64,000 nucleotides of DNA from an uncultured Pelagibacteraceae bacterium (GTDB lineage Bacteria > Pseudomonadota > Alphaproteobacteria > Pelagibacterales > Pelagibacteraceae), in NCBI GenBank assembly GCA_902587755.1, contig CACIMN010000001.1, positions 248,001 through 312,000 on the forward strand, given 5' to 3'. Of this stretch, positions 1-64,000 are shown piece after piece (position 1 is the first letter of the stretch; every line of letters starts with the position of its first letter). The notes below the pieces were generated by a model. The model saw only the letters and a program-made list of their open reading frames with translations, was not told the origin of the DNA and did no database searches. The position numbers and the translations under genes were made by a program.

Positions 1-1
1 T

Positions 2-196
2 AAGAAAAAAATAACAGCCAGAATTATGGCTGATGGTAGTATTAAACATAATCAAGCAGAGGGTTCTATACACAAAGTTGCGGCTACTATTTTAGGAGCT
101 GAAAGTTGCAACGGATGGACTTTTTGGCACTGTGATATAAATGGACGAACTTATCCTATTGATTATCTAAGACAAAGATTAATTTCTAAAAATTAA
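2..196 (+). CDS. ccrM: CcrM-type DNA adenine methyltransferase, C-terminal fragment
   Basis: Only the last 64 codons lie in the window; the gene starts upstream. The reading frame beginning at base 2 ends at TAA 194-196 and contains GSIHKVAATI and NGWTFWHCD, which match the C-terminal DNA-recognition extension of the CcrM family (GANTC adenine-N6 methylases). In alphaproteobacteria this enzyme methylates GANTC sites in a cell-cycle dependent way. Its stop overlaps by three bases the stop of the convergent minus-strand monooxygenase gene. The catalytic domain cannot be checked here, so the family call rests on the tail and on the adjacent mutY, a common alphaproteobacterial arrangement. Confidence 0.85.
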   Translation, partial: KKKITARIMADGSIKHNQAEGSIHKVAATILGAESCNGWTFWHCDINGRTYPIDYLRQRLISKN

Positions 197-1335
197 CTTT
201 TATAAATTTTACCCAAATAACTTTCTAAAAATTTTTTATTTTTAGTTAATAGTTTTAAAAAAATATTTCTAAATATGATCATTATTGGATTTGATAAATG
301 GAACGCAAATTGATTAAAATTAGATCTACTTTTAATCATTTTTACTCTCTTTAATCTGATATCATGAAAATTATTATTATTAATTAAATATTCATATAAT
401 TCATTAGCCCCTTCAATTGATTGGGAAGCTCCCTGCGCAAATGAAGGTGAAAATGCAAAAAATGCATCTCCTAAAAGGAATATATTTTTTGGAGGATTAT
501 ATAAATTTTTACTTACATATATTGGAAATAATTTAATATTTTGAAGACTTTCCAAAAAACTTTGAGAAACTTTTTGAGATAATTTAAATTTAATATTTTT
601 TATAAAAGAACTCTCAGTAAAAAGATTATAGTTCTCTTGCTCATTTGAATTTAATTTATGTTTTAAAATGCCAATAAAATTTAAATTTTTATCATTACTA
701 ATTGGATAAACAACATAATGAAAATTCGGTCCTAAGAACAAAGAAATATTTTCTTCATTTAAATTTTGAAAATTTTCTTTCGATATATTTCCCCTAACAG
801 CAATCGTACCATTGTAAATTGGTTTTGATTTATTAGTTGAAATTAATAACTTCCCCTTAGAAAACACACCGTCTGAAATAATTAAGTAATCACAAGATAT
901 ATTATTTTTATCAAATATTAATTTTATTAAATCTTTATCGTAAACAATCTGTTCAATACTGTGGTTATATTTAATTATATCTTCGTTTATTTGTTTTTTT
1001 AAAAATTTAAGTAATTTTGATCTTTTCAATGTTGTGTATTTACAATCTTCAGAATTAAATTTTGAAATATCTAAGTCACAAATTTTTTTTGAATTTTTAA
1101 TTTCATAAAAATCAATTTTTTTTGGATTAAATTTTTCCTCTTCAGTGAAAGAAGTGAAGCCTATTTTATTTAAAAGCTTTACACTATTTACCGACAACTG
1201 AATTCCATAACCTTCTTCCATTTCTATTGAATTCCTTTTTTCATAAATCGTAACCTGATAATCTTTATGATCTTTGAATAAATTGGCAATAAACAAACCA
1301 GAAATTCCAGCACCAATTATTGCTATTTTTTTCAT
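193..1335 (-). CDS. FAD-dependent aromatic-ring monooxygenase family protein
   Basis: A 380-residue group A flavoprotein monooxygenase. The N-terminus has the Rossmann FAD motif GAGISG (residues 8-13) and the C-terminal third has the second FAD motif GDAFFAFSPSFAQGA. Length and motif order fit the UbiH / salicylate hydroxylase / PHBH superfamily, which hydroxylates aromatic substrates using NAD(P)H and O2. The start codon overlaps the mutY stop (ATGA type), so it is probably co-transcribed downstream of mutY. The GDAFFAFSP sequence departs from the usual GDAAH of ubiquinone hydroxylases, so I do not assign a Ubi role; the substrate is unknown. Confidence 0.75.
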   Translation of the reverse strand: MKKIAIIGAGISGLFIANLFKDHKDYQVTIYEKRNSIEMEEGYGIQLSVNSVKLLNKIGFTSFTEEEKFNPKKIDFYEIKNSKKICDLDISKFNSEDCKYTTLKRSKLLKFLKKQINEDIIKYNHSIEQIVYDKDLIKLIFDKNNISCDYLIISDGVFSKGKLLISTNKSKPIYNGTIAVRGNISKENFQNLNEENISLFLGPNFHYVVYPISNDKNLNFIGILKHKLNSNEQENYNLFTESSFIKNIKFKLSQKVSQSFLESLQNIKLFPIYVSKNLYNPPKNIFLLGDAFFAFSPSFAQGASQSIEGANELYEYLINNNNFHDIRLKRVKMIKSRSNFNQFAFHLSNPIMIIFRNIFLKLLTKNKKFLESYLGKIYKS

Positions 1336-2318
1336 TTATGACTTTCTAAAAATTTAACTATCTTTTTTGTAAATGTAGGCAGTGTATAATTCTGAAGCTT
1401 CGTTGGATCAATCCAATAATTATTTTTATTTAAATTATATTTATTTTTAAATTCAATTTTAATATTCATACTCATATTAGACATTTTAAAATTCAAATCT
1501 TTGTCAAAATTTTTAGGATTATTTACTTCCTCCATCGGGAAGATATTAAAATTTTTCAAAAAATTAAATTTTTTATTTTTGATTAATAAATAGTGATTAT
1601 TTTTTTTATAAACATTTAGCTTGTAAAAAGTTTCTTTATCTTTTTTTTTAAATTTTACTAAATCAAAATTTTTATTTTTAAATGATTTGCATTTTTTTAC
1701 TAATGGACAGTTCTTACAAATAGGACTAACAGGTTTACAAATTAGTGCTCCTAATTCCATTAAAGCTTGAGCATAATCACTAGATCTTTTGATAGATGTT
1801 CCAAATATTTTTTTCTTCTCGTGTAAATTTTCTTTTTTTATTTGATCTTGTTTTTTTAAATATAAATATCTCTTTAGTACTCTTTCAATATTACCATCTA
1901 GAGGAATTATTGGTTCATTGAATGCAATTGCAGAAATTGCACTTGCTGTATAATCTCCAATACCTGGAAGAGACTTTAAATCTACAAAATTTCTAGGTAT
2001 TTTTTTATTAAATTTTTTAACAACTATTTGAGCTGTTTTTTTTAAATTTCTTACTCTTGAATAGTATCCAAGACCCTCCCAAAGTTTTATTAATTTTCTA
2101 TCATCATATTTAGATAATTTTTCAATTGTAGGAATATTTTTTATAAATCTGATAAAGTAAGGTATTACCGTTACAACTTGGGTTTGCTGCAACATAAATT
2201 CACTTACTAAAGTGTAGTATTGCTTTTTTGTTTGAGAAACATTCTTTCTCCAAGGTAAAGATCTTTTATTTAAATCATACCAATTAAGAATAATATTTGT
2301 TATTATTGGATCTTTCAT
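1332..2318 (-). CDS. mutY: A/G-specific adenine DNA glycosylase MutY
   Basis: Removes adenine mispaired with 8-oxoguanine in base excision repair. The helix-hairpin-helix LPGIGDYTA is followed by the catalytic-Asp segment IIPLDGNIERVLKR. An iron-sulfur cluster loop follows (C-x6-C-x2-C-x5-C, in CKPVSPICKNCPLVKKC), and a divergent NUDIX-like C-terminal domain completes the protein. I start it at the ATG at 2318 (MKDPIITN), because an upstream extension would run into the 5' end of the divergent gene at 2319 and adds a sequence unlike the family. The two divergent start codons then touch with no base between them. The last bases overlap the start of the flavin monooxygenase. Confidence 0.93.
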   Translation of the reverse strand: MKDPIITNIILNWYDLNKRSLPWRKNVSQTKKQYYTLVSEFMLQQTQVVTVIPYFIRFIKNIPTIEKLSKYDDRKLIKLWEGLGYYSRVRNLKKTAQIVVKKFNKKIPRNFVDLKSLPGIGDYTASAISAIAFNEPIIPLDGNIERVLKRYLYLKKQDQIKKENLHEKKKIFGTSIKRSSDYAQALMELGALICKPVSPICKNCPLVKKCKSFKNKNFDLVKFKKKDKETFYKLNVYKKNNHYLLIKNKKFNFLKNFNIFPMEEVNNPKNFDKDLNFKMSNMSMNIKIEFKNKYNLNKNNYWIDPTKLQNYTLPTFTKKIVKFLESHK

Positions 2319-2807
2319 ATGCAATCTAAAAATAATACTAAGCAGAGAAACGCTAGCATTCAAGGATTAAGATCTTTCAAAGACACTTTGCCAAAAAATA
2401 TCAAAAAAATAATAAATAAAAAAGGTCATGTATATTCAGAAACGCTGAGCAATTGGAAATATTTAGTTGGAGGCGAATTATTTAAAATTTGCTATCCAAA
2501 AACATTTAAAAATTCAAATAAATTTGGTGTTAGCACGTTAGTGGTTATGGTAAAGCGAGGACACGAGGTTGACGTAGAATATTCAAAAAAAGATATTTTA
2601 GATAAAATGAATAATTTTTTTGGCTATTCTGTTGTTGAAAAGCTTAAATTTATAAGCTTTGATGATGAACATGAAATGACCGGCTCTAATGATACAAAAG
2701 TTAAAAATGTGGCAATTAGTAAATATCAAGATAAAATTAAAAATGTTAAAAATGAAAAAATTAAAAAATCATTAACAGAGTTGACCAGAGTTTTTAGAGA
2801 GAAATGA
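2319..2807 (+). CDS. DUF721 / DciA-like protein
   Basis: A 162-residue protein whose middle (about residues 20-115) matches DUF721, the family of DciA, which assists loading of the replicative helicase in bacteria lacking DnaC. Visible family features are the TLSNWKYLVGGELFKICYP block and the strand-rich VSTLVVMVKRGHEVDVEY followed by a helix. The C-terminal 50 residues are Lys/Asp-rich and probably disordered. Its place between mutY and dsbA-smc is the usual alphaproteobacterial one. The start abuts the mutY start codon (CATATG), and the stop overlaps the next start. The helicase-loader role is inferred from family, not shown here. Confidence 0.8.
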   Translation: MQSKNNTKQRNASIQGLRSFKDTLPKNIKKIINKKGHVYSETLSNWKYLVGGELFKICYPKTFKNSNKFGVSTLVVMVKRGHEVDVEYSKKDILDKMNNFFGYSVVEKLKFISFDDEHEMTGSNDTKVKNVAISKYQDKIKNVKNEKIKKSLTELTRVFREK

Positions 2808-3382
2808 AAAAAATTATATTTTTATTATTCATATTTTTTACTACTGCCTTAAATTTGCAAGCTGAGGAAATAAAAAGGATAACTGTTGGTAGCAAAGATG
2901 CAAAAATAACTATTATAGCTTTTGAGTCATTAACTTGTAGTCATTGTGCTAATTTTCATAAAAATGTTTACCCTCAATTAAAGGAAGAGTTTCTTGATAA
3001 AGGAATTGCCAAAATTGAATTTAGACATTTTCCGTTAGACATAGCTGCCTTTAATGCATCAAAAGTTTCTCAGTGTAAAAATGACGGAAATACAGATATC
3101 CTTGAAAGTTTATACGCTAACCAACAAAAATGGGTTAAAGGAAGTTCAATAGAGGAAGCAAATAAAAATTTACAAAAATTTTTAAAAAATGAAGGATTTA
3201 CAATTGATTTTGATTCATGCGTAAACAATAAAGAAATTGAGGATTTTGTATTAAACGATCGAATCGATGGAGCAAAGAACTTCAATGTGAACGCAACTCC
3301 TACGATAATTATCAACAATAAAAAATTTGAAAAACCCTTAAATTATAAAAATTTAAAAAAAGCACTAGAAAAACTGATATAA
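2804..3382 (+). CDS. DsbA-family periplasmic thiol oxidoreductase
   Basis: A 192-residue secreted thioredoxin-fold protein. It has a signal peptide at residues 1-20 (Lys-Lys, then a hydrophobic core, then LQAEE). The active site is CSHC (Cys45, Cys48) in LTCSHCANFH, and a cis-proline loop follows in NATPTIIINN near the C-terminus. The CxxC with a large helical insertion is typical of DsbA/BdbD-like disulfide oxidases of alphaproteobacteria. The gene overlaps the DUF721 gene (ATGA) and lies 8 bases before smc, so all three are probably one transcript. A second cysteine pair (QCKND, DSCVNN) could form a structural or regulatory disulfide. Confidence 0.88.
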   Translation: MKKIIFLLFIFFTTALNLQAEEIKRITVGSKDAKITIIAFESLTCSHCANFHKNVYPQLKEEFLDKGIAKIEFRHFPLDIAAFNASKVSQCKNDGNTDILESLYANQQKWVKGSSIEEANKNLQKFLKNEGFTIDFDSCVNNKEIEDFVLNDRIDGAKNFNVNATPTIIINNKKFEKPLNYKNLKKALEKLI

Positions 3383-3390
3383 GTTAGTGC

Positions 3391-5964
3391 ATGGAGTTTA
3401 AAAAAATCCAATTAAACGGATTTAAATCTTTTGCTGAAAAAACCAACTTCTTAATTGAAGACGGTCTTACTGGTATTGTAGGTCCTAACGGCTGTGGAAA
3501 GTCTAATATTGTAGAGTCTTTGAGATGGGTAATGGGAGAGACCTCTGCAAAAAGTATGCGTGGGTCTGGTATGGAGGATGTTATATTTTCAGGGACATCA
3601 AACAAAGCATCAAAAAATATTGCAGAAGTATCAATAGAGGTCGAAAACAAAGATGAAGAAGGTCCAATTCAATACCGTAAATTAGAACAAATACAAGTTA
3701 GAAGAAAAATAGAAAAAGATAAAGGGTCTAAATTTTACATTAATGATAAAGAAGTAAGAGCGAGAGATGCACAGATGTTTTTTGCTGATCTTTCGACTGG
3801 TGCGCACTCTCCATCTATGATTAGTCAAGGAAGAATTGGTGCATTAGTAACTGCGAAACCTACAGATAGACGGGCTATTTTGGAGGAAGCTGCAGGAATA
3901 TCCGGTTTACATGTTAGAAGACATGAGGCTGAATTAAGATTAGGTGCGGCTGAGAATAATTTAAAAAGAGCGGATGAACTAAAGAGACAGCAAGAAAAAC
4001 AATTAGCAAATCTTCAAAAACAAGCTGAAGAAGCAACGAAATACAAACTAATTTCAGATCAAATAAAAAAAATTGAAGCAGGTTTATATTATTTAAAGCT
4101 GTTAGAAATAGATAAAGAAATTAGAATAGAAAATGAAATTAATACTGAGGCAGAAGGAGAAGTAGAAGGATTTAATAACAAAATATCTGAGTTAGAAAAT
4201 TCAATTAAAACTTATACAGATAAAGTAAATCCATTGAGAGAGAAAAATATAGAAAATTTATCAAGGATACAAAGACTTAATTTAGAGCTTCAAAGTTTAG
4301 ATGAAGAAAATACAAGAATTCAAGATGAGATAGAAAGCATCAAAAAATCAATTCAAACACTTGATGATGATATCACGAGAGAAAAAGGGATAATCATAGA
4401 CGCTAACTCTAATGAAAAAAGATTGAAAGAAGAGAAAACTGAATTAATTGAGACAGACTCTAAGTATTTTGAAACAGAAAAATTATCTAATGAAGAGTTA
4501 GAAAATGCAAAAAATAGACTTAAAGAAGAACAAAAATCTGTTGATGAAGTTGTAAACAGTTTAGCCGAAGAATCTGTAAATATAAGTATTGGTCCTATAA
4601 GGAATGTAAAAAGTACTATTTCAAGAGTAAAAGAATTAATAGATAGTAATGAAATAAACCAAGCGGTAACACTTCTTGATAGATGTAATATGGAACTAGA
4701 TAATTTTTTAAATGATTTAAAAAATGAGAAATCTAGAAGTGAGTTATTAGGGGTAAGTGAAAAATCAGAAAATATAAAATTACTCCAAGAAAAATATGCC
4801 GATGCGTATAGTAAAAATCAATCAATTAAAAATGAGTCTATAAAAAGAAATGAAAGAATTAAAACTATTGAAACTGAAATTGAGAGTTGGAAAAATTTGT
4901 TAACTAACTCAGAAAAGATGGTCAATGAACTAACACAAAGAAAAGAAAAATTATCAAAACAATTAAGTGATTTAGAAAACCAACCTAGAGAACAAGCTGA
5001 AAGAAAAGGTCAAATTTCAGAAAATTTAAGAATTTCAGATAAAGAAAAAATTGATAATGAAGCGATTATAGACGAAACTGACCAAAAAATTGAAATGTTA
5101 AGAACACAATTGAATGAAATACAAGAGCAATCAATTCAAATCAGAGAAAGAAAAGCAAGCTCAGGAGCCACAATTGAAGGTCTGCAAAAAAGAAAAAATG
5201 ATCTGCTTGATAGAATTAGTTCTGAGCTAAATTTGAACGAAGATAATATTTTAGAAAATTCAAATTTAAACGGAGTAGAAGAACTTCCAAATCCAGTTGA
5301 TCAAGAAGATGCTCTGGACAAGAAAAAACAAGAAAGAGAAAAATTAGGATCTGTAAATTTAAAAGCAGATGAAGAAACAAATAAATATGAAGAAGAGATT
5401 AAAAAAATGGAACAGGATCGTACTGATCTTGTCACTGCTATCGTGAAACTGAAAGATAGCATAAATGAACTTAATCAAAAAGGAAGGGAAAGATTGATTG
5501 AAGCTTTTGAAAAAGTTAATAGAAAATTTAATGAAGTTTATACAAAACTTTTCAATGGTGGAAATGCCAAATTAGAATTAGTGGACTCTGATGATCCACT
5601 TGAAGCAGGTTTAGAAATGTTAGTTAGTCCTCCGGGAAAAAGACTTCAATCTATAACTTTGTTATCTGGAGGTGAACAAGCATTAACTGCGCTCTCTTTA
5701 ATTTTTGCAGTATTTTTAACAAACCCTTCACCTATATGTGTATTAGATGAGGTTGATGCACCGCTTGACGATGCTAACGTAACAAGATTTTGTAATCTAC
5801 TTGAGGAATTAATAAAAATAACCAATACCAAATTCATAATTGTAACTCATCATGCTTTAACCATGTCAAAAATGAACAGACTATATGGGGTGACTATGCC
5901 TCAAAAAGGAATTAGTCAGCTTGTGGCTGTTGATTTACAAAAAGCAGAGAGTATGGTTGCTTAA
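3391..5964 (+). CDS. smc: Chromosome segregation ATPase Smc, short form
   Basis: The SMC condensin ATPase, which organises and segregates the chromosome. Walker A is GPNGCGKS (residues 31-38), the ABC signature is LSGGEQ (758-763), and Walker B is CVLDEVDAP (783-791). Between the head halves lies almost pure coiled coil rich in Glu/Lys. At 857 residues it is about 300 shorter than typical bacterial Smc (around 1150-1190), and I cannot recognise a globular hinge. The middle holds instead a short segment near residues 395-445 (IGPIRNVKSTISRVKELI) that breaks the heptad pattern. No frameshift or stop explains the loss. It lies 9 bases upstream of atpI. Confidence 0.92.
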   Translation: MEFKKIQLNGFKSFAEKTNFLIEDGLTGIVGPNGCGKSNIVESLRWVMGETSAKSMRGSGMEDVIFSGTSNKASKNIAEVSIEVENKDEEGPIQYRKLEQIQVRRKIEKDKGSKFYINDKEVRARDAQMFFADLSTGAHSPSMISQGRIGALVTAKPTDRRAILEEAAGISGLHVRRHEAELRLGAAENNLKRADELKRQQEKQLANLQKQAEEATKYKLISDQIKKIEAGLYYLKLLEIDKEIRIENEINTEAEGEVEGFNNKISELENSIKTYTDKVNPLREKNIENLSRIQRLNLELQSLDEENTRIQDEIESIKKSIQTLDDDITREKGIIIDANSNEKRLKEEKTELIETDSKYFETEKLSNEELENAKNRLKEEQKSVDEVVNSLAEESVNISIGPIRNVKSTISRVKELIDSNEINQAVTLLDRCNMELDNFLNDLKNEKSRSELLGVSEKSENIKLLQEKYADAYSKNQSIKNESIKRNERIKTIETEIESWKNLLTNSEKMVNELTQRKEKLSKQLSDLENQPREQAERKGQISENLRISDKEKIDNEAIIDETDQKIEMLRTQLNEIQEQSIQIRERKASSGATIEGLQKRKNDLLDRISSELNLNEDNILENSNLNGVEELPNPVDQEDALDKKKQEREKLGSVNLKADEETNKYEEEIKKMEQDRTDLVTAIVKLKDSINELNQKGRERLIEAFEKVNRKFNEVYTKLFNGGNAKLELVDSDDPLEAGLEMLVSPPGKRLQSITLLSGGEQALTALSLIFAVFLTNPSPICVLDEVDAPLDDANVTRFCNLLEELIKITNTKFIIVTHHALTMSKMNRLYGVTMPQKGISQLVAVDLQKAESMVA

Positions 5965-5973
5965 ACTATATAA

Positions 5974-6249
5974 ATGCCAAAAGACCCTTTCAAAAATCGC
6001 TTAGAGATTGCAAAAAGTAAGATTTCAAAGAAAAATCTTTACAATAAGAAGAATGACCCCACACCTATTGGAACTGCATTCAAATTGAGCACAGAACTTG
6101 TGTCTGCAGTGGCTGTGGGGACAATTATTGGGTTTATTTTTGACAAGACCTTTGGTACTAAACCTTGGTTTATATTAATATTTTTTTTTGTTGGTGTGGT
6201 TGCTGGAATAACAAATGTGGTTAGATCTGCAAAAAAAATGCAAAAATAG
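5974..6249 (+). CDS. atpI: ATP synthase Fo accessory subunit I
   Basis: A 91-residue protein with a charged N-terminus and two predicted membrane helices (roughly residues 39-56 and 65-82) separated by a short FDKTFGTKPW turn. This is the pattern of AtpI/AtpQ, which helps assemble the c ring or binds Mg2+ in Fo operons. It is the first gene of the Fo set, 9 bases after smc and 9 bases before atpB. No obvious promoter separates it from smc, so the Fo genes may be read from the smc transcript as well as from promoters inside smc. Confidence 0.85.
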   Translation: MPKDPFKNRLEIAKSKISKKNLYNKKNDPTPIGTAFKLSTELVSAVAVGTIIGFIFDKTFGTKPWFILIFFFVGVVAGITNVVRSAKKMQK

Positions 6250-6258
6250 ATAAGTATT

Positions 6259-6993
6259 ATGGCAGCAAATCCTATGTCTCAATTCGACGTTTATAGAATT
6301 GGACCAGAAATTAAAGTTGGAGCATTCGACATATCGTTTACAAACGCAAGTTTGTTTATGATTTTAAGCACTGTATCTATTTTATTAATCTTTAATTTAG
6401 GATCAAAAAAAAATTCAATATTACCAAACAAAATTCAACTGTTAGCAGAACTTAGCTATACCTTTGTGTCCAAAATGATTAGCGATACAGCTGGATCAAA
6501 AGCTAAACCATACTTTGCATTTATATTTTCTCTATTCATGTTTGTTTTATTTTGTAACATGTTTGGTATGATACCTTATACTTTCACTGTAACCAGTCAT
6601 ATCATTGTAACATTTGTGCTTGCAGCATTCATATTCATTGGAGTGACTGTGATTGGGTTTATTAAACATGGGTTTGGATATTTAAAATTATTTGTTCCAA
6701 GTGGAGTACCTGCAGTGTTGCTCCCTTTGATTGTTGTTATAGAAATTATTTCTTATTTAAGTAGACCTATAAGTTTATCAGTTAGATTATTTGCAAATAT
6801 GATGGCTGGTCATACGATGATGAAAGTTTTCGGGGGCTTTGTAATAAGCCTTGGAATAGTAGGTGGATGGCTTCCACTAAGTTTTTCGGTTGCGTTAACA
6901 GGTTTGGAGATCTTAGTTGCTTTTCTTCAAGCTTATGTTTTTGCAATCTTAACCTGCATCTATTTAAATGATGCATTAAATTTACACCATTAA
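6259..6993 (+). CDS. atpB: ATP synthase Fo subunit a
   Basis: The 244-residue membrane stator subunit that carries protons to and from the c ring. Five or more hydrophobic helices are visible. The essential arginine lies in LSVRLFANMMAGH in the penultimate helix region, and the C-terminus LTGLEILVAFLQAYVF is the conserved last helix. The length is normal for alphaproteobacterial subunit a. It sits between atpI and atpE, as in other alphaproteobacteria, where the F1 genes lie in a separate operon; no F1 genes are in this window. Confidence 0.97.
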   Translation: MAANPMSQFDVYRIGPEIKVGAFDISFTNASLFMILSTVSILLIFNLGSKKNSILPNKIQLLAELSYTFVSKMISDTAGSKAKPYFAFIFSLFMFVLFCNMFGMIPYTFTVTSHIIVTFVLAAFIFIGVTVIGFIKHGFGYLKLFVPSGVPAVLLPLIVVIEIISYLSRPISLSVRLFANMMAGHTMMKVFGGFVISLGIVGGWLPLSFSVALTGLEILVAFLQAYVFAILTCIYLNDALNLHH

Positions 6994-7010
6994 CAACAGA
7001 GGAGGATATA

Positions 7011-7238
7011 ATGGAATTAGAAGCAGCAAAAATGATCGGAGCAGGTTTAGCAGCAATTGCTTTAGCTGGAGCCGGTGTTGGTATCGGAATAATTTTTGGA
7101 AATTATTTGTCAGGTGCAATGAGAAATCCATCTGCAGCACAAAAACAATTTCCTAACTTGCTTTTAGGTTTCGCTCTTGCGGAAGCTACAGGATTATTCG
7201 GATTGGTAGTTGCGTTAATCATTCTCTTTGCATTTTAA
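7011..7238 (+). CDS. atpE: ATP synthase Fo subunit c
   Basis: A 75-residue hairpin of two membrane helices with the polar loop RNPSAAQKQ and the ion-binding carboxylate Glu58 in ALAEATGLFG. The first helix (GAGVGIGIIFG) has no glutamine at the position used by sodium-binding c rings, so proton coupling is expected (inference). A strong ribosome-binding site, GAGGAGG, lies 8 bases before the ATG; it is the clearest one in this operon and fits the need for many c copies per complex. Confidence 0.97.
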   Translation: MELEAAKMIGAGLAAIALAGAGVGIGIIFGNYLSGAMRNPSAAQKQFPNLLLGFALAEATGLFGLVVALIILFAF

Positions 7239-7242
7239 ATTG

Positions 7243-7833
7243 ATGATTAAAAAGATATATTTTCAGTCAATATTTTTTAGCCTCTTTTTTATAAAAGAAG
7301 CTTTTGCAGCTGAAAGCGGAGGTATGCCTCAATTAAATCCAGAATTTTGGGTTTCTCAAATTTTTTGGCTAATACTTACTTTTAGTATTATGTATGTAGT
7401 TTTATCTAAACTAATACTACCAAAAATTAGCAACAACTTAGAGTCGAGAAAATCTCAAATATTAGAAAATATTGAGGCTGCTGAGAAACAAAGAGAAGAT
7501 AGTGATGCAAAACTAAAAGAATACGATGAAATTATATCTAAAAGCAAACTTGAGGCTAATAGTATTTTCAATCAAGCAAGAGAAAAAGCACTTAAAGACA
7601 TTGGTGCAAAAAGAGAAATACTTGATAAGCAAATAGATAATGAAATTGCTGAGGCTGAAAAAGAAATAGATGCATTAAAAAAAAATGCGCCAGATAAAAT
7701 AAATAAAATTGCTATTGAGACTTCATCTGAGTTATTGCAAAAACTAATTGGAGCTGAAGTAAATAACAGTAGTATATCTGCAATTGTTGACGATCTATAT
7801 AAAAGAAATGGAGATAAATACTATGGCAATTGA
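7243..7833 (+). CDS. atpF': ATP synthase Fo subunit b'
   Basis: A 196-residue peripheral-stalk subunit with a hydrophobic N-terminus followed by a membrane helix (FWLILTFSIMYVVLSKLILP) and then a long charged coiled coil. Alphaproteobacteria encode two different b subunits; this first copy, with its extra N-terminal hydrophobic stretch, is b'. I use the ATG at 7243; an upstream in-frame TTG at 7228 would begin inside atpE. The 3' end overlaps the next gene by 11 bases, suggesting coupled translation of b' and b. Confidence 0.92.
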   Translation: MIKKIYFQSIFFSLFFIKEAFAAESGGMPQLNPEFWVSQIFWLILTFSIMYVVLSKLILPKISNNLESRKSQILENIEAAEKQREDSDAKLKEYDEIISKSKLEANSIFNQAREKALKDIGAKREILDKQIDNEIAEAEKEIDALKKNAPDKINKIAIETSSELLQKLIGAEVNNSSISAIVDDLYKRNGDKYYGN

Positions 7834-8320
7834 TGCAACATTTTGGGTAGCCGTATCATTTATTATTTTTTTTGGAGCGTTAATTTACCTTAAAATTCCT
7901 CAAAAAATTTCTGAAATGTTAGATAAAATGATATCTGATATTAAAAATGAAATTGATGAAAGTGAAAAATTAAGAACTGAGGCAAAAACACTATTAGATA
8001 ACTCCCAAAAAAAATTAGATACAGCTCAATCTGTTAGTAGTGAAATTCTTGAAAACGCCAAAAAAGATGCAGATAGATTAATAATTGAGATGAATGATAA
8101 GTTTCATAAATCATCAGAAATTAAAAAAAATTTAGCTGAAAATAAAATAAGTCAGATGAAAGAAGCGGCTTTAAAAGAAATTAAGGATGCATCAATAAAA
8201 ATTGCAGTGGACTCAGTTAAAAAAATAATAACTACATCTGTAGACAAGTCAAAATTAGACGCTGTGTTTCAAAAAAATTTAGATGAAACTAAAGCAGAGT
8301 TAAAAAAAATTAAATCATAA
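7823..8320 (+). CDS. atpF: ATP synthase Fo subunit b
   Basis: A 165-residue second stalk subunit with an N-terminal membrane helix (TFWVAVSFIIFFGALIYL) followed by a Lys/Glu coiled coil with DAS-like repeats that dimerises with b' and binds F1. The start at the ATG at 7823 (MAIDATFW) matches the family N-terminus and has GGAG 9 bases upstream; the longer reading from 7784 would add residues read from inside b'. It is the last Fo gene, with 39 bases before crtI. Confidence 0.92.
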   Translation: MAIDATFWVAVSFIIFFGALIYLKIPQKISEMLDKMISDIKNEIDESEKLRTEAKTLLDNSQKKLDTAQSVSSEILENAKKDADRLIIEMNDKFHKSSEIKKNLAENKISQMKEAALKEIKDASIKIAVDSVKKIITTSVDKSKLDAVFQKNLDETKAELKKIKS

Positions 8321-8359
8321 TACACTTACAATTTTTCAAAAAAGCTATAAATTATTAAA

Positions 8360-9820
8360 ATGAAATCTATAGTCATTGGATCAGGGTTTGGTGGGATCGC
8401 AGCAGCACTAAGACTTAAGGCAAAAGGGCATAAAGTAAAATTAATAGAAAAACACCATGACCTAGGTGGTAGAGCTAGAGTTTTTAAAAGAAATGGATTT
8501 ATATATGATGCTGGACCAACAGTAATTACAGCACCCTACTTAATTAACGAATTGTTCGAGTTATTCAACAAAGATCCAAAAAATTATATAGAACTAACTC
8601 CACTTAAAATTTGGTACCAATTTATTTTTGAGGACAAAACTAAATTTAATTACTCTGGTGATGAAATAGAAATGAAAAGCCAAATTGAGAAGCTTAGCAA
8701 AGAAGATGTAAATGGATATGAAAAATTAGTTAATTTTACCAAAAAGATATTTGATAAAGGTTTTTTAGAACTTGCAGATGTACCATTTGATAAACCTTTT
8801 GTAATGATGCAACAATTGCCTGCTCTATTAAAACTTAAAAGTTATAAATCAGTTTACTCACTTGTTTCATCTTATATAAAAAATGAAAAATTAAGAAGAA
8901 TGCTTAGTATGCATCCTTTGCTAGTTGGGGGAAATCCTTTTACTACCACTTCTATTTATGGATTAATTCTTTATTTAGAAAAAAAATGGGGAATACATTA
9001 TTCGGTTGGAGGAACAGGAAATATAATTAAAGGTTTTGAAAAGTTAATGAATGAAGTTGGTATTGAAATAATAAAAAACTGTGAAGTAAAGGAAATTATA
9101 TCAAAAAATAATAAAATAAGTGGTGTAAAATTAAATAATGAAAATGAAATTGGTGCAGATAATGTTGTTTGTAATGCAGATCCGCCTGCATTTTATGAGA
9201 AAATGTTAAGCAAAAGCAACGAGAGTTCCATGATGTTTAATTGGAAAAAAAATCGAATGGAATATTCTATGGGTTTATTTGTTTACTATTTTGGAACAAA
9301 AAGAATTTATGAGAATGTTGAACATCATACAATAAAGTTTGGGAACAAGTATAAAGAACATCTGGATGACATATTTGATAAGAAAAAATTAAATAATGAT
9401 ATTAGTTATTACCTTCACAGACCTACAGCGACTGATAAAACTATGGCCCCAGAAGGTAATGATTGTTTTTATGTGTTAGTACCTGTTCCTAACAATCAGT
9501 CAAAAATTAATTGGGAAATTGAGGGTGAAAAAATGAAAAATCTTGTAATAGAAAAAATGGAAAAAGACTTAATGCCAGATCTTAAGAACAACATAGTTGA
9601 AGATTTTTATCTAACACCTGATTACTTTGAAAAAGAATTGAATACAAAATTTGGATCAGGGTTTTCAATTCAACCTAAATTTACACAATCCGCATACTTT
9701 AGATTTCATAATAAATCAGAGATATATAATGGTTTGTACTTTGTTGGTGCTGGCACACATCCTGGGGCCGGTGTTCCAGGTGTTCTCTCTTCAGCAAAGG
9801 TTTTAGATAAATTATTTTAA
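8360..9820 (+). CDS. crtI: Phytoene desaturase CrtI
   Basis: Converts phytoene to lycopene by successive FAD-dependent desaturations. The 486-residue protein has the N-terminal dinucleotide motif VIGSGFGGIAAALRL, then GGRARVF and YDAGPTVI, and the conserved C-terminal carotenoid-desaturase signature GLYFVGAGTHPGAGVPGV. The length is as expected for bacterial CrtI (about 490). It opens the retinal operon, 39 bases after atpF. Its TAA overlaps the crtB ATG by one base, so translation is coupled. Confidence 0.95.
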   Translation: MKSIVIGSGFGGIAAALRLKAKGHKVKLIEKHHDLGGRARVFKRNGFIYDAGPTVITAPYLINELFELFNKDPKNYIELTPLKIWYQFIFEDKTKFNYSGDEIEMKSQIEKLSKEDVNGYEKLVNFTKKIFDKGFLELADVPFDKPFVMMQQLPALLKLKSYKSVYSLVSSYIKNEKLRRMLSMHPLLVGGNPFTTTSIYGLILYLEKKWGIHYSVGGTGNIIKGFEKLMNEVGIEIIKNCEVKEIISKNNKISGVKLNNENEIGADNVVCNADPPAFYEKMLSKSNESSMMFNWKKNRMEYSMGLFVYYFGTKRIYENVEHHTIKFGNKYKEHLDDIFDKKKLNNDISYYLHRPTATDKTMAPEGNDCFYVLVPVPNNQSKINWEIEGEKMKNLVIEKMEKDLMPDLKNNIVEDFYLTPDYFEKELNTKFGSGFSIQPKFTQSAYFRFHNKSEIYNGLYFVGAGTHPGAGVPGVLSSAKVLDKLF

Positions 9821-10671
9821 TGTTAACAAAGAATTATTTAGCTATTTACGCAAAATCATTTAATTGGGCAGGTTTTTTTTTACCAAAAAAAACCTATAAA
9901 AAATGCTCTGCACTTTATGATTTTTGCAGAGAAGCAGATAATATTGCTGATAATGAAAACAAGATTGAAGTAAAAAAAGATAATTTTATTAAATTTAGGA
10001 ATAATTTTGTAAACAAAAATTATGATGATCCAGTCATAAAAAATATGTGGAATCTTCTTAATGAATTTAATATTTCCACTAAAATTGTAGACGATTTATT
10101 TGAAGGTATTAATTCTGATATAAAAGAAAATGTTAAACTTAACTCAAAAAAAGAATTATTAATTTATTCCTATAGGGTGGCTGGAACAGTTGGATTGATG
10201 ATGGCTAAAATATTAAATGTTCACAAAGAACAATCTCTAAAATCAGCTATTGATCTTGGGATTGCTATGCAATTAACAAATATTTCTAGGGATGTTATGG
10301 AAGATAAAAAAAGTAATAGATTTTATATCAATGAAAGTTTTGAGGACATAAAGACTACAATCGAGCTTTCAGAAAAGTTTTATGAAAACTCATTTTACTC
10401 AATAAAAGAAATACCATTAAGTTTCAGATTTTCTATTTTAGTTGCAAGAAGGGTTTATAGAAAAATAGGATATAAAATTTTAAATAAACAAAACATAGAA
10501 AATTATAAAAAGTCAGGAAAAATTTATGTTTCAAATATTGAAAAAATTATTGAAACTTTTTTATCTATTTTTGACTTAATTAAGTTATCACTTATAAATA
10601 AAAACGATGATAATATTAACCATGATCATAATTTAATTAATGAAGAAATAAATTTAAATGAAAGAATTTGA
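9820..10671 (+). CDS. crtB: Phytoene synthase CrtB
   Basis: Condenses two geranylgeranyl diphosphates into phytoene. The 283-residue all-helical protein has the two aspartate-rich motifs of the squalene/phytoene synthase family: CREADNIAD, and LTNISRDVMED. It overlaps crtI by one base and crtY by 14 bases. No geranylgeranyl diphosphate synthase (crtE) is present in this window, so the substrate must come from a gene elsewhere. Confidence 0.94.
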   Translation: MLTKNYLAIYAKSFNWAGFFLPKKTYKKCSALYDFCREADNIADNENKIEVKKDNFIKFRNNFVNKNYDDPVIKNMWNLLNEFNISTKIVDDLFEGINSDIKENVKLNSKKELLIYSYRVAGTVGLMMAKILNVHKEQSLKSAIDLGIAMQLTNISRDVMEDKKSNRFYINESFEDIKTTIELSEKFYENSFYSIKEIPLSFRFSILVARRVYRKIGYKILNKQNIENYKKSGKIYVSNIEKIIETFLSIFDLIKLSLINKNDDNINHDHNLINEEINLNERI

Positions 10672-11722
10672 TTACATAATTATAGGTGGAGGTTGCGCAG
10701 GTCTTTCATTGGCATATGAGCTGGAAGTTTATGATAAATTAAAAGATAAAACTTTAGCAATTATTGAACCAAGAGGTAATTATAAAAGAGATAAAACTTG
10801 GTCTTTTTGGAAGGTTTTTTCTCATAACTTTGAAGATTGTATTAAAAAAAGCTGGAATAGTTTTACAATAAATACACCGAATGAAACCAAATATATTGAT
10901 TGTGACTCAACACCATATCAGACAATAGATAGTGGTAAGTTTTATGAAAAAATACTTTTGAAACTTAAGTTGAATAAAAATGTAAACTTTTTTAAAAGTA
11001 TTGATGAAATAAATAAATCAAATTCAATTGTTTTTAATAGCGTTCCTAATTTTGAAAAAAAACAAAGTGAGTTGTGGCAACATTTTTGTGGAGTTGAAGT
11101 AGAGACTGATAAAGACTTTTTTGATGACGAAATATTTAATTTGATGGACTTTGCTTGTGAGCAAAGAAACAAGGTTCATTTTTTTTATACGCTACCATTT
11201 ACAAAAAGGAGTGCACTAGTTGAAACTACATGGATATCCGAACTAAATAATGAAAAACTTAAAGATTATGATGAGCAAATAGATGATTATTTAAGTAAAC
11301 AATTAAACATAAGAAATTGTAAAATTAATTTCAGAGAAACCGGTGCAATACCCCTTTTTAGACAAAATAATTTAAATAACCAAAATGAAATTTATATAGG
11401 CTCAGCAGGAGGGATGACTAGATTAAGCACTGGCTATACTTTCCTTAATATTCAAGAACAGAGTAGGTATATAAGAGAAAACATAGAAAATATAAAAAAT
11501 GTAAGTCAATTTAAAATTAATTCTAAATATGATTTTTTAGACAAAATTTTATTAAAAGTTTTAAAAAATAATTCCAACGAAATGAGTAATATATTTTTTA
11601 AGGTTTTTAGTTCAAAACCTAAAACAGCTATAAATTTCTTGTCAAATAAAAGTACTTTGTCAGAAGATTTAGAAATTATTCTAAAAATGCCTAAGTGGAA
11701 ATTTTTAAAAGAAATAATTTAG
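10658..11722 (+). CDS. crtY: Lycopene beta-cyclase CrtY
   Basis: Cyclises lycopene to beta-carotene. It has the N-terminal FAD motif IIGGGCAGLSLAYEL, the cyclase block KTWSFWKVF, and the late motif GSAGGMTRLSTGYTF characteristic of CrtY/CrtL. At 354 residues it is slightly shorter than the usual 380-390. It overlaps crtB by 14 bases and is followed by blh after one base, fitting a lycopene to beta-carotene to retinal sequence in a single transcript. Confidence 0.93.
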   Translation: MKEFDYIIIGGGCAGLSLAYELEVYDKLKDKTLAIIEPRGNYKRDKTWSFWKVFSHNFEDCIKKSWNSFTINTPNETKYIDCDSTPYQTIDSGKFYEKILLKLKLNKNVNFFKSIDEINKSNSIVFNSVPNFEKKQSELWQHFCGVEVETDKDFFDDEIFNLMDFACEQRNKVHFFYTLPFTKRSALVETTWISELNNEKLKDYDEQIDDYLSKQLNIRNCKINFRETGAIPLFRQNNLNNQNEIYIGSAGGMTRLSTGYTFLNIQEQSRYIRENIENIKNVSQFKINSKYDFLDKILLKVLKNNSNEMSNIFFKVFSSKPKTAINFLSNKSTLSEDLEIILKMPKWKFLKEII

Positions 11723-11723
11723 T

Positions 11724-12659
11724 ATGAACAATAAAATAAAAAAAATAAATCTAAATCATTCATTTATTTTTTTCTTTGTTGTAAACATTTTTTGTGTTTT
11801 ATTTTTTAAGTATAGCAACTTAAATATTTCAACAATTTTGTGTTTACTATTAATTTTAATTATAGGTGTTTCTCATGGTTCTTTAGACCACGTTAAGGGA
11901 AAAAAACTACTTGATTTACTTAATATAAAATCAACTTATATATTTTATGCTATATATGTTTTAATTTCAGTAGGCATCATAGTAATCTGGATGCTATTAC
12001 CATCTATGACTTTAATTCTATTTTTAACAATTGCCTCCTACCACTTTGGCAAGGAAGATACACAGTTTTTGATTAATGATAAAACTTATCTCACTCAATT
12101 ACTTTATTTTTTCAAAGGATTTTTAATTATACTTGCTCCTTTGTATTTTCATTTTCAGGAAACCATTGCAATTTTCAAATTATTATTAATTGATAATGAA
12201 GTTTTTTATTCAAGTTTAAATTTTATTGAAACAAATAAGGTAATTCAAATAGGAATAATTAGCAGTACTTTGTCTAGTATTTTTCTTTTCTTAAAAAATT
12301 TTGAAATCAAAAAATTTGTAATTTTTTTAGATTATTTTTCGATTTTAATATTAAATTACTACTTATCTCCTTTAGTAGCTTTTACTATTTATTTTTGTTT
12401 TTTACATTCGATTAGACACTCAATTTCTCTAGCAATTGAATTAGATCCAAATAGTGTAATTGATGGATTTAAATTGTTTGTAAAAAAAGCTTTACCTTTA
12501 ACCATTTTGACAGGTATTTTTTCTTTTATTGCACTATATCTACTTAGTTATTCAAACAATTTGGATAATGCAATTTTAAAAATAATATTTATAGGTTTGG
12601 CGTCTTTAACCTTTCCACATATATTGCTGGAATATTTTTTAGAAAAAAATGAAAAATAA
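11724..12659 (+). CDS. blh: Beta-carotene 15,15'-dioxygenase Blh (retinal formation)
   Basis: Cleaves beta-carotene into two retinal molecules. The 311-residue integral membrane protein has about eight hydrophobic helices and the conserved histidine motifs of the Brp/Blh family: HGSLDHVKG, SYHFGKED, CFLHSIRHS and FPHILLEYF. These histidines coordinate the catalytic iron. Its presence at the end of a crt operon shows that the carotenoid is made for a retinal-binding rhodopsin. No rhodopsin gene is in this window; in SAR11 genomes proteorhodopsin is typically at a separate locus. It overlaps ispH by 11 bases. Confidence 0.95.
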   Translation: MNNKIKKINLNHSFIFFFVVNIFCVLFFKYSNLNISTILCLLLILIIGVSHGSLDHVKGKKLLDLLNIKSTYIFYAIYVLISVGIIVIWMLLPSMTLILFLTIASYHFGKEDTQFLINDKTYLTQLLYFFKGFLIILAPLYFHFQETIAIFKLLLIDNEVFYSSLNFIETNKVIQIGIISSTLSSIFLFLKNFEIKKFVIFLDYFSILILNYYLSPLVAFTIYFCFLHSIRHSISLAIELDPNSVIDGFKLFVKKALPLTILTGIFSFIALYLLSYSNNLDNAILKIIFIGLASLTFPHILLEYFLEKNEK

Positions 12660-13593
12660 AGAATTAAAAATATTATTATCTGCGCCTCGTGGATTTTGTG
12701 CTGGGGTAGAAAGAGCAATTGAAATAGTTGAAAAATCTATACAAAAGTTTGGTGCCCCAGTTTATGTACGTCATGAAATTGTGCACAATAAACACGTTGT
12801 GGATGATTTAAAAAATAAAGGAGCAATATTTGTCGAAGAGCTAGAGGAAATAAAAGATAAATCACGACCAGTAATTTTTTCAGCCCATGGTGTCCCAAAA
12901 AAAATACCTGAAGATGCAAAAAATTATAAAATGACCTATGTTGATGCAACATGCCCACTAGTATCTAAAGTTCATAGAGAAGCCGAAAATTTAAATAAAG
13001 CTGGTTATCACATACTTTTAATTGGTCACAAAAACCACCCTGAGGTAATAGGAACTATGGGTCAATTAACTGTAGGCTCAATAGATTTAATCCAAAGCGA
13101 AGAGGATGCTGGCAACTATCAAAATAATATAGATAAAAAAATAGCATATATCACTCAAACTACTTTATCAGTTGATGATACAAAGGAAATAATCAAAATT
13201 TTGAAAAATAAATTTCCAGATATAAAAGAACCAATGAAAGAAGATATTTGTTATGCAACTACTAATCGTCAATTGGCAGTAAAAAATATTGCAAAAGATT
13301 GTGATATGTTTTTTGTCATTGGGAGCAGAAACTCATCAAATTCTGTTAGGCTTGTTGAAGTAGCAAAAAAATCAGGATGTAAAAATTCACAACTTATCCA
13401 CTCAGAAAGCTCAATACCATTTGAACAAATAGAAAATTGTAATACTATTGGTGTATCGTCAGGAGCATCTGCACCAGAAATTTTAGTCGAAAATTTTATT
13501 AATGATTTAAAAAATAAATTTTCTATAAGTATCGATGAAGTTGAAATAATTAAAGAAGATGTAGTATTTAAAGTTCCTAACAAATTAAATTAA
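12649..13593 (+). CDS. ispH: 4-hydroxy-3-methylbut-2-enyl diphosphate reductase IspH
   Basis: The last enzyme of the MEP pathway, reducing HMBPP to IPP and DMAPP with a [4Fe-4S] centre. The three cluster cysteines are in GFCAGV (Cys17), DATCPLV and DICYATTNRQ. The substrate-binding motifs HGVPK, GHKNHPEV and SSGASAPEI are also present. At 314 residues it is full length. The start lies inside the blh 3' end (11-base overlap), which links supply of isoprenoid precursors directly to the carotenoid/retinal operon. Confidence 0.96.
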   Translation: MKNKELKILLSAPRGFCAGVERAIEIVEKSIQKFGAPVYVRHEIVHNKHVVDDLKNKGAIFVEELEEIKDKSRPVIFSAHGVPKKIPEDAKNYKMTYVDATCPLVSKVHREAENLNKAGYHILLIGHKNHPEVIGTMGQLTVGSIDLIQSEEDAGNYQNNIDKKIAYITQTTLSVDDTKEIIKILKNKFPDIKEPMKEDICYATTNRQLAVKNIAKDCDMFFVIGSRNSSNSVRLVEVAKKSGCKNSQLIHSESSIPFEQIENCNTIGVSSGASAPEILVENFINDLKNKFSISIDEVEIIKEDVVFKVPNKLN

Positions 13594-13596
13594 AAA

Positions 13597-14562
13597 ATGG
13601 CCGTTTATACTAAAATAAGTCAAAAGGAGATTAATACAATTAATAAAAATTTTAATATAGAAAAAATTATAAGCTTTAAAGGTATAAAACAAGGAATAGA
13701 AAACACAAACTATCTTCTGAGATCAAAGAAGAAAAAATATATATTAACTATTTTTGAAAAAAGAGTTTTTCCAAAAGAAATACCTTTTTTTATGAAATTA
13801 ATGGATAATTTAAATAATTCAAAGATAAATTGTCCTAAACCACTGAAAACTAAAAATAATAAATATCTTATCAAATTAAAAGACAAACCTGCATGTATTG
13901 TTTCATTCTTGGAAGGTAAGGATAAAAAAATATTAAAAATAAATGATTGTTATACAATTGGTAAAACTATTGCTCGAATGCATGTAGTCACAAAAAAAAT
14001 TAAACTTAAAAGAAAAAATTCGATGGGAGTTAGAAATTTAAAGCCTTTGTTGGAAAGTATTAAATTTAAATCAAAAAAATTTTCAAATTTAAAAATATTT
14101 TTAAAAAATAACCTAAAGGATATAAATAAAAATTGGCCTAAAAAATTACCTAAAGGTATTATTCACGGCGACTTATTTATAGATAATATCTTTTTCAAAA
14201 AAAAGAAACTTTCTGGAATAATTGATTTCTACTTTGCTGCTAATGATTATTTTATGTATGAAATTGCTATATGTATAAATGCTCTTTGTTTTGACCAAAA
14301 AAAAGGAAAATTCAAAATGAATAGCAATAAAATCAAAAATTTATTTAAAGGATATGAAAGTGTTAAAAAAATTTCATTGAAAGAAAAAAAATCTATAAAT
14401 ACTTTGTGTAGAGGAGCTGCTTTAAGATATTTATTAACTAGATTATATGATTACTCAAATACGCCAAAAACAGCATTGATTAAAATTAAAGATCCAAATG
14501 AATATTATCAAAAATTATTATCTCATAATAATTTATATTCATTTAAAGATTATTTAAATTAA
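13597..14562 (+). CDS. thrB: Homoserine kinase (choline-kinase-like fold)
   Basis: Phosphorylates homoserine for threonine synthesis. The 321-residue protein belongs to the APH/choline kinase type found in alphaproteobacteria rather than the GHMP type of E. coli. Visible are the glycine-containing N-terminal loop KGIKQGIENTNYLL, the catalytic loop GIIHGDLFIDNIFF and the metal-binding GIIDFYFAANDYFMYE. It lies three bases after ispH and overlaps rnhA by one base. Threonine synthase, the next enzyme, is encoded nearby on the other strand (15464-16846). Confidence 0.92.
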   Translation: MAVYTKISQKEINTINKNFNIEKIISFKGIKQGIENTNYLLRSKKKKYILTIFEKRVFPKEIPFFMKLMDNLNNSKINCPKPLKTKNNKYLIKLKDKPACIVSFLEGKDKKILKINDCYTIGKTIARMHVVTKKIKLKRKNSMGVRNLKPLLESIKFKSKKFSNLKIFLKNNLKDINKNWPKKLPKGIIHGDLFIDNIFFKKKKLSGIIDFYFAANDYFMYEIAICINALCFDQKKGKFKMNSNKIKNLFKGYESVKKISLKEKKSINTLCRGAALRYLLTRLYDYSNTPKTALIKIKDPNEYYQKLLSHNNLYSFKDYLN

Positions 14563-14987
14563 TGATTACAATTTATACAGACGGTTCTTGTTTAACAAAT
14601 CCTGGTAATGGTGGATGGGCAGCAATTATAAATGATGGAAAAAAAATAAAAAAAATTAGTGGTAACGAAAAAAATACAACAAATAATAGAATGGAGTTGT
14701 TAGCCCCAATTAATGCATTGAAAGATATGAAGCCTGGTGTTGAAATAAAAATATATACTGACTCTCAATATGTAAAAAACGGAATAACTGAATGGATTAA
14801 TACTTGGTTAGCTAATAATTGGAAAACCTCAAAAAAAGAAGATGTTAAAAATAAAGATTTATGGATTGATCTATATAATTTAAATAAATCGCTTAATATC
14901 CAATGGAAATGGGTTAAAGCTCATGATGGAAACCCTTTAAATGAAGAAGTGGACTTACTAGCTAAAAAAGCAGCAAATTTAGATTAA
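14562..14987 (+). CDS. rnhA: Ribonuclease HI
   Basis: Degrades RNA in RNA:DNA hybrids. The 141-residue protein carries the four catalytic acidic residues: Asp7 (YTDGSCLTNPG), Glu45 (NNRMELLA), Asp67 (YTDSQYV) and Asp131 (NEEVDLLA), plus the conserved His121. It is the last gene of the long plus-strand run and overlaps the convergent peroxiredoxin gene by nine bases. Confidence 0.96.
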   Translation: MITIYTDGSCLTNPGNGGWAAIINDGKKIKKISGNEKNTTNNRMELLAPINALKDMKPGVEIKIYTDSQYVKNGITEWINTWLANNWKTSKKEDVKNKDLWIDLYNLNKSLNIQWKWVKAHDGNPLNEEVDLLAKKAANLD

Positions 14988-15467
14988 TTTTAAAAAATTT
15001 TGAGCTGCTGAAATTTCACAGGTGGCAGTATCTTCTTCTGCTTGTATTTTCTTTACAACATTGTCGTCAATTAACATTGTATATCTTGCTGACCTCATTC
15101 CCTGACCCCGATCGTGTCTATCTATTTCTGCTCCAATTGATTTAGTAAATTCACAATATGGGTCTGCAGCCATAAATATTTTATCTTCAACTTTTTGACT
15201 ATCACCCCATGCTTTCATTACATTTGGATCATTAACTGAAACACAAATAATTTTTGTAACTCCTTTATTCTTTGCTTCCTCGTAATTATTAACATACCCT
15301 GGAAGATGTTTTGCGGAACAAACTTTTGTAAATGCTCCAGGAACACCAATCACAATTGTTTTATGATTTTTAAAAACTTCTGCTGTAGTTATTTTTTTTG
15401 CTGCTCCACTTGAGTCTAAATAATAAAATTCTGAATTTGGAAGTTGTTCCCCTTCTTTAATCTTCAT
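14979..15467 (-). CDS. Peroxiredoxin, Prx5 (AhpC/TSA) family
   Basis: Reduces hydroperoxides with a peroxidatic cysteine, Cys50, in GAFTKVCSAKHLPG. The 162-residue length, the CSAKHLPGY sequence and the SVNDPNVMKAWG block identify the Prx5 subgroup, which often accepts electrons from thioredoxin or glutaredoxin. A second cysteine near the C-terminus (DTATCEI) could act as the resolving residue. The gene overlaps the threonine synthase stop by four bases and is the last gene of the oxidase/thrC transcript; removal of peroxide near a respiratory operon is a plausible link (inference). Confidence 0.92.
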   Translation of the reverse strand: MKIKEGEQLPNSEFYYLDSSGAAKKITTAEVFKNHKTIVIGVPGAFTKVCSAKHLPGYVNNYEEAKNKGVTKIICVSVNDPNVMKAWGDSQKVEDKIFMAADPYCEFTKSIGAEIDRHDRGQGMRSARYTMLIDDNVVKKIQAEEDTATCEISAAQNFLKLI

Positions 15468-16846
15468 TTTGTTTTACCTATAATATAGTTTTTAATTTTT
15501 TCTAAATTATTTTCTAATATATCATAATCTTCTTTTTCATTCAAAATAAACTCAAGTTCTTTTGGTAAATCAGATTTTAAATTAATAGCTTTGGAAACAG
15601 CATCAGGAAATTTACATGGATGTGCAGTTGCTAGTACAATATTATTTCCTCTTAGGTTGTGTTTGTCGAAAGCACCATATCCAATTGCTGTGTGTGGATC
15701 TAAAACTACAGAAAATTTTTCATACACCCTTTTAATGACCTCCAAAGTCTCATTCTCACTCAGACTCGCAGATAAAAAATTTTCTCTAATTTTATTTAAT
15801 TTATCATCACCAATTAAATATTTTCCATTCTCTTTAATATTTTTCATATCTGATGAAGTCTGTTTATCATCCTCATTATTAAGATCGAATATAAGTCTCT
15901 CAAAGTTACTAGCTATTTGAATATCCATACTGGGTGAAATAGTTTCTGAAACCTTTTCTGCTTCATAACTACCTTTTGATATTGCTCTGTGTAAAATGTC
16001 GTTTTGATTAGTTGCAACAATTAATTTATTTATAGGCAAGCCCATTTTTTTTGCTAAATATCCAGCATAAACATCTCCAAAATTTCCTGTTGGTACTGAA
16101 AAATTGGTTGGTTCAGCTGTATTTTCAACCAATGAATAACTATAAAAATAATAAACACTTTGAGCAATAATCCTCGCCCAATTAATAGAGTTTACCCCTG
16201 ACATTTTGATATGATTTGAAAACTGCTTATCTGCAAACATTGATTTAACTAGGTTTTGGCAATCATCAAAATTTCCCTTTATAGCTATATTAAATACATT
16301 TTCATGTTTACCTGTTGTCATTAATTTTCTTTGTACTGGTGAAACACGATTGTCTGGATGAAGCACAAAAATATTAACATTTTTTTTACCTTTAATTGCA
16401 TCAATTGCTGCAGCACCAGTGTCTCCAGATGTGGCAACAACAATATTAATTTTTTGATTTTCATTGTTTAGGTAATATTCGTAAAAATTACCTAAAAGTT
16501 GCATAGCAACATCTTTAAAAGCTAGAGTAGGACCATGAAATAATTCTAATATTTTTTTGTCTCCAATCTTTATGAAATCTACAACGTTGTCTTTTCTAAA
16601 TGTGGAGTAAGATTTATCAATAATTTTACTCATTTCAGATTCAGACATAAAATTACCAATAAATGGATAAACAATTTTTTTTGCTAACTCTGGATAACTA
16701 AGTTTTTTTAAATCTCTAATTTCATTTTCCCCATATTTCACTAATGCTTCTGGAATGAATAAACCTCCATCATCGGCAAGACCTTTAATGAAAACGTCTT
16801 TAAATTCAAAGGTTTTTGATGTGTCTCTTGTACTTACGTATCTCAT
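15464..16846 (-). CDS. thrC: Threonine synthase
   Basis: A PLP enzyme converting O-phosphohomoserine to threonine. The 460-residue protein has the N-terminal MRYVSTRD signature, the PLP-lysine motif HGPTLAFKDVAMQ and the phosphate-binding ATSGDTGAAA. This matches the long, class I-like ThrC of proteobacteria. The start codon lies directly next to the surf1 stop (no gap), so it is carried on the cytochrome oxidase transcript. The partner homoserine kinase is encoded about 1 kb away in the opposite orientation. Confidence 0.95.
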   Translation of the reverse strand: MRYVSTRDTSKTFEFKDVFIKGLADDGGLFIPEALVKYGENEIRDLKKLSYPELAKKIVYPFIGNFMSESEMSKIIDKSYSTFRKDNVVDFIKIGDKKILELFHGPTLAFKDVAMQLLGNFYEYYLNNENQKINIVVATSGDTGAAAIDAIKGKKNVNIFVLHPDNRVSPVQRKLMTTGKHENVFNIAIKGNFDDCQNLVKSMFADKQFSNHIKMSGVNSINWARIIAQSVYYFYSYSLVENTAEPTNFSVPTGNFGDVYAGYLAKKMGLPINKLIVATNQNDILHRAISKGSYEAEKVSETISPSMDIQIASNFERLIFDLNNEDDKQTSSDMKNIKENGKYLIGDDKLNKIRENFLSASLSENETLEVIKRVYEKFSVVLDPHTAIGYGAFDKHNLRGNNIVLATAHPCKFPDAVSKAINLKSDLPKELEFILNEKEDYDILENNLEKIKNYIIGKTK

Positions 16847-17500
16847 TTAATAATTTTTTTTCCTAAAATATAAATATATTAAAAGAATTGAAATCGCCAT
16901 AGAAAACCATGTAATAGCATACTTCTTATGATTATTTGAAATTTTAGCAGTAATCACTCTTGGTTTTGGAATTTTATAATCACCGTTTAAATAAATGACA
17001 TACTCTGAAAAATTTCTACCAGTAAATTTTAAAATATCTTCCCTATCCAAAGTAAACCAATAATTTTTTTCAATATCATTTTCAGGCTTGAATGTACTTG
17101 GTTTAGTTTGTAGCATGAGAGTGCCAACTATTTGATTTTGATCAACTAAATTTATTTCTGGCAGGTCTTTTTTTTCAAAAGGTATCCACCCTCTATTCAC
17201 TAAGTAATTTTCATCACCAATTTTTATTGGATTAATTACCTCAAATCCAGGTTTCCCTACATCATTTAAATTGTACAAGTAGATTTGTTTGTCAAAATCA
17301 ATATCTCCACCTGTCTTTATTCTTAGATAGTTTTTTTTTTCGATTTTAGATAATTCCACTGGGTCGTTTTTTAGAGAATTTTCTATTTGCTCAATTAATT
17401 CTAATTTCCAATTTAATCTATAAATTTGCCAAAACCCTAGGGAGAGAAGAGTTGAAATAATAAAATAAACAAATACTGAAAATAGAAATTTATTCTTCAA
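16847..17500 (-). CDS. SURF1 family oxidase assembly protein
   Basis: Helps insert heme a into subunit I of cytochrome c oxidase. The 217-residue protein has one membrane helix at each end (FSVFVYFIISTLLSLGFWQIY near residue 7 and WFSMAISILLIYLYF near the C-terminus) around a periplasmic domain with the family motifs FWQIYRLNWK and NRGWIPF. It lies 9 bases after the subunit III gene. Its position in a complete cta operon supports the call. Confidence 0.92.
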   Translation of the reverse strand: MKNKFLFSVFVYFIISTLLSLGFWQIYRLNWKLELIEQIENSLKNDPVELSKIEKKNYLRIKTGGDIDFDKQIYLYNLNDVGKPGFEVINPIKIGDENYLVNRGWIPFEKKDLPEINLVDQNQIVGTLMLQTKPSTFKPENDIEKNYWFTLDREDILKFTGRNFSEYVIYLNGDYKIPKPRVITAKISNNHKKYAITWFSMAISILLIYLYFRKKNY

Positions 17501-17509
17501 GGATAAATA

Positions 17510-18298
17510 TTAACTTCCCCAAATATATATTGCAGCAAACAAAAATAGCCACACTACGTCAACAAAATGCCAGTACCATGCAGCTGCTTCAAATCCAAAA
17601 TGATGATCTTTAGTAAAATGACCAAGTCTTCCTCTCCACAAACATACTGCTAAAAATATCGTTCCAATTATGACATGAAAACCATGAAAACCTGTTGCCA
17701 TATAAAATACAGCTCCATAAATATGGCCTGAGTAAGTAAAAGTAGCGTGATGGTATTCGTATGCTTGCAATAATGTAAAAAAGAAACCAAGGATTACTGT
17801 TAAAGTTAACCCTTGAATAAATCCTTTTCTATCATCTTCTAATAAAGAGTGATGGGCCCAAGTGACAGTTGTTCCTGATAATAATAAAACTAAAGTATTT
17901 ATCAAAGGAATGTCCCAAGGATCAAATGTTTCAATATCTTTTGGTGGCCATACATTTCCAACAAATTCATTTGGAAACAAACTTATATCAAAGTAAGCCC
18001 AGAACCATGCAACAAAGAACATTACCTCTGAAGCAATAAATAAAGTCATTCCATATCTATGATGAATTTGAACAACAGGAGTGTGATGACCTTGATGTTC
18101 AGCTTCAATTACAACATCTCTAAACCACATATAAGCACCATAAATTAATAAAGCTAAACCAAGATACATTCCCCATGAAATACCGTTATGCATATAAAAA
18201 ATTGCACCTATAGCTAAAACTAAGCATGCAAAAGATGTATAGATTGGCCAGGGACTTGGATCAACTAAGTGGTAATCGTGTTTTTTTTCTGCTGACAT
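17510..18298 (-). CDS. ctaE: Cytochrome c oxidase subunit III
   Basis: A 262-residue protein with seven membrane helices. Family motifs are HDYHLVDPSPWPIY at the N-terminus, ASEVMFFVAWFWAYF with the conserved Glu, TVTWAHHSL, and HFVDVVWLFLF at the C-terminus. Subunit III stabilises the active site and its proton uptake. The order ctaC-ctaD-ctaB-ORF-ctaG-ctaE-surf1 is the usual alphaproteobacterial one. Confidence 0.97.
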   Translation of the reverse strand: MSAEKKHDYHLVDPSPWPIYTSFACLVLAIGAIFYMHNGISWGMYLGLALLIYGAYMWFRDVVIEAEHQGHHTPVVQIHHRYGMTLFIASEVMFFVAWFWAYFDISLFPNEFVGNVWPPKDIETFDPWDIPLINTLVLLLSGTTVTWAHHSLLEDDRKGFIQGLTLTVILGFFFTLLQAYEYHHATFTYSGHIYGAVFYMATGFHGFHVIIGTIFLAVCLWRGRLGHFTKDHHFGFEAAAWYWHFVDVVWLFLFAAIYIWGS

Positions 18299-18307
18299 TT
18301 TTCGTAA

Positions 18308-18841
18308 TTATGATTGTTTATAGTAATCTGTCGAGAAAAAAGTGTATGACATAGTTACATCTTGTAGATTTTTTGTAGTTGGATCGTTCACAAGGTCAGG
18401 GTCTAAATAGAAAGTCATTACATAAGTTGCCTTCTCTCCTGCCTTCAACTCTTGTTTTTCAAAACAAAAACATCCTAATTTACTATAATATTTACCAAAA
18501 CTTACTGGTGACACGTTAAAACTAGCAACACCATAAGTCGTTTCGTCTCCAATATTCTCAACTTCAAATTCTATTTTGTTGACCTGGCCAACCTTAACAT
18601 CAATCACGTTTGATTTTGCTTTAAAATTCCATTCAAGATTGTTTACATTTGTATCAAACCTCACGCTAACAATCTTATCTAATACTATTTTAGGAGCTTC
18701 TTTAGATACCTGAGTTGTTCCACCGAAGCCTGTAACTCTACAAAACAAATCATACAAAGGCACTGCTGCAAAAGACAATCCCAACATTAGGACAAAAATC
18801 CCAGCCAAAAGTAAAGGAGTTAATGTTTTGCCTTTAATCAT
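18308..18841 (-). CDS. ctaG: Cytochrome c oxidase assembly protein CtaG (Cox11)
   Basis: Delivers copper to the CuB site of subunit I. The 177-residue protein has an N-terminal membrane helix followed by a periplasmic domain with the copper-binding CFCFEKQ and conserved VPLYDLFCRVTGFGG next to the membrane. It overlaps the upstream 41-codon ORF by a TGA/ATG overlap and is followed by ctaE after 9 bases. Confidence 0.95.
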   Translation of the reverse strand: MIKGKTLTPLLLAGIFVLMLGLSFAAVPLYDLFCRVTGFGGTTQVSKEAPKIVLDKIVSVRFDTNVNNLEWNFKAKSNVIDVKVGQVNKIEFEVENIGDETTYGVASFNVSPVSFGKYYSKLGCFCFEKQELKAGEKATYVMTFYLDPDLVNDPTTKNLQDVTMSYTFFSTDYYKQS

Positions 18842-18963
18842 ATCTGTCTATCAAATACTCCAACGTTATATAAAGTAAAAATAAATAAAAATACCATAAA
18901 TGCTAAAATTGCTATAGCAGTTATAATATTTTTTTTCTTTGTTTTTTTGTCAGGTGTTATCAT
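18838..18963 (-). CDS. 41-residue single-helix membrane protein in oxidase operon (CoxF-like position)
   Basis: A short open frame fills the whole space between ctaB and ctaG. Its ATG (18963-18961) overlaps the ctaB TGA, and its own TGA (18840-18838) overlaps the ctaG ATG, the same ATGA pattern used by real genes here. The product starts MITPDKKTKKK, then has one hydrophobic helix (NIITAIAILAFMVFLFIFTL) and ends YNVGVFDRQI. A positively charged N-terminus before a single helix predicts N-in topology. Many alphaproteobacteria have a small membrane protein (CoxF or similar) at this operon position; whether this is a homologue cannot be settled from the sequence. Confidence 0.75.
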   Translation of the reverse strand: MITPDKKTKKKNIITAIAILAFMVFLFIFTLYNVGVFDRQI

Positions 18964-19871
18964 AAAATTTTATCAATTAAAAAAAGAACAAAAATTAAAA
19001 ATAAATACAAAATTGAATATCCAAAAATAGATTTTGCTTTTTTTGCATCAAATTTATTTTTTTTAAATTTATAAAGGTCGAAACATAAATAATTATAATA
19101 AATTGTCAAAATTAATGATGGAATTAAAAAAGTTATACCCACAAAGCCAATAGCATAAGGTAAAACAATTACTGGTAACATTGTTAAAGAATAAACTAAT
19201 ATGTTTAATTTTGTACTCTCAACGCCATTTGTTAGTGGAAGCATTGGAATCTTCGCTTTTTTATAATCATCCGATTTATACAAACTTAAAGCCCAAAAAT
19301 GTGAAGGCGTCCAAAAGAATATAATCAAAAAGAATGTAATTGGCTCAAAAGTTAAAGAATTGGTAGCTATAGTCCAACCAATCACTGGGGGTAATGCTCC
19401 TGCAGCTCCTCCGATTACTATATTCTGCGGAGTTTTTCTTTTTAACCAAATTGTATAAACAAATACATAAAACAAAATAGTAAAAAATAATAAACTAGCT
19501 GATATTCTGTTTGAATAATAATCAAGGGCAATTACAGAAAAAATTGAAAGAGAAATTCCAAATACTAGTGCTTGATTTCTATTTACCTTGCCTGTCGGAA
19601 TTGGTCTCAAACAAGTTCTTGTCATAAGGGCATCTAAATCTGACTCGTACCACATATTTAAAGCCCCAGCTGCTCCTGCTCCTATTGAAACTAAAATTAT
19701 TCCAATGATTGCATCTTTTGTTGGAATTATATTTGGAGCCATTAACAATCCAACTGCACATGTAAAGATAACCAAAGACATTACTCTTGGTTTCATTAAT
19801 TTAAATAATTCAGATAAATTAAAGGCGTCTTCTTGAGATAAGTTTCTATTTTTTAATTTAGACTTAATCAT
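18960..19871 (-). CDS. ctaB: Protoheme IX farnesyltransferase (heme O synthase)
   Basis: Adds farnesyl diphosphate to heme b to make heme o, the precursor of heme a. The 303-residue UbiA-superfamily membrane protein has the aspartate-rich motif NMWYESDLDALMTRT followed by RPIPTGK, with eight to nine hydrophobic helices. The family start region is LFKLMKPRVMSLV near residue 23. It lies 33 bases downstream of ctaD and overlaps the 41-codon ORF. Confidence 0.95.
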   Translation of the reverse strand: MIKSKLKNRNLSQEDAFNLSELFKLMKPRVMSLVIFTCAVGLLMAPNIIPTKDAIIGIILVSIGAGAAGALNMWYESDLDALMTRTCLRPIPTGKVNRNQALVFGISLSIFSVIALDYYSNRISASLLFFTILFYVFVYTIWLKRKTPQNIVIGGAAGALPPVIGWTIATNSLTFEPITFFLIIFFWTPSHFWALSLYKSDDYKKAKIPMLPLTNGVESTKLNILVYSLTMLPVIVLPYAIGFVGITFLIPSLILTIYYNYLCFDLYKFKKNKFDAKKAKSIFGYSILYLFLIFVLFLIDKIL

Positions 19872-19904
19872 TAATTTAAAGTAGAAAAATCTTATTTGTT
19901 ATAC

Positions 19905-22356
<2,452 letters not shown>

Positions 22357-22418
22357 TTTTTTTAACCTATATAGAGTGTCTTTTAAAAAAATACACTTTT
22401 ACTTTTAGCGACAAAATA

Positions 22419-23117
22419 TCAATTAATGGCGTAATTTATGATCGATAGAGCAGAAATTACAGCGGTTTCAGATCTCAAAATGTTTTCATTGATTTTAATA
22501 GACTGAACATCATTAAATTTGAGAATCTCTTCCCTCTCCTGCTCAGAAAAATCTCCTTCAGGCCCTATGATTACGCAAGTGGGTTTAGTTGTTAACTTTG
22601 TAAGATCAATTTTTGTATTAGCAGTATTGAGGTCTGTAAATATTAAATCCATATCATTATTTAGAAAGCTTTTTAATTTTTGAGGATGCTCAATTGATGG
22701 AACTGTTATTCTGTTTGACTGTTCAGCTGCTTCTATGATTACTTTTTCCAATCTCTCTTTATTTATCTTTCTAACAATTGTTCTCTCAAAGATTATTGGT
22801 AAAAACTTGGTTACACCAAGCTCTGTAGCTTTTTGGATCATGAAATTAAAATAATTTGATTTGATTGGAGAGAAAGCTAGCCAGAGATTTTTGGTATTTT
22901 CTTTGTGTCTTAATTGTTTCGTAACATTAAATTCAACTATGCTTTTTGTGATATTTGAGATTTTCGCTTCCCATTCACCACTGCTATTAAAAAGAGAAAA
23001 AACTTCTTTCTCTTTAAGTCTCATAACTTTTGAAACATAGTGAGATTGAGATTTATCAAGTTTGTCAATCAAATTAAGAGATAAACTTTTTGAATAAAAT
23101 AATCTAATGTTACTCAT
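22419..23117 (-). CDS. rsmE: 16S rRNA m3U1498 methyltransferase RsmE
   Basis: A SPOUT methyltransferase acting on 16S rRNA. The 232-residue protein has an N-terminal PUA-like domain (YVSKVMRLKEKE) and the C-terminal knot motifs CVIIGPEGDFSEQE and ILRSETAVISALSIINY, which bind S-adenosylmethionine. It is divergent from the HAD gene at 23134, with 16 bases between the two starts. Confidence 0.93.
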   Translation of the reverse strand: MSNIRLFYSKSLSLNLIDKLDKSQSHYVSKVMRLKEKEVFSLFNSSGEWEAKISNITKSIVEFNVTKQLRHKENTKNLWLAFSPIKSNYFNFMIQKATELGVTKFLPIIFERTIVRKINKERLEKVIIEAAEQSNRITVPSIEHPQKLKSFLNNDMDLIFTDLNTANTKIDLTKLTTKPTCVIIGPEGDFSEQEREEILKFNDVQSIKINENILRSETAVISALSIINYAIN

Positions 23118-23133
23118 ATTGATAAGTTAGTTT

Positions 23134-23796
23134 ATGAAAAATATTAAAGCAATAATTTTTGATGCTTACGGCACTTTATTTGATGTCAACTCAGCTGCTG
23201 AAAAATGTAAAGATAAAATAGGTGATAAGTGGGAAGGTTTCGCCAATTATTGGAGATCAACACAATTAGAATATACTTGGCTGAGAAGTTTAATGAAACG
23301 TCATAAGGATTTTTGGCAAGTGACAGAGGACAGTTTGGATAAATCAATGAAAACTTATGAAATAGACTCTTCTATGAGAAATGAATTATTAAACCTTTAT
23401 AAAAATCTGTCACCATTCAAAGAAGTGCCTGAAGTTTTAAAATCATTAAAAGATAAAAATTTAAAACTTGCCATTCTTTCAAATGGCACACCTTCCCTTC
23501 TTAATGAATTGGTTAAGAGCAATAATTTAGAAAATATATTTGATGATATTTTTTCAATTGAGGAGGTTGGAGTTTATAAACCAGACTCTAAAGTTTACGA
23601 TATACCAATTAAAAAATATAATATTAAAAAAAATGAAGTTGCTTTTTTAAGTGCTAACACTTGGGATATATCTGGTGGTGGAAATTATGGTTATAATTCT
23701 ATTTGGGTTAATAGAAAGAATAATACTTTTGATAATCTAGATTATTTACCAAAACATCAAATTAAAGATCTTAGTAAGTTACTTGATATAATATAA
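23134..23796 (+). CDS. Haloacid dehalogenase type II (L-2-haloacid dehalogenase family)
   Basis: A HAD-fold hydrolase of 220 residues. The nucleophile is in FDAYGTLFDV; further motifs are SNGTP, KPDSKVYD and the type II-specific SANTWDISGG. The arginine-containing WRSTQLEYTWLRSL matches the L-2-haloacid dehalogenase active-site segment, which separates this family from phosphatases. The likely reaction is hydrolytic removal of halide from short 2-haloacids; the natural substrate in seawater is unknown. The next gene is a pirin, 20 bases downstream. Confidence 0.85.
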   Translation: MKNIKAIIFDAYGTLFDVNSAAEKCKDKIGDKWEGFANYWRSTQLEYTWLRSLMKRHKDFWQVTEDSLDKSMKTYEIDSSMRNELLNLYKNLSPFKEVPEVLKSLKDKNLKLAILSNGTPSLLNELVKSNNLENIFDDIFSIEEVGVYKPDSKVYDIPIKKYNIKKNEVAFLSANTWDISGGGNYGYNSIWVNRKNNTFDNLDYLPKHQIKDLSKLLDII

Positions 23797-23816
23797 ATAA
23801 TTCTTATTTATGAAAT

Positions 23817-24653
23817 ATGAAAAATATTGAAGTTAGTAAAATTATTGATCCTATTCCAGCTTCTGATGGTGCTGGAGTTAAATTAAAAAGAAGTATTGGT
23901 GTTGAGCCAAATTATTTTGATCCTTTCTTAATGCTTGATGAATTTGGATCAGAAAATAGTGAGGATTATATTGCGGGTTTCCCACCCCACCCTCATAGGG
24001 GAATTGAAACAGTGACTTATATGTTGGCTGGAGATTTTGAGCATAAAGATAGTACAGGTGGTGAAGGTATAATGACTGCGGGAGATGTTCAATGGATGAA
24101 GACAGGAAGTGGGATCATTCATTCAGAAATGCCTGCTATGAAAGAAGGAAGACTTCATGGTTTTCAACTATGGATAAACATGCCTGCTAAATTAAAGATG
24201 AGTAAGCCAGAATACATTTATATTGATGCAGATAAAATAAGTGTTCATAAAGATGATGATAAACAGATAAAAGCAATAGCTGGAAAATTTGAAAAAGCTG
24301 AAGGGCCAGTAAAAGGACATAACGTTGAGCCAGTTTATTTTGATGTCGAGCTTAACAAAGATAAAGAATTTAATTTTAAATTACCATCTACCCATAATAC
24401 TTTTATTTATTTAATTAATGGTGAAATAGAAATTGGTAAAGATAAACACGATCAAGTTATAGATAGCACTTTAATATTGTTAACTAAGGGTGAAAATTTA
24501 AGTGTTAAGGCTAAATCAAATGCTAAGTTTTTAGTAATTTCAGGTAAACCAATTAATGAGGAAATAGCTAGAGGTGGACCATTTGTGATGAATACCAAAG
24601 CAGAAATCTTGCAAGCAGTTCAAGATTATCATAATGGTACTTTTGTAAAATAA
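23817..24653 (+). CDS. Pirin family cupin protein
   Basis: A 278-residue double-cupin protein. The N-terminal cupin carries the metal-binding residues of pirins in PPHPHRGIETVTYML and SGIIHSEMP, and the C-terminal pirin domain follows (DVELNKDKEFNFKLP). Some pirins are quercetinases and others are redox-sensing regulators, so the activity cannot be named. It sits between the dehalogenase and a quinone oxidoreductase; the three together (20 and 3 bases apart) suggest a small operon dealing with reactive or halogenated compounds (inference). Confidence 0.88.
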   Translation: MKNIEVSKIIDPIPASDGAGVKLKRSIGVEPNYFDPFLMLDEFGSENSEDYIAGFPPHPHRGIETVTYMLAGDFEHKDSTGGEGIMTAGDVQWMKTGSGIIHSEMPAMKEGRLHGFQLWINMPAKLKMSKPEYIYIDADKISVHKDDDKQIKAIAGKFEKAEGPVKGHNVEPVYFDVELNKDKEFNFKLPSTHNTFIYLINGEIEIGKDKHDQVIDSTLILLTKGENLSVKAKSNAKFLVISGKPINEEIARGGPFVMNTKAEILQAVQDYHNGTFVK

Positions 24654-24656
24654 ATT

Positions 24657-25631
24657 ATGAAAGCTGTAGAGATAAACAAAACTGGTGGACCTGAAGTTTT
24701 AGATGTTAAAGATATATCTTTAGATAAACCAGGTCCTGATCAAGTAACCATTGAACAAAAAGCAATTGGTCTTAACTACATTGATACTTATCATAGATCA
24801 GGTTTATACCCTTTAAAACTGCCGATTGGTTTAGGTTTAGAAGGCGCTGGAATTATTACTCATGTTGGAGAGAACGTTAAAGATTTCAAAGTTGGTGACA
24901 AGATTTCATACGCTGGTATTCCTTTGGGTTCATATTGTTCACACAGAAACTATCCAACTAAAAATTTAGTTAAAGTACCAGAGAGTATTGATTTAGAAAT
25001 AGCTGCAACATTAATGACAAAAGGTTTAACAACTTTTTATCTTTTACATAAAACTTATCCAGTAAAATCAGGTGAAACAATTTTATTTCACGCAGCTGCT
25101 GGGGGTGTTGGTCAGATTTTTGGACAGTGGGCAAAAAGTTTAGGTTGTACTGTTATAGGTACAGTTGGATCCGATGAAAAAATAAATATAGCAAAAGAAA
25201 ATGGTTACGATCATGTAATTAATTATAATAAAGAAAATTTTGCAAAAAAGGTTTTGGAAATCACTAATGGTAAAGGTGTTCCTGTTGTCTATGATGGTGT
25301 AGGTAAAGATACATTAGATGGATCAATTGAATGTTTAGCAGTAAGAGGAATGATGGTTTCATTTGGAAATGCGTCTGGACCATTATCTGATATCAATGTC
25401 CCAAAAGTTATTCAACCTAAAGGCCTCTATCTAGTAAGACCCTCTATGCAACAATACTTATCGACAAAAGAAGAATTAGTTGAAGCATCAAAAACAATGT
25501 TTGAAAAAATTAGCTCTGGTAAAATAAAAATAAAAATTTTTAAAAAGTATAAGCTAGAGGAAGTTATTAAAGCGCATCAGGATCTTGAAGGACGAAAAAT
25601 TTTAGGCCCCGCTGTTATAGTTCCTAATTAA
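24657..25631 (+). CDS. NADPH:quinone oxidoreductase, zinc-free MDR family
   Basis: A 324-residue medium-chain reductase with a GroES-like N-terminal domain (GLNYIDTYHRSGLYP) and an NADPH Rossmann domain with the AAAGGVGQIFGQWAK motif. No catalytic or structural zinc cysteine cluster is present, typical of QOR. It reduces quinones or related enones with NADPH. It overlaps the convergent DUF2721 gene by eight bases. Confidence 0.9.
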   Translation: MKAVEINKTGGPEVLDVKDISLDKPGPDQVTIEQKAIGLNYIDTYHRSGLYPLKLPIGLGLEGAGIITHVGENVKDFKVGDKISYAGIPLGSYCSHRNYPTKNLVKVPESIDLEIAATLMTKGLTTFYLLHKTYPVKSGETILFHAAAGGVGQIFGQWAKSLGCTVIGTVGSDEKINIAKENGYDHVINYNKENFAKKVLEITNGKGVPVVYDGVGKDTLDGSIECLAVRGMMVSFGNASGPLSDINVPKVIQPKGLYLVRPSMQQYLSTKEELVEASKTMFEKISSGKIKIKIFKKYKLEEVIKAHQDLEGRKILGPAVIVPN

Positions 25632-26028
25632 CATCAACATCCATATCTGACATATGAAGCTTTAGCGCATTTGTTGAAATTTGAATTTCTCTAATAAAGA
25701 AAATTATAGATATAATCATAGATAAACAGCAAGATCCAAAAATTACACGAGCTAAAAAAAGCTCATCAAGATACAAAGCAAATACTGTCAACATGTTAAA
25801 AAGGAATCCAAAAGAAGCAAACAATATAGTCCATCTTAGAAGAGTAATTCTTCCACTTAAGTTAATAAACTGTTTCTTCCATTCTGGGGGTATATGTTTT
25901 TCATAAACATGCTCATCGTGAAGCTGTCTAATTAAGATACTTAAAGAATGAAATCTATTACTATATACAGCCATCATTAATGGTATAGCTGGAAACATTA
26001 GTGCTGTGACAGTGTAATCTATATTCAT
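25624..26028 (-). CDS. DUF2721 membrane protein
   Basis: A 134-residue protein with three hydrophobic helices: VTALMFPAIPLMMAVY at the N-terminus, then LRWTILFASFGFLFNMLTVF, then VIFGSCCLSMIISIIFFI. Between the first two is a charged cytoplasmic segment (RQLHDEHVYEKHIPPEWKKQ). The layout and the early SNRFHSLSILIRQLH sequence match DUF2721, whose function is not known. It is a single gene, convergent with the quinone reductase and divergent from ubiA with 52 bases between starts. Confidence 0.8.
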   Translation of the reverse strand: MNIDYTVTALMFPAIPLMMAVYSNRFHSLSILIRQLHDEHVYEKHIPPEWKKQFINLSGRITLLRWTILFASFGFLFNMLTVFALYLDELFLARVIFGSCCLSMIISIIFFIREIQISTNALKLHMSDMDVDVN

Positions 26029-26080
26029 ACGAATCAGTTTGATTATGAAACTAGGCTTTGTTATTTACAAGTAAAAAATT

Positions 26081-26944
26081 ATGAACCATGTAAAGCTATT
26101 TATTGATTTAATCAGATTAAAGAAACCAATTGGTTTTATGCTTTTGTTTTGGCCATGTGCCTGGGGATTAACTATAGCATATGATTTTTCAAATAGTTTA
26201 AAAAATTATTTTTTTTACCTACTACTATTTTTTTTAGGTGCAGTTTTAATGAGATCTGCAGGATGCATAGTAAATGATATTTTAGATAAAGAGTTTGATA
26301 AAAAAGTAGAAAGAACTAAAAATCGTCCTATAACATCAAATAAAATTTCTATTAAAATTGGGATTTTTTATTCAGTAACTTTATGTTTTTTAGCATTATT
26401 AGTATTATTAAACTTTAATAAAATTACGATTATCCTAGCTTTAGGTTCAATGCCATTGGCATTTACATACCCGCTAATGAAAAGATTTACCTATTGGCCT
26501 CAATTATTTTTGGGTATTACATTTAATTATGGGCTTATTCTAGGATGGACAGCAATAAATGGTGAAATAAATCTGCTGCCAATTCTGTTTTATTTTGGAG
26601 CCATATTTTGGACACTGGGATATGACACCATTTATGGGTATCAAGATTTAAAAGACGATGAAATTATAGGACTAAAATCAACATCAATAAAATTTAAAAA
26701 TAATCCAATTAAATTTTTAATAATGTGTTACACGGTGTTTTTATTTACTATCTTAATGATTGGCTTGTTAATGGATTTAAATAAAATATTTTATCTTATT
26801 TATTTAATAATTTTTTTACAAATGTCGTATTTCCAAATAAAAAAACTCAACATTAAAAATAAATTAATTTGTTTAAAAATTTTTAAATCAAATAATTTTT
26901 TAGGTTTGTTAGTTTTTTTAGGTTTGGTTGCAGGTAAGATTTAA
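26081..26944 (+). CDS. ubiA: 4-hydroxybenzoate polyprenyltransferase UbiA
   Basis: Attaches the polyprenyl tail to 4-hydroxybenzoate in ubiquinone synthesis. The 287-residue membrane protein has the two aspartate-rich motifs of the family: NDILDKEFDKKVERTKNRP in the first half, and YDTIYGYQDLKDDEIIGLKS in the second. The N-terminal RLKKPIGFMLLFWPCAWGL is also typical. The lipid A block follows after 3 bases. Confidence 0.93.
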   Translation: MNHVKLFIDLIRLKKPIGFMLLFWPCAWGLTIAYDFSNSLKNYFFYLLLFFLGAVLMRSAGCIVNDILDKEFDKKVERTKNRPITSNKISIKIGIFYSVTLCFLALLVLLNFNKITIILALGSMPLAFTYPLMKRFTYWPQLFLGITFNYGLILGWTAINGEINLLPILFYFGAIFWTLGYDTIYGYQDLKDDEIIGLKSTSIKFKNNPIKFLIMCYTVFLFTILMIGLLMDLNKIFYLIYLIIFLQMSYFQIKKLNIKNKLICLKIFKSNNFLGLLVFLGLVAGKI

Positions 26945-26947
26945 TTT

Positions 26948-28687
26948 ATGGATAATATATATATTTTCAAACGTTTGTATAAAGATTACACAAAAAAATA
27001 TCTTAAAAATATTTTAACCTCAGTATTTTTTACTATTTTGTTAGCTGGAAGTACTTCTTCTGTCGCTTATTTACTAGATCCAGCCATCAAAGAGCTTTTT
27101 ATCAACAAAGAAAAATCACTTTTATTATTAATCCCATCTTTAATAGTTTTAGCTTTTGCGATAAAGGGAGCATCCTTATATTTAGCAAAAGTAATAATGA
27201 TAAATGTTTCTGAAAATGTAAGAAAAGATATTCAAGTCGACATGTTTTCTTCACTAATAAATGCAGATACTCAATTAGTAGATAATAAGCATTCTGGAAA
27301 ATTTATTACTAATTTGACTAACGATGTCGGGATGATTACTAATCTTGTTAGCACTGCAATTTTAAACCTATTTAAAGACACTTTAACTTTAATAGGTTTG
27401 CTATCTGTAATGTTCTATCAAAACTGGAAGTTATCTTTATTTGCTGTAATTATGATACCAATAGCATCTTTAGCAGCTAAATCACTTGGAAAAAGAATAA
27501 GTAAAGTAACCGTTCAACAAATGGATCGTACCGGTATTTTAAATTCTTATCTGATAGAAATTTTTAAAAATCATAAATTGACAAAAATATTTCAAAAAGA
27601 AAATTATGAAAGCAAAAGAGCTAAAGATTATATTGAAAATTTAAAAAAATCCTCGAGAAAAATTAATATCGTATTTGTTAGAGCTTCTCCAATAATGGAA
27701 TTTTTAACAGGAATAATGATTGCAGTTTTAATTTATTATGCAGCAATATTAATTTCAAAAGATGAACTTGAAGTTAGTAATTTTTTTTCTTTTCTTGCGG
27801 CAATGATGTTGGCATATCAACCAGTGAGATCACTAGCAACATTAAATATTACAGTACAACAAGGACTATCTGGTGCTAGAAGAGTTCTTCCAATAATCGA
27901 TGATATTCCTGAAATTCAGGACAAAGTAAATGCTAAAGAATTAAATTTTACAAAAGGTCAGATTATTTTCGAGAATGTAGATTTTAAATATTTGAGTAAA
28001 GAGACACAAGTATTAAATTCGATCAATCTAAATATACCTGGAGAAAAAATGACAGCTTTAGTTGGGCAAAGTGGAGCTGGAAAATCTACAATATTAAATC
28101 TAATTCCTAGATTCTATAACATCAGTTCAGGTGATATTAAGATTGATGATCAGTCAATTTATAAAACTACAATTCATTCTTTAAGAAAACATTTATCTTT
28201 AGTCAGTCAGGATACAACTTTATTTGACGATACAATTTATAATAATATTGCATATGCAAGATCAAATGCTTCGATGGATGAAATAAAAGAGGCTGCAAAT
28301 TATTCTTTTGCAAGTGAATTCATCGATAAACTTCCAAATAAGTACGATACAATAATTGGAGAAAATGGAGTTAGGCTATCCGGTGGAGAAAAACAAAGGT
28401 TATCTATTGCAAGAGCAATACTCAAAAAAAGTCCAATAATTCTTCTTGATGAGGCCACTTCTTCATTAGATGCAGAAACTGAAGATAAGATACAAAAAGC
28501 AATCAGTTTTTTAACAAAAGGAAGAACAACAATTGTTATTGCACATAGATTATCAACAATATTAAACTCAGATAAAATCTATGTTATTGATAAAGGAATT
28601 GTTGAGTCTGAGGGAAAACATGAAGAGCTTCTAAAATCCTCAAATGTTTATAAAAATTTTTATGAAAAACAGATAAAAAAATCTTGA
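26948..28687 (+). CDS. msbA: Lipid A export ABC transporter MsbA-like
   Basis: A 579-residue half-transporter with six membrane helices in the first 310 residues and one ATPase domain. The ATPase has Walker A VGQSGAGKST, signature LSGGEKQRLSIARA, Walker B IILLDEATSSLD and H-loop IAHRLST. Dimers of this type flip lipid A-core from the inner to the outer leaflet. The assignment as MsbA rather than a general multidrug exporter rests on the following waaA, lpxK and lpxL genes. Its TGA overlaps the next ATG by one base. Confidence 0.88.
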   Translation: MDNIYIFKRLYKDYTKKYLKNILTSVFFTILLAGSTSSVAYLLDPAIKELFINKEKSLLLLIPSLIVLAFAIKGASLYLAKVIMINVSENVRKDIQVDMFSSLINADTQLVDNKHSGKFITNLTNDVGMITNLVSTAILNLFKDTLTLIGLLSVMFYQNWKLSLFAVIMIPIASLAAKSLGKRISKVTVQQMDRTGILNSYLIEIFKNHKLTKIFQKENYESKRAKDYIENLKKSSRKINIVFVRASPIMEFLTGIMIAVLIYYAAILISKDELEVSNFFSFLAAMMLAYQPVRSLATLNITVQQGLSGARRVLPIIDDIPEIQDKVNAKELNFTKGQIIFENVDFKYLSKETQVLNSINLNIPGEKMTALVGQSGAGKSTILNLIPRFYNISSGDIKIDDQSIYKTTIHSLRKHLSLVSQDTTLFDDTIYNNIAYARSNASMDEIKEAANYSFASEFIDKLPNKYDTIIGENGVRLSGGEKQRLSIARAILKKSPIILLDEATSSLDAETEDKIQKAISFLTKGRTTIVIAHRLSTILNSDKIYVIDKGIVESEGKHEELLKSSNVYKNFYEKQIKKS

Positions 28688-29943
28688 TGCTTATAACCTA
28701 TAGATTTTTAATTAATTTAATTTTTTTATTATCTCCACTAATCTTAATCTTAAGACTATTAAAAAAAAAAGAGGATATTGGAAGATTTAAAGAAAAATTT
28801 TGTATATTTTCAAAAAAAAGGAATAGTGGCAAACTCCTATGGTTTCACGGAGCAAGTGTTGGCGAAATACAGAGTATAACACCATTAATAGAAAAACTTG
28901 AAAAAAATAAAAGAATTAAAACAATACTGATAACATCGAATACTCTAAGTTCTTCAAAAATTTTTCAAAAATTAAAATTTAAAAAAACTATTCATCAATT
29001 TTTTCCAATTGATACAAACTTCTTAATTAAAAAATTTTTAAATTATTGGAAACCCTCTGCAGCATTTTTTGTTGACTCAGAAATATGGCCAAATACAATT
29101 TATAATCTTGACAAAAATAAAATTCCTATAATCTTAATCAATGGAAGGATTACTAAAAGTTCATTTGAAAAGTGGAAAAAAATACCTTCTTTTTCGAAAG
29201 ATATATTTGATAAAATTAATCTTTGTTTTCCCTCAAGTAAACAATCAGAAAAATATTTAAAACAACTAGGTGTAAAAAGAATTAAATTTATTGGTAACCT
29301 AAAATTTTCACAGTCTGAAAACGAGAAACTCTCAAAGAGCAATAATGAAATAGAAAAATTTATTAAAAATAAAAAAACTTGGTGTGCTTCAAGCACTCAT
29401 AATACTGAAGAGCTAATCTGTGGACTTGTTCATAAAAATTTAAAAAAAAAATACAAAAATTTACTCACTTTTATTATACCAAGACATATTGAAAGAACGG
29501 AGGCTATCATTAAAGAATTAAACGATATTAATTTGATAACACATACACATGAACCAAAGAAAAAAATTCCTAAAAATACTGATATTTATATTGTAAACTC
29601 TTACGGTAAAACAAAATCATTTTATAATATTTGTAATAATATATTTTTGGGTGGTTCATTAATTAAACATGGTGGTCAAAACCCATTAGAAGCAACAAGA
29701 TATGGTTGTAATATTTTGTATGGGCCAAACGTTGATAATTTTAAGGAGATATACAAATTTTTAGACAAACTAAAAATTTCAAACAAAGTAAATAATCAAC
29801 ACCAATTAAGTTACAGATTAAATAAAATGTTCTTGAAAAAACAAAGTTCTAAAAAAAAACAATACAGACTAAACTCAATTGGAAATAAAATCTTAAACAC
29901 CACCTATGAAAAAGTTAATCTATTTTTAAAAAATGAAATTTAA
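28687..29943 (+). CDS. waaA: Kdo transferase WaaA (KdtA)
   Basis: Adds Kdo to lipid IVA in the inner core of lipopolysaccharide. The 418-residue protein has an N-terminal membrane anchor, the catalytic-Glu motif LLWFHGASVGEIQSI and a C-terminal GT-B domain ending in IFLGGSLIKHGGQNPLEA. I start at the ATG at 28687, which overlaps the msbA stop; an in-frame TTG lies one codon upstream. The gene overlaps lpxK by 11 bases. Confidence 0.93.
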   Translation: MLITYRFLINLIFLLSPLILILRLLKKKEDIGRFKEKFCIFSKKRNSGKLLWFHGASVGEIQSITPLIEKLEKNKRIKTILITSNTLSSSKIFQKLKFKKTIHQFFPIDTNFLIKKFLNYWKPSAAFFVDSEIWPNTIYNLDKNKIPIILINGRITKSSFEKWKKIPSFSKDIFDKINLCFPSSKQSEKYLKQLGVKRIKFIGNLKFSQSENEKLSKSNNEIEKFIKNKKTWCASSTHNTEELICGLVHKNLKKKYKNLLTFIIPRHIERTEAIIKELNDINLITHTHEPKKKIPKNTDIYIVNSYGKTKSFYNICNNIFLGGSLIKHGGQNPLEATRYGCNILYGPNVDNFKEIYKFLDKLKISNKVNNQHQLSYRLNKMFLKKQSSKKKQYRLNSIGNKILNTTYEKVNLFLKNEI

Positions 29944-30859
29944 AAAACCAAAATTTTGGGATTTAAAAAAACCAAATATTTACTCTTATATTTTACTGCC
30001 TATAGCTTTTCTAATTCAGGTATTTGCATATTTTAAAAAAAAAACGAAAATTAATGATTTTAAAATCAAGACAATCTGTGTAGGAAATATTTATGTAGGT
30101 GGTACTGGAAAAACCTCTTTATGTATTAAAATCAATGAAATTTTAAAAAAAAAAAATATAAGAAGCTGTTTTATTAAAAAATTTTACAAAGATCAACTAG
30201 ATGAACAAAAAATTCTAAAAAATAGAGGTCAAGTTTTCTCATCCAAAGTTAGAGTTGATTCAATAAAACAAGCTGAACATGAAAATTACGAAGTAGCAAT
30301 AATTGATGATGGATTACAAGATTCATCAATAAATTACGATAAGAGTATAGTGTGTTTTAATAATATAAATTGGATTGGTAATGGTATGGTAATTCCCTCT
30401 GGGCCTTTAAGAGAAAAGCTGTTCAACATAAGAAATTATGATTGTATTTTTTTAAATGGAAATTTAGAAAATTTGGAAACTATAAAAAAAGAAATTATAA
30501 CAATTCACTCAAAAGCAAATATTTATATTGGACAATATAAAATATTGAATATAGATGAAATTAATCTTAGTGACAATTATTTTGCATTTTCAGGAATTGG
30601 AAATCATAAAACTTTTTTATCAACATTAAAAGAGCATAAAATAAATGTTATGGAAGATTTAGAATTTCCAGACCATTATGAATATACAAACAAGGATTTA
30701 GATAAAATAATAACTTTCTCAAAAAAATTTAATAGCAAAGTAATCACAACAGAAAAGGATTTTTTAAGGATAGACAATCAAATTAAGAAAGAAATACAAT
30801 TTGTCAAATCTGAGTTAATTATAATTGATGAGGAAAAATTTATTAAACAAATAATTTAA
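29933..30859 (+). CDS. lpxK: Tetraacyldisaccharide 4'-kinase LpxK
   Basis: Phosphorylates the 4' position of the lipid A disaccharide. The 308-residue protein has an N-terminal hydrophobic helix (YILLPIAFLIQVFAYF), a Walker A motif GNIYVGGTGKTSLC and the LpxK-specific segments IIDDGLQDSSI and GMVIPSGPLREKL. It overlaps waaA by 11 bases and is followed by the acyltransferase two bases later. Confidence 0.94.
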   Translation: MKFKKPKFWDLKKPNIYSYILLPIAFLIQVFAYFKKKTKINDFKIKTICVGNIYVGGTGKTSLCIKINEILKKKNIRSCFIKKFYKDQLDEQKILKNRGQVFSSKVRVDSIKQAEHENYEVAIIDDGLQDSSINYDKSIVCFNNINWIGNGMVIPSGPLREKLFNIRNYDCIFLNGNLENLETIKKEIITIHSKANIYIGQYKILNIDEINLSDNYFAFSGIGNHKTFLSTLKEHKINVMEDLEFPDHYEYTNKDLDKIITFSKKFNSKVITTEKDFLRIDNQIKKEIQFVKSELIIIDEEKFIKQII

Positions 30860-30861
30860 AG

Positions 30862-31722
30862 ATGAAAACAATAAAATATTTATTACAATTTATTATTATA
30901 TTTTTCTTTTTTTTTATATTTAAAATTCTAGGACCCAAATTTTCCTCTTTTATCTCAGGAAAAATTTTTGAAATAATAGGACCTATATTTAGATCAAAAA
31001 AAATAATTGAAAAAAATATTCAAAGAGCAATCCCAGATATAGATAATAAAAGATTGAAAAAAATTGAAAATTTAATGTGGAACAATTATGGAAGAGTTTT
31101 TGCAGAATATATTTTTATGAAAAATTTCAGATCAGGAAATCTTTCATCTAACATCAAAATTGAAGGATATGAAATACTTAAAGAAATAAAAAAAAAAAGT
31201 AAGCAAGTAGTTTTTGTTTCTGGTCATTTTGCAAATTTTGAATTGATGGCAATGTATTTAGACAAATCAGGAATTAATCTATCAGCTATATATCGCCCAC
31301 TAAATAATCCATTTTTAAATCCATTTATGGAGAGAATAAGAAAAAAATATATTTGCCAAAATCAAGTTAAAAAAGGCATTGGCGGCATGAAAAAATTAAT
31401 TTCATTAAAAAAAAAAAATTATTCAACTGCACTTATGATTGATCAAAGAGTATCCCAGGGAATACTATCTAATTTTTTTAATGAAGAAGCATTTACAACT
31501 ACAATCCCAGCTCAGTTAGTGAAAAAATTTGATATTCCAATTATTCCAATTTATATCGAGAGAACAAGCGGCATTAACTTTAAAATGACAGTGAATCAGC
31601 CTTTAAATTTTTCAAAAAACCACACTGAAAAACAAATTACAGACGAGTTAAATAGATTAATTGAAAAAATGGTTATGCTTAAGCCAGACCAATGGATCTG
31701 GTCACATAATCGATGGAAATAA
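30862..31722 (+). CDS. lpxL: Lipid A late acyltransferase, LpxL/HtrB family
   Basis: Transfers a secondary acyl chain to Kdo-lipid A. The 286-residue protein has an N-terminal membrane helix, the catalytic H-x4-E motif in SGHFANFELMA, an IDQRVSQG segment and a C-terminal QWIWSHNRWK typical of the family. Only one late acyltransferase is seen in this block, so an under-acylated lipid A is possible unless a second gene exists elsewhere (inference). Confidence 0.88.
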   Translation: MKTIKYLLQFIIIFFFFFIFKILGPKFSSFISGKIFEIIGPIFRSKKIIEKNIQRAIPDIDNKRLKKIENLMWNNYGRVFAEYIFMKNFRSGNLSSNIKIEGYEILKEIKKKSKQVVFVSGHFANFELMAMYLDKSGINLSAIYRPLNNPFLNPFMERIRKKYICQNQVKKGIGGMKKLISLKKKNYSTALMIDQRVSQGILSNFFNEEAFTTTIPAQLVKKFDIPIIPIYIERTSGINFKMTVNQPLNFSKNHTEKQITDELNRLIEKMVMLKPDQWIWSHNRWK

Positions 31723-31735
31723 TTAACAACTTTAT

Positions 31736-31927
31736 TTATTTAAGTTTTTCTCTCTTTTTAAAGGCCTCCTTATAAGAATAATATGCCTCTTGAAGTTCCA
31801 CATTCCAATAAGTTAAATTTTCAATACTAATTTCTTTATTTGATACAGCACAAATAACATAATCTCCGGATTCAATTATTTGAAAGTTGTTTGGGAAATA
31901 TTTTATTTTTGCTAATTTTTTTTTCAT
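31736..31927 (-). CDS. DUF2093 small protein
   Basis: A 63-residue protein matching DUF2093, a small alphaproteobacterial family. The features are KIKYFPNNFQIIESGDYVICAV, followed by the ISIENLTYWNVELQEAYYSY block shared by the family. No membrane segment. Function unknown. It is a lone minus-strand gene between lpxL and purD, with 21 bases to the divergent purD start. Confidence 0.82.
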   Translation of the reverse strand: MKKKLAKIKYFPNNFQIIESGDYVICAVSNKEISIENLTYWNVELQEAYYSYKEAFKKREKLK

Positions 31928-31948
31928 TTATAGTTTATACAGTTTTAT

Positions 31949-33211
31949 ATGAAAGTTGGAATAATTGGAAGTGGAGGCAGAGAACATGCTATTTGCCAAA
32001 GTTTGAAAATTTCAAATAAATTTACAGAAATATTTTGTTTTCCAGGCAACGCTGGAACTTCCAGGCTGGCTCAAAATATAAACATAGATTTAAATGATTT
32101 TGAAAGAATTAAAAATTATATTCTAGAAAAAAAAATAGATTTAATTATTATTGGACCAGAAAAACCATTAGTAAATGGTTTGGTTGATTATCTTGAAAAA
32201 TTTAAAATAAAAGTTTTTGGACCTAATAAAATAGCATCTCAATTAGAGGGCTCAAAAATATTTACTAAAGAACTTTGTCAGAAATATAAAATCCCAACAG
32301 CAAATTTCAGAATTTGTAAAAATAAATTTGATGCCAAAGAATTTTTAGAAAACACAAATTATCCAATAGTTGTAAAGGCTGATAATTTGGCTTCTGGGAA
32401 AGGTGTTTATATTTGTGAAAATAAAACTGAGGCTTTAAACGCTGTTAAAGAAATTTTTGATGGGAAATTTGGTAAGGCAAATAAATTGTTAATTGAAGAG
32501 TTTTTAAAAGGTGAAGAAATGAGTTTTTTTACAATTCATGATGGTCAAATATTTAAAAATTTTGGAACAGCTCAAGATCATAAAAGAGTACTCGAGGGAG
32601 ATAAAGGTAAAAATACAGGTGGCATGGGAGCTTACTCGCCGTCTAGATTAATAAATAAAGAATTAGAAAATAAAATTTTAAAAAAAATTATTCATCCAAC
32701 ATTGATTGGATTGGAAGAACTTGGTTGTAAATATAGAGGATTTTTATATGCAGGTTTAATGATTGTAAAAAATGAACCATACCTAATTGAATATAATGTT
32801 AGAATGGGAGATCCAGAATGTCAAACAATACTACCTAAATTAAAATCGGATATTGGGGAAATATTTCTAGCATGTTGCAATCAAAAACTTGATGAAACAA
32901 ACATAGAATGGTTTGACAAAAAAAGTTTATGTGTTGTTGTTTGTTCAAAAGGATATCCAGAAAATTTCAAAAAAAATATTGAAATTTTTAATTTAGACAA
33001 AATTAAATTAAATAAAAATGATTACTTGTTCCATGCTGGTACAGAAGTAAATAATGGAAAAATTTTTGCAATTGGTGGTAGAGTTTTAAATTTTGTCACA
33101 CTTTCTGATAATTTTAAATCTGCAAAAAATATAATTTATAAAAATTTGAATGATCTTAATTGGACTGGCGGTTTTTATCGAAAAGACATTGGTTTTAAAG
33201 TAATTGAATAA
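31949..33211 (+). CDS. purD: Phosphoribosylamine-glycine ligase PurD
   Basis: The second step of purine synthesis. The 420-residue ATP-grasp enzyme has GSGGREHAI at the N-terminus, the glycine-rich ATP-binding loop VVKADNLASGKGVYI, the KNTGGMGAYSPS segment and the catalytic RMGDPECQ. Its last base is shared with the rsmD start. Confidence 0.96.
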   Translation: MKVGIIGSGGREHAICQSLKISNKFTEIFCFPGNAGTSRLAQNINIDLNDFERIKNYILEKKIDLIIIGPEKPLVNGLVDYLEKFKIKVFGPNKIASQLEGSKIFTKELCQKYKIPTANFRICKNKFDAKEFLENTNYPIVVKADNLASGKGVYICENKTEALNAVKEIFDGKFGKANKLLIEEFLKGEEMSFFTIHDGQIFKNFGTAQDHKRVLEGDKGKNTGGMGAYSPSRLINKELENKILKKIIHPTLIGLEELGCKYRGFLYAGLMIVKNEPYLIEYNVRMGDPECQTILPKLKSDIGEIFLACCNQKLDETNIEWFDKKSLCVVVCSKGYPENFKKNIEIFNLDKIKLNKNDYLFHAGTEVNNGKIFAIGGRVLNFVTLSDNFKSAKNIIYKNLNDLNWTGGFYRKDIGFKVIE

Positions 33212-33777
33212 TGAGAATAATATCAGGATTATTAAAGGGTAAAAAAATTTTTGAACCCAATGATATAAAAACTAGACCCCTTAAAGATTTAACAAAAGAA
33301 TCAATTTTTAATATTCTTTCTCATTCAAAAAAATTTGAAATTAATTTGAATAAAGCAATCGTTCTTGACTTATTCTCAGGAGTTGGTTCTTTTGGAATTG
33401 AGTGTTTATCCAGAGGTGTTGAGAAAGTAGTATTTGTTGAAAATTACGAGGGTGTTCTTCCTGTTTTAAAAAAAAATTTAGATAATCTTAAAATCAATGT
33501 TAATTTTGAAATAATTAAAAAAGACATCTACAAAAATCAAACTATATTAGATCTAAAATCAAAATTTGATATTATTTTTTTAGATCCACCATATAGAGAT
33601 AAAAATATTGAAAAAATATTATCTAACATCATAATAAATAAATCTCTTAAAAATAAAGGAATAATTATCATGCATAGACATAAAAACGAAAAAGACAAAT
33701 TTCTCGAAAAATTTCAAATAGTAGAAGAAAAGAAGTATGGAATATCAAAAGTTATTTTTTTAAAGTTATTAGACTAA
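33211..33777 (+). CDS. rsmD: 16S rRNA m2G966 methyltransferase RsmD
   Basis: A SAM-dependent methyltransferase modifying G966 of 16S rRNA. The 188-residue protein has the N-terminal RIISGLLKGKK, the RPLKDLTKESIFNIL block, SAM motif LDLFSGVGSFGIECLSRG and the catalytic DPPYRDK. It overlaps purD by one base and the convergent pgi by nine bases. Confidence 0.93.
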   Translation: MRIISGLLKGKKIFEPNDIKTRPLKDLTKESIFNILSHSKKFEINLNKAIVLDLFSGVGSFGIECLSRGVEKVVFVENYEGVLPVLKKNLDNLKINVNFEIIKKDIYKNQTILDLKSKFDIIFLDPPYRDKNIEKILSNIIINKSLKNKGIIIMHRHKNEKDKFLEKFQIVEEKKYGISKVIFLKLLD

Positions 33778-34923
33778 AATTTTTTTTGTTTCTTTCTTTA
33801 TTAACTCCACTTCTGGTTGATCAAATGGATTTAATTTCATTACTTTTCCAAGTAAAATTGTTTCAAGAATAAAAAAACTAAATAATTCTCCCAAAACTTC
33901 TTCGTCTCTATTATTTATTTCAAAACTTCTAAAAGGTATTTTTTTTTTGTTAAAAACTTTTTCTGTAGCTCTTTTTTGAGCATAAATAATATTATCTAAA
34001 TTTTTATTTTTCAAAAATTTGTATTTAGAAAATAATTTTAAATTATTTATTTTTTCACTTGCATTTTCTTTAACATAAAAAAAAGTGTAAAAATTATTTT
34101 TAAAACCATCCAAATAAAGTTGCATTACACTATGATTGTCTTTTGGCATATTTGAAATAATTGGTAATATACCCTTACTTTTCTTACCTAAACTTTCTGC
34201 AACCAGCTGCTGATACCATTTTAAAAAATTTTCTAATTTTTCATCATAATTAATTATAATTGAATTAAATTTTTTTTTTTTTATAAAATATAATATTGAA
34301 CTAACATTAGATATTAAGTTATTCAAAAAGATTTTGTTTTTAATTAGAGAATTTAATTGTTTAAACCTATTTATTTTTAAACCCATTAATTCAGCAGGCA
34401 GCATCCCGACTTCTGATAAAACTGAATATCTTCCTCCAATAAAATTGTTATGATGAATTACTTCTGACTTAAGCCTTCTAGCTAATTCATTAAGATAATT
34501 AATTTTATTCTCAGTTATGAAAATATTTTTTTCTTTTTTTTTTAAAAGGATATTACAATTTATAATTGTCTCAATAGTATTTCCAGATTTGGAGATAACA
34601 ATGTTTGTATATTTTTTTTTTATATTGTGATTTATCTTTGGCGTTAAATTGTCAACAAATACAAATTTTTTTTTTATTTTGTTTTTAAGAAAATAATAAA
34701 TAGCTTTAGCGCCTAAAATAGAACCACCTATTCCTATAATTCTAAAAAACTTTTTATTCTTAAATTTTTTTAATTTTTTAATATTGAAACTATAAGAATA
34801 ATTTAAACTTAATGATTTTATTACTTCATCATTTTTTTTTAGTAAATTTGTTAACTCCTTCTTAATTAAGAAATTATTAATTTTTACTTTAAAATTAGTA
34901 AAAATAATTCTAGATGTTAACAT
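33769..34923 (-). CDS. pgi: Glucose-6-phosphate isomerase, short form
   Basis: Interconverts glucose-6-phosphate and fructose-6-phosphate. Family motifs are IGIGGSILGAKAIYYF, VISKSGNTIETI, the GGRYSVLSEVGMLPAEL substrate loop, and the C-terminal lysine segment NPFDQPEVELIKK. At 384 residues it is much shorter than the E. coli enzyme (about 550) and shorter than the compact Bacillus form (about 450); the N-terminal part and several loops are reduced. All recognisable active-site blocks remain, so it is probably active. It is the last gene of the HAD-ribF-ileS-lspA transcript. Confidence 0.88.
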   Translation of the reverse strand: MLTSRIIFTNFKVKINNFLIKKELTNLLKKNDEVIKSLSLNYSYSFNIKKLKKFKNKKFFRIIGIGGSILGAKAIYYFLKNKIKKKFVFVDNLTPKINHNIKKKYTNIVISKSGNTIETIINCNILLKKKEKNIFITENKINYLNELARRLKSEVIHHNNFIGGRYSVLSEVGMLPAELMGLKINRFKQLNSLIKNKIFLNNLISNVSSILYFIKKKKFNSIIINYDEKLENFLKWYQQLVAESLGKKSKGILPIISNMPKDNHSVMQLYLDGFKNNFYTFFYVKENASEKINNLKLFSKYKFLKNKNLDNIIYAQKRATEKVFNKKKIPFRSFEINNRDEEVLGELFSFFILETILLGKVMKLNPFDQPEVELIKKETKKILV

Positions 34924-35246
34924 TAATTTTTCTTAATTTTTTCTAAAAACAATTTTTCAAAATTTTCACTTGACTTATCTTTATCTAATGACGAGTTGTT
35001 ATTTTGATCTGAGTTAACTATTAACTCTTTAATTTCATTATTTTCCTCAAAAGTTTCAGGATCAGTCTCTAGTTTAGGGTTTGGTAATTCATTATAGTCT
35101 GGTGGCATTAACAAAGGTGATTTTTTTTGAACAAGAAATTCATCATTATTTTCTTTTTTATTAGATGTAATTCCACTACATGAATTTAAAATAAGCAAAA
35201 ACAAAAAACCTAAAGTGAAAAATTTAATTTTTTTGTTTGTTAACAT
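34923..35246 (-). CDS. DUF3035-like lipoprotein
   Basis: A 107-residue predicted lipoprotein. From the ATG at 35246 it has a signal sequence with lipobox LNSC followed by a Ser/Asn-rich linker, then the SPLLMPPDYNELPNP segment that characterises DUF3035 proteins next to lspA in alphaproteobacteria. The remainder is acidic and probably disordered. The longer reading from 35264 would place non-signal residues before the signal peptide. Its proposed maturation enzyme, signal peptidase II, is encoded immediately upstream with a 23-base overlap. Function unknown. Confidence 0.78.
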   Translation of the reverse strand: MLTNKKIKFFTLGFLFLLILNSCSGITSNKKENNDEFLVQKKSPLLMPPDYNELPNPKLETDPETFEENNEIKELIVNSDQNNNSSLDKDKSSENFEKLFLEKIKKN

Positions 35247-35733
35247 TGTTATTACCATTATCAATAAATTCTAATAAAATCATAAATACCACTCCTAAAG
35301 TGATAAATATATCAGCAACATTAAAAATAAACCAATGAAAATCTCCTATATGAAAATCAATAAAATCTGGAACAGCTCTATATATAATTCTATCAAATAT
35401 ATTACCAAAAGCTCCACCTAAGATCATTAATAATGCATATTTTCTAATACCAGAACTTTTTATTATCATTACAAAAATAAAAAAAATTATTAAAATTATT
35501 AAAAGAGTTAAAATATTATATAAGTTATCTTGATCAAAAGATAAAAGTCCAAATGCAATTCCTTCATTCCATATCAAACTAATATTTAGATATTTTGATG
35601 AAAATATTTCAGATCCAAGAAATTTTTTATCTAAATTAATTACATAAATTTTAGAAATTCTATCAAGTAAAAAAGTTATCAGAATCAAAGAAGAGTTAAC
35701 AAAAAAATTTTTACTTAAAATTGTGTGAGTCAT
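35224..35733 (-). CDS. lspA: Lipoprotein signal peptidase LspA
   Basis: Cleaves signal peptides of prolipoproteins. The 169-residue protein has four membrane helices and the two catalytic aspartate motifs, GGAFGNIFDRI and FNVADIFITLG. It overlaps the ileS stop by one base; the ribF-ileS-lspA order is widespread in bacteria. Confidence 0.95.
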   Translation of the reverse strand: MTHTILSKNFFVNSSLILITFLLDRISKIYVINLDKKFLGSEIFSSKYLNISLIWNEGIAFGLLSFDQDNLYNILTLLIILIIFFIFVMIIKSSGIRKYALLMILGGAFGNIFDRIIYRAVPDFIDFHIGDFHWFIFNVADIFITLGVVFMILLEFIDNGNNNVNKQKN

Positions 35734-38447
35734 TAACCGTGCCTAGGACAAGGACCTTCATTTATTTTCCAACAAACTGGACACTTTGTTCCCTTTGCCT
35801 TACTAGTGATTGCTGTTGTATCGGTATCATCTTTGTAAACAACTTCAGCTTTCGAAGTAATACAAAGCTCTGAAAAATCAGTATTTTCTGTAAGATTTTT
35901 TAGTTTTTGATTTAATTCTATTTTTAGACTTGCTTCTAAACTTGATCCTATTTCTTTACTAGCTCTTTTTTCTTCAATACTGATATTACAAATATCTCTA
36001 ATCTTAATCAATTCAATCCATTTTTTATTTAGTTTTTCATTTTTAAATTTTTCAGGAAATTTTATAAATTTTTCAAGATGAATACTTTTTTTGTCTTTAA
36101 ATATTAATTTAAAAATTTCTTCAGTTGTAAAAGAAAGTATAGGGGCAAACCATTTTAGTAAAGCATTTAAAATAATATTAAGAAGTAAAATTGTTGATTT
36201 TCTTTTTTTTGAATCTTTACCATCACAATAAAGATTATCTTTTCTAATATCAAAGTAAAAGGCAGATAAATCAACAGTACAAAAATTTAACAATTCTTTA
36301 TACAAATTATGAAAATCATAATTACTAAAATATTTTTTAAAATTAGTATTTAAAACATATAATTTATGTAGCATTAGCTGTTCTAACTCAGGTAAATCAT
36401 CTAAACTGAGTTTTTCGAAATTTATTATTTCAAAATTATCGTTTATATTTCCTAGTAAATATCTAAAAGTATTTCTAATTTTTCTATAAGATTCTGCGTG
36501 CTGATCTAGAATTGAATAATCTATTCTTAAATCCTCTGCATAATTTGATGATGCTACCCAAATTCTTAAAATATCAGCGCCATACTTTTTTAAGATATCA
36601 TCAGGTGCAATTACATTTCCTAATGATTTAGACATTTTTAATCCTTTGCCATCTACAACAAAACCATGGGATAAAATAGATTCAAATGGTGCTCTGCCTC
36701 TGGTTCCGCATGACTCTAGAAGTGATGAATGAAACCATCCTCTATGCTGATCAGATCCCTCTAAATACATCGATGCTGGCCATTTTAAGTCTTCCCTTTT
36801 TTCTAACACAAATGAATGAGTTGAACCACTATCAAACCAAACTTCGACAATATCGCTTAATTTATCAAACTCTTCAGCTTTATATTTATTGCCTAAAAAT
36901 CTCTGAGTATCATCCGAAAACCAACAGTCTGAACCCTCTTTTTCATAAATTGAAGCAATATTCTCGATAACATCATCATCTACTAAAATTTCTTTAGTTT
37001 TTTTATTTACGAAGATCGGAAGAGGAACTCCCCAAACTCTTTGTCTTGAAACACACCAATCAGGCCTGGTTTCGATCATTGATTTTAATCTCTCCTTTCC
37101 TTTGCTTGGATAAAAAACTGTATCATCTATTGCTTTTAAAGCTGTATCTCTCAATTTATGACTTTCCATAGAAATAAACCATTGGGGTGTGGCTCTATGC
37201 ACAAGTGGTGCTTTAGATCTCCATGAATGTGGATAAGAATGAACTAATTCACCGTGAGATAATAAATTTTTTTGCTGATTAAGTTTTTCAATTACGATTG
37301 GGTTTGCTTTGAAAATATGGATACCCTCAAACAGTTTTACATTGTTTGTATATTTTCCATCTCCATCAACAGTTTCTATTGCTTTAATTCCGTTGTTTAA
37401 ACATAAATTAAAATCATCAGGTCCATGACTTGGAGCACAATGAACAATTCCAGTTCCTTGCTCGGTTGTAACAAATCTTGCTCCAAGCATTGGAATATCA
37501 TGTTCATATCCAATTTTTATAAAAGGATGATTGCAGATTGTATTTTTAAATTCCTTTCCTTTCAAAGTATGAATTTTTATATAATCTTTTATTCCACATT
37601 CTTTAATAACTGATTCTAATAAATCTTCTGCAACAACTATTTTTCTGTTTTTAAAAACACCATCATCTCCCAATTGTAATATTACATAATTAAGAGTTTC
37701 ATTGTATGCCAAGGCTTTATTAGCTGGAATTGTCCATGGGGTTGTTGTCCAAATTATAATTTCACTTCCAACTAATTCTTTTAAGTTAGAGGATTTAACA
37801 GAAAAAGATGTATAGATTGTATCAGATTTGTGATCTTGATATTCTACTTCTGCATCTGCAAGTGCTGTTTTTTCAACTGTTGACCATAAAACCGGTTTGA
37901 AACCCCTATATAAACTTCCCTCTTTTAAAAACTTTCCGAGTTCCCTTACTATTTGAGCCTCAGCTCCAAAACTCATAGTTGAATAGTAATTTTCCCAATC
38001 TCCAACAACACCTAGACGCTTAAATTGAGATTTATGAACTTCAATCCATTTTTCTGCAAATGATCTGCACTCTTTTCTGAACTCAACGACAGGTATTTCA
38101 TTTTTATTTTTTTTATTTTTTTTATACTGCTCCTCTATTTTCCATTCGATTGGTAAACCATGACAGTCCCACCCAGGTACATATATGCTGTCTTTACCAT
38201 CCATTTGATGAAATTTAACAATAATATCTTTCAATATTTTATTAAGAGCAGTACCCATATGAATATTTCCATTCGCATAGGGTGGGCCATCATGAAGAAC
38301 GAATTTTTCTTTTCCTTTACTGGAGTTTCTTATTTCATCATAAAGATTTATTTTTTGCCAATAATCTAAAATTTCAGGCTCTCTTATTGGTAAATTGGCC
38401 TTCATAGAAAATGCTGTTTTTGGTAGATTGATTTGTGATTTACTCAT
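35733..38447 (-). CDS. ileS: Isoleucyl-tRNA synthetase
   Basis: Charges tRNA-Ile. The 904-residue class I synthetase has a HIGH-type motif in PPYANGNIHMGTALNK, the KMSKS motif (LKMSKSLGN) in the second half, and an editing (CP1) domain between them. A C-terminal zinc-binding tail with CPVCWKINEGPC is present. The length is as expected. It overlaps ribF by four bases and lspA by one base. Confidence 0.97.
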   Translation of the reverse strand: MSKSQINLPKTAFSMKANLPIREPEILDYWQKINLYDEIRNSSKGKEKFVLHDGPPYANGNIHMGTALNKILKDIIVKFHQMDGKDSIYVPGWDCHGLPIEWKIEEQYKKNKKNKNEIPVVEFRKECRSFAEKWIEVHKSQFKRLGVVGDWENYYSTMSFGAEAQIVRELGKFLKEGSLYRGFKPVLWSTVEKTALADAEVEYQDHKSDTIYTSFSVKSSNLKELVGSEIIIWTTTPWTIPANKALAYNETLNYVILQLGDDGVFKNRKIVVAEDLLESVIKECGIKDYIKIHTLKGKEFKNTICNHPFIKIGYEHDIPMLGARFVTTEQGTGIVHCAPSHGPDDFNLCLNNGIKAIETVDGDGKYTNNVKLFEGIHIFKANPIVIEKLNQQKNLLSHGELVHSYPHSWRSKAPLVHRATPQWFISMESHKLRDTALKAIDDTVFYPSKGKERLKSMIETRPDWCVSRQRVWGVPLPIFVNKKTKEILVDDDVIENIASIYEKEGSDCWFSDDTQRFLGNKYKAEEFDKLSDIVEVWFDSGSTHSFVLEKREDLKWPASMYLEGSDQHRGWFHSSLLESCGTRGRAPFESILSHGFVVDGKGLKMSKSLGNVIAPDDILKKYGADILRIWVASSNYAEDLRIDYSILDQHAESYRKIRNTFRYLLGNINDNFEIINFEKLSLDDLPELEQLMLHKLYVLNTNFKKYFSNYDFHNLYKELLNFCTVDLSAFYFDIRKDNLYCDGKDSKKRKSTILLLNIILNALLKWFAPILSFTTEEIFKLIFKDKKSIHLEKFIKFPEKFKNEKLNKKWIELIKIRDICNISIEEKRASKEIGSSLEASLKIELNQKLKNLTENTDFSELCITSKAEVVYKDDTDTTAITSKAKGTKCPVCWKINEGPCPRHG

Positions 38448-39367
38448 TTAGTATTTTTTGCAATTTTTAAATCAGATTTAATTTGAGCTTTTAATTGATT
38501 AACATTTTTAAATTTTTTTTCTTTTCTTATAAACTTTAAAAACTCTACTGATAAAAGTTTATTATAAAGATTTCCAGAAAAATTAAATAAATGAACTTCT
38601 AATAATATTTTTTTTTGATTAAATGTGGGTCTAAATCCTAAATTAGCAATTCCTCTAAGATATTTAGTGTTATTTTTCCTTAAAACTTTGACAGCATAAA
38701 CGCCTGGTTTGGCCAGAACATAATCTTGAATATCTATGTTACAGGTTGGGAATCCGATTTTTTTTCCAACCTGCCTACCCTTTTGAACTATTCCCTCTAT
38801 GGTCCAATTTCTATCAAGAAGTTTATTTGCTTTTTCTAAAAATCCATTTTCTAAATAGTTTCTAATTAAAGAAGATGATATAATTTTTTTATCTTTAGTT
38901 AATGGTTTTGGTTTAACAACTTTATAATTATAAGTTTTTTCATTTTCAATTAGCAAATTAACATTTCCTTCTCTTTGATTTCCAAATCTAAAATTATTAC
39001 TTACAAAAATAAATTTAGAATTTAATTTTTTATTCAGAATGTCAATTATAAAATTAAATGCTTTAGTTTTTGAAAATTTTTTGTCAAATTTTTTTGTAAT
39101 AACAAAATCAACTCTAAATTTACTAAGTAATTTAATTTTTTGTTCAACATTCGTGAGTCTAAAATTTTTTAATTTCTTGTTAAAAAACATTTTGGGCATT
39201 GGATCAAAATTAATTACACCAATTTTTAAATTATATTTTTTTTTATAAGATTGTGCTAATTTAAACAACTTTTGATGACCTTGATGAAGTCCATCAAAAT
39301 TACCTATTAATACAATTGATCTTTTATGTTTTCTTTGAATATTAAAATTAGAGTAATGTTTTACCAT
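38444..39367 (-). CDS. ribF: Bifunctional riboflavin kinase / FAD synthetase
   Basis: Makes FMN and then FAD. The N-terminal nucleotidyltransferase half has GNFDGLHQGHQKLF and SSSLIRNYL; the C-terminal kinase half has GRQVGKKIGFPTCNI and LLVEFLKFIRKEKKF-like elements at the end. At 307 residues it is full length. It overlaps the HAD gene upstream and ileS downstream. Supply of FAD suits the many flavoenzymes in this region. Confidence 0.94.
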   Translation of the reverse strand: MVKHYSNFNIQRKHKRSIVLIGNFDGLHQGHQKLFKLAQSYKKKYNLKIGVINFDPMPKMFFNKKLKNFRLTNVEQKIKLLSKFRVDFVITKKFDKKFSKTKAFNFIIDILNKKLNSKFIFVSNNFRFGNQREGNVNLLIENEKTYNYKVVKPKPLTKDKKIISSSLIRNYLENGFLEKANKLLDRNWTIEGIVQKGRQVGKKIGFPTCNIDIQDYVLAKPGVYAVKVLRKNNTKYLRGIANLGFRPTFNQKKILLEVHLFNFSGNLYNKLLSVEFLKFIRKEKKFKNVNQLKAQIKSDLKIAKNTK

Positions 39368-40179
39368 TTTAAATCTGACTGTATGAAATTAACTATCACC
39401 TCATATTCTTTTGCAACTTTTTCAATACCTTTATTATTGATTTCATCTTTATGAATTCCATTAGAAATCAATAAGCAGTCATAATTTAATAGATTTGCTC
39501 CTCTTATGTCTGTATTCAAGTTATCACCAATTGCTAATATTTTTTTATTACTATTGTTAATTGATTGATTATAAACTTCTGGATGAGGTTTTCCAAAATA
39601 AACTACTTGCCCGCCCATTTTTTCAAAAACCATAGCAACTGAGCCTGCACACAACTCTCTAGTGTTTCCACGATCAACAATTAAATCTGGATTTGTACAA
39701 ATCATTTTTTTATTACAATGGTTAGCAAATAAATCTTTATAATAATTCAAGTCATTATCAAAATCATCAAATAAACCTGTGCACAATAAATACTCACTCT
39801 CTTTAATGTTCTTACTTTTATTATTTTCAAATAAATAAAATAAATCAAAATCTCTAGGTGGGCCTATATGATAAAATTTTTTAGATATAAAATTTTTTTT
39901 TAAATAACTTAGTGCTGCTTCACCTGAAGTAAATACATGATCTCTTAAATCCCTATCCATGCCCATTTTTTCCAAGAAATTTTTAACAGTATCATTTGGT
40001 CTTGGTGCATTTGTTAAAAGTACAAAATTTTTGTTTTTTTTAGAAATTTCTTTCAGAACGTTTATTGCTTCTTCATGTAATTTAATCCCATTATGAATAA
40101 CCCCCCATAAATCTATATAGAAAAGATCATAATTATCAGCTATTGATTTCAGTCCTGTTGAATCTAATTTTTTAGTCAT
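39361..40179 (-). CDS. HAD-IIA family hydrolase (TIGR01459-like)
   Basis: A 272-residue HAD phosphatase of subclass IIA. Motif I is FYIDLWGVIHNG (a W/V variant of DxDG), followed by LLTNAPRPND (motif II) and the late GKPHPEVYN and AIGDNLNTDIRGAN (motif IV). Alphaproteobacteria often encode this subgroup next to ribF-ileS, as here. The substrate is unknown. It is the first gene of the minus-strand transcript and faces groES across 130 bases. Confidence 0.82.
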   Translation of the reverse strand: MTKKLDSTGLKSIADNYDLFYIDLWGVIHNGIKLHEEAINVLKEISKKNKNFVLLTNAPRPNDTVKNFLEKMGMDRDLRDHVFTSGEAALSYLKKNFISKKFYHIGPPRDFDLFYLFENNKSKNIKESEYLLCTGLFDDFDNDLNYYKDLFANHCNKKMICTNPDLIVDRGNTRELCAGSVAMVFEKMGGQVVYFGKPHPEVYNQSINNSNKKILAIGDNLNTDIRGANLLNYDCLLISNGIHKDEINNKGIEKVAKEYEVIVNFIQSDLKW

Positions 40180-40244
40180 TTTTTAAGGTATTAACCATAA
40201 AATTACCGATTTATTAACTTTTTAATAGACCTGATGATACACAT

Positions 40245-40272
40245 CTTGAAATAGACAGCGAAATATCTATAT
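40245..40272 (+). promoter_or_regulatory. Heat-shock (sigma-32 type) promoter of groES-groEL
   Basis: CTTGAAA begins at 40245, and TCTATAT lies at 40266-40272, with 17 bases between CTTG and the -10 element. This fits the alphaproteobacterial RpoH consensus (CTTG, 17-18 bases, CYTAT). The same layout occurs upstream of the Hsp20 gene at 60442. No CIRCE inverted repeat (the HrcA operator) is visible between the HAD start and groES. Confidence 0.75.
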
Positions 40273-40309
40273 GAAGTCCATATTTATAAAGATTTATTAA
40301 GGAGATATT

Positions 40310-42287
<1,978 letters not shown>

Positions 42288-42314
42288 TCCCCATTGTTCT
42301 CAAACAAAAATTCA

Positions 42315-42345
42315 AAAAGGGCAGTTTTTACTGCCCTTTTTTTTT
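42315..42345 (+). terminator. Rho-independent terminator after groEL
   Basis: AAAAGGGCAG, a TTTTTA loop, CTGCCCTTTT and then a run of nine T. The stem is perfect over ten base pairs. It closes the groESL transcript 28 bases after the stop codon and could also act on the opposite strand for gene 42402-43706. Confidence 0.92.
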
Positions 42346-42363
42346 ATCTATACGAAAATGATT

Positions 42364-42388
42364 AGTGATGAAGGAGTGATGAAGGAAT
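42364..42388 (+). repeat. Left copy of the island-bracketing direct repeat
   Basis: A 25-base sequence built from AGTGATGAAGG and AGTGATGAAGGAAT, sitting between the groEL terminator and the first orphan gene. A copy differing only by one missing G lies at 44638-44661, at the far side of the two orphan genes. Internally it is a tandem of an 11-base unit, so slippage could also create it. Confidence 0.7.
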
Positions 42389-42401
42389 GATGAAGAATTG
42401 A

Positions 42402-43706
42402 TTATTTTTTTGGTAACAATTTATTCACTTTAGACATAAATTTTTTATTTTTTTTTAGTTTCTCTCCTATATCAGCAGTAAAATTTAGATCTAATTTTAT
42501 TAATTCATTCATTAAGTATGGGTCATCAAATATTGTTGATGGCATATAATATTTGACCAAATCTTCTAGTTTATCTTTATTTGTTTGAAAAACTTTAATT
42601 ATAAACTTTTTATTATTCCCTCTAAATAATCTAAGAATTCTTATTTCCTCTTTTAATGATTTACTTTCCTGAATTTTTTTTGGCACATAATTTAATAACC
42701 CCTCAAGATCATTGTAAGAATAAATTATATCTTCTATAAACTTTATTCTATTTCTATAATTAAATCTGTTACTCATAACAAAATTAAAAAAAGAGTCATC
42801 TTTGACCTTTTTCTCAATTTTTGATCTTCCATACCTTCCACCACCACCTAAAATCATAGATACTTGTTTCCAATTTTTAAAATGTTTTGTAAAATATTTT
42901 TCTGGATTTGAAATTGCCATTATCTGAGCAATAGCACTTTCTCCTTTAGTATTGTGATAATTAAAATAATCTTCTTCGTTATTAAAATAAGGTTGTTCCT
43001 TATGTTGTAATTTATAACCTTCTGAAAAAATGCGATTATATTGCTTATCAAAATTTATATGAGAGTATTTACGAACTATTCTTCCTGAAAAATCAGAGTC
43101 AAAAACCTTTGAAGATTTTATAATTTTAAATATCTCGTCTGTTTTTGGTTTTTTGTTAAAAATTCTAATTGTTCCTGAACTATCACTTCCCCTTCCACCA
43201 TATCCATAAAAAAAAAGATAAAATTTTTTATTTAAAGGAACATGAAGACAAAAAATATCTTCATAGGGATTATCTATACTATCAGCATAATCACCTTTAT
43301 AAGTTAGTTGACCATAAAATATGATTTTAAAGAACTTCTTAAATCTTCTAAAGAATTCACCAGTATTAACATGATGATCAACCAAATTTTTAAAATCTGA
43401 GTAATCATGATTTTCAATATTTAAAACATTATTTTTTTCGAAGAAGTATTTTTCAATATCTCTGTCAGAATAATTATTTTTAAATTTTTTAACAAATTTT
43501 GAAAATATATTTTTTGGGTTATTTTTTGTAAATTGATATAAGTTAATTTCTTGTTTGATTTGAGATATGTTTCTGACACTATCTAAAACGATACAAGTTA
43601 AAAAGTCGCCACCTTCTTCACATTGGTCATTTTTAGTTTTTTTTTTTAAGTTTTTACAAAAAGCGTTTATGTCAAAATGTTTATAAATATACTCAATTTT
43701 TCTCAT
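42402..43706 (-). CDS. Orphan 434-residue protein, function unknown
   Basis: I do not recognise this protein. It is rich in Lys, Phe, Tyr and Asn, has no signal peptide or membrane helix, and includes two glycine-rich stretches, FYGYGGRGSDSSGT in the middle and ILGGGGRYGRSKI further on. The last 120 residues are helical with repeats of hydrophobic residues and DDPYLMNELIKL-like sequence that faintly resembles DUF4116-type repeats. It has no partner gene within 100 bases, and its composition differs from the core genes. It lies in a segment bracketed by direct repeats, with a related repeat just upstream of its start. Confidence 0.7.
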   Translation of the reverse strand: MRKIEYIYKHFDINAFCKNLKKKTKNDQCEEGGDFLTCIVLDSVRNISQIKQEINLYQFTKNNPKNIFSKFVKKFKNNYSDRDIEKYFFEKNNVLNIENHDYSDFKNLVDHHVNTGEFFRRFKKFFKIIFYGQLTYKGDYADSIDNPYEDIFCLHVPLNKKFYLFFYGYGGRGSDSSGTIRIFNKKPKTDEIFKIIKSSKVFDSDFSGRIVRKYSHINFDKQYNRIFSEGYKLQHKEQPYFNNEEDYFNYHNTKGESAIAQIMAISNPEKYFTKHFKNWKQVSMILGGGGRYGRSKIEKKVKDDSFFNFVMSNRFNYRNRIKFIEDIIYSYNDLEGLLNYVPKKIQESKSLKEEIRILRLFRGNNKKFIIKVFQTNKDKLEDLVKYYMPSTIFDDPYLMNELIKLDLNFTADIGEKLKKNKKFMSKVNKLLPKK

Positions 43707-43710
43707 ACTC

Positions 43711-43785
43711 TAGTTTAACTGCCATCTTTTATAAAATCACCTTTTGAATTGCTTTAAATAAGGATAAAGATGCCTTTGTACACGC
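43711..43785 (+). repeat. Repeat block (unit B then degenerate unit A) upstream of orphan gene 1
   Basis: Bases 43733-43760 match unit B (also at 44611-44638) at 26 of 28 positions. Bases 43761-43785 match unit A (44533-44557 and 44580-44604) at 21 of 25. In the frame reading KDAFVHA, three of the four differences in unit A are synonymous third-codon changes (GCT/GCC, TTC/TTT, GTT/GTA). Bases 43711-43752 also match 45483-45524 at 29 of 42 without gaps. Confidence 0.72.
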
Positions 43786-43830
43786 TTCAAAAAATCCATT
43801 ATTAGTTTGAAATTTTTTTTTATTCATAAA

Positions 43831-44481
43831 CTATTTAAGTTTTTTTTTATCATTTATTAATTGAGTTGCTTTGGCAAAAATTAAGGATCTGTCACTTTTT
43901 TTTAATATTTTTAGTTTCTTTTTTTTAAATACTTTTTTGAAGTCTTTACCAAATTTGTCTATGACTATTTTTTCTGCTTGTTTTAAAGTTCTAAACTTTC
44001 TTGGACCTAATGAACCAATATTTAATCTTTTTTTATAATTATATGCGCTTACAGATGTAAATTTATTTCCTTTGCTAGTTAAATAATCTTTTTCATTTAA
44101 TAAGTCCGCAAATTCAGAGTCCGTAAGTTTATCATTTAATAATCTTAATTCTTTAAATTTTTCATCAGTTATTCTATTAGGAAATAATGTTTTTACAGCG
44201 ATATCATATTTTTTTAACATGATAGATAAATTATCCTTACTATATGCCAGATCTTCCTGAATAATTTCCCCATCTTTCTCTACTTTAAGTTTAATAGTAT
44301 ATCTTCCAGATCCCTTTTTTCCGTACTCATATATTTTCAATCCAGGACAATCTTTAAGTCTTTTTTTTATTTTTATTGCCTCTGTAGAATTAATAGTTTC
44401 GTTCTGAGGTGGAGTACCAATAGGTTTTTCAGTTTTAAAAGAACCATATTGATTTTTGCTTTTAAATTCAGATTTATCCAT
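43831..44481 (-). CDS. Orphan 216-residue basic protein with a recombinase-like helical motif
   Basis: Function not recognised. Residues about 45-95 form a beta-rich segment (GSGRYTIKLKVEKDGEIIQ) that could be a small DNA-binding or integrase-like fold. Residues about 118-155, LTDSEFADLLNEKDYLTSKG followed by NKFTSVSAYNYKKRL, resemble the helix-turn-helix found in the tails of serine recombinases and phage proteins. The C-terminus is very Lys-rich. No catalytic domain accompanies it, so it is not a complete recombinase. It lies in the repeat-bracketed segment. Confidence 0.65.
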   Translation of the reverse strand: MDKSEFKSKNQYGSFKTEKPIGTPPQNETINSTEAIKIKKRLKDCPGLKIYEYGKKGSGRYTIKLKVEKDGEIIQEDLAYSKDNLSIMLKKYDIAVKTLFPNRITDEKFKELRLLNDKLTDSEFADLLNEKDYLTSKGNKFTSVSAYNYKKRLNIGSLGPRKFRTLKQAEKIVIDKFGKDFKKVFKKKKLKILKKSDRSLIFAKATQLINDKKKLK

Positions 44482-44532
44482 TTCAAATTTTAACCTACCA
44501 CTAAAATGAAGTCGAGCATTGTTCTAAATTTG

Positions 44533-44557
44533 AGGAGAAAGATGCTTTCGTTCACGC
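44533..44557 (+). repeat. Direct repeat unit A, copy 1
   Basis: A 25-base unit (starting AGGAGAAAGATGC, ending TTCACGC) identical to 44580-44604, 47 bases away. The plus-strand frame reads EEKDAFVHACF then stop. It lies 52 bases upstream of the start of the minus-strand gene 43831-44481. Confidence 0.85.
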
Positions 44558-44579
44558 TTGTTTTTAACTGATAAAATAT

Positions 44580-44638
44580 AGGAGAAAGATGCTTTCGTTC
44601 ACGCATCAAAAAAGTCATCTTTTGAATTGCTTTAAATA
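44580..44638 (+). repeat. Direct repeat unit A copy 2 joined to unit B
   Basis: Unit A (44580-44604) is identical to 44533-44557, followed by unit B (44611-44638). Here the two units share one open frame, KDAFVHASKKSSFELL then TAA, suggesting that the repeat family derives from the 3' end of a gene. At 43733 the order is reversed (B then A) and out of frame, as expected from unequal recombination in a tandem array. Confidence 0.8.
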
Positions 44639-44661
44639 GTGATGAAGAGTGATGAAGGAAT
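44638..44661 (+). repeat. Right copy of the island-bracketing direct repeat
   Basis: Twenty-four bases, AGTGATGAAG then AGTGATGAAGGAAT, matching 42364-42388 except for one missing G. With the left copy it brackets 2.25 kb holding the two orphan genes 42402-43706 and 43831-44481. Confidence 0.7.
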
Positions 44662-44763
44662 TTTCAAAATGTTAAGTAAATCAAGTATTATTAGAAACCA
44701 GTATGAGAATGTAATACTTTTCCATTTAGAGAACACTCTAAATACTTACACTAAACAAAATTA

Positions 44764-44798
44764 GAACCCCTGAAACGAAAGTTTTGAGGGTTTTTTTT
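44764..44798 (+). terminator. Terminator without an obvious plus-strand gene
   Basis: AACCCCTGAAAC, loop GAAA, GTTTTGAGGGTT and then a run of T (to 44798). The stem has one mismatch and two G-T pairs. The better T-run is on the plus strand, where the nearest complete gene upstream is groEL, which has its own terminator. It may instead end the minus-strand gene at 44804, where the following T-run is weaker (CTAATTTTG). Confidence 0.7.
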
Positions 44799-44803
44799 GT
44801 TTT

Positions 44804-45431
44804 TTATTTATATATTTCTCTAGCGATTATAAAAGATGGATCAACAAAATTTTTGCCCTTTTTGTATCTTTCAAACTTAGGAAATTTAACTAAAAAAAGC
44901 ATCATTACGTATATTTAAAAATCTTTTAATCTCATTATGATAGACTGGATCATGGTAAAATTTTGGATATTCTAATACTAAAGTAGACTCTTGAGGATAT
45001 TTTTCCCAATTATTATAAAATTTTGTTAAATAATTAAAATATTTTTTTTTTAATTTTTCCTTATTTTTGAAAATATTTATATACATAAAAGGAATTAAAT
45101 CACCAAGTATATTTAAATTATTTCTAACGAAACCCCTTGAGGTCATTGAGGCATAGATATCTTCAAAATCTCTTTTAATAATAATTATTTTAATTTTATT
45201 TTTTAGCAAAAAATTACTTGGTTTATAAATATGTGCTAAACCATGAGTTTTATATTTTGTCTCAATATATAAATTAGATTTTCCAAAATTGTCTAGATAT
45301 TTTATTAAAGATACAGATCCACATCCACCAGGAGATACTACCAAAAAATCTGGTATTTCTTTCAATTTTAGGTAGTTTACTTTTATCTTTCTCTGTATTC
45401 CTCTCTTTATGTAGACTAATAAATTAGGCAT
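44804..45431 (-). pseudogene. Sulfotransferase-like gene with a frameshift near the 3' end
   Basis: From the ATG at 45431 (GAGGATATTT before it) the frame runs 181 codons to a TAA at 44886. The protein has a sulfotransferase-type P-loop FLVVSPGGCGSVSLIKYL and a second conserved block IIIKRDFEDIYASMTSRG, fitting the PAPS-dependent sulfotransferase superfamily. At the end, GATGC is followed by seven T (plus-strand A7 at 44892-44898). Removing one T opens the frame for a further 27 or so codons, reading LVKFPKFERYKKGKNFVDPS and ending REIYK-stop at 44804-44806. The shifted tail looks like a normal family C-terminus. It may be a recent mutation, a sequencing error or slippage. Confidence 0.75.
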
Positions 45432-45482
45432 AAATATCCTCAAAAAACTATAGTGATTTATATAAATAGCTTTTCATAAACT

Positions 45483-45524
45483 CAATTTAACCCCACTCTT
45501 CAATAATATCATCTTTTAAATTAG
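45483..45524 (+). repeat. Degenerate repeat relic upstream of the sulfotransferase-like gene
   Basis: Forty-two bases matching 43711-43752 at 29 positions without gaps, including TTTAAC and ATCTTTTAAATT/ACCTTTTGAATT. In this AT-rich sequence the match is suggestive only. It lies 52 bases upstream of the start at 45431. Confidence 0.4.
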
Positions 45525-45623
45525 AGAGTTTTCTCAATTAAGTTTTCAATGAACTTATTAAATAAGTGAGTATTAGCGTATTATGTTTAGATATGTAATC
45601 CCTTATTTTCTTTAATTAATTCT

Positions 45624-45654
45624 AAAAAGACCATCTCAAGATGGCCTTTTTTTT
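45624..45654 (+). terminator. Bidirectional terminator before typA
   Basis: AAAAAGACCATCT pairs with AGATGGCCTTTTTTTT across a tight loop, with one A-C mismatch. There are eight T on the plus strand and five T on the minus strand, so it can act both ways. No protein gene precedes it on the plus strand; 45560-45623 may be the body of a small RNA. Confidence 0.75.
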
Positions 45655-45669
45655 ATGTTAAGTTAAATA

Positions 45670-45786
45670 ATGTCAAAAAGATATAGTGGTAAATCATTTA
45701 AAGACTCTAGTGTTAAAAAAAAACCTAAATTGAGCTTTAAAGAAAAAAGAAAATTTAAAAAAGAAAAGCAAAAAAAGACAAATTAA
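45670..45786 (+). CDS. Possible 38-residue basic protein
   Basis: The ORF begins MSKRYSGKSFKDSS and ends KEKQKKTN; nearly half its residues are Lys or Arg, and none are strongly hydrophobic. It follows a terminator and precedes typA on the same strand. No clear ribosome-binding site is present (AAGTTAAATAATG), and a Lys-rich frame is easy to find by chance in A-rich DNA. It is listed because the non-lysine part (RYSGKSFKDSS) looks protein-like. Confidence 0.4.
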   Translation: MSKRYSGKSFKDSSVKKKPKLSFKEKRKFKKEKQKKTN

Positions 45787-45871
45787 TCCTGAATTTTGAA
45801 AATTATTCAAGCCAGATATGAGTTTTTTTGAGTTTTAATATCCTTTTAAATATGTATAAGAGCCAGGATTT

Positions 45872-47698
45872 ATGAACAATAATATCAGAAACATCACAAT
45901 CATAGCCCATGTTGATCATGGCAAAACTACTCTAATTGATAATTTAATGAAACAAAGTGGTTCATTTAGAGATAATGAAGTTGTTGCTGATAGATTAATG
46001 GACTCAGGAGAGCTTGAAAAAGAAAGAGGAATTACAATTTTAGCAAAACCTGCATCAATTAATTGGAACAATTCAAGAATAAATATAATCGATACTCCAG
46101 GTCACAGAGACTTTGCTGCTGAAGTTGAAAGAGTTTTAAGTATGGCAGATGGGGCATTGCTATTAATTGACTCTGCTGAAGGTGTTATGCCTCAAACAAA
46201 ATTTGTATTATCAAAAGCACTTAAACAAGGATTAAAACCAATTGTTGTTATTAATAAATTAGATAAAGCTGATCAAAGAGCCAATGAAGTTTTAGATGAA
46301 ACATTTGATTTATTTGTTAGCTTAGATGCAAATGAAGAACAATTAGATTTTCCAGTACTGTATGCAAGTGGAAGATCAGGTTGGGCTGATCATGAAGTTG
46401 ATGGTCCAAGAGAAAATTTAAATCCTTTGTTAGATTTAATCGTTGATCATGTAAAACCTGCAGAATTTGATAAAAACAAACCTTTTGCGATGTTATCAAC
46501 ACTACTTTATGCAGATAGTTTTTTAGGAAGAAGTTTAGTTGGAAGAATTACACAAGGTACCGCAAAGGCTAATCAATCTATAAAAGCAATCAATTTAAAT
46601 GGTAAAAAAGTTGATGAAGGAAAATTAACAAAAATTTTTAGATATGAAGGAACTAAAAAAGTTCCAATAGATGTTGGTGAAGCTGGGGATATTGTAGTTG
46701 TTGCTGGGTTAGAAAAAGCGAACGTTGCTGATACCATATGTGACCTAGAGATTAATGAGCCTATACCTGCTACTCCGATAGATCCTCCTACAATGTCAAT
46801 TACAATTACTGTGAATACATCACCTTTAGCTGGAACTGAAGGTAAGAAACTAACCAGTACCCAAATAAGAGATAGATTGGTTCAAGAGGCACAAAATAAT
46901 GTTGGTATTACATTTTCAGAAAACGGGGGAAAAGACTCTTTTGTTGTTAGTGGTAGAGGTGAGCTAATGTTGGAAATTCTTTTAACTCAAATGAGAAGAG
47001 AAGGTTTTGAAATGACAGTTAGTCCTCCAAAAGTATTATATAAAACTGATGAAAGTGGAAATAAGCTTGAACCAATTGAGGAAATTACTATGGACCTTGA
47101 TGAAGAACATTCATCAAAAGTAATTGATTCAATGAACAAAAGAAAAGGTAAACTAATAGAACTAAAAGATACTGGAACCAACAAAAAAAGATTAATTTTT
47201 CATGCACCTACTAGAGGGTTAATGGGCTACACAAGTAGATTTCTTACACTTACAAAAGGCAATGGAGTGATAAATAGAACATTCCATAGCTATGGTCCTT
47301 TTGAAGGAGAAATGGAAGGTAGAAGAAATGGAGCATTAATCTCTATGGAACAAGGTAAAGCAGTTGCATTCGCGATATTTAATCTACAAGCAAGAGGAGA
47401 AATGTTTGTAACTCACAATGATGCGGTTTATCCAGGAATGATAGTTGGTCTTTCACCTAAACCAGGTGACATGATAATCAATGTTATGAAAGGTAAAAAG
47501 TTAACAAATATGAGAACTCAAGGTACTGACGAAAATGTTGTCCTTACACCCGTCAGAACAATGTCTATTGCTGAACAATTAAGTATGCTTAATACTGATG
47601 AAGCTTTAGAGATAACTCCAGATTCTTGTCGATTGAGAAAAGCAATTCTTGATCCACACGAAAGAAAGAAAAGCGAAAAAGCTACAGCTGCAGCCTAA
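45872..47698 (+). CDS. typA: Ribosome-associated GTPase TypA/BipA
   Basis: A 608-residue translational GTPase needed for ribosome assembly and stress adaptation. The G1 motif is AHVDHGKTTLID near residue 11, switch II is DTPGHRDFAAEV and the NKLD motif is VVINKLDKADQRA. The EF-G-like domains III and V and the BipA C-terminal domain follow (VSGRGELMLEILLTQMRREG). It overlaps the convergent YczE-like gene by four bases. Confidence 0.97.
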   Translation: MNNNIRNITIIAHVDHGKTTLIDNLMKQSGSFRDNEVVADRLMDSGELEKERGITILAKPASINWNNSRINIIDTPGHRDFAAEVERVLSMADGALLLIDSAEGVMPQTKFVLSKALKQGLKPIVVINKLDKADQRANEVLDETFDLFVSLDANEEQLDFPVLYASGRSGWADHEVDGPRENLNPLLDLIVDHVKPAEFDKNKPFAMLSTLLYADSFLGRSLVGRITQGTAKANQSIKAINLNGKKVDEGKLTKIFRYEGTKKVPIDVGEAGDIVVVAGLEKANVADTICDLEINEPIPATPIDPPTMSITITVNTSPLAGTEGKKLTSTQIRDRLVQEAQNNVGITFSENGGKDSFVVSGRGELMLEILLTQMRREGFEMTVSPPKVLYKTDESGNKLEPIEEITMDLDEEHSSKVIDSMNKRKGKLIELKDTGTNKKRLIFHAPTRGLMGYTSRFLTLTKGNGVINRTFHSYGPFEGEMEGRRNGALISMEQGKAVAFAIFNLQARGEMFVTHNDAVYPGMIVGLSPKPGDMIINVMKGKKLTNMRTQGTDENVVLTPVRTMSIAEQLSMLNTDEALEITPDSCRLRKAILDPHERKKSEKATAAA

Positions 47699-48342
47699 TC
47701 AAAAGTTTTATCAACTAAATAAAGTCCTAACGCAACACATGGGCCTATACCAAATGCAAATAATAATGTTCCAATCCCTACTGTTCCCCCTAAATACCAT
47801 CCAATACTAACAACTGAAATTTCTAATGTTGCTCTTACAACAGCTATAGGAAAATTAGTTAATTTTTGTAATCCTATCATAAGTCCATCTCTAGGACCTG
47901 CTCCTAAATTTGACACTAGGTAAATACCCCCACCTATTCCAACCATGACCACAGAAATTATTGCTAATAATAATTGATGGATATAATTAGATGGTGTTGG
48001 AACATATTTGATGCAAAGATCAATCATCATTGCAATTATCAAAGCATTAAATATTGTTCCTATTCCTGGTTTTTGTCCAAGAGGTATCCATAAAATTAAA
48101 ACAGCAATACTTATTAATAACGTGATAGTTCCAATACTTAAATTAACATTTAAAGAAATACCTTGAGCTAACACACTCCAAGGAGAAGCGCCTGTAAACG
48201 AAACAATTAACAATCCTTCACCTAATCCAAATATTGATAATCCAAAACATAAGAAAAAAAATGTAGAAAACTTCGGTTTAAAATTAAAAGGTTTTTCTGA
48301 GCTCCATTTTACTTTTGGAATTTTTTTTATTTTTAAAAACAT
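47695..48342 (-). CDS. YczE/YitT-family membrane protein
   Basis: A 215-residue integral membrane protein with five to six helices. The repeated glycine-rich sequences LSIFGLGEGLLIVSFTGASPW and VSNLGAGPRDGLMIGLQ, the latter with the family hallmark GAGPRDG, place it with YczE/YyaS/YitT proteins of unknown function. It is convergent with typA and 53 bases from the divergent secreted protein at 48396. Confidence 0.8.
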   Translation of the reverse strand: MFLKIKKIPKVKWSSEKPFNFKPKFSTFFFLCFGLSIFGLGEGLLIVSFTGASPWSVLAQGISLNVNLSIGTITLLISIAVLILWIPLGQKPGIGTIFNALIIAMMIDLCIKYVPTPSNYIHQLLLAIISVVMVGIGGGIYLVSNLGAGPRDGLMIGLQKLTNFPIAVVRATLEISVVSIGWYLGGTVGIGTLLFAFGIGPCVALGLYLVDKTFD

Positions 48343-48395
48343 AATTATAATAAGCTATATCTATTAATGAAAAATTCTAATATTGTAATTAGCAA

Positions 48396-49076
48396 ATGAA
48401 AAAATTTGCAGTTATTTTACTTTTTGTATTTTTGTCATCAATTTCTCTAGCTCATATAGGTCATTATAACAAATTTGATAAAATAGAAATGGAGATCTTG
48501 AGAAATGGTGAAGTAATTGGATATAGCAATTATTATTTTAAAAGAGATGCTAAAAAAACGATAGTAAAAAATCAATATAAATTTGAGGTAAAATTACTAT
48601 CTGCAACAATATTTAAAGTAGAGGGATATGGGGAAGAAATTTATTTAAAAGATAATTTGATATCTTTTCAATCAAAGACACTTCAAAATAAAAAAGAAAA
48701 ATTTGTAAATTTAAAACTAGATAAAAATAATAAAAAGTTTGAAATTAAAGGATCTTCATATTCAGGCGAAGCATCTGTTAAAAATGTTATTGGGAATTGG
48801 TGGAGTCATAAAATTTTACAAGCAGAAAGTCAAATAAGTCCTATTTCTGGAAGTATAAAAGAACAAATAGTTACTTTTATTGGCAAAGAAAATATTTCAA
48901 TTAATGGCAAACAATACGAAACAGATCATTTTAAACTTACATCAAAAGATATGTCTCTTCCTGAAGATAAAAAATTAAATTTTGATATTTGGCTTGATAA
49001 AAAAACTTCAGTGATTGTTAAAATTACATATGAGAGAATGGGAAATTGGGAATATCGCTTGAAAATTCTTGAATAA
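48396..49076 (+). CDS. Secreted DUF6134-like protein
   Basis: A 226-residue protein with a signal peptide (residues 1-19, VFLSSISLAHIG). The rest is beta-rich: an early MEILRNGEVIGYSNYYF segment, a central NVIGNWWSHKIL and a late LNFDIWLDKKTSVIVKITYE, a pattern that fits DUF6134 periplasmic proteins. The many alternating hydrophobic strands suggest a lipid- or ligand-binding beta fold. Function unknown. It ends two bases before the stop of the convergent oxidoreductase. Confidence 0.7.
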   Translation: MKKFAVILLFVFLSSISLAHIGHYNKFDKIEMEILRNGEVIGYSNYYFKRDAKKTIVKNQYKFEVKLLSATIFKVEGYGEEIYLKDNLISFQSKTLQNKKEKFVNLKLDKNNKKFEIKGSSYSGEASVKNVIGNWWSHKILQAESQISPISGSIKEQIVTFIGKENISINGKQYETDHFKLTSKDMSLPEDKKLNFDIWLDKKTSVIVKITYERMGNWEYRLKILE

Positions 49077-49078
49077 AA

Positions 49079-50050
49079 TTATTTATTTATTTTTTTAAAA
49101 AGATCGTTTGCACTTATCCATCCAGCCTCAACTCTAGGACCTACAAACCAATCTGCACACACTCCTAAATTTAATTTATCATTCCAATAACTTTTAACTT
49201 TTAAGGATCTAGAATTTGAAGAATATTTCCAACCATGATTTAATGAAGTTAAAATTTTCGTTTTTTTAATTCCAGTAATTTTAAAAAATTGATCAATTAA
49301 AATCTTTGAATTTTTTTCTTTATTTTCTCTATTTTTATTTATTTTTTTATTTGCCCACACGTTTGTACTTTGTAAAGTCCATAAATCATTATTGCTTTTA
49401 AATCTTTTTTTACTATTTTCTTTAGCAGCCCACCCTAAAATTTTGTCATCAAATAAATAACTCGAAATGTTTTTATTTGTTTTTTTAATTTCAATCATGA
49501 CTGTAATATTTGCATCCATTTTGATTTTTTGCTTGATGAATGGATCCTTAATAAATTTTTTTGATAATTTTTTTAATTGTGGGAATGGGCAAGTTAACAC
49601 TAAATTATCATAATATTTTGTTTTATTATTCTTAAAGACTAGTCTCCATTTATTGTTTATATATTTTATCCTCTCCAACTCACATTGAAAATTACATTTT
49701 ATATTCTTTATTAAGTGTTTACTAATATCATTGTTACCTTTGTAACCAATTATTTTAACATGATTTTTATTTTCTTTTTTTAATTTGTTTAAAAAAATAT
49801 GTTTGCCACTCCATTTTTTTAGAATTTTTTTTTTACATAAATTTGTAATAAATTTTTTAAATTGAATTGATTTTGGAGAAATATATTGTGCCCCGTGGTC
49901 AAATCCTTTTGACTTATTTAATCTCTTAAAAGAAGATCTACCACCTGGACCTCGAGCTTTGTCATAAATATGTACAGAATTTTTTTTACTTAACAAATTA
50001 GCTATTGTTGCTCCTGAAATTCCAGAGCCAATTACACAATAACTGCTCAT
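49079..50050 (-). CDS. NAD(P)/FAD-dependent amine oxidase-like (renalase-type) protein
   Basis: A 323-residue flavoprotein with the N-terminal FAD motif CVIGSGISGATIANLL, the YDKARGPGGRSSFKR block that holds the ribityl part of FAD, and FDHGAQYISP, all typical of renalase-like members of the amine oxidase superfamily. The C-terminal LNLGVCADWFVGPRVEAGWI closes the FAD site. The substrate is unknown. It overlaps the tldE stop by four bases, forming a minus-strand unit tldD-tldE-oxidase. Confidence 0.85.
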   Translation of the reverse strand: MSSYCVIGSGISGATIANLLSKKNSVHIYDKARGPGGRSSFKRLNKSKGFDHGAQYISPKSIQFKKFITNLCKKKILKKWSGKHIFLNKLKKENKNHVKIIGYKGNNDISKHLIKNIKCNFQCELERIKYINNKWRLVFKNNKTKYYDNLVLTCPFPQLKKLSKKFIKDPFIKQKIKMDANITVMIEIKKTNKNISSYLFDDKILGWAAKENSKKRFKSNNDLWTLQSTNVWANKKINKNRENKEKNSKILIDQFFKITGIKKTKILTSLNHGWKYSSNSRSLKVKSYWNDKLNLGVCADWFVGPRVEAGWISANDLFKKINK

Positions 50051-51363
50051 TTTCCTGCAACAGTCATACCTTCTATCATCATAGTTGGTGAATTGACTGA
50101 ATATTCGAATTCTAAATCATTAGCTAAAATTATATTTTTGAACATATTTTTAAAATTACCAGCAATTGTTATTTCGTTAACAGGATATTTAAATTCCCCA
50201 TCTTCAACTAAAAAACCAGTGGCACCAACAGAATAATCTCCTGTTACAAGGTTAGATCCGTGACCAATAGTTTCCGTAATGTAAAGACTTCTTGAATTTT
50301 TTTTCATAAGATCTTCGTAGCTTATATTTCCTTTTTCAAAATACAAATTGGTAGTCCCTCCACTTCTTCCATTTGATTTTAAATTTAATTTTTTTCCATT
50401 GTAAGTGTCCACAAGATAATTTTTAAGTATTCCATTCTCTATTAGTTGTAATGTATTTGAATTTACACCCTCCGAATCAAAATTTTGTGAACCCATTCCT
50501 TTAATTATGTTGGGTTTATCTATTACATTTATCGAATTAGCAAAAACCTGTTGATCAATTTTATCCTTTAAAAATGAAGTACCTCTTGCAATTGCAGAAG
50601 CAGATATTGCACTTGCAAAAGCACTTAACATTCCCTTTGAAATTCTTTTATCGAAAATTATGCTAATCTTCTCACTTCCAATTTTTTTTGGGCTCAATTT
50701 TCTAATAGTTTGCATGGCAGCTTTATTTCCAAGATCTGTTGCTTGCTTAATATCAGACAAATGGCGTTTGCTAGAAAATTCGTAGTCTCTTTCCATGCTA
50801 TTTTCATCTTTTGCAACTGTTACACAAGAAGAAGTAAAAGAAGAAGTTCTATAACCGTCACAAAAACCGTCACTATTAGCTAATATAAAATTTGATTTAT
50901 TTTCAGTGAAACTAGACTCTGTATTTATGATTTGATTGTCTGATGATGCAGATTCCTCTAAATCTTTTAAATATTTTATTTTTTTATCGTTTTCAAATCT
51001 TGTTTCATCATACAAATTAAGGTTACTAATTTGATTGGCTAATAAATTTTTATCAGGCAAAGAATTAAATTCATCTTCTGGTGTAATTTTTGTTGTTTCA
51101 AAACACTTTTCAATTAAAGTTTTTATATTTTCATCTAGTAAATTTGATGATGAAATTGATGATCTTCTTTTACCTAAATAAGTTTCTATACTTAATCCCA
51201 ATCCATCTGATCTATCTGAGGCTTCTAGAGATTTATTTCTAAAATTAACTGTTTCTGAAATAGAGTGACCAACTTTAACACTTGCATCAGTTGCTCCTAT
51301 TTTTTTTGCCAAATCTAAACAATATGAAGCTTTAGATATAAGAAATTCTTGATCCTTAATCAT
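50047..51363 (-). CDS. pmbA: TldE/PmbA family metalloprotease subunit
   Basis: A 438-residue partner of TldD. The N-terminal DASVKVGHSISETVNFRNKS and C-terminal SVGATGFLVEDGEFKYPVNE are family hallmarks. The HExxxH zinc motif of TldD is absent, as expected for TldE. The TldD/TldE heterodimer degrades unfolded or modified peptides in E. coli (microcin and CcdA processing); the substrate here is unknown. It lies 6 bases after tldD. Confidence 0.92.
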   Translation of the reverse strand: MIKDQEFLISKASYCLDLAKKIGATDASVKVGHSISETVNFRNKSLEASDRSDGLGLSIETYLGKRRSSISSSNLLDENIKTLIEKCFETTKITPEDEFNSLPDKNLLANQISNLNLYDETRFENDKKIKYLKDLEESASSDNQIINTESSFTENKSNFILANSDGFCDGYRTSSFTSSCVTVAKDENSMERDYEFSSKRHLSDIKQATDLGNKAAMQTIRKLSPKKIGSEKISIIFDKRISKGMLSAFASAISASAIARGTSFLKDKIDQQVFANSINVIDKPNIIKGMGSQNFDSEGVNSNTLQLIENGILKNYLVDTYNGKKLNLKSNGRSGGTTNLYFEKGNISYEDLMKKNSRSLYITETIGHGSNLVTGDYSVGATGFLVEDGEFKYPVNEITIAGNFKNMFKNIILANDLEFEYSVNSPTMMIEGMTVAGK

Positions 51364-51369
51364 ACTACA

Positions 51370-52782
51370 TTAAAGTTTTGTTCCACCAACTGTCATTTTA
51401 TTTATCAAAATTGAAGGTTGAGCAACTCCAACAGGAACTCCTTGGCCTGCTTTACCACAAGTTCCTATCCCTGGATCTAACATCATATCATTTCCTACCA
51501 TCGATACTTCCTTAAGAATTGATGGTCCATCACCAATAAGTGTTGCGCCTTTAATTGGAGATCCAATTTTACCATTATTTATCTCGTAAGCCTCAGTACA
51601 ATTAAATACAAATTTTCCAGATGTAATATCTACCTGGCCACCTCCAAAACTTACTGCAAAAATTCCTTTATCAACAGATTTGATCATTTCATCTTGAGTT
51701 TGATTGCCACTTAACATCATTGTATTTCTCATTCTTGGCAAAACAATATGTCTATAATTTTCTCTTCTTCCAGATCCAGTAGATCTTGTTTTCATTAATC
51801 TTGCATTGTGCCTGTCTTGCATAAAATTTTTAAGAATACCATTTTCAATCAAAACTGTTCTCTCAGTTGGTGTACCCTCATCATCAATTGTTAAACTACC
51901 TCTCCTATTGTCTATCGTACCATCATCAACAATTGTTACTCCATCACTTGCAACTTTTTCTCCCATAAGATTATGAAATGCTGACGTTTTTTTTCTATTA
52001 AAATCCCCCTCTAGGCCATGACCAATTGCTTCATGAATTAAGATTGCAGGCCAACCAGGTCCTAGGACTACTTTCATCTCACCAGCAGGTGCTGGTTTAC
52101 TCTCTAAATTTACTGATGCTATTCTAAAAGCTTCTTCACAAACATTTTTCCAATAGTCATTTTTTAAATAATCATCATAAGATTGTCTGCCACCAATTCC
52201 ATAAACACCTGTTTCTTTTCTTCCATTTTTTTCTAACATGACAGAAACGTTAAATCTTATTAATGGACGCACATCAGTAAGCGACTCTCCACCTGATCGA
52301 ATAATCTCTATTGATTTTTGCTCACCAGCAAAACTAGCCGTCACTTGTTTTACTGATCCATCTTTTTTTCTTAAAAATTCATTAACTTTATTTAAGACCT
52401 CTAATTTTGAATCTAACGTTTTTTGCTCAATTGGATTAATATCTTCATAGAATTTTTTATTAGATTTTGGAATCTCATGATTATATGTGCCTTTAATTGA
52501 TTTAAGAGTTGATTTAAGATTTTCTGAAGAATTTTTTAGTGAATCTTTTGATATTTCATTTGAATAAGAATAAGCAACAACCTCGTTTGAAATAGCCCTA
52601 AAACCAAATCCCAAGTCAGAACTATAGTTTGAGCTTTTTATTTTGTTATCATCTAACAAAATTGACTCTGATTTGGACTCTTCTAAATAAAGTTCACCAT
52701 CATCACAATTGTTGAGTGTTTCAGATACTAATTTATCTGCATCTTTTCTTGTTAAATCTGATTTATTGAAGAAATTACTCAT
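51370..52782 (-). CDS. tldD: TldD family metalloprotease
   Basis: The catalytic subunit of the TldD/TldE protease. The zinc motif HEAIGHGLEGD is present near the middle. Other conserved blocks are NARLMKTRSTGSGRRE and GGGQVDITSGKFVFNCTEAY, the latter containing the Cys/Asp region that completes the zinc site. At 470 residues it is full length. It is the first gene of its unit; the 85 bases to the divergent DUF393 gene probably hold its promoter. Confidence 0.94.
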   Translation of the reverse strand: MSNFFNKSDLTRKDADKLVSETLNNCDDGELYLEESKSESILLDDNKIKSSNYSSDLGFGFRAISNEVVAYSYSNEISKDSLKNSSENLKSTLKSIKGTYNHEIPKSNKKFYEDINPIEQKTLDSKLEVLNKVNEFLRKKDGSVKQVTASFAGEQKSIEIIRSGGESLTDVRPLIRFNVSVMLEKNGRKETGVYGIGGRQSYDDYLKNDYWKNVCEEAFRIASVNLESKPAPAGEMKVVLGPGWPAILIHEAIGHGLEGDFNRKKTSAFHNLMGEKVASDGVTIVDDGTIDNRRGSLTIDDEGTPTERTVLIENGILKNFMQDRHNARLMKTRSTGSGRRENYRHIVLPRMRNTMMLSGNQTQDEMIKSVDKGIFAVSFGGGQVDITSGKFVFNCTEAYEINNGKIGSPIKGATLIGDGPSILKEVSMVGNDMMLDPGIGTCGKAGQGVPVGVAQPSILINKMTVGGTKL

Positions 52783-52867
52783 CTACCTTAAATAGTAGTT
52801 TGTTCACAATTTTCAACTGATCATTTTACGCATGTACAATTTCTTACTAAAAGTTAATTATTATTAG

Positions 52868-53215
52868 ATGAAAGTATATTTTAATAACTCTTGTAAAATC
52901 TGTAGATCGGAAATTAACTTATATAAAAAAGAAAATATCAAAGATATTGATTGGATAGATATAACTAATAATTCAGATGCTGAAAAAGAAACATCTAGAA
53001 ATGACAAAGAATTGTTGAGGAGACTGCATGTTAAAGAAAATGGTAAAATTATTCAGGGCGCAGAGGCATTTCTTTATGTTTGGAAAAAGATTCCAAAATA
53101 TAAATTTTTATATAAATTTTTTAAATTACCAATAATTTTTACAATCTTTAAATATGGGTATGAAATGATTGCCTTTTTTCTATATTTAAAAAATAAAAAG
53201 CAGCTCAAAAACTAA
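52868..53215 (+). CDS. DUF393 (DCC) thiol-disulfide oxidoreductase-like protein
   Basis: A 115-residue protein with the thioredoxin-like start MKVYFNNSCKICRSEI, where CxxC is the potential redox pair, and the family block RRLHVKENGKIIQGAEAFLYVW. The C-terminal half contains hydrophobic segments (PIIFTIFKYGYEMIAFFLYL). DUF393 proteins are named after a DxxCxxC-like motif; here it is NSCKIC, so the leading Asp is replaced. It overlaps the convergent small membrane protein by four bases. Confidence 0.82.
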   Translation: MKVYFNNSCKICRSEINLYKKENIKDIDWIDITNNSDAEKETSRNDKELLRRLHVKENGKIIQGAEAFLYVWKKIPKYKFLYKFFKLPIIFTIFKYGYEMIAFFLYLKNKKQLKN

Positions 53216-53505
53216 GTTAAGAAAAATATTAAAAATTCACTGAGTAAAGACATAGATAACAAAAACATTATTAATAAAATTGAGTACATTAGAGTTATAA
53301 CTCTATTTCTTTTTCTCCTTAGTCTAACAAAAGTTTTATCATCAAGATCTGAGATATCTCTTTCACCTATAACTGGATAATCATAACTCCATCGCCAGGT
53401 AGACTGACCTAACCTAGAGTCAAGACTGTTAAAATATCTTATCCATGCAATAACATATCTAAATATTAAATATAAAATTATCATTAATGCAGAAGAAAAT
53501 AGCAT
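53212..53505 (-). CDS. Two-helix membrane protein, function unknown
   Basis: A 97-residue protein with a membrane helix at each end (LFSSALMIILYLIFRYVIAW and YSILLIMFLLSMSLLSEFLI) and a charged loop between containing YDYPVIGERDISDLDDKTFV. I do not recognise the family. It follows the lysine-rich coiled-coil gene by 30 bases on the same strand and may be expressed with it. Confidence 0.65.
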   Translation of the reverse strand: MLFSSALMIILYLIFRYVIAWIRYFNSLDSRLGQSTWRWSYDYPVIGERDISDLDDKTFVRLRRKRNRVITLMYSILLIMFLLSMSLLSEFLIFFLT

Positions 53506-53535
53506 TTTAAATGATACTTAATTATTTAAGATAAT

Positions 53536-54723
53536 TTAATTGATATTTTTAGCTCTTTTTCTTCCAATTAATTGAGTAAGTGCGTCAACCATAGTATCTG
53601 AGGCCTTAAATATTTCATTATTTTTAAATTCATGGGAAATATTTTTTTCTGGATCGGTTTTGTCTTCAATAACTATTCCTTCATCAGGTGAATTATTTTT
53701 GATATAAATTAATAAAAGCCATTCATCATCTGTTGCTTCATCCCATTTGACAAATATTTCTCCTGTTTCAAACCTTCTGTCTATACATCTAAAGATAGAC
53801 ATATGCCTTGTTATGTGTCTTTTGTTTAATTGAAATACTAAACTGCTAGCACTTCTGTAAAAACTTTCGAGAGCGAACTCAATTTTTTGTCTTGCTAAAG
53901 TATATTCTTTTTCTTTTTGTAAAAGTGTTTCTCTATCTTCATCTCCTTGAATTTTTACTCCTAGAGCCTCTACTCTTTCTCTAATTTTTTGATCTCTGAT
54001 AATTCGGTATTTTTCTTTTAGTTTTTCTATTCTTTGTTGTAAGCCAGCATAATCTTCTCTCTTTTCTCTTAAGGAAATTTTTTCTAGTTTCTCTAATTCT
54101 TTAACCTCTCTAACTCTGAATTTTTCAATTTGCTTATCTAATTTTAATTGTTGTAAAAATTGCTTTTGTTTCTCTGCTTGTTCAATTCTTAAAAGAGCTT
54201 GTTCTTTTCTTAAGAATAATTTTATTTCTTTTGTTCTTTGTTTTTCTAATCTAATTTCATCTTTTAAAGCTTGTTCTTTTAATTTAACTTTTAATTCAGC
54301 TTCTTTTTGTTTTTCTTTTGCGATTTTAATCTTTTCTAATCTTTCTTTTTCTTGTTTTTCTAATTTTAATCTTCTTGCTTCATCTTTTTTAAGAATTTTA
54401 TATTGTGAGATTGTATCTGCTATTTTATCAAAAAATGCTTGAACATATTTTTCAAAACCAAAATTTAATTTAAACTTAAATTCAGGTTTAAGAGAATTTT
54501 GAATATTGACTACCTTTAAAAGAAAATCTGACTTTTTTGACTCAGTAGATTTATATTTTTTAATTACTTTTTTTGATTTTTTAAATTTTCTTTTTTTAGA
54601 ATTTTTTTTTTGTCTAGCTTTTATTTTTTTAATATTGCTTTTCTTGATCTTTTTTAAATATTTTTTAATTTTTTTTTTATTTTTGAAAAAATTTTTTGTC
54701 GTTTTTCTTTTCTTTTTTTTCAT
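53536..54723 (-). CDS. Lysine-rich coiled-coil protein, function unknown
   Basis: A 395-residue protein in three parts. Residues 1-70 are extremely basic, roughly half lysine (KKKKRKTTKNFFKNKKK and similar). Residues about 95-275 are a continuous charged coiled coil (EARRLKLEKQEKERLEK). Residues about 285-395 form a globular domain with RRFETGEIFVKWDEATDDEW and VDALTQLIGRKRAKN. The basic tail could bind nucleic acid or acidic membrane lipid. No known family was recognised. The basic part is encoded by long A runs, which invites slippage. Confidence 0.75.
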   Translation of the reverse strand: MKKKKRKTTKNFFKNKKKIKKYLKKIKKSNIKKIKARQKKNSKKRKFKKSKKVIKKYKSTESKKSDFLLKVVNIQNSLKPEFKFKLNFGFEKYVQAFFDKIADTISQYKILKKDEARRLKLEKQEKERLEKIKIAKEKQKEAELKVKLKEQALKDEIRLEKQRTKEIKLFLRKEQALLRIEQAEKQKQFLQQLKLDKQIEKFRVREVKELEKLEKISLREKREDYAGLQQRIEKLKEKYRIIRDQKIRERVEALGVKIQGDEDRETLLQKEKEYTLARQKIEFALESFYRSASSLVFQLNKRHITRHMSIFRCIDRRFETGEIFVKWDEATDDEWLLLIYIKNNSPDEGIVIEDKTDPEKNISHEFKNNEIFKASDTMVDALTQLIGRKRAKNIN

Positions 54724-54750
54724 TTAAGGAAATTTATGTTTATCAATAAT

Positions 54751-55941
54751 TTATTGATAAATATAGTCTCTTGTAACTGGAGTTGAAGAATAATTTTTTG
54801 TTAATTGAAATTGATATACAACTTGATCACCCCATTTAAATGCCATCTCACAACCTGCAAGATAAAATTCCCACATTCTAAAAAACCTTTCATCAAACAT
54901 TTGAATTATTTTTTCTCTGTTTTTAAGACAATTTTCTTTCCAATGTCTTAAAGTGTGCATGTAATGCAGCCTTAAAACCTCAATGTCTGCAACGATTAAT
55001 CCCGACTTTTCTATATGTGGACTTACCTCACTCAAGCTTGGTGTATATCCACCAGGGAAAATATATTTCGTAATCCAAGGGTGTGGGTCTCGAGGTGGAT
55101 TTACTGACCCTATTGTATGAATCAATGAAACTCCGTCATCTTTCAGAAGTTTTTCAACTTGTGAAAAAAATTTTCTATAAAATTTTCTTCCTACGTGCTC
55201 AAACATTCCAACACTTACTATTCTATCAAATTTTTCATCTAGCTCTCTATAATCAATTAATTTAAAATGTAATTGATTTTCTAAATTAAGTTCTTTTGCT
55301 CTTTTTTTACAATAATCAAATTGATTTTCAGAAAGAGTAATTCCTGTCACTTCGCAATTTACACTTTTCGCGATATCAATTGCTAAAGATCCCCATCCAC
55401 ATCCGATATCTAAAACTTTTTGATTTGGTTTTATATTAAGTTTTTTAATTATATGTTGGATTTTATTATTTTGCGCTGTCTCAAGCGTGTCTGTTTCATT
55501 TTTAAAGTACGCGCATGAATATTGTCTTTTAGGGTCTAAAAACAGATTATAAAGATCATCTGAAATATCATAATGATGTGAAACGTTCATCTTAGATTTT
55601 TTTATCAAATTGAAATTAGTCAAATATCTATAAGTACCCCTCAACTTATTGATTAAAGAACTAAAAACGTTTATCTCACCTCTACCAAAATTCATTAAAG
55701 AAAGATCTAAAAAATCTGTCAATGTTCCATTTTCTATAATTATTTCTCCATCAGTGTAAGCTTCACCAAAATATAAATCGGGATGAAATAATAATTTATA
55801 ATGAAGGTTTTTATTTAATATTTTCAGTTTAAGAGGATTTTCACTTTTTGGATTACCAATAATATAACTTTTAGAATTAGCATCAATTAAGATAAATCCA
55901 TCTTTTTTAAAAACATTATTTAAAAATCTAGCTAATTGCAT
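54751..55941 (-). CDS. cfa: Cyclopropane-fatty-acyl-phospholipid synthase
   Basis: Methylates unsaturated phospholipid acyl chains to cyclopropane rings. The 396-residue protein has an N-terminal lipid-binding domain, then KMNVSHHYDISDDLYNLFLD, the SAM-binding VLDIGCGWGSLAIDIAK and the catalytic FEHVGRKFYRKFF-like and WEFYLAGCEMAFKWGDQVVY blocks. It follows the DapA-family gene after no gap. In a low-nutrient marine bacterium it may be a general membrane-modifying enzyme; related methyltransferases make other lipids, so the product is inferred. Confidence 0.9.
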   Translation of the reverse strand: MQLARFLNNVFKKDGFILIDANSKSYIIGNPKSENPLKLKILNKNLHYKLLFHPDLYFGEAYTDGEIIIENGTLTDFLDLSLMNFGRGEINVFSSLINKLRGTYRYLTNFNLIKKSKMNVSHHYDISDDLYNLFLDPKRQYSCAYFKNETDTLETAQNNKIQHIIKKLNIKPNQKVLDIGCGWGSLAIDIAKSVNCEVTGITLSENQFDYCKKRAKELNLENQLHFKLIDYRELDEKFDRIVSVGMFEHVGRKFYRKFFSQVEKLLKDDGVSLIHTIGSVNPPRDPHPWITKYIFPGGYTPSLSEVSPHIEKSGLIVADIEVLRLHYMHTLRHWKENCLKNREKIIQMFDERFFRMWEFYLAGCEMAFKWGDQVVYQFQLTKNYSSTPVTRDYIYQ

Positions 55942-56826
55942 CTAAGCCGCCTTAGTATTATTTAGTGAAAATTTTAATTTCTCTAAATTATTTGTTAAAT
56001 CTGATGCCTCTTTAGAGTTTAAAATACTAAGTGGTGGCAAAAGATTTTTATAATATATTTCTTTTTTACTAAAATAAGTATGTAAACCTGAAATCAAATT
56101 ATATTTTTCAAATTCTGCTCTTACATCACAAAGATTTTGATTTACTGTCTGATCGTTTCCATCATTAAAATCATCGTAAACTTTTCTTGCCAGTGTGGAA
56201 GTAGCATTGCATGTAGCTGTAATAATTCCAGAACAACCTAATTTAAGTCCTTTAAATAATTTAGATTCTGATCCAGGTAAAACTGAAAAATTATCAATTT
56301 TTAAGTTTTCAAAAAGATTATAAGAGCTATCTTTAACTCCAATTATATTTTTTGGATATTTTTTTACTAACTCTTCAATACATTCAATGCTGAACTTGTA
56401 ACCACAGAGTTTTTCAAAATTATATAGTACTATTTCACAATCATAAATTACTTCTACTATTTTGCTATAAAATTCTATTACTTCTTTATCTCCGTATTTA
56501 TAGTATGCAGGTGGCATAATTAAGAATCTATTAAATCCTAAAGATTTAGAAACTCTCATTAAATTAATTGTTTCACCTAAAGAGTTTAAACCAGTACCAA
56601 TAATATACTTTTCTTTATGTTTGCTTGAAGTCAGATGATTTAATAAATTTATTTTTTCAGAGACAGGTATAAGTTGAGCTTGCCCTGTACTTCCAAATAT
56701 AGCTGCTCCGTGGCAACCATTGTCTATAACCATTTCTGCGTGTAAAATGGTTTTCTTTATATCAAGCGTCAAATCATCATTTAAGATCGACATTGAAGCC
56801 GCATAAATGCCTTTAATTTTACTCAT
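55942..56826 (-). CDS. DapA-family aldolase (dihydrodipicolinate synthase superfamily)
   Basis: A 294-residue TIM-barrel class I aldolase. The Schiff-base lysine lies in IIGVKDSSYN and the conserved tyrosine in IVLYNFEKLCGYKFS; the phosphate/carboxylate loop is AIFGSTGQAQLIPVSE. The STGQ sequence differs from true DapA (TTGE), so the enzyme is more likely an N-acetylneuraminate lyase- or keto-deoxy-sugar aldolase-like member than the lysine-pathway enzyme. Substrate not assigned. The 50 bases to the divergent glycosyltransferase suggest a shared regulatory region. Confidence 0.82.
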   Translation of the reverse strand: MSKIKGIYAASMSILNDDLTLDIKKTILHAEMVIDNGCHGAAIFGSTGQAQLIPVSEKINLLNHLTSSKHKEKYIIGTGLNSLGETINLMRVSKSLGFNRFLIMPPAYYKYGDKEVIEFYSKIVEVIYDCEIVLYNFEKLCGYKFSIECIEELVKKYPKNIIGVKDSSYNLFENLKIDNFSVLPGSESKLFKGLKLGCSGIITATCNATSTLARKVYDDFNDGNDQTVNQNLCDVRAEFEKYNLISGLHTYFSKKEIYYKNLLPPLSILNSKEASDLTNNLEKLKFSLNNTKAA

Positions 56827-56875
56827 AGTAAAAATTTATATAAAAATATTAATTAGTAAAGTTTATAAATTAAAC

Positions 56876-57838
56876 ATGAAAATATTAGCTATTCAAAACA
56901 AGATGGGCATAGGTGATACAGTAATTTTCCTGCCTTTTATTAAAGCTATTTCAAAAAAATTTCAGGTACCAGTAAGTTTACTTGTAAAAAAAAATTCTAG
57001 AGCGAAGGAATTTTTGATTTATACAAATTATATTGATGAAATAATTCATTTGGAAAGAGACAATAAAGTAAATCAAAAACACGACGGTTTAAAAGGATTT
57101 TTCAAATTAGCAAGCGATATAAAAAAATATAATTTCGACAAAGTTTTTATATTCAATTCTTCTTTGAGATATAACTTAATTTCTAGATTGGCAGGAATTA
57201 AAGAAATATTTCAATACCCCTTATTTGAAAAACAAAATCAACATATTACAGAACCAGCTAAAAATTTAATTAAAAAATATTTAGATTGTGAAACGAGTGA
57301 TAATCCAGAAATTCAAATCGATAATGATCTAGTCCAAAAATCAATACTTAAATATAATATAAATAATGATGATCTTAATATTTTGTTGGGTATAGGTGGT
57401 TCAGGTCCAACAAAAAGAATACCTTCAAAAACTTTTTTAAAAGTAATGGAAAAATTAGAAACATTTAAAAAATGTAGATTCTTTTTAGCTACAGGCAAAA
57501 GTGAAGATGAACAAAAGATTTTAAATGAAATATATAATACAAAGTTTAAAGAAAAATGTGTTGCACTGGACAATCTTAATATAAGAGAAATTTTGCCTGT
57601 TATTAAAAATTGTAATGTTGCAATATGCAATGATACAAGTTTCTCACATTTATCATCAGCATTAGGAATTAAAACAATTACACTAATGGCAGATACTCCA
57701 TTAATTTATGGTTCTTACAACACAAATATGTATCCAATTATTCCTGATGGAGAAATAACAGTTTCTCACAATACGCACGGTAAAGACAAAATTAATCCAG
57801 AAAAAATCTGCGAAAAACTATCATCAATAATTAATTAA
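56876..57838 (+). CDS. Glycosyltransferase family 9 (heptosyltransferase-like)
   Basis: A 320-residue GT-B transferase of the lipopolysaccharide heptosyltransferase family. It starts MKILAIQNKMGIGDTVIFLP, and the nucleotide-sugar-binding C-terminal half has LLGIGGSGPTKRIPSKTF and CNVAICNDTSFSHLSSALGI. I start at the ATG at 56876, not the earlier frame opening at 56807, because the earlier residues are non-conserved and would overlap the divergent gene. Acceptor unknown; a role in surface polysaccharide is likely. It overlaps the convergent DnaJ-like gene by four bases. Confidence 0.85.
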   Translation: MKILAIQNKMGIGDTVIFLPFIKAISKKFQVPVSLLVKKNSRAKEFLIYTNYIDEIIHLERDNKVNQKHDGLKGFFKLASDIKKYNFDKVFIFNSSLRYNLISRLAGIKEIFQYPLFEKQNQHITEPAKNLIKKYLDCETSDNPEIQIDNDLVQKSILKYNINNDDLNILLGIGGSGPTKRIPSKTFLKVMEKLETFKKCRFFLATGKSEDEQKILNEIYNTKFKEKCVALDNLNIREILPVIKNCNVAICNDTSFSHLSSALGIKTITLMADTPLIYGSYNTNMYPIIPDGEITVSHNTHGKDKINPEKICEKLSSIIN

Positions 57839-58338
57839 GAAATATCCTTAAGCACTATCTCTTTAGCTTCATTAACTATTGCAGATAATCTAGAAGTCTC
57901 TGGGGAAATATCAGGATGAATTTTTTTTTGGATTTTTTGGTAAGCTTTGTTTAGCGCTTCTTTGGTCGGTTTTTTATTAATATCTAAATTTAAAATCTTG
58001 TATGCCTCAGATATTGATAATGATGAAGAGTTATTATTTTGATATTGATTAAAAGAAAATCTTCCAGAATTTCTTAAAGTTTGAATAAGCCTATAGAGAG
58101 AAAGCAATTGAAACAATGATAAACCTTTAAGTTTAACTAAAGCTAGGCTTGCAAGAGTTAATGGCAATGTAAGTAGAAATTTTCCACCAATAGCAAATAA
58201 AACTGCCAATAAAGCCAATAATAAAATTGTTATCAGCCTCACACCTTTTGACATTTTTTTTGGAGAAATATTTGACCACCATCTTAATAAAAAATATAAG
58301 ATGACTAAAATTACAAGTAGATAAATAATAATATTCAT
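57835..58338 (-). CDS. Membrane-anchored DnaJ-domain protein
   Basis: A 167-residue protein with two to three N-terminal membrane helices (IIIYLLVILVILYFLLRW, LITILLLALLAVLFAIGG) and a C-terminal J domain containing KIHPDISPE, where HPD is the Hsp70-stimulating motif. The layout resembles mitochondrial Tim14 and its alphaproteobacterial relatives. I use the ATG at 58338 (MNIIIYLL). The start is divergent from oligopeptidase B with 15 bases between. Confidence 0.85.
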   Translation of the reverse strand: MNIIIYLLVILVILYFLLRWWSNISPKKMSKGVRLITILLLALLAVLFAIGGKFLLTLPLTLASLALVKLKGLSLFQLLSLYRLIQTLRNSGRFSFNQYQNNNSSSLSISEAYKILNLDINKKPTKEALNKAYQKIQKKIHPDISPETSRLSAIVNEAKEIVLKDIS

Positions 58339-58353
58339 ATATTTCCTTATTAG

Positions 58354-60429
58354 ATGAAAGTACCACAACTTAAAAAAAAACTAGAGATAAAAACTTGTCA
58401 CAATATTGATTGGGAAGACAATTACAGCTGGATTCATCAAGATAATATTTTGGAAGTTCTCAGAGATAAAAGCAAGTTAGATCCTGAAGTGAAAAAATAT
58501 TTAGAAGACGAAAATGCTTACACAGAGCATCATTTAAAAGATACAAAAGATATTCAAAAAAAATTATTTGATGAAATTAAAGGAAGAATTAAATTAGAAG
58601 ATGAATCTTTACCCTATAAAGATCATACTTACGAGTATTGGACAAAAACTACAATAAAAGGAAATTATTCGATAAAACTTAGAAAAAAAATTGGTTCAGA
58701 AATCATCGAGGAGATATGGAATGGGGATAAAGAAAAAGAAAAACTTAAAACTGAATATTTTGGTGTAGGAGATTTAGAAGTAAGTAATAATGATAAATAT
58801 TTAGGTTATTCTTTGGATCTTAAAGGATCAGAATATTATACAATTTATTTAAGAGATATAAAAACAAACAAAATCATTTCAAGAGAAATTACAGAAACAT
58901 CAGGTGGGATAACATTTAGTTTAGATGATAAATATATTTTTTATTCTAAACTTGATGAAAATCATAGAGCAAGAACAATATATAGACACAAAATAGGAGA
59001 TTTTGATAATGAGGATGAGTTAATATTTGAGGAGAAAAGTGAAGCTTTTACAGTGGGAATTGGGAAAAGTTCAGATGAAAAATATTATTTTATAAATACT
59101 TCTGACCACAATACCTCAGAGCAATATTACTTTAAATCAGATGAATTAAACCCATCTCCAAAACTTATTATTAAAAGAGAAAGAGGTGTTCTCTATTCTG
59201 TTAACTCTTGGGATAATAAATTTTATAATCATACAAATAAAAATGCTGAAGACTTTAAAATTGATATTTGTGATGATTTAGAAAATCAAAATTGGAAAAC
59301 ATATATTTCAGCAAAAGATGAGGTTTTAATTGGTGGATTAACATTCCTTAAAAATTGGATTATTCGTGGTGAAACATCAGATGCACTAGATAAATTATTT
59401 GTCAAAAATATTTCTACAAATATAGAAGAAGAATTAATTTTTTCTGATGAATCTGTTTATGTTCCAGGAGTAAGCTTAACTCAAAAAGATAGAAATACTG
59501 ATGAAGTTCATTTAGGATACTCCTCACCTAAAACTCCCTCTAGAGTATTTAAATATAATTTAGCAACAAAATCTAAAGAACTTGTTAAAGAACAAGAGAT
59601 CCCATCTGGTCATAATAAAGATGACTATATTGTAGAGAGAGTTGAGTTTAAATCTCATGACGGAAGAATGGTTCCATTAACAATTACTAGACACAAAAAA
59701 ACAAAAATTGATGGGTCTGCAAATGTTTTATTGTATGGATATGGGTCTTATGGAAATTCTATGTCCCCAAGTTTTTCTTCTACAAGATTAAGTCTTATCA
59801 ATAGAGATATAATTTGGGCCACAGCCCATATCAGAGGTGGTATGGAAAAAGGCATGAAGTGGTGGAAAGAGGGAAAATTAACTAACAAAAAAAATACTTT
59901 TGAAGATTATATTTATGCAGCAAAATATTTGATCGAAAACAATTATACCTCAAAAGGAAATATTATTGGAATGGGTGGATCAGCTGGAGGATTATTAATG
60001 GGAGCTGTAGTCAATCAATCTCCTGAATTATTTTTAGGAATTATAATGGCTGTTCCTTTTGTAGATTCTTTAACAACAAATCTTGATCATTCTTTACCTT
60101 TGACTGTTGGAGAATTTGACGAATTTGGAAATGCTAAAGAAAATAAAGAACACTTTGATTATATTTTTTCATATGCACCCTACAACAATATTAAAAAAAT
60201 GGATTATCCACATATTTTTATCACAACAAGTTTAAGCGATAATAGAGTTTTATTTGATGAACCCACAAAATTCACAGCAAAACTTAGAGACCATAAAACA
60301 GATAATAATTTGCTTCTTTTAAAAACCGAAATGAATGCTGGTCATGGTGGAAAATCAGGAAGAGATGGCGCAATAGAAGAAATCGCTATTGACTATGCAT
60401 TTGCATTAAAAATTTCAAAAAAAATTTAG
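58354..60429 (+). CDS. Oligopeptidase B (prolyl oligopeptidase family S9)
   Basis: A serine peptidase that cleaves short peptides, usually after basic residues. The 691-residue protein has an N-terminal beta-propeller and a C-terminal alpha/beta hydrolase domain. The nucleophile Ser543 is in GMGGSAGGLLM, the catalytic Asp lies in TSLSDNRVLF, and His664 is in NAGHGGKSGR. The length matches OpdB. The downstream 102 bases hold the heat-shock promoter and leader of the Hsp20 gene. Confidence 0.93.
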   Translation: MKVPQLKKKLEIKTCHNIDWEDNYSWIHQDNILEVLRDKSKLDPEVKKYLEDENAYTEHHLKDTKDIQKKLFDEIKGRIKLEDESLPYKDHTYEYWTKTTIKGNYSIKLRKKIGSEIIEEIWNGDKEKEKLKTEYFGVGDLEVSNNDKYLGYSLDLKGSEYYTIYLRDIKTNKIISREITETSGGITFSLDDKYIFYSKLDENHRARTIYRHKIGDFDNEDELIFEEKSEAFTVGIGKSSDEKYYFINTSDHNTSEQYYFKSDELNPSPKLIIKRERGVLYSVNSWDNKFYNHTNKNAEDFKIDICDDLENQNWKTYISAKDEVLIGGLTFLKNWIIRGETSDALDKLFVKNISTNIEEELIFSDESVYVPGVSLTQKDRNTDEVHLGYSSPKTPSRVFKYNLATKSKELVKEQEIPSGHNKDDYIVERVEFKSHDGRMVPLTITRHKKTKIDGSANVLLYGYGSYGNSMSPSFSSTRLSLINRDIIWATAHIRGGMEKGMKWWKEGKLTNKKNTFEDYIYAAKYLIENNYTSKGNIIGMGGSAGGLLMGAVVNQSPELFLGIIMAVPFVDSLTTNLDHSLPLTVGEFDEFGNAKENKEHFDYIFSYAPYNNIKKMDYPHIFITTSLSDNRVLFDEPTKFTAKLRDHKTDNNLLLLKTEMNAGHGGKSGRDGAIEEIAIDYAFALKISKKI

Positions 60430-60441
60430 TTCAATTTAAAT

Positions 60442-60469
60442 CTTGAAAAAAACAAATTAATTCCCATAT
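60442..60469 (+). promoter_or_regulatory. Heat-shock (sigma-32 type) promoter of the Hsp20 gene
   Basis: CTTGAAA begins at 60442, and CCCATAT lies at 60463-60469, with 17 bases between CTTG and the -10. It is close to the general RpoH consensus and has the same layout as the groES promoter at 40245. The expected start site is about 60476, exactly at the foot of the first leader hairpin. Confidence 0.82.
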
Positions 60470-60476
60470 AACTCAG

Positions 60477-60534
60477 GTAAGTCGCCTAATGGGGCTTACA
60501 TAAATAAACTTGCTTAACAAAGGAGGATATTATG
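60477..60534 (+). promoter_or_regulatory. Candidate ROSE-type RNA thermometer in the hsp20 leader
   Basis: Two hairpins fill the leader. The first pairs GTAAG-TC-CC (60477-60486, one bulged G) with GG-GG-CTTAC (60491-60499). The second places TTGCT (60510-60514) opposite AGGA (60521-60524) of the Shine-Dalgarno sequence, with a six-base loop TAACAA. The U-U/C-G-C-U motif facing AGGA is the defining feature of ROSE elements, which block translation of small heat-shock genes at low temperature. The pairing is short and should be tested. Confidence 0.62.
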
Positions 60535-60978
60535 ACAAGTAAGGATCTATCTATATTTAACTCACTAAGACCTTTTTCAATTGGTTTTGATGACATGTTC
60601 GACCAATTTGAAAATATGCTGGGAAATGGGAATTTGACGATGCAGTCAAATTATCCACCATACAACATCCGAAGGACAGGTAAAGACAACTACGCAATTG
60701 AAGTAGCATTGGCTGGCTTTAGCAAAAAAGACGTTGAGGTTGAGTTTGAGGACAATTTATTAACAGTCAGAACAAAACAAGTTAATAAGTCTGAAGACAG
60801 TGATGTTAATGGAGAAATTATTCATAAAGGTATTTCTCAAAGACAATTTGCAAGATCATTCACTATTGCTGACGATGTAAAAGTTCACGGTGCTGAACTT
60901 AAAGATGGTCTTTTAACAATATCTTGTGAAAGAATAATTCCAGAACATAAAAAAAAGAAGCTTATTGAAATTAAATAA
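60532..60978 (+). CDS. Small heat-shock protein Hsp20/IbpA
   Basis: A 148-residue holdase chaperone. The alpha-crystallin domain runs from about residue 38 to 130: YNIRRTGKDNYAIEVALAGF, DVEVEFEDNLLTVRTK and the late VHGAELKDGLLTISCER. The N-terminus contains FSIGFDDMFDQFENML, typical of bacterial IbpA. The Shine-Dalgarno AGGAGG lies 5-10 bases before the ATG and is predicted to be sequestered by the leader. Regulated by heat at both transcription and probably translation. Confidence 0.95.
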   Translation: MTSKDLSIFNSLRPFSIGFDDMFDQFENMLGNGNLTMQSNYPPYNIRRTGKDNYAIEVALAGFSKKDVEVEFEDNLLTVRTKQVNKSEDSDVNGEIIHKGISQRQFARSFTIADDVKVHGAELKDGLLTISCERIIPEHKKKKLIEIK

Positions 60979-60993
60979 GTCTTAAACCTTGCT

Positions 60994-61013
60994 TGTGGGG
61001 AGAAGTCCCCACA
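60994..61013 (+). terminator. Strong hairpin after the Hsp20 gene
   Basis: TGTGGGGA, loop GAAG, TCCCCACA, a perfect 8-bp stem 16 bases after the stop codon, with possible outer pairing of ACC to GGT. The following sequence (GGTATGAGTAAATC) lacks a T run, so it is not a classic terminator; it may stabilise the mRNA 3' end. The remaining bases to 61108 show nothing further. Confidence 0.6.
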
Positions 61014-61108
61014 GGTATGAGTAAATCTTAAAAACTTATTAATTTAAACAAGTTCATTTATATTACTAAAAAACCTATAATGAGCAAATTTGTTTAAAAC
61101 AGCAAATT

Positions 61109-61414
61109 TTAAAAACACCCATTTGATACAAAACCAACGACTATGTTTTCTGAATTAATCTCAAACCTTCGTTCACAAGGAACTAAGTATTTTTTGCTAT
61201 TATAGACTAGCTCAAAATTACCTTTTGCGTTTTTGAAATCTTCATCTGGTTTTCCAAGCTCCATTTGAAGCTCACTGGCAGATTTTCCAAGAAATTTACT
61301 TAATTTTTCATTTTCTTTTTCAACAATTGCATCTGTTTTTTCCTTAACAGTTTGACACCCTGAAAAAAAAATTATGATAATAAAAAGACTTATTACCGAT
61401 TTAAATTTTGTCAT
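61109..61414 (-). CDS. Small lipoprotein, function unknown
   Basis: A 101-residue predicted lipoprotein from the ATG at 61414 (MTKFKSVISLF). The lipobox is FFSGC, with Cys as the mature first residue. The mature part has KFLGKSASELQMELGKPDED followed by strands and the paired cysteines VPCERRFE and SNGCF. The KSASELQMELGKPD segment resembles the helix-strand element of SmpA/OmlA-like outer-membrane lipoproteins. The family was not identified with confidence. Confidence 0.72.
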   Translation of the reverse strand: MTKFKSVISLFIIIIFFSGCQTVKEKTDAIVEKENEKLSKFLGKSASELQMELGKPDEDFKNAKGNFELVYNSKKYLVPCERRFEINSENIVVGFVSNGCF

Positions 61415-61540
61415 TACTTTAAAGTCCACTTGTTTGTTAAATAAATTATTAACTTTTAAGTTGTATAAATAATTTATTTCTTATTACATTTACATTTAAT
61501 TATAGTAACAATTGTGTTCTTTATTTGATGGTTCAAGCAT

Positions 61541-62131
61541 ATGAATGAAAAAGCTTTAGAAAAGATACTAAATATATTTTTAAAGGAAGTTCTGCCACTT
61601 ACTGAAAAAGGTGTTGCTAAAGGTAGTAAAATATTTGGGGCAGCAATAATTAAAAAAAACGATTTATCTCTTGTAGTTGCAGAAACAAACAATGAAATAG
61701 AAAACCCATTGTGGCATGGAGAGATGCACACACTTAAGAAGTTTTATGAATTAGATACAAACAAAAGACCAAATGAGAAAGACTGTATGTTTTTAAGCTC
61801 TCATGAACCCTGCAGTATGTGCTTGAGTGCAATTACTTTCTCTGGTTTCGATAATTTTTATTATCTGTTTCCATATGCAGATACAAATAATGAATTTAAT
61901 ATTCCTCATGATCTAAATATACTAAAAGAAGTTTTTAATATTCCTGATGGAAAATATAATAAAGAAAATTCATATTGGAAAAGTCAAAACATAAATTTAC
62001 TTATTGAAAATTTACCTCCTTTAGAAAAAGAAAAAGTTTTAAATCAATTAGACGAAATAAAAACAAAATATTTAACTTTATCAAATCAATATCAGAAAAA
62101 TAAGGATGGAAATTCTATACCATTGAACTAA
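61541..62131 (+). CDS. Nucleoside/nucleobase deaminase (cytidine deaminase-like fold)
   Basis: A 196-residue zinc deaminase. The zinc and catalytic motif is LWHGEMHTL (His59, Glu61), where the common family form is HAE; the second motif is EPCSMCLSAI (Cys91, Cys94). The spacing and length suit guanine deaminase- or deoxycytidylate-like members. It lies three bases upstream of a nucleoside-type ABC transporter, so a role in breakdown of imported nucleobases or nucleosides is likely (inference). Confidence 0.85.
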   Translation: MNEKALEKILNIFLKEVLPLTEKGVAKGSKIFGAAIIKKNDLSLVVAETNNEIENPLWHGEMHTLKKFYELDTNKRPNEKDCMFLSSHEPCSMCLSAITFSGFDNFYYLFPYADTNNEFNIPHDLNILKEVFNIPDGKYNKENSYWKSQNINLLIENLPPLEKEKVLNQLDEIKTKYLTLSNQYQKNKDGNSIPLN

Positions 62132-62134
62132 TTA

Positions 62135-63625
62135 ATGAATACAAACCTTAAAATTTCAAATGTAACTAAAATATATCCTGGGTGTATTGCAAACGACAAT
62201 GTTTCACTCGAGTTTAATAGTGGTAAAATTTATGCTCTTCTTGGAGAAAATGGTGCTGGAAAATCTACACTTGTTAAAATTCTCTCAGGTGTAGTCATTC
62301 CTGATGAAGGTAAAATTTATTTAAATAAAAATATTCTAAAACTTAATTCACCATCAGATGCAAAAAAAAATGATATTGGAATGGTATTTCAGCATTTTAA
62401 TCTTTTTGAAACTTTGTCTGTATTTGAAAACTTAATAATAGACTCAGATGAACAAAGAGAAAATTTAAAAGAAAAAATAGATACAATCATGAAAAAATAT
62501 AATTTTTCAGTTGATCTTGATGTTCCTGTTCTCAATTTATCAGCAGGTCAAAAACAAAAAGTAGAAATAATAAGATGCCTAATTAGAAGCCCAAAAGTTT
62601 TAATTATGGATGAACCCACATCGGTATTAACAGAGCAAGAAACCAGTGAATTATTCTTATCATTAAAAAAATTTTCAGAGGAAGGAATTTTAATTATTTA
62701 TATAACCCATAAACTAAAGGAAGTTATGCAACTTTGTGATGAAGTTGCTGTGATGAGAAGAGGAAAATTGGTCTCTGTAAGCCAAATCAATAATGAAAAT
62801 ATAGAATCTCTTGCAAACAAAATGGTAGGTCAGGATTTAAAAACAATTAAGAAAAAAAAGGAAAATACTTCGTCAGAACAATTAATTAAAATAACAAATC
62901 TTAATTTTAAAAGTGAAGATCCTTTTGAAACAAACTTAGTTGATATTAATTTTTCTCTTAATCGAGGGGAATGTTTAGGGATCGCTGGTATATCAGGAAA
63001 TGGCCAAAGTGAATTATTTCAAGTGTTAAGTGGTGAAATTATATCAAATAAGAATTCCATAGAATTTAATAAAAATTTTATTGGGGATTTAAATCCTCAA
63101 GAAAGAAGAGAATATTTAATGGCTTTTTCTCCAGAAGATAGGCTTGAACAAGCTGCTATTCCACAAATGGCAATTTTTGAAAATGTAGCTCTAAACAATT
63201 TTAAGTCCTCAAATTTTTTTAATAATGGATTAATAAATGAAAGCAAAATTAAAGAGCATTCAAAAAAAATAATTTCAGAATTTAATGTAAACACTGACAA
63301 TATAGATTTAAAAAGCCAATTTTTATCTGGAGGAAATTTACAAAAATTAATTATTGGAAGAGAATTAATAACATCTCCAGATTTATTAATTTGTTTTAAT
63401 CCTACATGGGGTTTGGACGTTGGAGCTATAAATTATATTCATGAAACATTAATTAAAATAAATGAACAAAATAAATCAATAATATTAATATCAACAGACA
63501 CTGATGAATTGTTAAAATTAAGTGACAAAATTTCAGTAATCCATAGAGGAAAATTATCAAAAATAATGAATGCTGAGGATGTTACCTCTGAGAAACTTGG
63601 GATACTTATGGGAGGAGGAAATTGA
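62135..63625 (+). CDS. BmpA-type nucleoside ABC transporter, ATP-binding protein
   Basis: A 496-residue tandem ATPase. The first domain has Walker A GENGAGKST, signature LSAGQKQKVEIIRCL and Walker B VLIMDEPTSVL. The second has the degenerate Walker A GISGNGQSE and the signature LSGGNLQKLIIGREL, the asymmetric pattern of the sugar/nucleoside (RbsA/YufO) family. Its TGA overlaps the TTG start of the permease. Confidence 0.93.
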   Translation: MNTNLKISNVTKIYPGCIANDNVSLEFNSGKIYALLGENGAGKSTLVKILSGVVIPDEGKIYLNKNILKLNSPSDAKKNDIGMVFQHFNLFETLSVFENLIIDSDEQRENLKEKIDTIMKKYNFSVDLDVPVLNLSAGQKQKVEIIRCLIRSPKVLIMDEPTSVLTEQETSELFLSLKKFSEEGILIIYITHKLKEVMQLCDEVAVMRRGKLVSVSQINNENIESLANKMVGQDLKTIKKKKENTSSEQLIKITNLNFKSEDPFETNLVDINFSLNRGECLGIAGISGNGQSELFQVLSGEIISNKNSIEFNKNFIGDLNPQERREYLMAFSPEDRLEQAAIPQMAIFENVALNNFKSSNFFNNGLINESKIKEHSKKIISEFNVNTDNIDLKSQFLSGGNLQKLIIGRELITSPDLLICFNPTWGLDVGAINYIHETLIKINEQNKSIILISTDTDELLKLSDKISVIHRGKLSKIMNAEDVTSEKLGILMGGGN

Positions 63626-64000
63626 TTAAAATTGTAAAAAGAGATCAACCTTCAAAAGCTATATTTTTCTTTACACCTGTCCTAGCTATTTTTCTAACAT
63701 TAATAGCGGGAGGTATAATATTCTATATTTTAGGTTTTAAACCATTTGAAGCCCTAAAATTTTTTTTCATAGTTCCAATTGCAGATAAATATGGTTTCAG
63801 TGAATTATTATTAAAAGCCACACCACTTTGTTTAATAGCGATTGGTTTGTCTTTTTGTTTTAAAAGTAATAATTGGAATATTGGAGCAGAAGGTCAATTA
63901 ACTTTTGGTGCTATAGTTTCAGGAGGAGTTGCATTATTATTTTATGATCAAGAAGGTTTCTATATTCTACCAATAGTAATATTAGCTGGCGCAATTGGTG
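63622..64000 (+). CDS. ABC transporter permease, YufP-like, N-terminal part
   Basis: The frame starts at TTG 63622 (LIKIVKRDQPSKAIFFF), right after the ribosome-binding site GGAGGAGG, and continues past the window end (126 codons seen). Hydrophobic segments TPVLAIFLTLIAGGIIFYIL, LKATPLCLIAIGLSFCF and the SNNWNIGAEGQLTFGA block identify a branched-chain/nucleoside-type permease. It pairs with the ATPase before it; a second permease and a BmpA lipoprotein are expected beyond the edge. Confidence 0.9.
   Translation, partial: MIKIVKRDQPSKAIFFFTPVLAIFLTLIAGGIIFYILGFKPFEALKFFFIVPIADKYGFSELLLKATPLCLIAIGLSFCFKSNNWNIGAEGQLTFGAIVSGGVALLFYDQEGFYILPIVILAGAIG

Follow-up and report, generated by a model that had tools for sequence, protein, structure and literature searches.

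Small integrative elements lacking a recombinase gene probably insert at the groEL stop codon in SAR11

The DNA analysed here, hereafter the window, is a stretch of 64,000 nucleotides from an uncultured Pelagibacteraceae bacterium (contig CACIMN010000001.1, positions 248,001 to 312,000). Within it, groEL (40623..42287, plus strand) is followed by typA/bipA (45872..47698, plus strand), its conserved right-hand neighbour. Three genes on the minus strand lie between them: gene A, a 434-aa orphan (42402..43706); gene B, a 216-aa orphan (43831..44481); and a sulfotransferase-like ORF (44886..45443) whose match to Sulfotransfer_1, at 17.3 bits, falls short of the cut-off of 22. A short conserved ORF for a basic protein (MSKRYSGKSFKDSS...) occupies 45670-45786. 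The window contains no tRNA gene.

An earlier note on this DNA drew attention to related repeats upstream of these three genes, at 43711-43785, 44533-44638 and 45483-45524, and all three are present. Local alignment scores were compared with those of 2000 dinucleotide shuffles: the first and second copies score 46 (shuffled maximum 32), the second and third 28 (maximum 25), and the first and third 32 (maximum 29). The third copy, described as decayed and proposed for such a test, stands out most clearly against another genome, as 45483-45600 scores 118 (shuffled maximum 30) with the alpha right end of locus L141. It is a related repeat as the note held, but it continues to 45595. A fourth block had been overlooked: three copies of AGTGATGAAGG at 42363-42394. 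The 'units A and B' of the note correspond to portions of element ends together with a tandem repeat of 47 bp.

The window holds two elements, with all of their end features read on the plus strand. E1 (42285-44711) has ends of a family termed beta and carries genes A and B; E2 (44712-45595) has ends of a family termed alpha. E1 starts with an element-borne groEL 3′ flank and terminator hairpin (AAAAAGGGCAGTTTTTACTGCCC plus a T-run; 42285..42345) that is kept in 20 beta left ends and is unlike the groEL flank of close relatives without an insertion. The AGTGATGAAGG copies follow just 3′ of groEL as arm-like repeats of the left end. At the other extremity, a 47-bp tandem repeat, AGGAGAAAGATGCTTTCGTTCACGCTTGTTTTTAACTGATAAAATAT (44533..44604; ∼1.5–2 copies, four in L189), adjoins the attR-like beta right end (44620..44711), which contains arm-like repeats GTGATGAAGAGTGATGAAGG at 44639-44658 and finishes in TATGAGAATG immediately before TAA. 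Of the block noted at 44533-44638, the part 44533-44604 is this separate tandem repeat beside the element end. The 47-bp repeat (44533-44593) also has GAGGAGAAAGATGCT, resembling groEL codons near the 3′ end of that gene (CCAGAGGAAAAAGATGCT; 42187-42212), which may be chance or an old copy of the groEL tail.

Between genes A and B, the related repeat at 43711..43785 proved to be a truncated beta right end (43733-43759) fused to one unit of the 47-bp repeat. We read it as the scar of two elements fused via their arm repeats, because a beta element at L263 has gene A without gene B and a beta element at L189 has gene B. E2 begins with TAA and a flank with the hairpin ACCCCTGAAACGAAAGTTTTGAGGGTTTTT (44712..44802), an alpha-type module that lies directly 3′ of groEL in L004, L005, L074 and L087. 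Its cargo is the sulfotransferase-like ORF, and its diverged right end (45494..45595) finishes in GATATG before TAA and matches the alpha end of L141. Beyond it lies the displaced native groEL 3′ flank (45596..45657; GACCATCTCAAGATGGCCTTTTTTTT), which matches the empty relatives L062-L066 and includes the native terminator, likewise displaced, as a hairpin at about 45630-45655. The distal E2 is more diverged than the groEL-proximal E1, in agreement with the expectation for serial insertion.

A similarity search of congeners with the repeat DNA of the window led again to the groEL–typA interval. Both genes were placed in 151 genomes; 100 loci were retrieved, and 82 of these, the window included, have both genes on one contig. 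Gap lengths are two-peaked: the interval is short (86–290 nt; empty) in 37 loci and long (624–5666 nt; filled) in 45, with no locus at 300–600 nt. An empty site comprises the groEL terminator and, in many genomes, a small basic protein gene after it; the ORF at 45670-45786 of the window is retained in many filled loci and in the longer empty ones. A pattern search found right ends in 14 of the 45 filled loci and in none of the 37 empty loci, and 14 is a lower bound because visual checks revealed right ends overlooked by the pattern in at least L116, L117 and L124. The remaining 31 filled loci are negative by pattern, and many filled loci have no recognisable end, so some cargo is old or was gained by another route.

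The insertion point is sharply defined. All 20 beta left ends sit directly at the groEL stop and leave the groEL ORF intact, and all share one layout: groEL ending in ATG, then TAATCCCC or a near match to it, a hairpin terminator and TGATGAAGG repeated two to four times. Right ends finish in ATG followed by TAA, as groEL itself does (last codon 42282-42284, stop 42285-42287, the attL-like core), and ATGTAA is common to both element junctions. Across 28 distinct right ends of the beta family, the consensus frequency stays at ∼1.0 over the final 80 nt and TAA is present in 28 of 28; from the next base on, it is 0.45–0.68, which is background. The last 85 nt have a mean identity of 99.0% and a minimum of 95.3% (22 loci, 231 pairs). 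groEL identities from this 22-locus comparison are too low owing to misregister, and the contrast with the ends was taken from the window and L189, in which the gene B region is 95.7% identical over 768 nt versus 82% for the groEL flank. Near-invariant stretches thus span ∼110 nt at the left and ∼90 nt at the right of beta elements.

Displaced flanks tell the same story from the far side of the elements. The comparison covered nine filled loci whose right end is near typA. For each, the 60 nt past the last right end were matched to two groEL flanks, that of the nearest empty relative and the locus's own. The empty relative's flank was the better match in 9 of 9 loci, most clearly in L074 (95% versus 43%). 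The aligned sequences show, as far as sequence can, that elements insert between ATG and TAA of groEL, keep the gene intact and push its native flank downstream. The earlier note had suggested modular, cassette-like gain of genes with the repeat as a junction. Such gain is borne out by the empty and filled sites, by the varied cargo between the same ends and by the displaced flanks. The junction is real as well, but it is the groEL stop codon and not the 5′ edge of each gene.

At least two families of ends exist, beta with TGATGAAGG repeats and alpha with CAATGAACTTT repeats; arm repeats are not obvious in alpha left ends, and further variants occur in L069, L093 and L117, and in L141 and L148. 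At L004:1430-1590 (identical to L153), beta left and right ends abut without cargo, a remnant like a microCIME. L141, L148, L130 and L230 contain plus-strand cassettes in which a gene is followed by a mimic of the groEL tail (GGAATGGACATGTAA type) with no arm-bearing right end; these are another element type. In L117, a fragment comprising the atpG 3′ end and the atpD 5′ end lies 2.5–2.8 kb past groEL, after a right end of a third type.

The note had also proposed scanning genomes for the repeat, and such a scan returned mostly this one locus, an outcome that favours the note over its own refuting conditions. A degenerate right-end pattern run over 84,980 species genomes found 65 stretches, 58 of them in Pelagibacterales (SAR11) and seven due to chance. 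One SAR11 stretch (L167) is also a chance match, and in ∼52 of the other 57, groEL, its right-hand neighbours typA/yczE or both are present, either in the stretch itself or in a longer fetch around it. Three stretches (L166, L224 and L230) end at hisG. A second target at hisG was considered and rejected, as hisG is the right-hand neighbour of groEL in L227, from another lineage.

Two SAR11 stretches lie away from groEL. In L211 (6438-7512), alpha cassettes are found between rppH and atpC, after the groEL-tail-like sequence ATGGGTGGAATGCACATTTAATACG; the atpG/atpD fragment of L117 is perhaps linked to this atpC site. The other (L216/L231, a RIS_SAG_23 contig; L231:6036-14000) is a tRNA-integrated island with a gene for a 316-aa integrase. 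Directly 3′ of the integrase gene is groEL-tail-like sequence, and then an array of several alpha cassettes, which shows that cassette arrays can leave the groEL locus. The 316-aa integrase was considered as the cassette recombinase and rejected as unproven; its relatives adjoin tRNAs without arrays.

Cargo differs between the same beta ends in full elements of other species. Type I restriction-modification (R-M) sets were confirmed in the beta elements of L067, L254 and L255, and those of L256-L258, L260 and L264-L267 are assigned here only from the size of the genes and the start of their sequences. Type II systems were confirmed in L078 (HaeII-type), L166 and L261 (methylase plus HNH nuclease). 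In other beta elements, the cargo encodes small orphans or proteins with MORN repeats or DUF805. Cargo is reversed relative to the same end in L078, L256, L261, L265 and L267, and the repeat is therefore not a gene-upstream element. A conserved 110-aa protein (MQQLELFDFRRDILF...) of no Pfam family is encoded next to the right end in beta elements with R-M cargo (L254, L256, L257, L259, L260, L261, L265, L266 and L267), and might serve in recombination or control.

Genes A and B have no family match in Pfam, PADLOC or PHROG, and their predicted structures are too poor for use (pLDDT 45 and 53). Homologues of gene A at 62–65% amino acid identity occur in the L263 beta element (62%) and in a tRNA island of genome G347. 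Relative to L263, gene A is a mosaic, with 87.5% nucleotide identity in one part and 66% in another. An iterative search connects it with cassette genes of L101 and L231, by E-values computed within the set. Gene B recurs at 95% amino acid identity in the L189 beta element of another species. What L189 retains of gene A is a 3′ stub; the A+B composite therefore moved and later lost most of A. The G347 island (L334:1-19000) is a second mobile context for gene A, with an integrase, a C5-methylase and other likely R-M genes.

A recombinase was sought near groEL and in the cargo. No PF00589 match was found near groEL in the 151 congeners or in 49 further element-bearing genomes, with contig numbers as given; among the congeners, the nearest match on a groEL contig is ∼74 kb away (G036). 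The match in G229 is the tRNA-island integrase, and the sole match in the window's own genome (G000, 96% complete) is a 325-aa Xer-like protein. The cargo scanned holds no recombinase genes, and the cargo listings, on which this judgement solely depends, show no transfer genes. No full-length autonomous relative (ICE, IME or prophage) occurs at groEL in ∼200 genomes, and no excised circle or attP junction contig was seen among assembled genomes. Five scans of IMG/VR for element ends or arms gave nothing or chance coding matches, groEL-tail mimics there were phage groEL genes or chance, and 44500-44665 has only chance 28-nt matches to phage DNA.

We consider it probable that the groEL stop codon is an attB-like insertion site for small, non-autonomous integrative elements in SAR11. 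The sequences show that each insertion falls within ATGTAA at the end of groEL and brings a replacement 3′ flank, a terminator and left-end repeats; a conserved right end closes the element, and the displaced native TAA-flank continues from there. Repeated insertion builds a tandem array with the newest element adjoining groEL; in the window E1, with genes A and B between beta ends, lies proximal and the diverged alpha element E2, with its sulfotransferase-like gene, beyond. The recombinase would presumably act in trans, because none is encoded in any element or groEL neighbourhood. We take the short direct repeats close to either end to be putative arm-type sites of a tyrosine recombinase acting on the core. 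The right end contributes two arm-like repeats to the left of the core, and the left end three to its right; with ∼six shared core bases, the whole measures ∼220 bp. Judged by this layout, the joined ends would resemble the attP of lambda-type tyrosine recombinases, and the predicted circle junction runs from CCAGTATGAGAATG directly into TAATCCCCATT, then through the terminator to AGTGATGAAGGAGTGATGAAGG. Recombination among the arm repeats themselves might produce fused scars such as 43711-43785 and cargo-less remnants such as L004/L153. Counting against this account are the absence of a recombinase, excised circle or attP junction from the sequences examined, the fruitless IMG/VR scans, the 31 filled loci negative by pattern and the lack of obvious arm repeats in alpha left ends.

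How elements move today is a more tentative matter. Ends that hardly vary and cargo that is still intact speak for recent activity. A further-reaching reading, which we stop short of calling probable, is that SAR11 maintains a pool of active integrase-free elements that share the groEL-stop att site, depend on a trans-acting mover and spread R-M systems together with defence genes of uncharacterised kinds, A and B among them. That mover might be a phage, a conjugative element or a repurposed host enzyme, a suggestion as tentative as the pool itself. Alternatively, the insertions may be old and lack any recombinase now, with cassettes swapped by RecA-dependent homologous recombination via groEL, typA and the element ends. 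SAR11 recombines heavily (PMC12374537), no recombinase was found at groEL, the near-invariant ends could result from homologous recombination as well as anchor it, and the mosaic gene A fits such exchange. Nonetheless, we find swapping unlikely as the whole account: tandem arrays, displaced native flanks and the off-groEL array by a tRNA-island integrase require insertion too, and right-end conservation stops exactly at TAA. A trans-acting recombinase and present-day homologous exchange both fit, and the data do not separate them. Somewhat more doubtful is the proposal that the elements are passive, decayed remnants of ICEs, IMEs or prophages of groEL that lost their recombination modules. Retained att sites, the missing recombinase, tandem placement at a gene's 3′ end and decayed distal members are all known from CIMEs (PMC7563491), and E2 is indeed the more diverged. 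However, beta ends ∼99% identical across species and interchangeable, intact R-M cargo look active, and the survey of ∼200 genomes turned up no full-length autonomous relative at groEL.

Two further explanations are already largely refuted. Integron-like cassettes with attC-type sites would account for arrays of mostly single-gene modules, each with a ∼100-nt site (L216/L231, L141), one of them directly 3′ of an integrase gene. This is very improbable, since attC-like folding was sought and rejected (z −0.1 to 1.4 on both strands), the L231 integrase is of the tRNA-island type and matches integron integrases weakly, and no IntI integrase was found near groEL in the 151 plus 49 genomes. Scarcely any credence is left for a promoter or RNA element that regulates each gene from upstream, or for a dispersed MITE/REP repeat. 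Each repeat of the window does lie upstream of a minus-strand gene, but cargo flips relative to the same end, the matches concentrate at one locus, and the window has no Rfam match. Terminal inverted repeats are absent, the ends TAATCCCC.. and ..TATGAGAATG not being inverted repeats of one another, and a test for MITE- or Tn7-like elements found no transposase domain in the cargo scanned.

Under the preferred reading, of a groEL insertion site for non-autonomous elements, genes A and B become defence candidates, because beta elements spread R-M systems and probably other defence genes. A defence role is plausible for both, given that a homologue of A sits beside R-M genes in G347 and that A is linked to cassette genes of L101 and L231. 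SAR11 genomes are streamlined, and few mobile elements have been described in them. For the gain of defence genes against abundant phages, the groEL locus offers a concrete route: insertion is precise, sister species have empty sites, and the R-M cargo is interchangeable. Its conserved ends can serve as a sequence tag with which to look for further candidate defence genes in public genomes of SAR11, and the predicted attP of ∼220 bp makes the mechanism directly testable. If the pool exists, it distributes R-M and uncharacterised defence genes through the ocean's most abundant bacteria.

The open-access literature, which is the body of work searched, yielded no report of elements inserted at groEL in SAR11. 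The hypervariable regions HVR1-4 of SAR11 likewise combine strain-specific gene content with a conserved backbone, and the available passages of that study do not mention the groEL locus among them (PMC2217521). The closest architectural parallel is with the CIMEs of Streptococcus, found with ICEs and IMEs. Like these, groEL elements have att-like ends and no recombinase or transfer genes, are of comparable size (1–13 kb), accrete in tandem at a conserved gene's 3′ end, and include cargo-less micro-remnants and decayed members distal to the target (PMC7563491). Unlike CIMEs, they target groEL in SAR11, show no autonomous ICE, IME or prophage partner at the site in the genomes surveyed, keep ends nearly invariant across species and carry largely R-M cargo. 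They are CIME-like in architecture and are not filed as CIMEs, because no ICE or IME derivation is in evidence.

SGI1 encodes its own integrase. Like the groEL elements, it inserts at a gene's 3′ end, that of trmE, without destroying the gene, but it is tens of kb long (PMC8409611). Additive flexible genomic islands such as fGI-2 of Methylophilaceae likewise grow by successive insertions at the end of one gene, in an aquatic bacterium with a streamlined genome, and repeats of the target's 3′ end are left behind (PMC10872708). The target of fGI-2 is a tRNA, whereas groEL elements use the stop codon and terminator of a protein gene, and for the latter arm-like repeats and element families have been defined. 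Tycheposons of Prochlorococcus, as described second-hand in the same source, are also cargo-carrying integrative elements of marine picoplankton, but they are tRNA-bounded and carry a tyrosine recombinase, and groEL elements do neither (PMC10872708). The groEL elements are a variant of known integrative-element biology, one with a missing mover and many defence genes among its cargo.
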